Shown here: positions 1 to 37,394 of the stretch, in pieces
Layout: each line of letters opens with the position of its first letter
Numbering within the stretch: position 1 is the first letter of the stretch
Assembly: GCA_028122735.1 (NCBI GenBank)
Contig: JAOHSR010000002.1
Coordinates: 80,760-118,153, forward strand
Length of the DNA: 37,394 nt
DNA from: Flavobacteriales bacterium
GTDB lineage: Bacteria > Bacteroidota > Bacteroidia > Flavobacteriales > BACL11
Reading direction: 5' to 3'
The notes under the pieces: model-generated
Told to the model about the DNA's origin: nothing
Database searches by the model: none
What the model saw: only the letters and a program-made list of their open reading frames with translations
Program-made: the position numbers and the translations under genes

Positions 1-302
1 ATACGAGTTGGGTAATTAATATAATCAATAATATTATCCTTTTCTCTTTTTGTATCAGTAGTGCATACAATACCAGCAGGTTTATTAAATGCTATATAAA
101 TATGTTTTTTATTTTCAAGTTTTTTTATGATTTTATTATTTACCTGAATCTCTTCTTGTCCTGTAACTTTTTGGCCCATAACAGCGTAAACACCATTGAC
201 TTTTATTCTTTCCTGCTCAATTAATAGGTCTGCCTTTCTTCTTGAACAAAAACCAATTTCGCTCAAATACTTATTTATTCGTGTTCCTTTTTCTTCCGAC
301 AT
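1..302 (-). CDS. rluF: 23S rRNA pseudouridine synthase, RluF-type, N-terminal part (runs off the window)
   Basis: The first 100 residues of an RNA pseudouridine synthase, cut by the left window edge. The N-terminus is an S4 RNA-binding domain (residues about 7-55: RINKYLSEIGFCSRRKAD, then IKVNG). It is followed by the start of the synthase domain, with FNKPAGIVCTT and the downstream D-N-I-I-D-Y-I-N-Y-P-T-R stretch that closely recalls E. coli RluF. RluF-family enzymes isomerise a uridine of 23S rRNA in the cytoplasm. The catalytic Asp (GRLD motif) lies outside the window, so activity cannot be judged. The ATG at 302-300 fits the usual family N-terminus. The gene is divergent from the S46 peptidase. 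A -7 promoter box ends only 6 bases before the ATG. RluB-type specificity is the main alternative. Confidence 0.88.
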   Translation of the reverse strand, partial: MSEEKGTRINKYLSEIGFCSRRKADLLIEQERIKVNGVYAVMGQKVTGQEEIQVNNKIIKKLENKKHIYIAFNKPAGIVCTTDTKREKDNIIDYINYPTR

Positions 303-308
303 GTAGTG

Positions 309-316
309 CAAAAATA
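309..316 (-). promoter_or_regulatory. Bacteroidota -7 promoter box (TATTTTTG) for the rluF-like gene
   Basis: On the minus strand the bases read TATTTTTG, an exact match to the Bacteroidota sigma-ABfr -7 consensus TAnnTTTG. It lies 6 bases upstream of the ATG, so the predicted transcript would carry almost no leader. No clear -33 TTG element is visible. Confidence 0.55.
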
Positions 317-362
317 AGCTAAACTTTTCTTTACTGCTTTTAATAATGTCTCTTCATTTATT

Positions 363-370
363 TACCTTTG
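363..370 (+). promoter_or_regulatory. Bacteroidota -7 promoter box (TACCTTTG) for the S46 peptidase
   Basis: Exact TAnnTTTG match 27 bases before the ATG at 398. It overlaps the upstream in-frame TTG at 368. That TTG would lie inside the promoter, which supports translation from 398. No convincing -33 element was seen. Confidence 0.6.
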
Positions 371-397
371 TTTTTAAAACAAATAAACTCAAAAGTT

Positions 398-2569
398 ATG
401 TGTAAAATTTTAATTCCCTTACTGGCTCTTTTAATCTCATCTCCATCAATTGCTGATGAAGGAATGTGGCTTCCTCATTTACTAAAAAGCCTTAATGAAA
501 GTGAGATGCAATCAAAGGGGTTAAAGATAACTGCTGAGGATATTTACAGTGTAAATGAATCGTCTTTAAAAGATGCTATTGTTGCTCTAAACGGGGGTGG
601 TTGTACAGCAGAAATGATCTCTTCAGAAGGGTTGATGCTTACAAATCATCATTGTGTAGATAACTTACTCCAAATACATTCAACTGTTGAAAATAATTAT
701 CTGGAAGATGGTTTTTGGGCTATGAGTAAGTCTGAGGAATTAAAAAACGAAAACCTAAGCGCTACTTTTTTAATAAGCATTGAAGATGTTACAAGCTTGT
801 TTAAAGACAGCTTAAGTATTGAGCTTTCAGAAGCAGAGAGAAATAAAAAAATCTCAGAAATTTCAAAAAAAATTGTTAGTGAAAAAACAGACAGTACATC
901 ATACTCAGCAAGAGTAAAATCTTTTTATGGAGGTAATGATTTTTACTTAATAACTTATGTAACCTATAAAGATTTAAGGCTTGTTGGGGCACCACCATCT
1001 TCTATTGGAAAGTTTGGTGGTGATACAGATAATTGGATGTGGCCTAGACACACTGGTGATTTTGCATTACTAAGAATATATACTGCTGAAGATGGCTCGC
1101 CCGCTGATTATTCTGTTGATAATATTCCTTATAAACCAAAACACCACCTTCCAATTCAGTTGGGAGGAGTTGAAAACGAAGACTTTACAATGATAATGGG
1201 TTATCCGGGAAGAACCAATCGATATTTAACTTCTTTTGGTGTAAAAGAGGCTCTTGAAATAACTTATCCTGAAATTATAGATATTAGAACAAAGAAGTTA
1301 GACATAATGAAATCGGGTATGAATTCGAGCAAAGAAATTAAACTACAATATGCAGCAAAATATTCTGGTATTGCAAACTACTGGAAATATTTCATTGGTC
1401 AATCCAAAGGTCTAAAAAGTATGAGAGTTTATGATAAAAAAGTAAAGACAGAGAATATGCTTAAACTCTGGATTGATAGTTCAAATACTGATATTAAAGA
1501 AAAGTATGGTAATACAATGCAAATTCTTGAAGAAGCTTATGAGAAGAACACTAAAGTTGCGTTAAATAGAACATACCTCACTGAGGCTATTTTTCAAGGC
1601 CCAGAAATTTTATCTTTTTCTTATACTATGAAAAATAGAATTAATGCTTTACCAAAAGACAAAGAAGCAAAAAGTCAGGCAATAAGAAAATTAAAAAAAT
1701 TAGCAAAAGAATTTTACAAAAACTATAATGCTAAAGTTGATGAAGACATGCTCTCAGCAATGCTTGAAATGTACTATTATAACGTTCCAAAACACCAACA
1801 TTCTAAAATCTTTAAAAAAATAGAGAATCAGTTGTTTGGTATTAAAAAATTAGATTTTAATTACTACGCTAAAAATCTATTTAATAGATCCTATTTTTCT
1901 AGTGAAGAAAACTGCTTGCGTTTACTTAAAAATCCATCTAAATTATTAGTAGAAAAAGATCCAGCCTACCTAACTTTTTCTTCTATTTATAATAAATACC
2001 TAGAAGAACTATACCCAATAAGAAAAGAAGTTAGAGATCTTCAAAAGAAAGGAAATAGATTATTTATTTCTGCATTAAGAGAAATGGATACCATTAAAAA
2101 GTTTTATCCAGACGCTAACTCAACAATGAGAGTAACTTATGGTAATGTAAGAGACTATAAGCCTGGAGAAGCAATTTTGTATGACTATTACACAACAATT
2201 AATGGTGTTATAGAAAAAGAAGATCCAACAAATGAGGAGTTCATTGTTCCCGAAAAACTCAAAGAACTTTATAAAGCTGGAGACTTTGGAAGATATTCTG
2301 ATAATGATGGAAATTTAAGAGTAAACTTTATCTCAAATAATGATATAACTGGTGGAAATTCCGGTTCTCCAGTTATAAATGCTTGGGGGGAAATAGTTGG
2401 AACTGCATTTGACGGTAATTGGGAGGCTATGAGTGGTGATATTGCCTTTGAAAAAAACATACAAAGGACAATCTCTGTAGATATAAGATATATTTTATTT
2501 GTAATTGATAAATATGCCAATGCATCTTATTTAATTGATGAAATGACTTTGGCGCCAATCAGAGAGTAA
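398..2569 (+). CDS. S46 family dipeptidyl-peptidase (DPP7/DPP11 family), secreted
   Basis: Serine exopeptidase of family S46, which removes dipeptides from oligopeptides in the periplasm or at the cell surface. With the ATG at 398 the protein is 723 aa and begins with a clean signal peptide (MCKILIPLLALLISSPSIA, then DEGMW). Numbering from the upstream TTG (add 10 to the ATG-based numbering), the trypsin-like triad is His95 in TNHHC, Asp231 in HTGDFALLRIY and Ser665 in GGNSGSP. The His-Asp spacing of 136 equals that recalled for P. gingivalis DPP7. Phe sits 16 and Gly 18 residues after the Ser (AFDGNWEAMSGD). As recalled, DPP7 has Gly and DPP11 has Arg at that site, so a DPP7-like preference for hydrophobic P1 is inferred. 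Monocistronic, with its own promoter box at 363-370, and convergent with purF (8-bp gap). Confidence 0.93.
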   Translation: MCKILIPLLALLISSPSIADEGMWLPHLLKSLNESEMQSKGLKITAEDIYSVNESSLKDAIVALNGGGCTAEMISSEGLMLTNHHCVDNLLQIHSTVENNYLEDGFWAMSKSEELKNENLSATFLISIEDVTSLFKDSLSIELSEAERNKKISEISKKIVSEKTDSTSYSARVKSFYGGNDFYLITYVTYKDLRLVGAPPSSIGKFGGDTDNWMWPRHTGDFALLRIYTAEDGSPADYSVDNIPYKPKHHLPIQLGGVENEDFTMIMGYPGRTNRYLTSFGVKEALEITYPEIIDIRTKKLDIMKSGMNSSKEIKLQYAAKYSGIANYWKYFIGQSKGLKSMRVYDKKVKTENMLKLWIDSSNTDIKEKYGNTMQILEEAYEKNTKVALNRTYLTEAIFQGPEILSFSYTMKNRINALPKDKEAKSQAIRKLKKLAKEFYKNYNAKVDEDMLSAMLEMYYYNVPKHQHSKIFKKIENQLFGIKKLDFNYYAKNLFNRSYFSSEENCLRLLKNPSKLLVEKDPAYLTFSSIYNKYLEELYPIRKEVRDLQKKGNRLFISALREMDTIKKFYPDANSTMRVTYGNVRDYKPGEAILYDYYTTINGVIEKEDPTNEEFIVPEKLKELYKAGDFGRYSDNDGNLRVNFISNNDITGGNSGSPVINAWGEIVGTAFDGNWEAMSGDIAFEKNIQRTISVDIRYILFVIDKYANASYLIDEMTLAPIRE

Positions 2570-2577
2570 TAAAACTA

Positions 2578-4473
2578 TTAATATGCCCTTTTCTTATTGC
2601 CCTCAACATAATTAATAAATGCTTTTGTCACAACTTTGTTTCCCCCTGGTGTGGGATAATTACCAGTAAAATACCAATCTCCGCTATGTTTTGGGCATGC
2701 AATATGTAAATCCTCTATGCTTTGATAAATTATCTCAACCTCGGCCTTGGTATCTTTGGGTTTTAAAATTTGACTGATTTTTGAAGATATTTCTTTAGCT
2801 GAAAAAGGAGCATAGATCTCTTTAACGTAATTTTTCATTTCTTCTTTTGGCAGACTAATCTGTGCTGTACATTTTTTATATATCTCTTCAATAACCTCTT
2901 GCTTATTATTATCTTTTAATAATTCAATGGCCGCTTGAAAAGCAACAAAGTCACCTAGTATAGCCATGTCAATACCATAACAGTCGGGGTATCTTATTTG
3001 AGGAGCTGATGAAACAACAATAATTTTCTTAGGCCCTAATCGATCTAAAATTCTTAAAATAGACTGTTTTAAAGTTGTTCCCCGCACAATACTATCATCA
3101 ATAATTACTAAATTATCTTCACTACTTACCTTTCCATAAGTAATATCGTATACATGAGCTACAAGATCATCCCTATTAACATCTGAAGTAATAAATGTTC
3201 TGAGTTTTGCATCTTTAATAGCAATCTTTTCGGCTCTTGCGCTAATCTGCATAATCTCATTAATTTCTTCAGAACTTGGGTTACTTCCAAGGCGCTGAAT
3301 TTTTTCTGTTTTAACTTGGTTTAAATAACTATCTGCTGCTTTCATCATCCCATAGTAAGAAACCTCAGCTGTATTTGGAATATATGAAAAGACAGTGTTC
3401 TTAATATCTTTATCTACAGCCTCAAGAACTTTTGGAAAGACCTGCCTACCCAATTCAATTCTTTCGTTATAAATATCTTTGTCATTTCCTCTAGAAAAAT
3501 ATATTCTTTCAAAAGAACAGGCTTTGCGCTCCAAAGGTTTTACAACTTCTTTTTCTGAAAAGGTTCCATCATTTTTAATAATTAAAGCATGCCCTCTCTT
3601 AATTTCTTTAATCTTATTTATATGTATGTTAAATGTAGTCTGAATAACGGGTCTTTCTGAGGCAACCACAATAATTTCATCATCACTATAATAGTATGCA
3701 GGTCTTATTGCTGAAGGATCTCTTAATGCAAATGCGTCGCCATGCCCAAAAAGACCACACATTACATAACCTCCGTCCCAGTATTTGGATGAATTCTGTA
3801 ATATTTTTTGAATATCAAGCTCTTCCTCTATTTTTTTAGAAATTTCTTTTTTTGTAAAATCTCCCTTATATTTTTGATATATATTAATATTTTCTTCGTC
3901 CAAAAAATGACCAATCTTTTCAATTATTGTTATTGTATCAGATTTTTCTTTTGGGTGTTGTCCAAGATCTGTTAGGTGGCCAAAAAGCTCATCAACGTTA
4001 GTCATATTAAAATTGCCTGCTAACGCTAGGTTTCGTGTCTTCCAGTTATTTTGTCTTAAAAAAGGGTGGCATTGCTCAACGCTATTACCTCCATATGTTC
4101 CGTATCTAAGATGACCTAAAAACAATTCTCCTGTAAATGGCATGTTAGTTTTAAGCCATCTAATATCTTCCAATTTTTTGGGGTCGTTATCTTCAAGATC
4201 AATAAATTTTTTGTTAATCTGAGTAAATAATTCTTCAATAGGATTATTTGTTGTTGATCTTTTTCGGCTAATATATCTTTTACCCGCGGGGGTATTTAGC
4301 TTAACATTTGCCAATCCAGCACCATCTTGCCCCCTGTTCCTTTGCTTTTCCATGAGCAAATACATTTTTTTTAAAGCATAGAAGGATGTTCCGTATTTCT
4401 CTTTATAAAATTCAAGAGGTTTTAGAAGCCTTAGCATCGCCACACCGCACTCATGCTTTAAAGCATCACTCAT
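2578..4473 (-). CDS. purF: Amidophosphoribosyltransferase, long Bacteroidota form
   Basis: Catalyses the first committed step of purine synthesis: PRPP + glutamine -> phosphoribosylamine. The N-terminal Ntn-hydrolase (class II glutamine amidotransferase) domain starts MSDALKHECGVAML, with Cys9 as the likely nucleophile after removal of a short propeptide, and contains QRNRGQDGAGLAN. The C-terminal phosphoribosyltransferase domain shows the PRPP loop VIIDDSIVRGTTLKQS near residues 455-470. At 631 aa it is longer than the roughly 505-aa E. coli enzyme. This length is, as recalled, normal for the Bacteroidota branch and not a fusion to another recognisable domain. It has its own -7 box at 4492-4499, 18 bases upstream, although the glutaredoxin gene lies just upstream on the same strand. 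Confidence 0.95.
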   Translation of the reverse strand: MSDALKHECGVAMLRLLKPLEFYKEKYGTSFYALKKMYLLMEKQRNRGQDGAGLANVKLNTPAGKRYISRKRSTTNNPIEELFTQINKKFIDLEDNDPKKLEDIRWLKTNMPFTGELFLGHLRYGTYGGNSVEQCHPFLRQNNWKTRNLALAGNFNMTNVDELFGHLTDLGQHPKEKSDTITIIEKIGHFLDEENINIYQKYKGDFTKKEISKKIEEELDIQKILQNSSKYWDGGYVMCGLFGHGDAFALRDPSAIRPAYYYSDDEIIVVASERPVIQTTFNIHINKIKEIKRGHALIIKNDGTFSEKEVVKPLERKACSFERIYFSRGNDKDIYNERIELGRQVFPKVLEAVDKDIKNTVFSYIPNTAEVSYYGMMKAADSYLNQVKTEKIQRLGSNPSSEEINEIMQISARAEKIAIKDAKLRTFITSDVNRDDLVAHVYDITYGKVSSEDNLVIIDDSIVRGTTLKQSILRILDRLGPKKIIVVSSAPQIRYPDCYGIDMAILGDFVAFQAAIELLKDNNKQEVIEEIYKKCTAQISLPKEEMKNYVKEIYAPFSAKEISSKISQILKPKDTKAEVEIIYQSIEDLHIACPKHSGDWYFTGNYPTPGGNKVVTKAFINYVEGNKKRAY

Positions 4474-4491
4474 AGTAAGTATTTTAGATTA

Positions 4492-4499
4492 CAAATTTA
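4492..4499 (-). promoter_or_regulatory. -7 promoter box (TAAATTTG) for purF
   Basis: The minus strand reads TAAATTTG, an exact TAnnTTTG match, within the 30-base gap between the glutaredoxin stop and the purF ATG. It suggests purF can be transcribed separately from the upstream operon. Confidence 0.55.
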
Positions 4500-4503
4500 T
4501 CAA

Positions 4504-4737
4504 TTATTGCTTTATAATATTAGATAATTTACTAATTCCGGGATTTGCATATATTTCCCCATCAATAATAAAAGTAGGTATTATTCTTTTCCCATTATTT
4601 ATTTTTTTTACTAACTCAGTAGCCTCTGTGTTATTTGTAACATCTATATATTCATAATGAATATTATGTTCATCTAAATATTTTTTGGCGTAAACACAGT
4701 CTGAACACCAAGCAGCGCTATACATTATTATTTTCAT
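4504..4737 (-). CDS. Glutaredoxin-like thiol-disulfide oxidoreductase (77 aa)
   Basis: A small single-domain thioredoxin-fold protein. The redox motif is W-C-S-D-C (Cys11 and Cys14), the cis-proline is Pro54 in RIIPTF, and the last helix follows DGEIYANPGISKL. Length and arrangement resemble NrdH/Mrx-type mini-glutaredoxins, which transfer electrons to client disulfides in the cytoplasm. No client can be named from the sequence. No nrd gene is nearby. The start overlaps the 3' end of the upstream 97-aa gene by 20 bases, so translation of the two is probably coupled. It is the last gene of the operon that begins with the PLP decarboxylase. Confidence 0.85.
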   Translation of the reverse strand: MKIIMYSAAWCSDCVYAKKYLDEHNIHYEYIDVTNNTEATELVKKINNGKRIIPTFIIDGEIYANPGISKLSNIIKQ

Positions 4738-5011
4738 AAGCTTTAAATTTAAAAGTAATGTGATTTTGAATTATTGTACAAAGGTTACAATGTGAAAGAT
4801 AAGTAAATTTATATTCTAAATTAATATCGAAGCTGGCCTTATCAACATTAAATAATTTAGAACATTCCAACTCACCAATTTCTGAAAAACGTTCTATTTT
4901 GTAATTATCATTTTGCTTTGACAAGTGAAACCATGATCCAGCACCAATACCTCCAAGCCACTGAGATTCTTTTGGGGTTTTTTCGTTTTTTATTGGTGGA
5001 ATCAAACTCAT
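4718..5011 (-). CDS. Uncharacterised 97-aa protein with CxxC motif
   Basis: I do not recognise a function. The protein starts MSLIPPIKNE and has a Trp/Gly-rich segment WLGGIGAGSWFHL (residues 18-30). It then alternates short strands (ERFSEIGELECSKLF) and ends with TYLSHCNLCTIIQNHITF, in which Cys75 and Cys78 form CxxC; Cys50 is a third cysteine. No signal peptide or membrane segment is seen, so it is probably cytoplasmic. The ATG overlaps the stop of the upstream gene (ATGA, 4 bases) and the 3' end overlaps the glutaredoxin gene by 20 bases. This strongly suggests a real, co-translated gene. The adjacent mini-glutaredoxin makes a redox-active or metal-binding CxxC plausible, but that is inference. 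Confidence 0.75.
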   Translation of the reverse strand: MSLIPPIKNEKTPKESQWLGGIGAGSWFHLSKQNDNYKIERFSEIGELECSKLFNVDKASFDINLEYKFTYLSHCNLCTIIQNHITFKFKAYENNNV

Positions 5012-5661
5012 GATCTTTCAATACTTTTGAAATAAGAACCTAGTATACTTCTATTTATTTTTTTAACTATATTTTCTGTTACTTTATAAAAACCTGAATT
5101 GGCAATACCAACGTTTCTTTTGGGCGAGGGAGATATACAAAAAGGGAATTTGAGCCTTGCATTTTTTATAAATTTTGGGCTAGCACTTCTCATTACGGAA
5201 GCTACAAATCTTGAGCAATTAGTTCCATTATATACAAACGGTCCATAAAAAATTAACCCTTTTTGTTGAGTTCTTTTAGCGTATTTATATGCTTTATCAA
5301 ATGACACATCATTTAAGATAGAGGCATATAATGTTCCTTCACCATGACAAGAGTTTTTGTTTTTAATTTCTAATAAAATTTCATCAATGTTAGAAATCAT
5401 ATCACTTTTTATTTTTGCAATAGAATTTAAAGCTACATCACCATCTGTTTCAACATCCCTCACTCTACCATAATTTGGTGGCGAATGATATCTTCCAAAA
5501 TCAAAATATTGAAGCTTCCCTGATTGCCTATCAATCAAAACAACTGCTGAGTGCCCTACTCTATATTTTCCATTTCTAGCAAACAAAAAATCATACCATG
5601 CTCCAGCTGCAGAAACCATGCCTTCAGGCCAAGCAAGGGCAATGATAAAGTCGTTTTGCAT
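5008..5661 (-). CDS. Uncharacterised protein with probable permuted papain-like (NlpC/P60, LRAT-type) fold
   Basis: A 217-aa cytoplasmic-looking protein starting MQNDFIIALAWPEGMVSAAG. It resembles a flavobacterial family that I believe databases call DUF6695 (recalled, not checked). Visible blocks are GHSAVVLIDRQSGKLQYFDF (His37), GRYHSPPNYGRVR (His59), HGEGTLYAS and GTNCSRFVASV (Cys149). A G-H-x-x-V-V-L block before an N-C-x-x-F-V block is the order seen in circularly permuted NlpC/P60 proteins such as LRAT-like and YiiX-like enzymes. There His precedes the catalytic Cys, and the proteins act as amidases, thioesterases or acyltransferases. A hydrolase or transferase role is therefore inferred; the substrate is unknown. 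It lies 4 bases downstream of the decarboxylase and overlaps the 97-aa gene by 4 bases. Confidence 0.78.
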   Translation of the reverse strand: MQNDFIIALAWPEGMVSAAGAWYDFLFARNGKYRVGHSAVVLIDRQSGKLQYFDFGRYHSPPNYGRVRDVETDGDVALNSIAKIKSDMISNIDEILLEIKNKNSCHGEGTLYASILNDVSFDKAYKYAKRTQQKGLIFYGPFVYNGTNCSRFVASVMRSASPKFIKNARLKFPFCISPSPKRNVGIANSGFYKVTENIVKKINRSILGSYFKSIERS

Positions 5662-5665
5662 TTAA

Positions 5666-7057
5666 TTATTTAATTTTCTTAATAAGGTCTTTATTACTCT
5701 CAACAAATTCTTCCAAAGTTTTAAAAAAGTTTAAAATATCTTTTTTAGAATTTTCTCCATTAATTGTCACTAGTCGAATAAAACATTGTTTATTGAAATA
5801 TCCAAAGCCAACCATTACCTTGTTGTTTTCATAAAGCTTTGAGCATAGATCGATTGGGTCGTATTTTTTATAATTAAAACAAATTGATAATGAGTTTTCA
5901 AAACTATATAATTTGTAATTATCATTATTAACAACATAATCTCTTGCAAAATCAGCAAGATCAAACTCATGATTAATAATTTGAGAAATTCCTCTTGTTC
6001 CAATTGACTTCCACATTGTCCATAATTTCAGCGCATTATTTCTCCTACCACATTCGAATGATGTTTGCCCCAAATTATAGTCATTATCATGGGTTTGATA
6101 TAAGTAAGATGCTTTGTTACCGAATGATGTTTCTAAACATTTAACATCATTAACAACTAAAACAGAGGTGCTTAATGGTACACCCAATGTTTTATGTGCA
6201 TTAAAACAAAAAGAATCAGATTTTTCTACTCCTTGCACAAGGCTTTTATATTTGTCAGTAAAAATTACCGCTCCTCCAAAAGCCCCATCAACATGAAGCC
6301 ATAAATTATGTTTTTTTGAAATTTTTGATATCTCTTCAATATTATCAAAAGCACACAAAACAGTAGTTCCTGCTGTAGCATTAATATAAAATGGTACTAA
6401 GTTGTTATCTAAATCATTTTTTATCTGACTTTCTAAAAGCTTAAAATCCATTTGGCCATACTCATTACATTTGATGTATCGAACATTTTCTTTTCCTAAA
6501 CCAGAAAATGATGCGCTTTTTGCCATTGAATAGTGTGCGTTTTCAGAGGTATATGCAATAAGATTATCTTTAAAGCCTTTATTAATTATTTCTTTGTTTT
6601 TGTTATCCCTAGCAATAATTAATGACATAAAATTACTCATTGATCCTCCAGTAGGAAATGTACCTCCAGGTTTGTTATTATAACCAATAAGATCACATAC
6701 CTTTTTAATGATTTCTTTTTCTACCCCCACCTGAGGCCCTGAAATTTTGTAAGTAGCCATAGAGTTGTTAAGCAATACAGCTAACAAATCTCCCAAAATA
6801 CCCTTACTATGTCTTCCTCCAAAAAGCTGATTAAAAAAATATTTTGAAGAAGACTTAGGGGTAGATAAAATTAGTTGATGTAGCGTTTTCTTAAAATCAT
6901 CATCAATTGCTGGATAATCATTTAAGGCCAAATCAATTTTATCATATAAATCTTCGGGCTTTATATAATTTGAGAGTGGTTTTAGCTTTTCCTCTTTTAA
7001 AAAATCATTTGCAAGTTTATTAAATAGTTTTAAATCTTCCTGAATATTATTTTGCAT
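5666..7057 (-). CDS. PLP-dependent group II decarboxylase, acidic amino acid (GAD/CSAD-like) type
   Basis: A 463-aa pyridoxal-phosphate decarboxylase of the group II family. Recognisable blocks are TFPTGGSMSNFMSL, TAGTTVLCAFDNI, LWLHVDGAFGGAVIF and FCFNAHKTLGVPLS, with Lys289 as the PLP Schiff-base lysine. The C-terminal stretch ASYLYQ...FECGRRNNALKLWTMWKSIGTRG resembles animal cysteine sulfinate and glutamate decarboxylases more than bacterial GadB or aromatic decarboxylases. A substrate such as aspartate, cysteine sulfinate or glutamate (products beta-alanine, hypotaurine, GABA) is inferred. Cytoplasmic. First gene of a four-gene operon, with a -7 box 19 bases upstream. Diaminobutyrate or aromatic decarboxylase activity is the alternative. 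Confidence 0.88.
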   Translation of the reverse strand: MQNNIQEDLKLFNKLANDFLKEEKLKPLSNYIKPEDLYDKIDLALNDYPAIDDDFKKTLHQLILSTPKSSSKYFFNQLFGGRHSKGILGDLLAVLLNNSMATYKISGPQVGVEKEIIKKVCDLIGYNNKPGGTFPTGGSMSNFMSLIIARDNKNKEIINKGFKDNLIAYTSENAHYSMAKSASFSGLGKENVRYIKCNEYGQMDFKLLESQIKNDLDNNLVPFYINATAGTTVLCAFDNIEEISKISKKHNLWLHVDGAFGGAVIFTDKYKSLVQGVEKSDSFCFNAHKTLGVPLSTSVLVVNDVKCLETSFGNKASYLYQTHDNDYNLGQTSFECGRRNNALKLWTMWKSIGTRGISQIINHEFDLADFARDYVVNNDNYKLYSFENSLSICFNYKKYDPIDLCSKLYENNKVMVGFGYFNKQCFIRLVTINGENSKKDILNFFKTLEEFVESNKDLIKKIK

Positions 7058-7076
7058 CCCTTTTTCTAATTTAAAG

Positions 7077-7084
7077 CAAAATTA
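7077..7084 (-). promoter_or_regulatory. -7 promoter box (TAATTTTG) for the decarboxylase operon
   Basis: Exact TAnnTTTG on the minus strand, 19 bases upstream of the decarboxylase ATG. No -33 TTG at suitable spacing was found. Confidence 0.55.
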
Positions 7085-7151
7085 GAAAACCATCTTTAAT
7101 TAGATAATAATTGTGATGCATATTATATTAACTACTATATTAAATATTGTT

Positions 7152-7159
7152 TATCTTTG
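7152..7159 (+). promoter_or_regulatory. -7 promoter box (TATCTTTG) for the CotH operon
   Basis: Exact TAnnTTTG match 23 bases upstream of the ATG at 7183. It gives a predicted leader of about 20 bases. The 7058-7182 gap thus carries one divergent box for each operon. Confidence 0.55.
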
Positions 7160-7182
7160 TAAATTAGAGAAACTACTTATTT

Positions 7183-10100
7183 ATGATGCTGAAAAAAATT
7201 TATTTTACTTTCTATTTTTTACTAACTGTTTTTTTAGTGAATTCTCAAGTAGTTATTAATGAATATTCAGCATCAAATTTTGACAGTCACCTTGATAATT
7301 ATGGTGAGTATGAAGATTGGGTAGAGCTTTACAACACTACAAACTCTGATATTGACTTAAATGGTTGGTCATTAACAGACAAGCCATCAAACCTTAGTAA
7401 GTGGTCTTTTCCTGGATCTTTTATAGTAAGTGCAAATAGTGTTGCTATTGTCTACTGTTCTGGTCTTAACGAACTTGTTGGTGGTATTGCACACACTAAT
7501 TTTAAGATAACACAAACAAAAACAAGCGAAGTATTTGTTCTTTCTGATGCAGGTGGAAACATTATTGATTCAGCAAGTGCTGTTCCAGCTCAAAAATCAC
7601 ACTCAAGAGGTAGGGATGTAAATGGCGGAACTACTTGGTCTGTTTTTACAACTGCAACACCAAACACAAACAACTCTGGAGCAATGCTTGAATATGCGCC
7701 ATTACCAATTTTTTCTCAATCATCCGGATATTACAGTGCTCCGTTTGACTTAACATTGAGTTGCGCTGATCCAAATGCTTTATTATATTATACAACAGAT
7801 GGAAGTAAACCAGATAATAGTTCCAACCTATATACAGGTCCTTTTAATATTTCTTCTACTTCAGTAGTAAAAGCTGTTGCATATAGCACAAATAGCTTGG
7901 TGCCTCCAAGTTTTATTGATTACCACACTTTTTTTATTAATGATACTCACACCGTTCCAATACTTTCTGTTTCTGGAGACAGTGTAGCTGTTTTGATTGA
8001 AGATGGATTACAAACTATTGGGAGCTGGTGGAATGGGACTCCACACGAACCTCAGGGAACAATTGAATGGTTTGATAAAAATGGTGTTTTAATTGATAAA
8101 GGTACTGGTGAGTTTAACAAGCATGGAAACGATTCTTGGGCTTATGATCAAAGAGGGTTTGATTACGTTATGAGAGATCAATTTGGGTATAATCATGCTC
8201 TTCAAGATAAAGTTTTTGACACAAAGAGTCGAGAAAAATTTCAAAGAGTTATTGTGAAGGCTGCAGCAAATGATAATTATCCTGCTGCTTTTGGAAGCTC
8301 TGGAGGACATATTAGAGATGCTTATATACACCACTTATCTCAGCTTGCCGATCTAAGACTAGATGAAAGATCAACAAAATCATGTGTGTTATATCTAAAT
8401 GGAGATTATTGGGGTGTTTATGAAATGAGAGAAAAAGTAGATGATCATGATTTTACTGACTACTATTACGATCAAGATAAAAATAATTTACAATACCTAA
8501 AAACCTGGGGTAATACATGGATTGAGTATGGTGGAGCGCAAGCTCAAACAGATTGGGATAATCTTAAAAATTATATCACAACTAACTCCATGGCAAATCA
8601 GGCAAATTATCAAACTGTAAAAAGCCAATATAATACTGGAAGTATTATTGACTACTTTTTACTCAATTCCTATGTGGTTTGTGGAGATTGGTTAAATTGG
8701 AATACCGCTTGGTGGAGAGGACTAGATACGAATGGAGAAAAGAAGAAGTGGAGATATACTCTCTGGGACATGGACAATACATTTGACCATGGAACAAATT
8801 ACACAGGTGTTCCTACAATGTCTGTAAATGCTGACCCTTGCGATCCAAGTAGTTTAAGTGACCCTGGTGGGCAAGGACACGTTCCTATTTGGAATGAGCT
8901 CTTAAATAATTCTGATTTTTTTGATGACTACTTAAATCGTTGGCAAGACTTGGCTAATGGTTATTTGTCATGCGATACAATGATTGCGGTTTTAGATAGT
9001 ATGATAAATGTCATTGACCCCGAAATGCCAAGGCAAATTGCTAAGTGGGGAGGAACATATACTGAGTGGCAATCAAATGTTCAAGACATTAGAGATTTTA
9101 TAAACGCCCGATGTAGCATAATGAATGCTGGCTTTGGACCTTGTTATCCTGCGCTTTCAGGCCCTCACAATATTACGGTTCAAATTTTAGGAATTGGAGA
9201 GGTAGAAATGAGTGATGGAAATTTAATAAATCAAAATAATACTGGCTGGACTGATCAGAGGTATGGTGGTGTTAATCTTCCTTTTGAAGTGAAAAGCGGA
9301 ACTTTTCAAAATTGGGAAATAGTCCCTAGTGGTGTTTATACATATGATCCGTTTGTAGATACTTTAGTATTAGACCTTCAGGGGAATGTGACTGTAATAG
9401 CAAACTTTATTCCTCCTGTAGAAACAAGAGACATAACCTATAAAATTAACCCTCCGGGAACTGCCTCAGATATAATAGTGGATGGAAATAATCTTGGTAC
9501 TATTCCAAGTACAATTACATATACCTTAGGTGACACTGTGACTGCCTCCCCTGTTATTGATCCATTATATGGTTTTAGCAATTGGACAAGTGATAGTATA
9601 AGTATTTTACCACAAAACAGTAGTCAGAATATTTCTTTTTATACCAATAATCATGATACGATAACTCTAAACTTGTATTTACTACCAACGATTGAAGCTT
9701 TTATTTCTGGAAGTGATACTATTTGCTCCAATAAAAACACTCCTGCTGAAGTAAGTGTGGCTTTTACTGGAATTGCTCCTTATACTTTTAATTACTCAGT
9801 AAATGGGACTATCCAAAGTGAAATAACAACTACCAACAATCCATATACTATCGAAACAAATGAAGGTGGAGTTTATAATCTAATTAGTTTTTCTGATGCT
9901 GTAGAGCAAGGAGGACTTAGTGGTCAGGCTTTTGTAACTATTCAAGACGCTCCTGTTGCTGACTTTAAGTTAAGTCCAAATGAAACAAGTGTCATCTATA
10001 CTACTATTAAAATGATAGATAAGTCTACTAATAATACAAATAGTTGGCAATGGGATTTTGGCGATAATCTAGGATATAGTACAGTGCAAAATCCTTCATA

Positions 10101-10503
10101 TACTTATCCTGAGGAAGTATCTCAGTATCAAATATTTTTAAAGGTTAGAAATGCTGCTGGCTGTGCCGATTCGATCTATAAGATTCTAAATATTGTTGAT
10201 GACCATTGGATTTATGTTCCAAATTCCTACACGCCAAATTCGGATGCGAAAAATGATCGCTTCATTATTGATCACTACGGTGTCTTGGAGCAAAGCTTTT
10301 CTATAAATATCTTTAATCGATTAAACGAATTAGTTTTCTCGAGCAATAATATTGATGAGTTAAACAAGGAAAATGGTTGGGATGGTAAGCATCTTTTTAA
10401 AGGATTTGATCTGCCTTCGGGAACATATATATATGAACTTTCATATCAAGATATTGAAGGCTGGAAGCACTATAAGACAGGTAAGATTAACTTAATCCGG
10501 TAA
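7183..10503 (+). CDS. Secreted multidomain CotH kinase-family protein with lamin-tail, chitobiase-like and PKD domains and a type B T9SS tail
   Basis: 1106 aa. Signal peptide MMLKKIYFTFYFLLTVFLVNSQ. Domains in order: lamin-tail domain (about 22-125; INEYSA, EDWVELYNT, IDLNGWSLTDK); chitobiase/beta-hexosaminidase C-terminal-type repeat (about 180-255; YYTTDGSKPDNSSNLYTGPF); CotH domain (about 260-570; VLYLNGDYWGVYEMREKVDD and LWDMDNTFDHG with Asp529/Asp531); beta-rich modules; a PKD domain (about 925-1000; SWQWDFGDN); and a gliding-associated C-terminal domain (about 1010-1106; VPNSYTPNSDAKNDRF, GWDGK, SGTYIYEL). CotH proteins are atypical kinases known from Bacillus spore coats; the role in Bacteroidota is unknown. 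The C-terminal tail implies export by the type IX secretion system and display at or beyond the outer membrane. The next CotH gene follows after 3 bases. Confidence 0.9.
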   Translation: MMLKKIYFTFYFLLTVFLVNSQVVINEYSASNFDSHLDNYGEYEDWVELYNTTNSDIDLNGWSLTDKPSNLSKWSFPGSFIVSANSVAIVYCSGLNELVGGIAHTNFKITQTKTSEVFVLSDAGGNIIDSASAVPAQKSHSRGRDVNGGTTWSVFTTATPNTNNSGAMLEYAPLPIFSQSSGYYSAPFDLTLSCADPNALLYYTTDGSKPDNSSNLYTGPFNISSTSVVKAVAYSTNSLVPPSFIDYHTFFINDTHTVPILSVSGDSVAVLIEDGLQTIGSWWNGTPHEPQGTIEWFDKNGVLIDKGTGEFNKHGNDSWAYDQRGFDYVMRDQFGYNHALQDKVFDTKSREKFQRVIVKAAANDNYPAAFGSSGGHIRDAYIHHLSQLADLRLDERSTKSCVLYLNGDYWGVYEMREKVDDHDFTDYYYDQDKNNLQYLKTWGNTWIEYGGAQAQTDWDNLKNYITTNSMANQANYQTVKSQYNTGSIIDYFLLNSYVVCGDWLNWNTAWWRGLDTNGEKKKWRYTLWDMDNTFDHGTNYTGVPTMSVNADPCDPSSLSDPGGQGHVPIWNELLNNSDFFDDYLNRWQDLANGYLSCDTMIAVLDSMINVIDPEMPRQIAKWGGTYTEWQSNVQDIRDFINARCSIMNAGFGPCYPALSGPHNITVQILGIGEVEMSDGNLINQNNTGWTDQRYGGVNLPFEVKSGTFQNWEIVPSGVYTYDPFVDTLVLDLQGNVTVIANFIPPVETRDITYKINPPGTASDIIVDGNNLGTIPSTITYTLGDTVTASPVIDPLYGFSNWTSDSISILPQNSSQNISFYTNNHDTITLNLYLLPTIEAFISGSDTICSNKNTPAEVSVAFTGIAPYTFNYSVNGTIQSEITTTNNPYTIETNEGGVYNLISFSDAVEQGGLSGQAFVTIQDAPVADFKLSPNETSVIYTTIKMIDKSTNNTNSWQWDFGDNLGYSTVQNPSYTYPEEVSQYQIFLKVRNAAGCADSIYKILNIVDDHWIYVPNSYTPNSDAKNDRFIIDHYGVLEQSFSINIFNRLNELVFSSNNIDELNKENGWDGKHLFKGFDLPSGTYIYELSYQDIEGWKHYKTGKINLIR

Positions 10504-10506
10504 CAA

Positions 10507-12312
10507 ATGTTTACTTTACAGTCAAAAGCATATTATAGCTTTTTCCTTTGCTTAGTGGCTTTTTCTTTATCATTCAATCTACACTCGCAAACACTGTTCA
10601 ACTATAGCCCACAAGGCCTTTATGATGGGCCTGGTGGTATGTATGAAAAAGATTCTCTTAGAACATTATATGTTAATTTTCATGATCCTAATTACCATTC
10701 TATTTTACAAAACTCCTTTTTTACCAATCCATCATACAGAATTCCTGCGAGCATAACTTTAGGAGATATTACTTTAGACAGTATTGGTGTGAGATACAAG
10801 GGCAATTCTACGTTTTGCATACCAAATGATAATGGCGTGCCTAAAGTTCCATATAACTTAGATATGAATTACTGGATATCTGGGCAAAAACTATTAGGAT
10901 ATAAAAAATTAAAGCTTGCTAACGCCTGGATGGATGCAACTTTTCAAAAAGAATATATTGCTTCTAAAATCTACCAAAAATACTTGCCTTCTCCAGAGGT
11001 TAATTTAATGAAACTTAATGTACAAGGAAATTATTTAGGGTTATACGTTAATACGGAATCAATCAACAAACAATTTGCAAAAAAGCATTTTGACTATGAT
11101 GACGGCGCCTTATTTAAATGTGACGCTAGTGGAATGTTTTGTGATACAACGGGAACGCCTCCGGGTGGATACCCTGGGCTAAACTGGAATGGGTCTTCAG
11201 ATAGCACATTATATTACTCTAGTTATGACATAAAATCAAATCATGGTTGGAAAGAATTTATTGATATGATATATGCTTTAAATTTCACTCCAAATAATCT
11301 TGATTCTTTTTTAAATATTGATAGGGCTCTATGGGCCTTTGCTGTTAACACCGTTATTGGAAACTTTGATAGTTATAATGGATACTATGTTCACAACTAC
11401 TATATGTACCAAAATGAAGATAATCTGTTTCAAATGATTCCATGGGATTTAAGTCAGAGCTTTATTAATGCTTTGCTTGGATGGGATATTTTCACACCAT
11501 TAGGCCCTACTCATCCAACACAATACGACCCTTACTATGGTTCTGACCCCTCTCTGTTTAGGCCCTTAACCGAATTTCTTTTTAATAATGCAGAGTACAG
11601 AAGACTATATACTGCTCATTTAAGAACAGTGATAAATGAAATAGACACAAATCAAATAAGAAGCGAGGTGCAAACTATGCAGGCAATGGCCTACACTGCC
11701 ATGGATAATGACATACACAAGCTCTTTTCTAGCGCTGACTACTTTAATAATGTGGAGCAAGATATTAGTAATTTGGCCTGGGGAGGGTATGGATTTGGAG
11801 GAATAATGTCATGTTTAAGACATAGAATTCCCTTCTTACTTGCGCATTCAGAAATAAGCGCAACTCCACCAAATATATTTAACGTACAGGTTGACAATGG
11901 GATTATAACTGCAAATGTTAATAACGAATCCTATGTTGAGCTAATGGCAACAGTTAGCGAATATAATTCAAAGTTTACCTCCTTTAATATGTATGATGAT
12001 GGAACAAATGGTGATGACCAAACAAATGACGGTATTTATTCGTGTTATGTTCCGTTTGCTACATCTCCTTTAGTAAAGTTTTATGTAAAGGCTAGAAACT
12101 CTCAAGCAATGATGCTTTCACCTGAAAGAGCTGAATATGAGTTTTATGAATACTACTCCATTTCTCATGTTTTGGACAAACCCCAATCGATTAATAAAGA
12201 AATTGTTTTTATTACAGATATGTTGGGCAAGAAATCCAAATTCAAATACAATACTCCTCTAATTTTTATTTATAATGATGGCAGTGCTGAAAAGAAATTC
12301 TTTGTAAAATAA
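10507..12312 (+). CDS. Second secreted CotH kinase-family protein, probable type A T9SS tail
   Basis: 601 aa. N-terminal signal peptide (hydrophobic stretch, cleavage near HSQ at residue 27). The CotH domain spans about 45-430: IGVRYKGNST, YKKLKLANAW, VQGNYLGLYVNTES and MIPWDLSQSF (Asp314). The W-D motif is followed by L-S rather than the M-D seen in the upstream paralogue, so catalytic competence is less certain. A beta-sandwich follows (about 455-560), containing the acidic DDGTNGDDQTNDGIYS. The last 40 residues (ITDMLGKKSKF, then LIFIYNDGSAEKKFFVK) resemble a shortened Por/type A T9SS sorting domain. It lies 3 bases downstream of the first CotH gene, so the two are surely co-transcribed and probably work on the same surface process. 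Confidence 0.87.
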   Translation: MFTLQSKAYYSFFLCLVAFSLSFNLHSQTLFNYSPQGLYDGPGGMYEKDSLRTLYVNFHDPNYHSILQNSFFTNPSYRIPASITLGDITLDSIGVRYKGNSTFCIPNDNGVPKVPYNLDMNYWISGQKLLGYKKLKLANAWMDATFQKEYIASKIYQKYLPSPEVNLMKLNVQGNYLGLYVNTESINKQFAKKHFDYDDGALFKCDASGMFCDTTGTPPGGYPGLNWNGSSDSTLYYSSYDIKSNHGWKEFIDMIYALNFTPNNLDSFLNIDRALWAFAVNTVIGNFDSYNGYYVHNYYMYQNEDNLFQMIPWDLSQSFINALLGWDIFTPLGPTHPTQYDPYYGSDPSLFRPLTEFLFNNAEYRRLYTAHLRTVINEIDTNQIRSEVQTMQAMAYTAMDNDIHKLFSSADYFNNVEQDISNLAWGGYGFGGIMSCLRHRIPFLLAHSEISATPPNIFNVQVDNGIITANVNNESYVELMATVSEYNSKFTSFNMYDDGTNGDDQTNDGIYSCYVPFATSPLVKFYVKARNSQAMMLSPERAEYEFYEYYSISHVLDKPQSINKEIVFITDMLGKKSKFKYNTPLIFIYNDGSAEKKFFVK

Positions 12313-12341
12313 ATAGATTTACTTTCATTGTCTATCTTATT

Positions 12342-12360
12342 TGCAAAAGTTATATTTGCA
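12342..12360. repeat. Inverted repeat TGCAAA-7 bp-TTTGCA overlapping the ileS promoter box
   Basis: A perfect 6-bp inverted repeat (12342-12347 and 12355-12360) with a 7-base spacer. The right arm overlaps the -7 box TATATTTG. It could be an operator half-site pair or chance in AT-rich DNA. It is too short and lacks a T-tract to call a terminator. Confidence 0.3.
12351..12358 (+). promoter_or_regulatory. -7 promoter box (TATATTTG) with possible -33 TTG, for ileS-dksA-lspA
   Basis: Exact TAnnTTTG match 22 bases before the ileS ATG. A TTG at 12328-12330 lies 20 bases upstream, the spacing expected for the Bacteroidota -33 element. This is the most complete promoter in the window. Confidence 0.62.
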
Positions 12361-12380
12361 CGAATTAGCTAGTAGTAATC

Positions 12381-15300
12381 ATGAGTAAATTTAAAGAATA
12401 TAGCGCCCTAGATCTTTCAGCAGCCAACAAAAGCATCTTAGACTTTTGGAACCAAGAGTCTGTTTTTGAAAAGAGTTTTGGTGATAAAAATAAAAGCTAT
12501 AACTTTTATGAAGGCCCTCCATCTGCCAATGGAATGCCAGGCATTCACCATGTTATTGCAAGAACCATAAAAGATCTTTTTTGTAGATACAAAACCTTAA
12601 AAGGTTTTAATGTTTATCGAAAAGCGGGATGGGACACACATGGGCTTCCTGTAGAGCTTGGTGTAGAAAAAGAATTAAATATAACTAAAGAAGACATTGG
12701 AACTAAGATATCTATTGAAGATTATAATAAAGCATGTAGGGTTAATGTAATGAAATACCAAGCTGCCTGGGAAGATATTACGACAAAAATGGGGTATTGG
12801 GTTGATATGAAAAACCCGTATGTTACTTATGACAATAAGTATATTGAAAGTGTTTGGTGGTTATTAAAACAATTACATAATAAAAAACTATTATATAAAG
12901 GGCATACTGTTCAACCCTTCTCACCAAAAGCAGGTACTGGTCTTAGTACACACGAATTGAATCAGCCAGGTTGCTATCGTAACGTAAAAGACACTTCTGC
13001 TATAGCACAATTTAAAATTATAAAAAATAAGCAAAGTAAATTTTTATTTGAAAAAACAGGTAAAAGTATCTTCTTCCTTGCCTGGACAACAACTCCATGG
13101 ACTCTTCCCTCAAATACTGCTCTAGCTGTTGGCAAAAAAATAACATATGTGTTAGTTGAAACTGTAAATCAATATAATGGAGAGATTTACTCCGTAATAC
13201 TTGCAAAAGATTTGCTTTCAAAACATTTTAAAACGGAAAACGAAAACACCTCTTTTGAAACATACGAGGTTGGAAACAAATCTCGTCCTTATGTGGTTTT
13301 AAAGGAATTTACTGGAGATTTATTAGTGGGACTAGTATATGATCAATTACTAAAATATGCAGTGCCTAAAAACGGAGATGCGTTCAGGGTTTTGGCTGGT
13401 GATTTTGTTACAACTGAAGATGGGACGGGTATCGTACATTTAGCGCCAAGTTTCGGGGCAGATGATGCTAGAGTAGCAAAACAAAATGGTATTGGCTCAC
13501 TTACTCTTGTTGATGAACAAGGTAGATTTACTAAAGAGGTAAATGATTTTTATGGGCAATATGTAAAAGATGAATTCTACACTGAAAATAATACAAAGCC
13601 AAAGCTACCTGCCGACGTTCAGATTATCATCAAACTAAAAGAATCTGGACTACTCTTTAACTCAGAGAAATACGAGCATAGCTACCCTCATTGTTGGAGA
13701 ACAGATAAACCAATTTTATATTATCCTATGGATAGTTGGTTCGTAAAAACAACCGAGCACAAACAAAGAATGATGGAACTCAACAAAACTATTAATTGGA
13801 AACCATCCTCTACTGGTGAAGGCCGATTTGGTAATTGGCTAGAGAATCTTGTAGACTGGAATTTATCAAGATCTAGATTTTGGGGTATTCCTTTGCCAAT
13901 CTGGAGAACTGAAAATGGTAAAGAAGAAATCTGTATTGGCTCGCTTGAGGACTTAAAAGCAGAAATAGATCGCTCAGTTAGTTTAGGTTTCATGAAAGAG
14001 AACCCACTTGCAGATTTTAAAGCGGGAGATTTCTCTGATGAAAATTATTCTATTTTTGATTTACACAGGCCATATGTCGATGATATCATTTTAGCTTCAA
14101 AGTCTGGATTAAGAATGACTAGAGAGCTTGATCTTATTGATGTTTGGTTTGATTCTGGCTCAATGCCATATGCTCAGCTTCATTACCCATTTGAAAACAA
14201 AGAGTTGTTTGCAAATCGATTCCCAGCTGATTTCATTGCTGAAGGAGTAGACCAAACAAGAGGTTGGTTTTTCACTTTACATGCAATATCCACACTTTTA
14301 TTTGACTCTGTTGCTTATAAAAATGTAGTGTCAAATGGACTTGTATTAGATAAAGATGGTAATAAAATGTCTAAACGACTTGGAAACGCAACAGATCCTT
14401 TTCAAACACTGGAAAAACATGGGGCTGATGCTACTAGATGGTATATGATTTCAAACGCCCAACCTTGGGACAATTTAAAATTTGATGAAGAAGGAATACT
14501 CGAGGTTAGAAGGAAATTTTTTGGCACACTATATAATGCTTATTCTTTTTTTACATTGTATGCAAATATTGATGGGTTTAAATACAATAATAAAGCAAGT
14601 TCATTAGAAGAAAGAGACATAACTGATCGATGGATTATTTCTGAATTAAATTCATTAATAAAAGATGTTGAAGCACATTATGAAAATTACGAGCCTACCA
14701 AAGCTAGTCGTGAAATTCAAGACTTTGTAACCACTAAGCTTAGTAACTGGTATATCCGATTAAACAGGAGAAGGTTTTGGAAAGGAGAATATAATTCCGA
14801 CAAAAAAAATGCCTATTGCACCTTATTTGAGTGTTTAAGTACTATTGCAATTATTTCCTGTCCAATTGCTCCATTCTACATGGATCAGTTGTATCAGGAT
14901 TTAAATCAGAGCACTAATTCTGTACATTTAGCAAGCTATCCAAAGTTTAAAAAAAATAATATCAATAAGGTTCTTGAAACTCAAATGCAATTAGCGCAAA
15001 TAATGTCTTCTTCAATTTTATCTTTAAGAAAAAAAGAAAAAATTAGAGTGCGACAACCACTTGCTTGCGCATTAGTTGCGGTATCAAATGAAGAAACCCG
15101 ACAGGCTCTTGAGAAATCTACAGAAATTATATTAGGCGAAACAAACTTGAAAGGACTAGAATTTCTATCACAAGATTCCGATAAGCTTTCAAAAAAAGCA
15201 AAACCAAATTTTAAAATATTAGGACCAAAATATGGAAGCAAAATAAAGGAGGTTTCAGCTCTTATTCAAAACTTAAATAACCAACAAATTAAAACACTTG

Positions 15301-15707
15301 AATCTCATGGCTCAATAAATGTTAAGGAGGGGGTCGAAATTTCTATCGACGATGTAGAGATTGTTTCTGAAGATATCGCAGGATATTCCGTTTCAACAAA
15401 TAATTATTTTAGTGTTGCTTTGGATGTTAGTATTTCACAAGAATTAAGCGATGAAGGTTTGGCAAGAGAATTTATAAATCGAATTCAAAATTTACGAAAA
15501 GACAAAGGTTATTTGGTAACTGATAAAATTTATATTGAACTTGAAAAAAACAATGAAGTTGAAAGAGCAATTAAAAATAATTTGACATATATTTGTAATG
15601 AAACGTTAACAGAAGAGCTTAAATTTGGTTTGAAAAAATTAGAAAATTATGACGAATTAATTCTGGTAAACAACATTGTCTGTAGGGTTTTAATTTATAA
15701 GAAATAG
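12381..15707 (+). CDS. ileS: Isoleucyl-tRNA synthetase, type 2, with swapped HIGH motif (GIHH)
   Basis: 1108-aa class I aminoacyl-tRNA synthetase that charges tRNA-Ile in the cytoplasm. The catalytic core starts YEGPPSANGMPGIHHVIART; the usual HxGH signature appears as Gly54-Ile55-His56-His57. GWDTHGLPVE, the editing (CP1) domain with TTTPWTLPSNTALAV, and LVDWNLSRSRFWGIPLP follow. The KMSKS loop is KMSKR (662-666) and the C-terminal anticodon-binding region ends the protein. Length and sequence match the eukaryote-like IleRS2 type, which is naturally less sensitive to mupirocin. First gene of an operon with the DksA-like gene (1-base gap) and lspA, behind the box at 12351-12358. Confidence 0.97.
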   Translation: MSKFKEYSALDLSAANKSILDFWNQESVFEKSFGDKNKSYNFYEGPPSANGMPGIHHVIARTIKDLFCRYKTLKGFNVYRKAGWDTHGLPVELGVEKELNITKEDIGTKISIEDYNKACRVNVMKYQAAWEDITTKMGYWVDMKNPYVTYDNKYIESVWWLLKQLHNKKLLYKGHTVQPFSPKAGTGLSTHELNQPGCYRNVKDTSAIAQFKIIKNKQSKFLFEKTGKSIFFLAWTTTPWTLPSNTALAVGKKITYVLVETVNQYNGEIYSVILAKDLLSKHFKTENENTSFETYEVGNKSRPYVVLKEFTGDLLVGLVYDQLLKYAVPKNGDAFRVLAGDFVTTEDGTGIVHLAPSFGADDARVAKQNGIGSLTLVDEQGRFTKEVNDFYGQYVKDEFYTENNTKPKLPADVQIIIKLKESGLLFNSEKYEHSYPHCWRTDKPILYYPMDSWFVKTTEHKQRMMELNKTINWKPSSTGEGRFGNWLENLVDWNLSRSRFWGIPLPIWRTENGKEEICIGSLEDLKAEIDRSVSLGFMKENPLADFKAGDFSDENYSIFDLHRPYVDDIILASKSGLRMTRELDLIDVWFDSGSMPYAQLHYPFENKELFANRFPADFIAEGVDQTRGWFFTLHAISTLLFDSVAYKNVVSNGLVLDKDGNKMSKRLGNATDPFQTLEKHGADATRWYMISNAQPWDNLKFDEEGILEVRRKFFGTLYNAYSFFTLYANIDGFKYNNKASSLEERDITDRWIISELNSLIKDVEAHYENYEPTKASREIQDFVTTKLSNWYIRLNRRRFWKGEYNSDKKNAYCTLFECLSTIAIISCPIAPFYMDQLYQDLNQSTNSVHLASYPKFKKNNINKVLETQMQLAQIMSSSILSLRKKEKIRVRQPLACALVAVSNEETRQALEKSTEIILGETNLKGLEFLSQDSDKLSKKAKPNFKILGPKYGSKIKEVSALIQNLNNQQIKTLESHGSINVKEGVEISIDDVEIVSEDIAGYSVSTNNYFSVALDVSISQELSDEGLAREFINRIQNLRKDKGYLVTDKIYIELEKNNEVERAIKNNLTYICNETLTEELKFGLKKLENYDELILVNNIVCRVLIYKK

Positions 15708-15708
15708 C

Positions 15709-16083
15709 ATGAAAGAAAAAACAACATATACAAAGGCTGAATTAAAAGAATTCAAAAGCCTAATATTAAAAAAAATTGATAGTGCTGAAGATGATTTAGC
15801 AATTTTAAGAGCGTCTTGCGCAAATGATGCTGACAATGGAACAGAAGACACCTCTCCAACATTTAAAGCTTTCGAAGAAGGCTCTACTACTCTATCAAAA
15901 GAGGAAAACACAAAGCTAGCCGAAAGACAGGCGAAGTTTATTATTAACCTTAAAAATGCATTAATTAGAATTGAAAACAATTCATATGGTGTTTGCCGAA
16001 TTACTGGAAAGTTAATTTCTAAAGAACGCCTAACATTAGTTCCACATGCCACTCTTAGTATTGAAGCAAAAAAAGCTCAATAA
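15709..16083 (+). CDS. TraR/DksA-family regulator lacking most zinc-finger cysteines
   Basis: A 124-aa DksA-like protein, expected to bind the RNA polymerase secondary channel and tune transcription. It has an N-terminal helix pair (YTKAELKEFKSLILKKIDSAEDDL ... LAERQAKFIINLKNALIRIE) forming the coiled coil. The C-terminal globule is NNSYGVCRITGKLISKERL, then VPHATLSIEAK. Aligned to E. coli DksA, only the first zinc cysteine remains (Cys96); the others are Thr99, Ser117 and Ala120. Zinc binding is therefore unlikely. The Asp pair typical of the DksA coiled-coil tip appears as NDADNGTED, which needs structural alignment. I recall this form as common in Bacteroidota. It lies between ileS and lspA, 1 and 9 bases from its neighbours. 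Confidence 0.88.
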   Translation: MKEKTTYTKAELKEFKSLILKKIDSAEDDLAILRASCANDADNGTEDTSPTFKAFEEGSTTLSKEENTKLAERQAKFIINLKNALIRIENNSYGVCRITGKLISKERLTLVPHATLSIEAKKAQ

Positions 16084-16092
16084 AATTAAGAT

Positions 16093-16680
16093 TTGAAAAA
16101 AGTACTTACTACAGCGCTTCTTCTTCTAGTTGTAGATCAGCTGTCAAAATTCTGGATTAAAACAAATATGTTTTTAGGTCAAGAGTTTAAAATCTTTGAC
16201 TGGTTCATAATTCATTTTACTGAAAATAATGGCATGGCCTTTGGCTTAGAATTTGGTGGTGACACGGGCAAGATAATACTAAGTGTTTTTAGAATTATCG
16301 TAATAGTCTGGGGGTTTTCTTACATAACTACACTTACTAAATCAAAACTTCCAAATGGACTATTAATAGCCTTAGGCCTTGTTTTTGGAGGGGCTATTGG
16401 AAATATTATTGATGGGGTGTTTTATGGCGTACTATTTAATGATAGTTATAATCAAATTGCGGAGTTTCTTCCCGCTATTGGCGGCTATTCCACGTTTCTG
16501 ATGGGAAAGGTTGTAGATATGTTTTACTTCCCCATTATAAACACCCATTTCCCAAATTGGGTGCCTATTTTTGGTGGAGATCATTTTATTTTCTTCAGGC
16601 CAGTTTTTAATGTTGCTGATGCGGGAATTTCTGTAGGAATGTTTCTGCTAATCCTTTTTTACAGAAAGCATTTTAGATAA
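16093..16680 (+). CDS. lspA: Lipoprotein signal peptidase (signal peptidase II)
   Basis: A 195-aa inner-membrane aspartyl protease that removes signal peptides from prolipoproteins. Four hydrophobic segments; conserved blocks are LLVVDQLSKFWIK, ENNGMAFGLEF, GNIIDGVFYGVLF, MGKVVDMFYFP (catalytic Asp142) and FNVADAGISVGMFLL (catalytic Asp176). The start is TTG at 16093. A TAA lies in frame just two codons upstream (16087-16089) and no ATG precedes the conserved first helix, so the TTG is well supported. Third gene of the ileS operon. Its last 33 bases overlap the convergent crtYcd gene. Substrates in this window include GldH and the small lipoprotein at 34426-34803. Confidence 0.95.
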   Translation: MKKVLTTALLLLVVDQLSKFWIKTNMFLGQEFKIFDWFIIHFTENNGMAFGLEFGGDTGKIILSVFRIIVIVWGFSYITTLTKSKLPNGLLIALGLVFGGAIGNIIDGVFYGVLFNDSYNQIAEFLPAIGGYSTFLMGKVVDMFYFPIINTHFPNWVPIFGGDHFIFFRPVFNVADAGISVGMFLLILFYRKHFR

Positions 16681-17358
16681 TTGATACTCATATACCGCCA
16701 CAACAAGCAACAAGATGTTAAAATTATAAACAAAATCTTCAATTGGAATATTTAAGATTCTCATAGATAAATTTTCTAAATCATTATAATATACTACTGG
16801 ATCTTCAGTAAAACTCCCTGTTAAAAAACCATTTACAAGAATAAAAGGAATTAGAGCAAAAACATACATTACTTGAAATTTGTGCCACCAGCCAGGCTGT
16901 AATAAATATATTAATACCAAAGAGACACCAGCTAGAGAAAAATATAGGCTAGTATATGTCTTTTCATTTAGCAGGCAGGCCAAAATAATAAAAACAATAC
17001 CACAAAGAAATGTAACTTTATAATTTGTTAAAGATGGCTTTTTAGGATTAAGGAAGTAATTTGTACATTCATAAATAAAAACACAGCAAAAAGGTATAAT
17101 TAAAAAGAACAGCCATTCTTCTATTGGCAAATTAGCCAAATAAACACCACAAACAAATTCTTTATTGAAGCTCCAAACTCCAATATTTGTAAAATAAATA
17201 TCAATTGGAATATGTATCCCAATCATTAAAAATACACCGCTTAAAAGTGCTGGCCATTTTTTATAATAATTTAATTTATTTTCAAAACTTCTAATAAAAG
17301 GAAAACTAAATGAGAATAGCAAAAGGAAAAAGTAAAAATACTTACTATACAATTCCAT
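16648..17358 (-). CDS. crtYcd: Lycopene cyclase, fused CrtYc-CrtYd type
   Basis: A 236-aa integral membrane protein with about seven hydrophobic helices. It carries two copies of the cyclase-domain motif: Pro78-Ile-Glu-Glu81 in LANLPIEEWLFFLIIP, and Pro205-Ile-Glu-Asp208 in NIPIEDFVYNFNIL. It also has the family-typical GVWSFNKEFVCG and NGFLTGSFTEDPVVYYND. Two domain copies indicate the fused form of the heterodimeric CrtYc/CrtYd cyclases, which close beta-ionone rings on lycopene. The start overlaps the end of cruF by 14 bases. Last gene of the asd-crtD-cruF-crtYcd run; its 3' end overlaps lspA on the other strand. With CruF upstream, cyclisation of one end only (gamma-carotene-type product) is inferred. 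Confidence 0.9.
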   Translation of the reverse strand: MELYSKYFYFFLLLFSFSFPFIRSFENKLNYYKKWPALLSGVFLMIGIHIPIDIYFTNIGVWSFNKEFVCGVYLANLPIEEWLFFLIIPFCCVFIYECTNYFLNPKKPSLTNYKVTFLCGIVFIILACLLNEKTYTSLYFSLAGVSLVLIYLLQPGWWHKFQVMYVFALIPFILVNGFLTGSFTEDPVVYYNDLENLSMRILNIPIEDFVYNFNILLLVVAVYEYQLSKMLSVKKD

Positions 17359-17986
17359 AATTAATAAATTGAATTATAAAAAAAAGAATTTGTGATCCTA
17401 AAAGTGCAAAACATAAAAAAGGATTCGGTTTTGCATCAAATTTTAAAATTATAGAATGTATTATTAAGGAAAACAAGAGCCAGGCAATATAGTTTTGAGT
17501 TGGAATCACACTGTTTTTCCAATGCCAAAAATCTAAACTTGCTGAAATAGGTTCAATTAGCATATCGGTTAACACCATCAAAACTGATGCGGCTATAACA
17601 ATTAAAATTTTAGGCTTAAAAATATATGCTGCAATTCCAAATGTTGAAACTGAAAGCGTCAGCCAATTTACCCCCATAATTAATGGAGTGTTTAATACCT
17701 TCAGGCCTAAGGTCTCTCCATAGTAATACTCTCCAAATATAAATTTAAATCTTACCCCAAGCACTTCAATAAAATAGCCAATTATAAAAACAACAAGAAT
17801 AGTTTTAAGAAAGCTTAATGAAAAATCATTGTTTGCATAAAAAAAAATCATGAAAATGACCAAAAGGTTTAAAGGGGTTAGCTTTAAAATAACCTCCCTC
17901 AGATCTGGAAAACAAAGTGCTACCGCCCCAATAATATTAAATAAGAATATAAAAAAAACTGAAAGATATATTTTATTATTTTTCAT
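17345..17986 (-). CDS. cruF: Carotenoid 1,2-hydratase, CruF-type membrane protein
   Basis: A 213-aa polytopic membrane protein of the CruF/carotenoid biosynthesis family. The diagnostic segment is GYFIEVLGVRFKF, then IFGEYYYGETLG (residues about 70-95), with IMGVNWLTLS, LTDMLIEPISASLDFW and a C-terminal hydrophobic stretch. CruF adds water across the terminal double bond of an acyclic psi-end, giving a 1'-hydroxy group. The ATG overlaps the crtD stop by 11 bases, and the crtYcd start lies within its 3' end, so the three are coupled. The pairing with a 3,4-desaturase-like gene fits a monocyclic hydroxy-carotenoid route. The exact product is not determinable from the window. Confidence 0.87.
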   Translation of the reverse strand: MKNNKIYLSVFFIFLFNIIGAVALCFPDLREVILKLTPLNLLVIFMIFFYANNDFSLSFLKTILVVFIIGYFIEVLGVRFKFIFGEYYYGETLGLKVLNTPLIMGVNWLTLSVSTFGIAAYIFKPKILIVIAASVLMVLTDMLIEPISASLDFWHWKNSVIPTQNYIAWLLFSLIIHSIILKFDAKPNPFLCFALLGSQILFFIIQFINYGIV

Positions 17987-19448
17987 TTATTGCAGGTATT
18001 AATCCATCAACAATTTTGGCAGATGATAAAACCAAAGGAACACCCCCTCCTGGATGAACACTTCCACCACAAAAATACAAACCTTTAATTTTTCTAGAAA
18101 AATTTGGATGTCTAAAAAAAGCGGCGCCTTTAGAGTTTGATGATGTTCCATATAAGGAGCCGGCAAAAGAATGTGTTTCTGCTTCAATATTGCGAGGATC
18201 AGCAGCAGCCTCATAAGCAATTAAACTCTCAATATCTATTTTTAAAATTCTGTTCAGTTTATTTATAACATTAGCTCTAGCCTCAGCAAGTAGCTTGTTC
18301 CAGTCTTGCCCAGAGTTAAAAGGGGTATTAATCATTACAAACCAATTTTCCATGTTTTTTGGGGCGTCAGAAGAGGTTTTTTTAGAGCTTATATTAATAT
18401 ATATGGTAGGGTCTTTATAGATATGGCCTTTTTGAATTGACTCAAATTCCTTTTTATAATCCTCTGAAAAAAAAATATTATGCAAATCAAGACTCTGAAA
18501 CTCTTTTTTAATTCCTAAATAAAAAATAATTGCGGAAGATGATCTTTCTTGTTCTGTATTCAGTTTAAAGCTGTATTTGGCAGGTAAAAGCTTTTTATAA
18601 ACATAATAAACATCATTATTACAGACGATTATATCTGAAAAAAACTCTTTGCCTTCTGTTAAAATAGAAACAACCTTATTTTTATCAACGTTAATTTTTT
18701 TTACGGGAGCATTAAACTTGAATTCTACTCCTATTTCCTGGGCAAGATTAAAAAGAGATGTAGAAATAGATCGCATCCCCTTTTTAGGATAAAAAACACC
18801 TCTAACAAATTCTAGATGGGATATACTGTTTAAAACTCCTGGAGCTAAATAAGGGTTTGAACCGTTATATGTTGCGTATCTATTGAAGAGCTGAGTGATT
18901 TTTTTATTTTTAAACTTTTTATTATTCACTTTATTCATGCTTGAAAACAGGTTTAAAAATGGGATTTTTAAAAATGAATAAAAAACCTTAAAAGAAAGAT
19001 AGCTTGTTAGTTTATGTAGCGACTTCTCCAAAAAAAGGTGGCTTGTAGAGTTAAAGACAAATGTATTGTGTTTAATATACTTTATTATTTTTCTTTTAGA
19101 TACTCTAGTTTTTTCATAAACTTCTTTGGCAAAATCTGTTGTTTTGGCGTGTGCAACAATAGACGTTCCATCTTCATAAAAATACCTACAAGATTCGTTT
19201 AGTTTATTATAATTAAAGTAATCCTTAGGGTTTTTCTTTGCTAAGTAAAACAGTTCGTCAATTTTTTCAGGCATTGTTAAAAGAGATGGCCCTTTATCAA
19301 ACCTAAATCCCTTTTTTTTAATCTCCGCCGCTTTACCGCCAAAAGACGAATTTGCTTCAAAAACAAAAACCTTATAGCCTTTTAAACGAAGTCTAATTGC
19401 GGTGGCTAAACCTCCAATTCCTGATCCTATTATAGATGCTTTATTCAA
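17976..19448 (-). CDS. crtD: CrtD-type carotenoid 3,4-desaturase (phytoene desaturase family)
   Basis: A 490-aa FAD-dependent CrtI-family desaturase. The N-terminal dinucleotide-binding motif is IIGSGIGGLATAIRLRLKGY with Glu at VFEAN. It is followed by GGKAAEIKKKGFRFDKGPSL, the block RYATYNGSNPYLAPGVLN, GMRSISTSLFNLAQE, and the C-terminal GLYFCGGSVHPGGGVPLVLSS. The FNRYATYNGSNPY block and the EANSSFGGKA region match my memory of Bacteroidota CrtD (1-hydroxycarotenoid 3,4-desaturase) better than the CrtI that acts on phytoene. No phytoene synthase (crtB) is beside it, which also argues against CrtI. The start is TTG, in the same frame as and 6 bases after the asd stop; no ATG fits. Function as CrtI cannot be excluded. 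Confidence 0.85.
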   Translation of the reverse strand: MNKASIIGSGIGGLATAIRLRLKGYKVFVFEANSSFGGKAAEIKKKGFRFDKGPSLLTMPEKIDELFYLAKKNPKDYFNYNKLNESCRYFYEDGTSIVAHAKTTDFAKEVYEKTRVSKRKIIKYIKHNTFVFNSTSHLFLEKSLHKLTSYLSFKVFYSFLKIPFLNLFSSMNKVNNKKFKNKKITQLFNRYATYNGSNPYLAPGVLNSISHLEFVRGVFYPKKGMRSISTSLFNLAQEIGVEFKFNAPVKKINVDKNKVVSILTEGKEFFSDIIVCNNDVYYVYKKLLPAKYSFKLNTEQERSSSAIIFYLGIKKEFQSLDLHNIFFSEDYKKEFESIQKGHIYKDPTIYINISSKKTSSDAPKNMENWFVMINTPFNSGQDWNKLLAEARANVINKLNRILKIDIESLIAYEAAADPRNIEAETHSFAGSLYGTSSNSKGAAFFRHPNFSRKIKGLYFCGGSVHPGGGVPLVLSSAKIVDGLIPAINEK

Positions 19449-19454
19449 TTTAAT

Positions 19455-20441
19455 TTATAGTAAGTCGTTCTTGATCATATACTCGGCAATTTGAACGGTA
19501 TTTGTAGCTGCTCCTTTACGAAGGTTATCTGCAACAATCCAAAGATTTAAACTGTTTTTTTCACTATGATCTCTTCTAATCCTTCCAACAAAGACATCAT
19601 CCTTTCCTTTAGAGTTGATTGGCATTGGATAACTATTTTTATGAATATCATCTACTACCTTTAAACCCTTTGTGTTATTAAGAGTTTTATAAATATCATT
19701 AATTATAAAATCATTTGAAAAAGTAATGTTTACGCTTTCGCAGTGCCCCCCTTCAATTGGGATTCTAACAGCTGTTGCTGTAATGGCTATTGATTTATCT
19801 AAAATTTTATGAGTTTCATTTACCATTTTCATTTCTTCTTTTGTATAGCCATTCTCTTCAAAATCATCAATATGAGGCAGTGCATTTCGATAAATTGGGT
19901 GGGGATAGGCCATTTCTCCAGCCAATCCCTGTTCCTCATTATTTAGCTGATCAACCGCCTGCTTTCCAGTTCCCGTAACAGATTGATAGGTAGAAATAAC
20001 AATGCGTTTTATTTTATATTTTTTGTGCAGTGGGGCTATAGCAATTAATAGCTGTATTGTTGAACAATTTGGGTTTGCAATAACTGTATCATTCTTTTCA
20101 AGTTGAGCTCCATTAATCTCAGGTATTATTAATTTGTGATCTACAACCATTCTCCAATAGGATGAGTTATCTATTACCTTACAACCTATTTCAGCAAGTT
20201 TTGGAGCCCATATTTTAGAAATCTGGGAGCCAGCAGAAAACAATGCTAGTTTTGGCTTTTTTTCTAACATTTCATCTAAATCAATAATAAAATGACTCTT
20301 GTTATTAATAATTAATTCTTTGCCTTTGGATTTATTAGACGCAACTAAAATCAACTCAGAATAAGCCAGATTTTTCTCTTGAATTATCTTTAAAATTTCG
20401 TTGCCAACCATTCCTGTGGCCCCAACAATTGCTAATTTCAT
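19455..20441 (-). CDS. asd: Aspartate-semialdehyde dehydrogenase
   Basis: A 328-aa NADP-dependent enzyme converting aspartyl phosphate to aspartate semialdehyde, the branch point to lysine/diaminopimelate, methionine and threonine. It starts MKLAIVGATGMVGNEIL (Rossmann motif). The catalytic Cys126 is in VIANPNCSTIQLL, and the substrate-binding block is RIPIEGGHCESVN. An in-frame TTG 21 bases upstream exists, but it overlaps the promoter box and adds residues outside the family N-terminus, so the ATG at 20441 is chosen. First gene of the run into crtD-cruF-crtYcd; pairing asd with carotenoid genes has no obvious metabolic logic and may only reflect genome compaction. Confidence 0.95.
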   Translation of the reverse strand: MKLAIVGATGMVGNEILKIIQEKNLAYSELILVASNKSKGKELIINNKSHFIIDLDEMLEKKPKLALFSAGSQISKIWAPKLAEIGCKVIDNSSYWRMVVDHKLIIPEINGAQLEKNDTVIANPNCSTIQLLIAIAPLHKKYKIKRIVISTYQSVTGTGKQAVDQLNNEEQGLAGEMAYPHPIYRNALPHIDDFEENGYTKEEMKMVNETHKILDKSIAITATAVRIPIEGGHCESVNITFSNDFIINDIYKTLNNTKGLKVVDDIHKNSYPMPINSKGKDDVFVGRIRRDHSEKNSLNLWIVADNLRKGAATNTVQIAEYMIKNDLL

Positions 20442-20459
20442 ATTAATATTATTACTAAT

Positions 20460-20467
20460 CAAAAGTA
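20460..20467 (-). promoter_or_regulatory. -7 promoter box (TACTTTTG) for asd and the carotenoid genes
   Basis: Exact TAnnTTTG on the minus strand, 18 bases before the asd ATG. It overlaps the alternative TTG start, supporting the shorter asd. It probably drives all four genes, as no gap in the run exceeds 6 bases. Confidence 0.55.
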
Positions 20468-20468
20468 C

Positions 20469-20476
20469 TATATTTA
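20469..20476 (+). promoter_or_regulatory. Near-consensus -7 box (TATATTTA) for uvrC
   Basis: One mismatch (final G to A) from TAnnTTTG, 34 bases before the uvrC ATG and next to the divergent asd box. Weak candidate. Confidence 0.3.
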
Positions 20477-20510
20477 CAAATTATAGAGTGGAGAAAATTA
20501 AGTTTTTAAA

Positions 20511-22241
20511 ATGCCCGCAGATCAATCACTAAAACCCATAATAAGCACTATTCCCCAAAAACCAGGAGTATACCATTTTTATGACTCTGATGGTGAGGTC
20601 ATATATGTTGGAAAGGCAAAGAATCTAAAAAGAAGGGTTTCTTCATATTTTACAAAAACACATAAAAGGTTAAAAACAAAAAACTTAGTTAGCAAAATTA
20701 CTAACATCAGATGTATAATTGTTGAAACTGAAATTGACGCACTATTGTTGGAGAATAACTTAATAAAAAAACATCAACCAAGATACAATATCCTGCTAAA
20801 AGATGACAAATCATACCCTTGGATTTGCATAAAAAGAGAAGAATTTCCAAGAGTTTTTCAAACAAGAAATGTAGTAAAAGACGGTTCAGAATATTTTGGG
20901 CCATACATGTCTGGCTATGTTGTTAATGTTTTATTAGATTATTTTTCTGAATTATTTTACGACAATGGTTTTACACCTGACTCATATTTAAACAGGAAGG
21001 TAAGCAGAAGTTCTAAAGATAACTACCAAAAAACCATTGATGAAATAAGAAAAATTTTAAAAGGAGATATAAAGACAATAATAGGTAGTTTGAAAAATAG
21101 AATGCTCGATTTTTCTGAAAAGTTAGACTTTGAAAATGCTCAAAAAACAAAGGAAAAAATTTCTCTTTTGAATAATTATCAATCTAAATCTGCTATAGTA
21201 AGCTCAAAAATTAACAATGTTGATGTTTTTAGCATCTGCTCAGAAAAGAATTTTGCTTTTGTTAATTATCTGAAAATTACAAGCGGAGCAGTTGTTCTTT
21301 CTCATTCAGTAGAAATTAAAAAAAGACTTTCAGAAGACGACGAAAGTATTTTGCAATTTGTTATTACAGACTTAAGAAGAAGATTTAATAGTGTTTCTAA
21401 AACTATTTTTTGCTCTCATCGTATAAATTGTATATGGCCAGAAACAAAATTAATCGTTCCATTAATTGGTGACAAAAAAAAGTTGATTGAACTTTCTCTG
21501 AGAAATGCTAAGTATATGCAGTTTGAAAAAAAGAAGCTAAACCTCATGGCAAAAGAGAAAAAAGAAAAAACATCTTCTTTATTTAGACTTAAAGAAGATT
21601 TGAAGCTAAAATTAATACCTAGTCATATTGAATGTTTCGATAACTCTAATTTACAAGGAACAAACCCTGTTGCCGCTTGTGTAGTATTTAAAAACGGGAG
21701 GCCTAGCAAAAAAGAATATCGACTATTTAACATTAAAACTGTGGTGGGGCCTGACGACTATAAGTCTATGGAAGAGGTAGTTTTTAGACGATACAAGCGC
21801 CTCATAAATGAGAAAAAAAACCTGCCTCAACTGATTGTAATTGATGGGGGTAAGGGTCAATTAAGCTCTGCTGTTAAGAGTTTGAAACAACTAAATATTG
21901 ATGGGCAAATTGCAATAATTGGGATTGCTAAAAGATTAGAGGAAATCTATTTTCCAAACGACTCAACCCCACTGTATTTAGATAAAAAATCTTCAAGCCT
22001 TAAGCTTATTCAACAACTCAGAAATGAAGCTCATCGTTTTGGCATTAACCATCATAGGAGAAAAAGGGTATCTGAAAAGATTAAAACTTCTTTAGATAAT
22101 ATTTCAGGAATAGGACCAAAAACATCTACTCTATTGTTGAAAAAATTTGGCTCTGTAAAAAACTTAATGAAAGCTGATTACAAAACAGTTCAGAGCCTTA
22201 TTGGCAAGTCTAAAGCAAAAAAGATTTTTGGCGATACCTAA
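20511..22241 (+). CDS. uvrC: Excinuclease ABC subunit C
   Basis: A 576-aa nucleotide-excision repair nuclease that makes both incisions around a lesion with UvrB. Domains: GIY-YIG nuclease (PGVYHFYDSDGEVIYVGKAK; GVY at 19-21, YVG at 34-36); UVR motif for UvrB binding (LDFSEKLDFENAQKTKEKI, about 199-217); RNase H-like endonuclease domain (IECFDNSNLQGTNPVAACVV, LIVIDGGKGQLSSA, FGINHHRRKR); and C-terminal helix-hairpin-helix (ISGIGPKTSTLLLKKFGSVK). Slightly shorter than the usual 600 aa, but all domains are present. Divergent from asd; its stop is a single base from the lysS stop on the other strand. Confidence 0.97.
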   Translation: MPADQSLKPIISTIPQKPGVYHFYDSDGEVIYVGKAKNLKRRVSSYFTKTHKRLKTKNLVSKITNIRCIIVETEIDALLLENNLIKKHQPRYNILLKDDKSYPWICIKREEFPRVFQTRNVVKDGSEYFGPYMSGYVVNVLLDYFSELFYDNGFTPDSYLNRKVSRSSKDNYQKTIDEIRKILKGDIKTIIGSLKNRMLDFSEKLDFENAQKTKEKISLLNNYQSKSAIVSSKINNVDVFSICSEKNFAFVNYLKITSGAVVLSHSVEIKKRLSEDDESILQFVITDLRRRFNSVSKTIFCSHRINCIWPETKLIVPLIGDKKKLIELSLRNAKYMQFEKKKLNLMAKEKKEKTSSLFRLKEDLKLKLIPSHIECFDNSNLQGTNPVAACVVFKNGRPSKKEYRLFNIKTVVGPDDYKSMEEVVFRRYKRLINEKKNLPQLIVIDGGKGQLSSAVKSLKQLNIDGQIAIIGIAKRLEEIYFPNDSTPLYLDKKSSSLKLIQQLRNEAHRFGINHHRRKRVSEKIKTSLDNISGIGPKTSTLLLKKFGSVKNLMKADYKTVQSLIGKSKAKKIFGDT

Positions 22242-22242
22242 A

Positions 22243-23748
22243 TTATTTTTCTTGCTTCATTTGAGGGAAAAACAACACATCTTGAATAGAGGCGCTGTTT
22301 GTCATTATCATTGCCAATCTATCTATTCCTATTCCAAGACCTGCTGTAGGGGGCATTCCATATTCAATTGCTCTTAGAAAATCTTCATCAAGAACCATAG
22401 CCTCTTCATCTCCTTTTTTAGCTAATTCAAGCTGCTCTTTGAATCTTTCTCTTTGATCTATAGGGTCGTTTAGTTCAGAAAATGCATTACACAATTCCTT
22501 TCCATTACATATAGCTTCAAAACGCTCAACTAAACCTTCTGTGGTTCTATGTTTTTTTGCTAAAGGAGACATTTCTACTGGATAGTCAGTTATAAATGTT
22601 GGCTGAATAATATTTTTTTCGCATTTAGCTCCAAAAATCTCATCAATTAACTTACCTCTACCCATACTTTTATCAATTGTGATGCCAAGATTTTTTGCAG
22701 TTTCTTTTAATTTGACCTCATTCATTTGAGAAATATCAATGCCCGTGTGCTCTTCTATTGCCTCATACATTGTTAATCTTTTCCAAGGTTTTTTAAAGCT
22801 AATTGTATGTTCCCCAACTTTTAAATCTGTTTTTTCGTGCAAATCTATCGCTATCTTCTCTACCATTTCTTCTACTAAACACATCATCCAGTTGTAGTCT
22901 TTATAGGCGACATAAAGCTCCATTTGCGTAAATTCTGGGTTATGAAATCTACTCATGCCTTCATTTCTAAAATCTTTTGAAAATTCATATACCCCATCAA
23001 AACCACCAACAACTAACCTTTTAAGATACAGCTCATTTGCAATTCTTAGATATAAATCCATATCCAAAGTATTGTGATGTGTCTTAAATGGTCGAGCTGC
23101 CGCACCACCATATATTGGCTGTAGTATTGGGGTCTCTACCTCCATATATCCTTTGTTGTTTAAGTAGTTGCGCATTGAGTTGGTAAGCTGAGTTCTTTTA
23201 ACAAAAGCCTCTTTTACATCTGGATTAACTACTAGGTCAACATATCTCTGTCTGTATCTTTTCTCTGGGTCAGTAAAGGCATCATAAATATTTCCATCAG
23301 CATCAAGTTTGGGTAGAGGAAGCGGCTTAAGAGATTTAGACAAAATGGTGATTTTTTTTACCATAACAGAAATTTCTCCAACCTTAGTTTTAAATACAGA
23401 CCCCTCTATTCCCAATATATCTCCAATGTCTAAAAGCTTCTTGAAAACTTGATTATACATTGTTTTATCCTCACCCTCACAAACCTCATCTCTATTAACA
23501 TATAGCTGTATTTTTCCGCTAGAATCTTGTAGTTCTGCAAAAGAAGCTTTTCCCATAATTCTTCTGCTCATAATTCTTCCTGCAATTACAACTTTAAGCT
23601 CTTTTCCGTCTTTATAACCATTCTTAATATCATTAGCTGTTGTATTTACAGGAAAAACATCTGCAGGATAACAATTAATCCCTAAGTCTTTAAGCTTTTG
23701 TAAAGATTCTCTTCTAACTAATTCTTGTTCAGAGCGCTCTAGTGACAT
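22243..23748 (-). CDS. lysS: Lysyl-tRNA synthetase, class II
   Basis: A 501-aa class II synthetase that charges tRNA-Lys. N-terminal OB-fold anticodon-binding domain ([36 protein letters not shown]). Catalytic domain: motif 2 region [39 protein letters not shown], and motif 3 [20 protein letters not shown]. The frame is open 26 codons further upstream to 23826, but the protein then starts with a non-conserved basic tail. [19 protein letters not shown] is the normal family N-terminus, so the ATG at 23748 is chosen. Monocistronic between convergent uvrC and the divergent isomerase gene. Confidence 0.97.
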
Positions 23749-23763
23749 ATTTAAAATTTTTTG

Positions 23764-23771
23764 TAAAGATA
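23764..23771 (-). promoter_or_regulatory. Near-consensus -7 box (TATCTTTA) for lysS
   Basis: One mismatch from TAnnTTTG on the minus strand, 15 bases upstream of the chosen lysS ATG. Its location supports the shorter start. Weak on its own. Confidence 0.35.
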
Positions 23772-23827
23772 TAAATTCTTTATACCTATTATTTTGTAAT
23801 ATTGACTTCTTTTTAAAACTCCTCAAT

Positions 23828-24817
23828 ATGAAAATGAACGACTATATTAATGATTTTACAAATCACTTAACAGATGCCCTATTAATTGGAAACTCTTCTA
23901 ATCTAAAAAAGACAAGCAAGTCTTTTTTGAATATTTTAATTTGTGGCCTTGGGGGTAGTGGTATTGGCGGTACAATTGTAAAAGACTTAATATCAAAAGA
24001 TATTTCTATTCCTATTGAAACTTCAAAGGGTTATGATATTCCTGGATTTGTGAATGAGAAAACTCTTGTTGTTGCATGTTCTTATTCTGGAAACACAGAG
24101 GAAACACTTTCTGCACTAAATAAATGTTTAGAAAAAAATGCTGAGGTTGTTATTGTATGTTCAGGAGGTAAATTACAAGATTTAGCTTTGGAAAAAAACC
24201 TTAACCATATCATTATTCCTGGAGGAAACCCGCCAAGAGCAATGTTTGGCTATGGTTTTACTCAATTATTTTTTGTTCTAAATAATTATGGAATCATTAA
24301 CGATTCCTTTAAAGCTGATTTTGAAAAATCCATTTTATTAATTAATACAGAGCAAGAAAACATAAAAAAAACTGCACAAGATATTTCTAAAAAACTATTT
24401 AATACAACTCCTATTATTTATGTAGCTGATGGTTTTGAAGGAGTGGCGGTTAGGCTGAGACAACAAATTAATGAAAACAGCAAAATGTTATGCTGGCACC
24501 ATGTAGTTCCTGAAATGAATCATAATGAATTACTCGGTTGGAGAACTAATGTAGAAAAAACATCTGTAATTTATCTCAGAAATGAGAGTGACTACTATCG
24601 AAACAAAAAACGTATTGATATTAATAAGTCAGTTATCGAAAAATACACTTCAAATATTTCTGAAATTTGGAGCCTTGGAGGTTCTTTAATTGAAAGAAGT
24701 CTTTATTTGATAAATATTGGAGATTGGATTTCATGGTATTTATCAGAACTAAATGATGTTGATGCAATTGAAATTGATGTTATTGATTATTTAAAAAAAT
24801 CTCTCTCTGATCTTTAA
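23828..24817 (+). CDS. Bifunctional phosphoglucose/phosphomannose isomerase (SIS domain)
   Basis: A 329-aa SIS-domain isomerase interconverting fructose-6-phosphate with glucose-6-phosphate and mannose-6-phosphate. Blocks: [36 protein letters not shown] (phosphate-binding SIS loop), [39 protein letters not shown] and [10 protein letters not shown] (catalytic Glu and His candidates), ending [20 protein letters not shown]. This matches the short archaeal/bacterial PGI/PMI family rather than canonical PGI (about 550 aa). ATG at 23828 or the second ATG at 23834 could be the start. Probably co-transcribed with lipB, which begins 5 bases after its stop. Confidence 0.9.
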
Positions 24818-24822
24818 ACCAT

Positions 24823-25515
24823 ATGCAAATTGCTTATTTCAAAGACATTGGATTAATTGAATATAAAGAAGCTTGGTTGTTTCAAGAAAAATTTTTTAAT
24901 AAAATTCTTGAGATTAAATCAAAAAACAGAAATGAGGGTACTGAAATAACAACAAAAAACCATCTGATTTTTTGTGAGCATCCTCACGTTTATACACTAG
25001 GAAACAGTGGTAACAAAGAGAATCTTTTAGTTAACGAAGACTACCTCAAATCCAGAGGAGCTTCGTTTTACAAAACCAATCGCGGAGGAGATATAACCTA
25101 TCATGGTCCAGGACAAATTGTTGGCTATCCTATTTTTGATTTAGATAATTTCTTTAATGATATAGGAAAGTATCTGCGATTTTTAGAAGAGGTTATTATT
25201 CTAACACTTAAAGAGTATGGGCTTAATGGTGAGCGCTCTAAAGGTGAAACAGGAGTTTGGTTAGATGTTGGCAAACCAACAGCAAGAAAAATTTGCGCAA
25301 TGGGGGTAAAAACAAGTCGGTGGGTAAGTATGCATGGCTTTGCGTTTAATATAAATACAGATTTATCTTATTTTGAGAACATAATCCCATGTGGCATTAA
25401 TGATAAAAAAGTTACATCATTAGAGAAGGAAATAGGACACAAAATAGATATATGTTATACTAAGACATTATTAAAATCAAATATTGAACGTGTTTTTGAT
25501 TTAGAACTCAAATAA
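24823..25515 (+). CDS. lipB: Lipoyl(octanoyl) transferase
   Basis: A 230-aa enzyme that moves octanoyl from acyl carrier protein to lipoyl-domain lysines, the first step of lipoate synthesis. Motifs: FCEHPHVYTLGNSG, TNRGGDITYHGPGQIVGYP (85-103), KPTARKICAMGVKTSRWVSM with Lys156, and FENIIPCGI with catalytic Cys190. Expected length. lipA is not in the window. Five bases downstream of the isomerase gene, so likely one transcript. Confidence 0.96.
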   Translation: MQIAYFKDIGLIEYKEAWLFQEKFFNKILEIKSKNRNEGTEITTKNHLIFCEHPHVYTLGNSGNKENLLVNEDYLKSRGASFYKTNRGGDITYHGPGQIVGYPIFDLDNFFNDIGKYLRFLEEVIILTLKEYGLNGERSKGETGVWLDVGKPTARKICAMGVKTSRWVSMHGFAFNINTDLSYFENIIPCGINDKKVTSLEKEIGHKIDICYTKTLLKSNIERVFDLELK

Positions 25516-25592
25516 TCAAAAAGTTTATTAAATCAAGCACTAAATGCAAATAAAATATATATTTTTATATTCAACAAAAAACTATTCTAAAC

Positions 25593-27392
25593 ATGAGTAA
25601 ATCACTGCTAGAATTTAAAAACCTAGTTACCGTGTTTCACACTGAAGGAACTACTGTGAAGGCGGTAAATGATATAAGCTTTACTCTTAACAAAGGAGAG
25701 ACCGTTGGGATAGTAGGTGAATCAGGATCAGGTAAATCTGTTACGTCATTGTCTGCTATGAGGTTGATTCCAAATCCTCCAGGAATAATAAGTGGTGGAG
25801 AAATTATTTTTCATAAAAATAGTGGAGAAGAAGTTAATTTACTAGAGTGTTCTGAAGAGGAAATGAGGTCATATCGAGGTAATGATATAGCTATGATTTT
25901 TCAAGAACCAATGACTTCTTTGAATCCTGTATTTACTTGTGGGGATCAAGTTTTAGAAGCAATAATGCTACACCAAAACCTAAATAAAGAAGATGCAAAA
26001 AAATTAACTATTGAGCTTTTTGAAAAAGTTCAACTTCCTGATCCAGAAAGAATTTATAGTACTTACCCCCACCAAATATCAGGAGGACAAAAACAAAGAG
26101 TAATGATTGCTATGGCTATGAGTTGTGAGCCTTCTGTTTTAATTGCAGATGAGCCTACAACAGCTTTAGATGTTACAGTACAAAAGACTATTTTGCTTCT
26201 TATGCAAAAATTACAAAAAGAGAAAGACATGGGTATTATGTTCATAACACATGATCTTGGGGTAATTGCAGAGCTTGCTGATAAAGTTGTTGTAATGTAC
26301 AAGGGTAAAATTGTTGAGCAAGGAAATGTTTGGGAAATATTCACAAACCCTCAGCACCCATATACAAAAGGATTGCTAGCTTGTAGACCTCCTTTAGAAA
26401 AAAGATATTCTTTTCTACCAACTGTAGGGGATTTTATGAAGATTGATGAAAAGGGTAATATTATTGATAATAATATTAGCGTTGCAGATTTTACCAAAAA
26501 CCTTGTTATTTCTGATTCAGAAAGACAGAAAAAACAAAAAGAATTGTTTTCAAAAAAAGCTGTTTTACAGCTAAAAAGTCTAAAAACTTATTTTCCAATA
26601 AAAAACGGGTTTTTTGGTGGAACTTCAGGTTATGTTAAGGCAGTAAATAATGTGACTTTTGATGTTTACCCTGGAGAAACCTTAGGTTTAGTTGGGGAAT
26701 CTGGATGCGGAAAAACAACAATTGGAAGAACCATCTTAAGACTTGAGGAGCCAACTGAAGGGGAAATGATTTATAAAGGCCAAGATATTGCTAAGATGAC
26801 TGCTGACGAACTTAGAGCTTTTAGAAAAGAAGTTCAGATTATATTTCAGGACCCATACTCTTCATTAAACCCAAGAATGACTATTGGTAATGCTATTATG
26901 GAGCCTATGCAGGTACACAACATACTAGACAATGATGATCAAAGAAAAGAGAAAGTAAAAGAACTTTTAACTAAAGTAAGTTTAGATCCTGCCCATTTTT
27001 ATAGGTATCCGCATGAATTTTCAGGAGGACAAAGACAGCGTATTGGAATTGCGCGTGCATTAGCGGTTAACCCTAAGTTTATTATTTGTGATGAGTCTGT
27101 CTCTGCTCTAGATGTATCTGTTCAAGCGCAGGTTTTAAACTTGTTAAATGATTTAAAAGAAGAATTTGGATTAACATACATTTTTATATCTCATGACCTT
27201 TCGGTTGTAAAATACATGAGTGATCGAATGGTTGTAATGCAAGAGGGAGAAATAGAGGAAATGGGCGATGCAGATCAAATATACAACTCACCAAAAACAG
27301 ACTACACAAAGAAGTTAATTGATGCTATTCCAGAAGGAAAGCTTGAAGATATAAAAGGTCATTTAGAAAAGAAGGGTATTTCTGTTTCTTAG
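25593..27392 (+). CDS. Double-ATPase ABC transporter protein, oligopeptide (Dpp/Opp/YejF) type
   Basis: 599 aa with two complete ABC ATPase domains fused in one chain, each followed by the oligopeptide-transporter C-terminal extension. Domain 1: Walker A GESGSGKS (42-49), signature SGGQKQRVMIA, Walker B LIADEPTTALD. Domain 2: Walker A GESGCGKT (from 368), signature SGGQRQRIGIARAL, Walker B FIICDESVSALD. The linker (about 285-325) is lysine-rich and charged. The layout matches YejF/GsiA-like DppD-DppF fusions, which power peptide uptake. No permease or binding protein is encoded nearby, so partners are elsewhere. The 77 bases in front hold no exact -7 box; transcription may read through from lipB. 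Confidence 0.93.
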   Translation: MSKSLLEFKNLVTVFHTEGTTVKAVNDISFTLNKGETVGIVGESGSGKSVTSLSAMRLIPNPPGIISGGEIIFHKNSGEEVNLLECSEEEMRSYRGNDIAMIFQEPMTSLNPVFTCGDQVLEAIMLHQNLNKEDAKKLTIELFEKVQLPDPERIYSTYPHQISGGQKQRVMIAMAMSCEPSVLIADEPTTALDVTVQKTILLLMQKLQKEKDMGIMFITHDLGVIAELADKVVVMYKGKIVEQGNVWEIFTNPQHPYTKGLLACRPPLEKRYSFLPTVGDFMKIDEKGNIIDNNISVADFTKNLVISDSERQKKQKELFSKKAVLQLKSLKTYFPIKNGFFGGTSGYVKAVNNVTFDVYPGETLGLVGESGCGKTTIGRTILRLEEPTEGEMIYKGQDIAKMTADELRAFRKEVQIIFQDPYSSLNPRMTIGNAIMEPMQVHNILDNDDQRKEKVKELLTKVSLDPAHFYRYPHEFSGGQRQRIGIARALAVNPKFIICDESVSALDVSVQAQVLNLLNDLKEEFGLTYIFISHDLSVVKYMSDRMVVMQEGEIEEMGDADQIYNSPKTDYTKKLIDAIPEGKLEDIKGHLEKKGISVS

Positions 27393-27395
27393 AAA

Positions 27396-28052
27396 TCACA
27401 AAATCATTTCAGGAATATTTCCATCAACAATTAAATTTGCTTGAGTAGCAGAAATGATCTCCTCAATAGAAACACCAGGAGCTCTTTCAATAAGTTTAAA
27501 ACCCTCCAGAGTTATATCGATCACGGCAAGGTCTGTGACAATTTTTTTAACACAATTAACTCCTGTAATAGGAAGCGTGCATTTTTTTAGCAACTTGCTT
27601 TCTCCTTTTCGATTCGTATGATTCATTGCTACAATAATATTTTCAGAAGAGGCAACCAAATCCATTGCTCCTCCCATTCCTTTAACCATTTTTCCTGGTA
27701 TTTTCCAGTTTGCAATATCTCCATTTTCAGCTACTTCCATAGCTCCCAAAACACTGAGCTGAATATGATTTCCTCTAATCATAGAAAATGAAGTTGCTGA
27801 ATCAAATAAAACCGCCCCAGGCATGGTGGTTATCGTTTGTTTACCAGCATTAATCATATCGGGATCCTCTTCTCCTTCTAATGGAAAAGGGCCCATTCCT
27901 AAGACACCGTTTTCAGATTGAAATTCTACGTTTATGTTTTTTGGTATGTGATTAGCGACAAGTGTTGGTATGCCAATGCCTAAATTAACATATGTATTGT
28001 TTTCCAACTCTTGAGCAATTCTTTTAGCAATTCCATTTTTATCAAGTGCCAT
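27396..28052 (-). CDS. scoB: 3-oxoacid (succinyl/acetoacetyl) CoA-transferase subunit B
   Basis: A 218-aa beta subunit of a family I CoA-transferase that moves CoA between acyl-CoA and acetoacetate or similar 3-oxoacids. The catalytic Glu47 is in FQSENGVLGMG. Other family blocks are YVNLGIGIPTLVA, GAVLFDSATSFSMIRGNH, LGAMEVAENGDIANW and GKMVKGMGGAMDLV. Its ATG follows directly on the scoA stop with no base between. Last gene of the holB-gldH-PBP-scoA-scoB run; convergent with the ABC gene, 3 bases apart. AtoA-type butyrate/acetate CoA-transferase is the alternative. Confidence 0.94.
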   Translation of the reverse strand: MALDKNGIAKRIAQELENNTYVNLGIGIPTLVANHIPKNINVEFQSENGVLGMGPFPLEGEEDPDMINAGKQTITTMPGAVLFDSATSFSMIRGNHIQLSVLGAMEVAENGDIANWKIPGKMVKGMGGAMDLVASSENIIVAMNHTNRKGESKLLKKCTLPITGVNCVKKIVTDLAVIDITLEGFKLIERAPGVSIEEIISATQANLIVDGNIPEMIL

Positions 28053-28754
28053 TTAATTCTTTTTTCTTGTTGTTCTGTTTTCAATTCTTTTTTCAAATAC
28101 ATCTCCCTTTATAATTCTTTGAACAAAAATTCCAGCAGTATGGATTTCATTTGGGTTAAGCGCTCCCACCGGAACAAGCTCTTCAACCTCAGCAACAGTA
28201 ATTTTACCGGCCATTGCCATTAGTGGATTAAAATTTCTTGCTGTTCCTTTAAATATTAAATTTCCAGCCGTATCTCCTTTCCAGGCTTTTACAAAGGAAA
28301 AATCAGAAATAAGAGCGTGCTCTAGTATATGTTTCTTTCCATTAAAAACTCTTACCTCTTTATTCATTTGCACTTCTGTTCCATAGCCTGCTGGTGTAAA
28401 AAAAGCCGGTATACCAGCTCCTCCGGCCCTACACCTCTCCGCAAGACTTCCCTGGGGAATCAACTCAACTTCTATTTCATTAGAAAGCATTTGGCGTTCA
28501 AACTCTGCATTTTCACCAACATATGATGAAATCATTTTTTTAATTTGTTTTTTCTCTAGTAGCAAGCCCAATCCAAAACCATCAATACCGGCATTGTTAG
28601 AGATGCATGTTAGGTTTTTAATTCCCGAATTAGATATTGCTTTAATTGCGTTTTCTGGTATTCCACTTAATCCAAAACCTCCGAACATAAATGTCATGCC
28701 GCTTTTTACGCCAGCAATTGCTTCCTCAATAGTTTTTATTTCTTTGTTTATCAT
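28053..28754 (-). CDS. scoA: 3-oxoacid (succinyl/acetoacetyl) CoA-transferase subunit A
   Basis: A 233-aa alpha subunit that pairs with the downstream beta subunit. It has the CoA-binding glycine motif [15 protein letters not shown] (residues 23-37), [34 protein letters not shown] and GYGTEVQ. Acts in ketone-body or amino-acid carbon use in the cytoplasm. Two bases downstream of the PBP gene and abutting scoB. Confidence 0.94.
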
Positions 28755-28756
28755 CT

Positions 28757-31000
28757 TTAAAATTCTTCTTCAATTGAAATTACCGCATCATCACAATCTA
28801 ACTTTACATCTACAGACCTTGATATATCAAAATCAAGCGGATAGACTTTAGAGTTGGCTGTATCGGCATATACTCTTTGCATAAATTCTGCGAAAATTGG
28901 AAGCGCCATATTTGCTCCTTGACCATATACAATATCTCTAAAATGAACACTTCTGTCATCACAACCTGTCCAAACTCCTGTAACTAAATCAGGAGTAATT
29001 CCCATAAACCATCCGTCTGATTGGTTTTGAGTTGTTCCAGTTTTACCTCCAATTTCATTTTTAAATCCATACTTATATCTTAATCTAACACCTGTTCCAG
29101 ACCTTTTTTTTGCTGCAGGACTATACACTCCATCTACAACGCCTTGAAGCAGGCGAACCATTATATCAGCTGTTTCTTCACTCATAGCCTCATTAGATTC
29201 TGGAATAAAACGCTCCAAAACAACTCCATTTTTATCTTCTATTCTTGTTACAAAAATAGGCTCAACCCAAACCCCTTTATTTGAAAAAGTAGAATAGGCT
29301 CCAACCATTTCATAAACAGAAAGATCAAAAGTTCCAAGGCATAAGGAAGGAACCGCAAGTATCTTGCTTTTAACACCAATTTTTTTTGCCAAGTCCACTA
29401 CAGCATGTGGTCCAAATTGTTTCATAATATATGCCGTAACTGTATTTATTGAGTTTGCTAGGCCATACTTTAATGAAAGAGTAAGTCCTTCAAGCTCTTC
29501 ACTTCCTGAATTCTTAGGGGTCCAATCTTTTTCTAACCTCCATTTATATTTATCAAATACTACAGGAACATTTGGGACCTGAAAGCAAGGATCGTAACCC
29601 TCTTGAATTGCAAGTGAATATAAAAAGGGTTTAAATGTTGACCCCACTTGTCTTTTTCCAGACGTAACATGGTCATATTGAAAATTCTCATAGTTTATTC
29701 CACCAACATATGCTTTTACATGCCCTGTCTTTGGCTGCATACTCATTAATCCGGAATGCAAAAAATATTTGCTGTAAACCAAAGAGTCTCTTGGAGACAA
29801 AATAGTGTCTCTTTTGCCATTCCAAGAAAATAACTTCATCTCTACTTTAGTATTAAAAACTTTTCTAATTTGATCAATTGTTTTTCCTTGAGATTTAAGT
29901 CTTTTATATCTAACAGACCTTCTCATTGCCATGTCGATTATTTCATCAATTTGTTCTGGCTCAAAATCTTCAGGGAATGGGGCGTTAGCATACCCCTCCC
30001 AATGATTATAAAACACTTTTTGAAGATCAGAAATATGAGTTTCTACCGCTTCCTCTGCAAATTTTTGTAGTCGAGAGTCTATTGTAGTATAAATTTTTAA
30101 CCCATCTGTGTACAGATTATATGAACTTCCGTCAGATTTAATTTTAGCTGAACACCACTTCTTCATTTCTCCTCTTAAGTATTCTCTAAAGTATGGAGCC
30201 AATCCTGAATTATGACTTGCTTTTTTAAAGTCTAAAACAATTGGAAGTTGGACTAGCGAATCATAAAGCGTGTCAGAAATAAACTCATATTTATTCATTT
30301 GGAACAAAACCGTATTTCGTCTTCTTTGTGTCAACTTAAGTCTTCTGTTTGGATTGTATAGTGCTGAATTTTTTAACATTCCAACTAACATTGCCGACTC
30401 TTGAATATTTAAGTTTTTTGGAGACTTATTAAAATAGACTCTGGATGCTGATTCTATTCCTACAGCATTATTTACCCAATCATACCTATTTAAATACATT
30501 AACAATATTTCGTCTTTTGTATATCTTCTCTCAAGTTTAGCAGAAATAACCCATTCTTTCAGCTTTTGCTTAACCCTATCTAATCCAGAGGCTGGTTGTT
30601 TTGTAAATAGCATTTTAGCAAGTTGCTGAGTAATTGTGCTTGCCCCGCCAGACTGTCCTTTTCCTGAAAAAACACCATAAACAGCCCTAAAAAGAGCCCT
30701 AACATCTATTCCTGAATGGTCTCTATAACGAATATCTTCAGTGGATAATAGAGCGTTTATAAATTGCTGAGGAATATCCTCTCTAACTGCAGAGGTTCTG
30801 TTTTCAAAAAAATACTTTCCAATAACAACACTATCTGATGAAATTATTTCTGTAGCTAGATTGTTTTGTGGGTTTTCTAATTGATCAAATGTAGGTAAAG
30901 GACCAAAAAACTCAAATGAAGCCAAAGAAACTAATGAAAAAACAAATATAAAAGGGCTTAAGATAGTAAGCCAAATAAAAATAATTTTTTTTCTAATCAT
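28757..31000 (-). CDS. Penicillin-binding protein 1A, bifunctional transglycosylase/transpeptidase
   Basis: A 747-aa class A PBP that polymerises and cross-links peptidoglycan in the periplasm, anchored by an N-terminal membrane helix (about 5-28). Transglycosylase domain: [16 protein letters not shown] (catalytic Glu88), [42 protein letters not shown]. Transpeptidase domain: [14 protein letters not shown] (nucleophile Ser454, Lys457), [11 protein letters not shown] (SxN) and [15 protein letters not shown] (KTGT). The frame opens at a GTG at 31003, but an ATG follows immediately at 31000, chosen here. Its start overlaps gldH by 8 bases. Operon with holB, gldH, scoA and scoB. Confidence 0.95.
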
Positions 31001-31454
31001 CACTTTTCTTGATATTTATTCCTAGTGCTATAATCCCTTTTAAGTTTGTAATAGCTGGCAGATCTCCATAACGCATTGCTTGCTCAACAGAAACAATGCT
31101 AGTTTTTTTTGAGTTGAAAGTTATCTCTTTAGCAAAACAGTATTCTACCTCTTTTATATCACCAAACCCTCTTCCTAACCACTTTCCGCTTTTTTCTGAA
31201 AGAGTTACTTCTATAGTGTCTCTTTTTTCTTGAAAACATACAAATAAAAAAATATTTTGATATTCAAAATCCGTAGTGTGTCTAATTTTTAAATACAGGT
31301 TGTGTTTTGTTATCGAATCAACAACATCATGATTAAGAGTAATTATTGAATCAGCATGCCAACTATCTTCTTCAAAAACATTATAACTACTTTCAGTTTT
31401 AGTATTGCAAAAGACAAGTAAAAGTAAACTGAAAAAACCAAATATTATTTTCAT
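30993..31454 (-). CDS. gldH: Gliding motility lipoprotein GldH
   Basis: A 153-aa lipoprotein of the Bacteroidota gliding machinery, required for gliding in Flavobacterium johnsoniae. Signal peptide MKIIFGFFSLLLLVF is followed by Cys16 as the lipidated residue. The -1 residue is Phe (LVFC), which is atypical; Ala, Gly or Ser are usual. Family blocks: EDSWHADSIITLNHD, LYLKIRHTTDFEYQNIFLFV, SEKSGKWLGRGFGDI and VSVEQAMRYGDLPAITNLKG. It lies between holB (2-base gap) and the PBP gene (8-base overlap), an order I recall from other Flavobacteria. It supports gliding or at least a T9SS-linked surface apparatus. Confidence 0.9.
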   Translation of the reverse strand: MKIIFGFFSLLLLVFCNTKTESSYNVFEEDSWHADSIITLNHDVVDSITKHNLYLKIRHTTDFEYQNIFLFVCFQEKRDTIEVTLSEKSGKWLGRGFGDIKEVEYCFAKEITFNSKKTSIVSVEQAMRYGDLPAITNLKGIIALGINIKKSDD

Positions 31455-31456
31455 AA

Positions 31457-32617
31457 TTATCCTTGAGTGACAAATTTACGCTTTAGTTTTAACAAATCAG
31501 AAAGTTCAAGGGCAAGCTGAAAAAATATAATTTTAGAGTTTGCATTTCTTTTAACTTTTTTTATTGCACCATCAAAAAGGTTAGTTATAGGGATACTATT
31601 TTTTTCATGTACAAATTTTGCAAACTTTTCTAAAAACTTTTTTTCTTCATTAGTCAGTAGGTTTATACTTTTATCTGAAAAATTATAAACTAAACATTCT
31701 CGAAAAATAGTTAAGCAGTAACTAAGAAAATCTCTTTGTTGTTGACGTGTTTTAGACGATATTTCATCGCACCAATCAGATATTTCTGAAAAATTATTCT
31801 TAAAACATAGTCTGTTTAACACTTTGAACTCGTCTAAAAAAAAAGATGGCAGAGCCTCATCAGAGTATGACAAAACCTTACCCATGTTACCGTTTGACAG
31901 TCTACAAAAGTTTAAAAAACTCTCAGATTTTTGGGTTTTACTATTTTCAATTGTATCGCTTACTGTATAATTTGGTATTCTAGTCTGCTGCAATCGAGAT
32001 AAAATTGTGTCTATTATTAACCCCTTGTCTTCAGAGACCAACAATAATATTGTTTTGTTTGGGGGTTCTTCTAAAAGTTTTAAAAACTTATTTGCGGCCT
32101 TTATATTCATTTTTTCAGGCATCCATATAATAACAACTCTATATTTTGCTTCAAATACTTTAAGAGTTAGCTTTCTGTTTAGCTCTTTAATTTGGTGAGA
32201 ATAAATAATCGCCTCTTTTTTTTTGTCTGTTGTTTTTTCTAAAAACTTTTCCTTGTAGTGACTCAACCAATTTGACAGAGAAAAATATGGGTTTTTTAAA
32301 AATTGCTCCCTCCATTCTCCTATATAATCATCACTAGTTTTGTTGTCAGTTGATGAGGTTCTAATTATTGGAAAAATAATGTGTAGATCAGGGTGAATTA
32401 GTTTAGAAAATTTTAAAGAAGACGGGCAATTATTACACGAGTCCTTTTTCTCTTTACACTGACAGTTTAATCTTCTAGCATATGCAGCTGCTAAAGCTAG
32501 CTGTCCAGACCCTTTAGAACCATAAAAAAGCTGAGCATGTGCAATCCTATTATGCGCTATTCCTTTGATTAACTCTTCTTTGGTTTTTTCTAGCCCTATA
32601 ACTTCACTGAAACGCAT
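31457..32617 (-). CDS. holB: DNA polymerase III delta' subunit
   Basis: A 386-aa clamp-loader subunit of the AAA+ family. It begins MRFSEVIGLEKTKEEL. The P-loop is degenerate: GSKGSGQLALA (33-43) has Gln39 where an active ATPase has Lys, as expected for the non-hydrolysing delta'. A zinc module has Cys52, Cys54, Cys61 and Cys64 (NCQCKEKKDSCNNC). KFLKLLEEPPNKTILLLVS and TILSRLQQTRIP are the usual sensor-region blocks. First gene of the holB-gldH-PBP-scoAB operon with a promoter box 15 bases upstream; divergent from pgk. Confidence 0.9.
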   Translation of the reverse strand: MRFSEVIGLEKTKEELIKGIAHNRIAHAQLFYGSKGSGQLALAAAYARRLNCQCKEKKDSCNNCPSSLKFSKLIHPDLHIIFPIIRTSSTDNKTSDDYIGEWREQFLKNPYFSLSNWLSHYKEKFLEKTTDKKKEAIIYSHQIKELNRKLTLKVFEAKYRVVIIWMPEKMNIKAANKFLKLLEEPPNKTILLLVSEDKGLIIDTILSRLQQTRIPNYTVSDTIENSKTQKSESFLNFCRLSNGNMGKVLSYSDEALPSFFLDEFKVLNRLCFKNNFSEISDWCDEISSKTRQQQRDFLSYCLTIFRECLVYNFSDKSINLLTNEEKKFLEKFAKFVHEKNSIPITNLFDGAIKKVKRNANSKIIFFQLALELSDLLKLKRKFVTQG

Positions 32618-32632
32618 CTGTATTCTTTATTT

Positions 32633-32640
32633 CAAATTTA
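32633..32640 (-). promoter_or_regulatory. -7 promoter box (TAAATTTG) for the holB-gldH operon
   Basis: Exact TAnnTTTG on the minus strand, 15 bases upstream of the holB ATG. No -33 element is evident. Confidence 0.55.
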
Positions 32641-32671
32641 ATTAAAAAGGAAGAAACTCCTTCATTTATTA

Positions 32672-32679
32672 TATTTTTG
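32672..32679 (+). promoter_or_regulatory. -7 promoter box (TATTTTTG) for pgk, only 4 bases from the ATG
   Basis: Exact TAnnTTTG match. If the box is centred 7 bases before the transcription start, the first base of the mRNA falls at or within two bases of the pgk ATG (32684), implying a leaderless message. Confidence 0.5.
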
Positions 32680-32683
32680 TAAC

Positions 32684-33868
32684 ATGCAAAATTTAAAAAC
32701 CCAATCTTTAAAAAATACACGTGTTCTTATTAGAGTAGATTTTAATGTTCCGCTTAATGAATCTCAAGAAATAACAGATATAAGCAGAATTAGTGCTGCT
32801 GTTCCAACCATTAAAAAGGTAATTGTAAACGGAGGTATACCTATTATTATATCACATCTTGGCAGACCAAAATGTAAAGATTCTACTTTGTCTTTATATC
32901 CTGTTGCAAAAAAACTCGCTAAAATTATGAATAAAAATGTAATTTTTTTAGATGACTGTATTAGTAAAAAAGTAAAATCAAAACTAAGCAGTTCAACTTA
33001 TGGGGAAATTTATCTTCTAGAAAATTTAAGATTTTATAAAGAAGAAACAAACGGAGATCTTTCTTTTGCTAAAGAATTAGCTTCTTTAGCCGATGTCTAT
33101 ATTAATGATGCATTCGGAACATCTCACAGGGCGCATGCCTCAACATATGGAGTTGCTCAATTTTTTAAAGGAAACAAGTACTGTGGGCTTTTGTTAGAAA
33201 AAGAAATCTCAAGTCTTAATTCTGTTTTTAAAAACCCAAGTAGACCATTTACCGCCGTCATTGGTGGTGCAAAAATCAGTAGTAAGATTGATGTCCTACT
33301 CTCATTGCTAAATAGTGTTGACAAGTTAATTATTGGTGGTGGTATGGCGTATACTTTTATTGCAGCAAAAAAAGGTAAAATAGGGAGGTCTCTTGTTGAA
33401 AACAATAAAATCAAAGCAGCATTAGAAATTATAAAAAAAGCAAAAGAAAATAATGTAAATTTGATTTTACCTATTGATTCCGTCAACTCAATCTCTTTTA
33501 AAGATCAATTAGCTTCTTCTGTTTCAGAAATAAATAAAATCCCTGCAAACGAAATGGGCTTAGATATTGGTCCTAAATCTATTGATTTATTTAATAAAGA
33601 AATATTGTCTTCAAAAACAATTCTATGGAACGGTCCAATGGGAGTCTTTGAATTTAATAATTTTTCAAAAGGAACTCTTTCTGTTGGAAAGTCTATTTGT
33701 GAAAGCACTTATAAAGGAGCCTTTTCTCTAGTTGGGGGGGGCGACTCTATTGCAGCAATAAAAAAATTTAATTTAACTGATGGTGTAAGCTATATTTCGA
33801 CTGGTGGCGGGGCAATGTTGGAGTATTTGGAGGGAAAAGAACTTCCTGCCCTTAAAGCATTATCATAA
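32684..33868 (+). CDS. pgk: Phosphoglycerate kinase
   Basis: A 394-aa glycolytic kinase: 1,3-bisphosphoglycerate + ADP <-> 3-phosphoglycerate + ATP. N-terminal substrate domain: NTRVLIRVDFNVPLN, IIISHLGRPK, VYINDAFGTSHRAHAST. C-terminal nucleotide domain: FTAVIGGAKISSKIDVL, ILWNGPMGVFEFNNFSKGT, SLVGGGDSIAAIKKF. The ATG at 32684 gives the normal family N-terminus, so a downstream start is unlikely despite the near-zero leader. Monocistronic. Its last 6 bases overlap the convergent cvpA gene. Confidence 0.97.
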   Translation: MQNLKTQSLKNTRVLIRVDFNVPLNESQEITDISRISAAVPTIKKVIVNGGIPIIISHLGRPKCKDSTLSLYPVAKKLAKIMNKNVIFLDDCISKKVKSKLSSSTYGEIYLLENLRFYKEETNGDLSFAKELASLADVYINDAFGTSHRAHASTYGVAQFFKGNKYCGLLLEKEISSLNSVFKNPSRPFTAVIGGAKISSKIDVLLSLLNSVDKLIIGGGMAYTFIAAKKGKIGRSLVENNKIKAALEIIKKAKENNVNLILPIDSVNSISFKDQLASSVSEINKIPANEMGLDIGPKSIDLFNKEILSSKTILWNGPMGVFEFNNFSKGTLSVGKSICESTYKGAFSLVGGGDSIAAIKKFNLTDGVSYISTGGGAMLEYLEGKELPALKALS

Positions 33869-34399
33869 CCCCTCCTTAATCTTATCAGTTGCTTTTTTTG
33901 CTTTTTTTTCAATATCTTCTAATATATCTTTATGCTCAGTAATCTTAGGGATTATAACTACAAGGATATTTTCAATTGGCTCTATTAAAAGAGATGTTTT
34001 TGAAATCTCTTTTGGTATTAACTCTATTTTTTTTTCAAAAAACATTAATACCGCTAAAAGCACTGCAATTTTTAGTGCTCCAAAAACTGAACCAAGAATC
34101 TTACTAATAATGCCTAAGGCTAAAGCATTTGTAATCTTCTCTAATATACCTCCAAGAATCTTAATAGTTATTAATGTTCCTGCAAATACTACTGCAAATG
34201 AAATTGTTGGTATTAAGTTTTTATATTCAGTTATTATCTCTTCTAAATAAGATTCTAAATAAAAAGAAAAATTTATTGCAATATAAACCCCAATAACTAA
34301 TGAAACTAAAGAAGTGACTTCTCTAACTATTCCTCTTGAAAAACCCTGTATCAGTCCGTAAACCAAAGGGATAATTAAGGCTATATCTAGATAGTTCAT
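33863..34399 (-). CDS. CvpA family inner-membrane protein
   Basis: A 178-aa protein with four predicted hydrophobic segments: IALIIPLVYGLIQGF, SLVSLVIGVYIAINF, ISFAVVFAGTLITI and IAVLLAVLMFF. The N-terminal MNYLDIALIIPLVYGLIQGFS and GIVREVTSLVSLVIG are typical of CvpA, a family tied to colicin V export and to bile/envelope-stress tolerance; the molecular role is not settled. The charged lysine-rich C-terminus is probably cytoplasmic. 26 bases downstream of the small lipoprotein gene, likely one transcript. Confidence 0.87.
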   Translation of the reverse strand: MNYLDIALIIPLVYGLIQGFSRGIVREVTSLVSLVIGVYIAINFSFYLESYLEEIITEYKNLIPTISFAVVFAGTLITIKILGGILEKITNALALGIISKILGSVFGALKIAVLLAVLMFFEKKIELIPKEISKTSLLIEPIENILVVIIPKITEHKDILEDIEKKAKKATDKIKEGL

Positions 34400-34425
34400 T
34401 TAAATAAACGTATATTTAATAAGGA

Positions 34426-34803
34426 TTAATTAACTGTAATGGTTTTTCTTACAAGCTCTTCTCTTACTAGTTTTATTACGCTTTCTGCTGTGTACGTGTC
34501 GTTTCCCGAAACATATGTAGCTTCAACATTTAAAATTGCTTCATTTACAAATTCAAATTCAACCATTCCATTAGAAGATGTTTTTTTACTTTCATAAATA
34601 TCAGACTCATTTCCCGCTGAATTAATTAGGCCTTGTTGAGATAGTATTACTGTACAAATATCATATGCAGGTTCTCCGTCAGGGTCAACAATAGTAATAA
34701 TTGCTCTAGTTGGAGACTCTTCTTGACAAGATGTAAGGGAAAAGGCAATAACGAAAGCAATGTTAAAGCTTATAAAGAAAGATTTAAGATTTATATTTCG
34801 CAT
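34426..34803 (-). CDS. Small lipoprotein of unknown function (125 aa)
   Basis: No named family recognised. Signal peptide MRNINLKSFFISFNIAFVIA ends in the lipobox FSLTSC, so Cys26 is probably lipidated. The mature part is about 100 residues of beta-strand-rich sequence (AIITIVDPDGEPAYDICTVI, SSNGMVEFEFVNEAILNVEA, TYTAESVIKLV), resembling a small transthyretin-like or carboxypeptidase-regulatory-like sandwich; that resemblance is inference. The frame is open upstream to 35001, but that part runs into pheS on the other strand and lacks a signal peptide, so ATG 34803 is chosen. It precedes cvpA and has a -7 box at 34837-34844. Confidence 0.82.
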   Translation of the reverse strand: MRNINLKSFFISFNIAFVIAFSLTSCQEESPTRAIITIVDPDGEPAYDICTVILSQQGLINSAGNESDIYESKKTSSNGMVEFEFVNEAILNVEATYVSGNDTYTAESVIKLVREELVRKTITVN

Positions 34804-34836
34804 AAAAATTGTTACTTTGTATTTTATATATTGAAA

Positions 34837-34844
34837 CAAATATA
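34837..34844 (-). promoter_or_regulatory. -7 promoter box (TATATTTG) for the lipoprotein-cvpA pair
   Basis: Exact TAnnTTTG on the minus strand, 33 bases upstream of the lipoprotein ATG. It lies upstream of that ATG but downstream of the alternative start at 35001, so it supports the shorter protein. For pheS on the other strand only a 7-base near match (TACTTTG, 34813-34819) is seen. Confidence 0.55.
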
Positions 34845-34861
34845 CATAGAATAATATTAGC

Positions 34862-35878
34862 GTGTTAAACAATATTTCTGAAGCCATAAAAGAAGTCGAA
34901 AATTTTTCTCCCAAAACAAAAGAGGATATTGAGGTTTTTAGATTACGATTTTTAGCAAAATCTGGAACGCTTAATTCTTTTTTTAATGAATTTAAAAACA
35001 TCCCAAATCAAGAAAAAAAAGAGGTTGGACAGATGCTCAACAAACTAAAGAATCTTGTCAAAGAAAAAACTACAAACCCCTTGCTCTCTAATAAAACAGA
35101 GAAAAAGGTTGGCCTAGAAGACCTTTCAAAACCTGTTGCAAATAATTGTATTGGCTCTAGACACCCTTTGTCAATTATTGAACAAGAAATCGTAGAGATT
35201 TTCTCTTCAATTGGCTTTTCTATTTCTGAAGGACCAGAAATTGAGGATGACTGGCATAATTTTACCGCCCTAAATGTTCCAAAAAATCATCCTGCAAGAG
35301 ATATGCAAGACACTTTTTTTATTCAAACTAATCCTGATATTCTTTTAAGAACTCACACATCATCTGTGCAGGCAAGATATATGCAAAAAAATGATCCCCC
35401 TATTAGAACCATCTCTCCCGGAAGAGTTTATAGAAATGAAGCCGTTTCTTCTAGATCTCACTGCTTATTTCATCAAATAGAAGGTTTGTATATTGATAAG
35501 GATGTTTCTTTTGCTGACTTAAAACAAACTCTCTTGTACTTTGCTAAAAAATTATTTGGAAAAAAGTCGAAAATTAGATTAAGACCCTCATATTTTCCTT
35601 TCACTGAACCATCTGCTGAAGTAGATGTTTATTGGGGGTTAGAAACTGAATCTGACTACAGAATAACAAAGGGGACGGGCTGGTTAGAAGTTTTGGGATG
35701 TGGAATGGTAGATCCTGCAGTTTTAGAAAACTGTGAAATCGACTCAAAAACATATACAGGATTTGCTTTTGGAATGGGAATAGAGCGAATTGCAATGCTT
35801 AAGTACAAGGTAGATGATTTAAGGCTTTTTTACGAAAATGATATTCGTTTTTTAAACCAATTTTCCAACTCTATTTAA
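34862..35878 (+). CDS. pheS: Phenylalanyl-tRNA synthetase alpha subunit
   Basis: A 338-aa catalytic alpha subunit of the heterotetrameric enzyme. N-terminal coiled-coil tRNA-binding region ([20 protein letters not shown]). Catalytic core: [20 protein letters not shown] (motif 1), [20 protein letters not shown] (motif 2), [15 protein letters not shown], and motif 3 [20 protein letters not shown]. Start is GTG at 34862, giving the normal N-terminus ([12 protein letters not shown]). pheT is not adjacent, as is common in Bacteroidota. Convergent with the M42 peptidase, 5 bases apart. Confidence 0.96.
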
Positions 35879-35883
35879 TACTT

Positions 35884-36927
35884 CTAAAACTTCCAATTGT
35901 AGCTGTTTAGGTTTTCAACACAATGCCTAAGAAGATCTATTGAGTCTCTTACATCATTTTTGTTTACCATCTCTATTACTTGATGTATATGTCTTGTTGG
36001 TATCGAAACCGCTCCTGCAATTGAACCTCCGGGGTTCATTCTTTGTATTCCGGCGGTATCTGTACCTCCAGCAGGTAAAATTTCTAATTGTGTTTTTATT
36101 TTCTTCTTTTTAGCTATTTCCTTCATATATGCAACCATTCTGTAATCGCAAACTGTTGATGAATCCATAACTTTTATACAAGCCCCTTCACCAAGAGCAG
36201 AAACCTGCTCTTGTTTTGTTGATCCTGGAGTGTCCCATGCTATTGTTGTATCAAGACCAAAACCAAAGTCTGGGTTAATTTGCATTGACGAAACATTTGC
36301 ACCTCTTATTCCAATTTCTTCTTGGACTGTAAACACGGCATAAACATCATATGGTGGCGTTTTTTTCATTTCTTTAAGCATCTCAATCAGAATAAATACA
36401 GACACTCTATTGTCAAGAGACTTACAATTCAAACACTCTCCCATCTCTACCATCTTTCTTTCTCTAGTAATTGTGTCTCCAACACAAACTATTTTTTCAA
36501 GAGTCTTTTTGTCAAGTCCAGTATCTATAAAATAGTCTTTTGTTGTTGGAACCTTCTGTCTGTCAGCGGCATTCATCAGATGTATTGGCTTGCTTCCCAT
36601 AACACCAACCACATCTTCCTTTCCATGTATAATTACTCTTTGGGCGGTGAGTGTTTTTGGATCAAAACCTCCAAGTGTATGAAAATAAACAAAACCCTTA
36701 TCGTCAATGTGAGTTACAATAAAACCTATTTCGTCCATGTGGGCGCCGATCATAACTTTTTTATTTTCTCTACCCTTCTTTATAGCAACAACATTCCCCA
36801 TGTTGTCAATTGATATTTCATCAACAAATGGCTTTATTTCATCCAAAACAATTTTACGCACTCTATTTTCGTGACCTGGAGCGCCTGCAACTTCACACAG
36901 CTTTGCTAATAATTCTTTATTTATCAT
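35884..36927 (-). CDS. M42 family metallo-aminopeptidase
   Basis: A 347-aa cytoplasmic dinuclear-metal aminopeptidase (glutamyl aminopeptidase/FrvX/TET-like; some members are mis-named endoglucanase). Metal and catalytic residues: His63 and Asp65 in GAHMDEIGF, Asp172 in KSLDNRVSV, Glu203/Glu204 in TVQEEIGIRGA, Asp226 in GLDTT, and a C-terminal His in TRHIHQVIEMV. AGGTDTAGIQ is also typical. It probably forms a dodecameric shell that trims peptides, complementing the secreted S46 peptidase. 4 bases downstream of pyruvate kinase. Confidence 0.93.
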   Translation of the reverse strand: MINKELLAKLCEVAGAPGHENRVRKIVLDEIKPFVDEISIDNMGNVVAIKKGRENKKVMIGAHMDEIGFIVTHIDDKGFVYFHTLGGFDPKTLTAQRVIIHGKEDVVGVMGSKPIHLMNAADRQKVPTTKDYFIDTGLDKKTLEKIVCVGDTITRERKMVEMGECLNCKSLDNRVSVFILIEMLKEMKKTPPYDVYAVFTVQEEIGIRGANVSSMQINPDFGFGLDTTIAWDTPGSTKQEQVSALGEGACIKVMDSSTVCDYRMVAYMKEIAKKKKIKTQLEILPAGGTDTAGIQRMNPGGSIAGAVSIPTRHIHQVIEMVNKNDVRDSIDLLRHCVENLNSYNWKF

Positions 36928-36931
36928 TTTA

Positions 36932-37394
36932 TTATACTTTACTTAATTTAACCATATTAGTCATGCCTTTTTCATGAGCAGGAATACTAGCAATATTTAA
37001 AATGTAGTCTCCCTTTTTAATTAGTTTATTACTTTTTAATATTCCTTTTGTCTCAATTATTGTCTGATCCGTTGTTGCTTCTCTATCATAATAATAAGCC
37101 TGAACACCCCAGACAAGACTAAGTTTATTTAAAATAGAGTAGTTGTTTGTAAAAACATGAATAAAAGATGTTGGTCTCAAGCTTGACATCTTTATAGCGT
37201 TATATCCTGAATATGTCATGCAAATTATGGCAGAGGCTCTAGTTTGTTCTGAAAGTTGAGATGCGTGTAAACAAATAGAGTTTGATATTTCCCTCTCTGT
37301 AGGAAGCCATTGGTCTATGCTAGAATTTGAGTTGGGTTTAAAATTATAATCACTTTTTTCAATATCTCTAATGATTTTCCGCATAGTCTCAACA
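36932..37394 (-). CDS. pyk: Pyruvate kinase, C-terminal part (runs off the window)
   Basis: About 154 C-terminal residues of pyruvate kinase; the frame is open to the right edge (...VETMRKIIRDIEK). An internal ATG at 37384 is not the start, since the whole enzyme is around 475 aa. The sequence matches the end of the core and the C-terminal allosteric-type domain: SEQTRASAIICMTYSG, TSFIHVFTNNYSILNKLSLV and the final HEKGMTNMVKLSKV, typical of Bacteroidota Pyk. The active-site barrel lies outside the window. Followed by the M42 peptidase gene after 4 bases. Confidence 0.92.
   Translation of the reverse strand, partial: VETMRKIIRDIEKSDYNFKPNSNSSIDQWLPTEREISNSICLHASQLSEQTRASAIICMTYSGYNAIKMSSLRPTSFIHVFTNNYSILNKLSLVWGVQAYYYDREATTDQTIIETKGILKSNKLIKKGDYILNIASIPAHEKGMTNMVKLSKV

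What the first reader, a model, noticed from the sequence alone, without database searches (positions are those of the whole stretch)
4504..7057. Compact four-gene operon joining a PLP decarboxylase, a cysteine-hydrolase-like protein, a CxxC protein and a glutaredoxin
Gaps and overlaps are 4 bases, -4 and -20, so the four genes are almost certainly made together. Two of the four have no known function, and both carry cysteine motifs likely to need reduction; the fourth gene is a thiol reductase. One hypothesis is that the decarboxylase makes an amine (beta-alanine, hypotaurine or GABA-like), the permuted papain-like enzyme attaches or removes it through a thioester intermediate, and the small proteins keep thiols active. 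This is the best candidate for an undescribed system in the window.
Basis: inference. Interest (0 to 1): 0.55.

Follow-up and report, generated by a model that had tools for sequence, protein, structure and literature searches.

The report
Decarboxylase operon with split papain-like enzyme
In a family of small-genome Bacteroidota, an amino-acid decarboxylase is made together with a papain-like enzyme encoded in two pieces, and relatives keep pairing that enzyme with unrelated amine-making enzymes, which hints at an undescribed pathway that joins or releases small amines.

Summary
The operon is real and larger than reported: decarboxylase (DEC), TseH-like cysteine enzyme, DUF6695, glutaredoxin, and a fifth gene, PurF-like, 30 nt further on. 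In the host family the order holds across genera: of 44 loci with a TseH ORF, 37 have DEC, 35 glutaredoxin and 43 PurF-like within three genes on the same strand. The two 'unknown' genes are halves of one protein: 7 of 8 other TseH-positive genomes in a 247-genome phylum sample carry both in one ORF. Outside the family TseH-DUF6695 recurs beside other decarboxylases: a second, distinct PanD with a CysK-like enzyme, a LysA-like one with a PLP enzyme, or another DEC with cysteine dioxygenase. All 4 genomes with two PanD in that sample are TseH-positive. The fold is permuted papain (6v98, Z 17.9), a group known for acyl chemistry. Best guess, inferred and not shown: the decarboxylase makes an amine (taurine, hypotaurine or beta-alanine) and TseH-DUF6695 acylates it through a cysteine thioester. 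In this family DEC may also replace PanD (PanD 0 of 52, PanC 42 of 52).

The parts
5666..7057 (-). DEC: group II PLP amino-acid decarboxylase, 463 aa; PLP lysine K289 by alignment to GADL1/CSAD/GAD
   Evidence: PF00282 E 7.3e-74; best PDB sequence relatives GADL1 6enz 5e-69 and CSAD 2jis 2e-66; K289
5008..5661 (-). TseH-like catalytic half: permuted NlpC/P60 papain-like cysteine enzyme; H37, D54, R57, R66, R68, C149 kept in 44 of 44 family members
   Evidence: PF25218 E 1.7e-45; residues; model of the fused homologue, pLDDT 92.6, matches 6v98 at Z 17.9
4718..5011 (-). DUF6695 half (C-terminal beta domain of the fused homologues), with E-C and H-C-x-x-C cysteines kept in the family
   Evidence: PF20405 E 9.9e-28; same ORF as TseH in other Bacteroidota; Cys in 38/38, 37/38, 37/38
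5008..5011 (-). ATGA overlap of the TseH stop and DUF6695 start: where the gene that is fused elsewhere is split
4504..4737 (-). Glutaredoxin-like thiol protein, CSDC motif
   Evidence: PF00462 E 1.7e-13; first Cys 35 of 35, second 34 of 35
2578..4473 (-). PurF-like glutamine amidotransferase/phosphoribosyltransferase, 631 aa; fifth gene of the operon
   Evidence: PurF PDB relatives E 6e-23; NCBIfam purF 121.8 bits, under its cut-off of 350; beside TseH in 43 of 44 family loci

Best explanation
A five-gene operon built around one split enzyme. DEC removes CO2 from an acidic amino acid (aspartate, cysteate or cysteine sulfinate) and gives a small zwitterionic amine (beta-alanine, taurine or hypotaurine). 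TseH and DUF6695, two halves of one protein, form a permuted papain-like enzyme whose Cys149-His37 pair takes an acyl group as a thioester and passes it to that amine, with conserved arginines (57, 66, 68) holding the amine's acid group; the product would be an N-acyl amine. The glutaredoxin keeps the cysteines of TseH and DUF6695 reduced. PurF-like has an unknown, perhaps only co-regulated, role. Shown: operon, split, homology, fold of the fused homologue, recurrent decarboxylase partners. Inferred: substrate, acyl transfer, product, roles of the arginines and of the glutaredoxin.
For: Order conserved in the family. TseH-DUF6695 sits beside amino-acid decarboxylases of three unrelated kinds: GAD-type (host family; L180, L181), pyruvoyl PanD (26 of 79 GTDB loci) and LysA-type (19 of 79). 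Each kind is sometimes joined by an enzyme that could make its amino acid: cysteine dioxygenase before DEC in L180 and beside it in L216, CysK-like before TseH-PanD (CysK-like in 21 of 79), a fold-type-I PLP enzyme before the LysA-like one. The TseH-linked PanD (PanD2) is a separate clade (100/99) from the canonical PanD of the same genomes, with Asn and His where E. coli PanD has Trp47 and Ile86 in the alignment (that these two line the pocket is recalled). All 4 genomes with two PanD among 247 are TseH-positive (p about 5e-7, or 2e-5 counted as 3 lineages). Permuted NlpC/P60 enzymes act on acyl groups, and TseH of Vibrio cholerae cleaves a phospholipid in liposomes (PMC12994826, passages). 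Another partner outside the family is an NRDE/TANGO2 protein; human TANGO2 binds acyl-CoA (PMC11867700, start of abstract in the search listing).
Against: No acyl donor, amine or product was tested. Many TseH-DUF6695 loci have no decarboxylase nearby: 32 of 79 GTDB loci, 17 of 19 order loci and 7 of 9 phylum loci lack one on the same strand within three genes. The GTDB loci are the best 80 of 498 relatives of a PanD2-linked query, so proportions are biased. CDO is absent from the host family (0 of 52). There DEC may simply feed pantothenate synthesis.
Confidence: 0.35

Rival explanations
1. Amide or ester hydrolase: TseH-DUF6695 cleaves acyl-amine or amino-acid conjugates, and DEC processes the released amino acid (salvage rather than synthesis).
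For: The only solved sequence relative, 6v98, is called a cysteine hydrolase and its tested activity is lipid cleavage; gene order alone gives no direction.
Against: Beside it stand enzymes that look biosynthetic (CysK-like, cysteine dioxygenase, decarboxylases), and a salvage route would not obviously need three unrelated decarboxylases.
Confidence: 0.27
2. In this family DEC is only the beta-alanine source for pantothenate/CoA (a PLP-type stand-in for PanD), and its neighbours are there through an inherited gene order or a CoA-linked thiol function.
For: PanD 0 of 52, PanC 42 of 52 (14 of 15 good genomes), DEC 42 of 52 (14 of 15) in the family; GADL1, its closest solved relative by sequence, can make beta-alanine from aspartate (PMC7367687, passages).
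Against: Elsewhere the TseH-linked decarboxylase coexists with a separate canonical PanD: G277, G301, G302 and G303 each have one PanD plus DEC or the LysA-like enzyme near TseH, and seven genomes with PanD beside TseH have two PanD. So the shared link to TseH is not pantothenate. In the host family one enzyme may do both jobs.
Confidence: 0.25
3. Antibacterial toxin: the TseH-like protein is an injected effector with DUF6695 as partner, as the TseH clade has been described.
For: Pfam name TseH; PMC12994826 states that the TseH clade (which it calls Pfam DUF6695) has conflict contexts (passage).
Against: 45 of 52 family genomes and 15 of 15 good ones carry it; no T6SS sheath protein VipB in 52 genomes; neighbours are metabolic.
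Confidence: 0.03
4. Compaction: unrelated housekeeping genes simply packed together in a small genome.
For: Genomes of about 1-2 Mb; glutaredoxin and PurF are neighbours only in this family.
Against: Order and overlaps persist over many genera; TseH with a decarboxylase also recurs in larger genomes of 3-7 Mb.
Confidence: 0.1

Closest known systems
TseH of Vibrio cholerae (PF25218, PDB 6v98), permuted NlpC/P60 clade
   Same: Family E 1.7e-45; fold Z 17.9 over 172 residues for the fused homologue; His-before-Cys order
   Different: Here tied to DUF6695 and a decarboxylase, near-universal in the family, no VipB; no toxin context seen
LRAT/HRASLS, YiiX and DUF4105/Lnb enzymes (permuted NlpC/P60)
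   Same: Same superfamily and thiol catalysis according to PMC12994826 (passages)
   Different: No direct sequence match to them was found here; substrates unknown
GADL1 / cysteine sulfinate decarboxylase
   Same: DEC's best solved sequence relatives
   Different: Bacterial, 463 aa, in an operon with TseH; substrate not tested
PanD aspartate 1-decarboxylase
   Same: The PanD beside TseH passes TIGR00223 (133.6 and 133.9 bits, cut-off 106)
   Different: Separate clade with five alignment columns wholly different from canonical PanD (21 of 21 against 28 of 28)
PanP (PLP-dependent aspartate decarboxylase)
   Same: Would be the functional parallel if DEC makes beta-alanine
   Different: TIGR03799 gives 126.8 bits, cut-off 606.1

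Membership tests
PF25218 TseH-like | Profile match over the curated cut-off | tested here: met
   155.4 bits, cut-off 27
Permuted NlpC/P60 superfamily | Catalytic His before catalytic Cys, both invariant | tested here: met
   H43 and C157 invariant in 42 sequences; H37 and C149 in 44 of 44 family members
Permuted NlpC/P60 superfamily | Permuted papain-like fold | tested here: met
   Model of the fused homologue from L103 against 6v98: Z 17.9, rmsd 2.9, 172 aligned; the window protein itself was not modelled
Permuted NlpC/P60 superfamily | Acyl transfer or lipid cleavage | not testable with these tools
   needs an assay
T6SS effector | T6SS machinery in the genome | tested here: not met
   VipB PF05943 in 0 of 52 family genomes; control rings in 1 of 14 (E. 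coli); a very divergent sheath could be missed
DUF6695 C-terminal domain PF20405 | Profile match | tested here: met
   96.7 bits, cut-off 25
Group II PLP decarboxylase PF00282 | Profile match and PLP lysine | tested here: met
   249.2 bits, cut-off 27; K289 aligns with the HK lysine of GADL1, CSAD and GAD
PanP | TIGR03799 cut-off | tested here: not met
   126.8 against 606.1 bits
Cysteine sulfinate / aspartate decarboxylase | Activity on cysteine sulfinate, cysteate or aspartate | not testable with these tools
   only similarity to GADL1 and CSAD
Canonical PurF | NCBIfam purF cut-off | tested here: not met
   121.8 against 350 bits
Glutaredoxin PF00462 | Profile match and CxxC | tested here: met
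   51 bits, cut-off 22.9; Cys in 35/35 and 34/35
Mycoredoxin TIGR02200 | Curated cut-off | tested here: not met
   63.3 against 89.5 bits

The most novel reading that the evidence does not exclude
A Bacteroidota-wide, undescribed pathway makes N-acylated sulfur or beta amines (taurine, hypotaurine or beta-alanine): TseH-DUF6695 is the constant acyltransferase, while the amine is supplied by interchangeable, non-homologous decarboxylases (GAD-type, a new PanD2 acting on a substrate other than aspartate, or LysA-type).
Probability: 0.22. Interest if true: 0.8.

Novelty: new variant of a known kind. Interest (0 to 1): 0.55.

Why it matters
A family named after a toxin turns out to be a core, apparently metabolic gene in small-genome Bacteroidota, tied to amine synthesis. 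If the acyl-transfer reading holds, it would add a new class of bacterial N-acyl amines and give a function to DUF6695, to a second PanD family and to a PLP enzyme without a Pfam family. It also gives a direct candidate (DEC) for how a PanD-less family obtains beta-alanine.

Tried and rejected
Considered and rejected: T6SS toxin (no VipB in 52 genomes; metabolic neighbours); two separate unknown proteins (fused elsewhere); hypotaurine by cysteine dioxygenase in this family (CDO 0 of 52); PanD2 as the pantothenate enzyme (each of seven genomes with PanD beside TseH also has a canonical PanD). An aspartate-versus-cysteine-sulfinate signature in DEC was looked for by eye in the alignment without a decision. 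Literature: DUF6695 occurs in 1 paper; TseH with 'cysteine hydrolase' in 1; searches on bacterial taurine and PanD and on N-acyl taurine or aminolipids listed nothing that I recognised as this gene group; the library is open-access only. The structure-library rows for the DUF6695 half (about residues 256-338) were all weak (Z 4.5 or less); no fold claim is made. Human CLN5 (6r99) came second for the catalytic half at Z 5.3, too low to rely on. Rows dropped: L093 (only TseH fragments), L166 and L226 (no TseH ORF passed my filter) are missing from the counts. The script built the TseH tree but stopped on overlapping groups; one search showed it again.

Full report
What is there. On the minus strand, DEC (5666-7057), a TseH-like cysteine enzyme (5008-5661), DUF6695 (4718-5011), a glutaredoxin (4504-4737) and a PurF-like gene (2578-4473) follow one another with gaps of 4, -4, -20 and 30 nt. 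Pfam names the first four PF00282, PF25218, PF20405 and PF00462; the fifth matches PurF below the family cut-off (NCBIfam 121.8 bits, cut-off 350) and PurF structures at E 6e-23.

Conservation in the host family. The window lies in a 1.03-Mb, 54-contig assembly that is 58.7% complete. TseH is found in 45 of 52 family genomes and in 15 of 15 good ones. Of 45 family loci examined, 44 have a TseH ORF; DEC is within three genes on the same strand in 37, glutaredoxin in 35, PurF-like in 43. Of the seven without DEC there, four have it about 6 to 9 kb away (G042, G043, G051, G009), and the other three loci (L051, L066, L080) run into a contig end on the upstream side. DEC itself is found in 42 of 52 genomes.

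One protein in two genes. In an even sample of 247 genomes of the phylum, PF25218 and PF20405 hit exactly the same 9 genomes. Besides the window's genome, 7 of the other 8 have both in one ORF of 319-373 aa and one (G096) is split. A tree of 73 TseH sequences (26 split, 47 fused; a hand-chosen subset) needs three changes between split and fused.

Partners elsewhere. A scan of named genomes gave 498 relatives, of which the best 80 were kept. Of 79 with a TseH ORF, 47 have an amino-acid decarboxylase on the same strand within three genes: PanD 26, LysA-like 19, DEC-type 2; CysK-like stands within the same distance in 21. The query was a PanD-linked Sphingobacterium protein, so these shares are biased. 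In less biased samples the decarboxylase is rarer: 2 of 9 phylum loci and 2 of 19 order loci (20 chosen by hand from the 95 genomes) on the same strand, with a DEC on the other strand in 1 and 2 more. Other partners are NRDE/TANGO2 proteins (L094, L097, L174, L176 and five order loci), Lrp regulators and HAD hydrolases. L180 carries cysteine dioxygenase, DEC, TseH, DUF6695 and a rhodanese-thioredoxin protein in a row; L216 carries DEC and a cysteine dioxygenase (E 2.8e-23) within a few genes of TseH-DUF6695. The window's DEC is 53-56% identical to the DEC of L095, L216 and L219 but 34-36% to those of L180 and L181, so at least two DEC types are involved.

A second PanD. Seven of seven tested genomes with PanD beside TseH also hold a canonical PanD. 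In the 247-genome sample 215 have PanD and four have two copies, all four TseH-positive; the chance of this is 4.7e-7 without the window's genome, or 2.3e-5 counted as three lineages. In two of the four, of one genus, the second copy is not near TseH. The second copies (28 rows) form one clade against 21 canonical ones (100/99), with five columns wholly different. Against E. coli PanD (1ppy) the Sphingobacterium copy keeps Ser25, Arg54, Thr57 and Tyr58 and has Asn for Trp47 and His for Ile86; that these residues line the pocket is recalled.

The LysA-like branch. In Owenweeksia- and Schleiferiaceae-type genomes TseH-DUF6695 is followed by a 469-aa protein without a Pfam match whose model (pLDDT 86) is a fold-type-I PLP enzyme (6rv0, Z 24.6, rmsd 3.7, 358 aligned), then by a PF02784 decarboxylase. 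Sulfur-type genes, a metallo-lactamase/rhodanese protein and a TauE/SafE exporter, often stand on the opposite strand nearby.

Fold and chemistry. The fused homologue from Sphingobacterium (L103) was modelled at pLDDT 92.6 and matches TseH 6v98 at Z 17.9. His43, Asp60, Arg63, Arg72, Arg74 and Cys157 are invariant in 42 sequences; by the alignment they correspond to window H37, D54, R57, R66, R68 and C149. PMC12994826 (passages read) places TseH among permuted NlpC/P60 enzymes that act on acyl groups and shows phospholipase activity for TseH; it reads the TseH clade as a conflict clade, which the Bacteroidota neighbourhoods seen here do not fit.

Beta-alanine in the family. PanD 0 of 52, PanC 42 of 52, DEC 42 of 52. 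Its closest solved relative by sequence, GADL1, uses aspartate and cysteine sulfinate (PMC7367687, passages). DEC is therefore a good candidate for the missing aspartate decarboxylase, possibly besides a role with TseH. Cysteine dioxygenase is absent (0 of 52), so hypotaurine by that route is not supported here.

Judgement. The operon, the split enzyme and the recurring decarboxylase link are well supported. Acyl transfer to the amine is the mechanism I think most likely (0.35), hydrolysis next (0.27), a pantothenate-only role for DEC next (0.25).

Noticed in passing
window 2578-4473: Long PurF-like protein (631 aa) with a DDSIVRG phosphoribosyl motif but under the purF cut-off; conserved last gene of the operon in 43 of 44 family loci.
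   Followed up: partly
L231, L232: Second PanD copy between TerC-, DoxX- and ApbE-like ORFs (named by eye, not searched), away from TseH, in genus g36.
   Followed up: partly
L149:7037-8446 and relatives: PLP fold-type-I enzyme without any Pfam or NCBIfam match; 12 aligned members with 70% mean column identity.
   Followed up: partly
L068, L089, L093: Tandem TseH copies; one copy in G012 is broken by many stops.
   Followed up: no
L065: PurF-like ORF appears as two pieces of 299 and 330 aa.
   Followed up: no
window 7183-12312: Two large genes divergent from DEC (1106 and 601 aa, lamin-tail/CotH-like by eye, not searched); the first keeps its place beside DEC through most of the family.
   Followed up: no
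L099, L129, L130, L134, L137, L138: Second TseH-DUF6695 paralogue group in Sphingobacteriaceae, beside an Lrp-type regulator.
   Followed up: no

Follow-up and report, generated by a model that had tools for sequence, protein, structure and literature searches.

The isoleucyl-tRNA synthetase (IleRS) encoded in a 37,394-nucleotide stretch of DNA from a Flavobacteriales bacterium (the window) carries the class I HIGH signature in swapped form, as GIHH, and this GXHH trait is phylum-wide in Bacteroidota as sampled. The gene is the ordinary, essential, chromosomal housekeeping type 2 enzyme (IleRS2) of a Bacteroidota bacterium. By analogy with characterized enzymes, we consider it highly likely that it is the only chromosomal housekeeping IleRS2 of its host, that His56 of the motif acts in catalysis and clashes with mupirocin, and that hyper-resistance above the basal level of IleRS2 would follow. 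The G/AXHH variant was published in 2023, and the window enzyme is a further, predictable instance of that mechanism; the modest interest of the finding lies in the complete uniformity of the motif across the phylum. If the analogy holds, the mupirocin target itself would be insensitive throughout a dominant gut, soil and aquatic phylum, which bears on how ileS is scored in resistome surveys and on whether antibiotic selection is required for the swapped motif.

Type and signature motifs of the window synthetase

The features of the gene are as follows.

12381..15707, + strand: ileS, type 2 isoleucyl-tRNA synthetase, 1108 aa (TIGR00392, PDB matches, Pfam)
12540..12551, + strand: GIHH (Gly54-Ile-His-His57), swapped class I HIGH motif, codons GGC ATT CAC CAT (alignment)
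12921–12932, 13692–13703, 13899–13916 and 14091–14111: zinc-site positions (alignment with Priestia megaterium IleRS2)
14181..14195, + strand: HYPFE (residues 601–605), eukaryote-like/IleRS2 marker (alignment; marker per PMC4861432)
14364..14378, + strand: KMSKR (residues 662–666), second class I signature (pattern check, alignment, tree)

The open reading frame of 1108 codons runs on the + strand from ATG at 12381 to a stop at 15705–15707. Its product scored 1000.7 bits with the ileS profile TIGR00392 against a cut-off of 621.4, identifying it as an isoleucyl-tRNA synthetase, and contains the Pfam domains tRNA-synt_1, Anticodon_1 and DUF5915. Its closest named relatives are from uncultured Flavobacteriales, at 68% identity. 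The best PDB matches are IleRS2 enzymes: the sequence search gave 820 bits to IleRS2 versus 308 bits to IleRS1, with the closeness to IleRS2 extending over the full length, C-terminal domain included, and Foldseek gave E values of 1.6e-83 and 6.8e-46, respectively. Cvetesic et al. (PMC4861432) defined HYPFE as a marker and listed Tyr59, NKIL and SSL as marks of IleRS1; in our alignment HYPFE is present and the three IleRS1 marks are absent. The type 2 assignment made in the first-pass annotation, which was drawn from the DNA letters, is thus borne out by markers and PDB scores alike. Trp130 of IleRS2 is also retained. Asn70 and Phe586, two residues of P. megaterium IleRS1 that contact mupirocin (PMC10485003), correspond to Ala60 and Leu654 in the window protein.

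Among solved structures, those of P. megaterium IleRS2 (8c8u, 8c8v) and its GVHH mutant (8c8w) come nearest in both sequence and fold, and the mutant is the top match in both searches. The alignment with P. megaterium IleRS2 is gap-free over the motif, with window residues 54, 56 and 57 at P. megaterium positions 54, 56 and 57, so that GIHH lies under the wild-type His54-Val-Gly-His57 (HVGH) and under the GVHH of the engineered 8c8w. Gly therefore occupies motif position 1 and His position 3, in register, as the first-pass annotation had proposed. GIHH is the sole [GA]xHH match in the whole protein, HxGH is absent from it, and G54, H56 and H57 are invariant among 26 aligned relatives. A sequencing or alignment artefact, in which the His pair would be out of register or an assembly error in an incomplete genome would have created the motif, has a negligible chance of being correct: the gap-free register and the presence of the swapped motif in every relative already refute it. 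Unlike the window enzyme, wild-type P. megaterium IleRS2 has HVGH and coexists with an IleRS1, and the GVHH form of that protein was engineered.

Most of the zinc-site cysteines of P. megaterium IleRS2 (CPSC/CWRC in CP1, CEGC/CPVC in CP2) are missing from the window protein, which has SPKA and CWRT in their place and lacks a Cys pair in CP2. Across the sampled genomes of the phylum, some clades retain CPRC/CWRC and others have lost it in various ways (DPKS/SWRY, SPGS/DWRK), amounting to about five changes on the tree. Ser48 (12522–12524) aligns with Tyr59 of the E. coli enzyme, a position at which the other classes have Thr (alignment, tree); E. coli Tyr59 has been linked to tRNA-dependent pre-transfer editing (PMC4861432).

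Distribution of the motif and copy number of ileS across Bacteroidota

The pattern N-G-x-P-[GA]-x-H-H was searched in a sample of 296 genomes of the GTDB phylum Bacteroidota, covering 140 genera and 51 family codes. The swapped motif was found in all 296, whereas the reversed pattern occurred in ~5 of them, indicating that its occurrence is far above chance. Among 121 IleRS sequences of relatives that were read, 100 have GIHH, 21 have GVHH and none has HXGH. HXGH patterns are common elsewhere in these genomes, and the matches listed are mostly NGYLHIGH or NGP[IV]HIGH, which we take to be other class I synthetases. The fixation in 296 of 296 genomes, together with the invariant G54, H56 and H57, implies that the window enzyme is functional.

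A scan with TIGR00392 at E ≤ 1e-120 over 198 genomes, mostly overlapping the 296, found exactly one ileS in 197; in the remaining genome ileS is truncated because it begins at the end of a contig. At this threshold, neither a second ileS nor an IleRS1 appeared in these 198 genomes. The window's own genome, which is 58.7% complete, has one ileS over the cut-off, and its near-complete relatives have one each, which agrees with the earlier proposal of a single housekeeping gene. That proposal had attributed the swapped motif to "this lineage": the motif is indeed present there, but it is not exclusive to the lineage, since every genome in the survey shares it.

In a quick tree of 66 sequences, from which the motif columns were excluded, all members of the phylum have GXHH, with zero state changes among them. 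The few other rows show two changes in total. Given its simple model and long branches, the tree is a poor guide to relationships outside the phylum. The trait is probably ancestral to the phylum, and its phylum-wide occurrence weakens the case for recent selection by mupirocin.

KMSKR has a different history. On the same tree it occurs only within one well-supported clade, which has 33 rows and includes the window; a few of these rows have returned to KMSKS. Nearly all sampled members of the window's class have KMSKR, and none of the other classes in the sample does. Because those classes pair GXHH with KMSKS, KMSKR is a later, separate change within the window's class; it is no evidence for hyper-resistance, and a role as partner change of GXHH was ruled out. 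KMSKR had also been read as fitting IleRS2, a reading that calls for amendment, as IleRS2 enzymes in the other classes have KMSKS.

Probable mupirocin resistance and the persistence of the motif

The published work on GxHH and mupirocin to which the first-pass annotation referred exists and agrees with the account given in that annotation. In Brkic et al. 2023 (PMC10485003), G/AXHH is reported in 86 of 379 sampled IleRS, every one of type 2, and raises the mupirocin Ki by as much as ~thousandfold with catalysis retained. For native ALHH-IleRS2 of D. radiodurans the Ki is 6.6 mM, and conversion of its motif to HVGH lowered the Ki by >800-fold; the change from HVGH to GVHH raised it ~175-fold in T. 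thermophilus IleRS2 and ~430-fold in P. megaterium IleRS2, and swaps in both directions largely preserved catalysis. According to that paper, the third His takes over the catalytic part of the first, and a model shows it clashing with mupirocin. The main text of that paper and the list of IleRS2 groups in PMC4861432 (2016) do not name Bacteroidota, and our literature searches on mupirocin susceptibility in Bacteroidota returned nothing direct, neither a Ki nor an MIC for any IleRS of the phylum.

Based on these prior findings, it is most likely that His56 acts in catalysis in the window enzyme and that the enzyme's Ki for mupirocin is very high. GIHH would lie where the first catalytic helix begins. 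There His56, in the third position, may stabilize the transition state when isoleucine is activated, as the usual first His does elsewhere; the helix tip is shifted in IleRS2, which would permit this takeover. The same residue would also clash with mupirocin, adding hyper-resistance to basal IleRS2 resistance. An AlphaFold model places the motif at the start of helix 55–73, as expected for the tip of α1, with confidence that is moderate at the motif and low around KMSKR, too weak at the active site for its geometry to be judged. The window enzyme resembles the G/AXHH IleRS2 of Deinococcus radiodurans (ALHH) and Streptomyces griseus (PMC10485003) in being of type 2, in the exchange of motif residues 1 and 3 and, probably, in being the sole housekeeping enzyme. 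It differs from them in having KMSKR for KMSKS and in the loss of most CP1/CP2 zinc-site cysteines; moreover, millimolar Ki values were measured for those two enzymes, whereas the resistance of the window enzyme is predicted by analogy.

These differences bear on the possibility that the window enzyme has only ordinary IleRS2 resistance, with a micromolar Ki, because other residues of the Bacteroidota protein offset the motif. The Ki values within the G/AXHH class spread from 35 μM to 6.6 mM (PMC10485003); the lower value, obtained with the GVHH form of T. thermophilus IleRS2, indicates that the motif alone does not set the level of resistance, and Bacteroidia enzymes do differ elsewhere, at KMSKR, at Leu654 and in the lost zinc ligands. 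We nonetheless regard this possibility as unlikely, as in all four published swaps or natural cases the G/AXHH form of a scaffold is far more resistant than its HXGH form, and the proposed clash between the third His and the drug is independent of KMSKR, Leu654 and the zinc ligands (PMC10485003).

Why the motif persists is a separate matter. One explanation, to which we give close to an even chance, holds that this IleRS2 branch fixed GXHH long ago as an alternative way of arranging catalysis and that resistance is its chemical by-product, not maintained by antibiotic pressure. It concerns the reason for the motif and is compatible with the proposed mechanism of His56. The survey, without exception in 140 genera, the zero state changes within the phylum and the lack of HXGH among the sequences read all favor it; uniformity over such diverse bacteria would be hard to attribute to one Pseudomonas product, and, with the swap fixed over very different lifestyles, current exposure to mupirocin would be a poor explanation for its upkeep. 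However, PMC10485003 describes enzymes with a natural GXHH that have no clear catalytic gain, and reversion, which occurred in Deinococcus-Thermus, is possible; ancestral selection by mupirocin or related compounds may thus have acted. More specifically, and somewhat more tentatively, GXHH may have been fixed in the ancestor of Bacteroidota (GTDB) and kept, with no exceptions, for catalysis rather than by antibiotic pressure, leaving the whole phylum hyper-resistant as a by-product.

Gene neighborhood and ileS genes on other contigs

Two genes follow ileS in the window.

15709..16083, + strand: DksA/TraR-like gene, 124 aa, downstream of ileS (alignment and position shared with relatives, among them a gene of Riemerella annotated as TraR/DksA)
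16093..16680, + strand: lspA, lipoprotein signal peptidase (Pfam Peptidase_A8)

The order ileS, DksA/TraR-like gene, lspA recurs in Flavobacteriales, Bacteroidales and Riemerella. Two CotH-domain proteins are encoded upstream of ileS and carotenoid genes lie downstream (Pfam), and there is no sign of a mobile or antibiotic-related island among these neighbors. The acquired-resistance class is also distinct by score: the cut-off for the MupA/MupB exception is 1900 bits, and the window IleRS reached 790 and 802 bits. MupA, a plasmid-borne IleRS2 of Staphylococcus, is 39% identical to the window protein over 97% of the latter; it has HAGH and KMSKS and is an acquired second gene, whereas the window ileS is chromosomal and, as far as is visible, alone.

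The DksA/TraR-like protein had no Pfam match at 1e-5. It and its relatives have just one of the four cysteines of a C4 zinc finger (GVCRITGKLISKERL), though database records annotate them as C4-type.

A mobile copy of ileS in Riemerella was considered and dismissed. The Riemerella anatipestifer "plasmid" NZ_CP081938.1 (101,897 bases) carries ileS-dksA-lspA-lepA within 83681–101897 and is apparently a piece of chromosome mislabelled as a plasmid.

A protein scan of viral contigs for IleRS gave no matches, and a DNA pattern search turned up a few IleRS among the contigs in the viral collection. One of these, on a 430-kb contig (L198:4204-7041), is a 945-aa IleRS with GIHH and KMSKS that adjoins RtcB-like and NAD synthetase-like open reading frames; the contig is possibly a huge phage carrying its own swapped-motif synthetase. 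Another (L194:1864-5004) has GIHH, KMSKS and intact zinc cysteines with an integrase nearby, and its contig reads like a bacterial chromosome flank from outside Bacteroidota.
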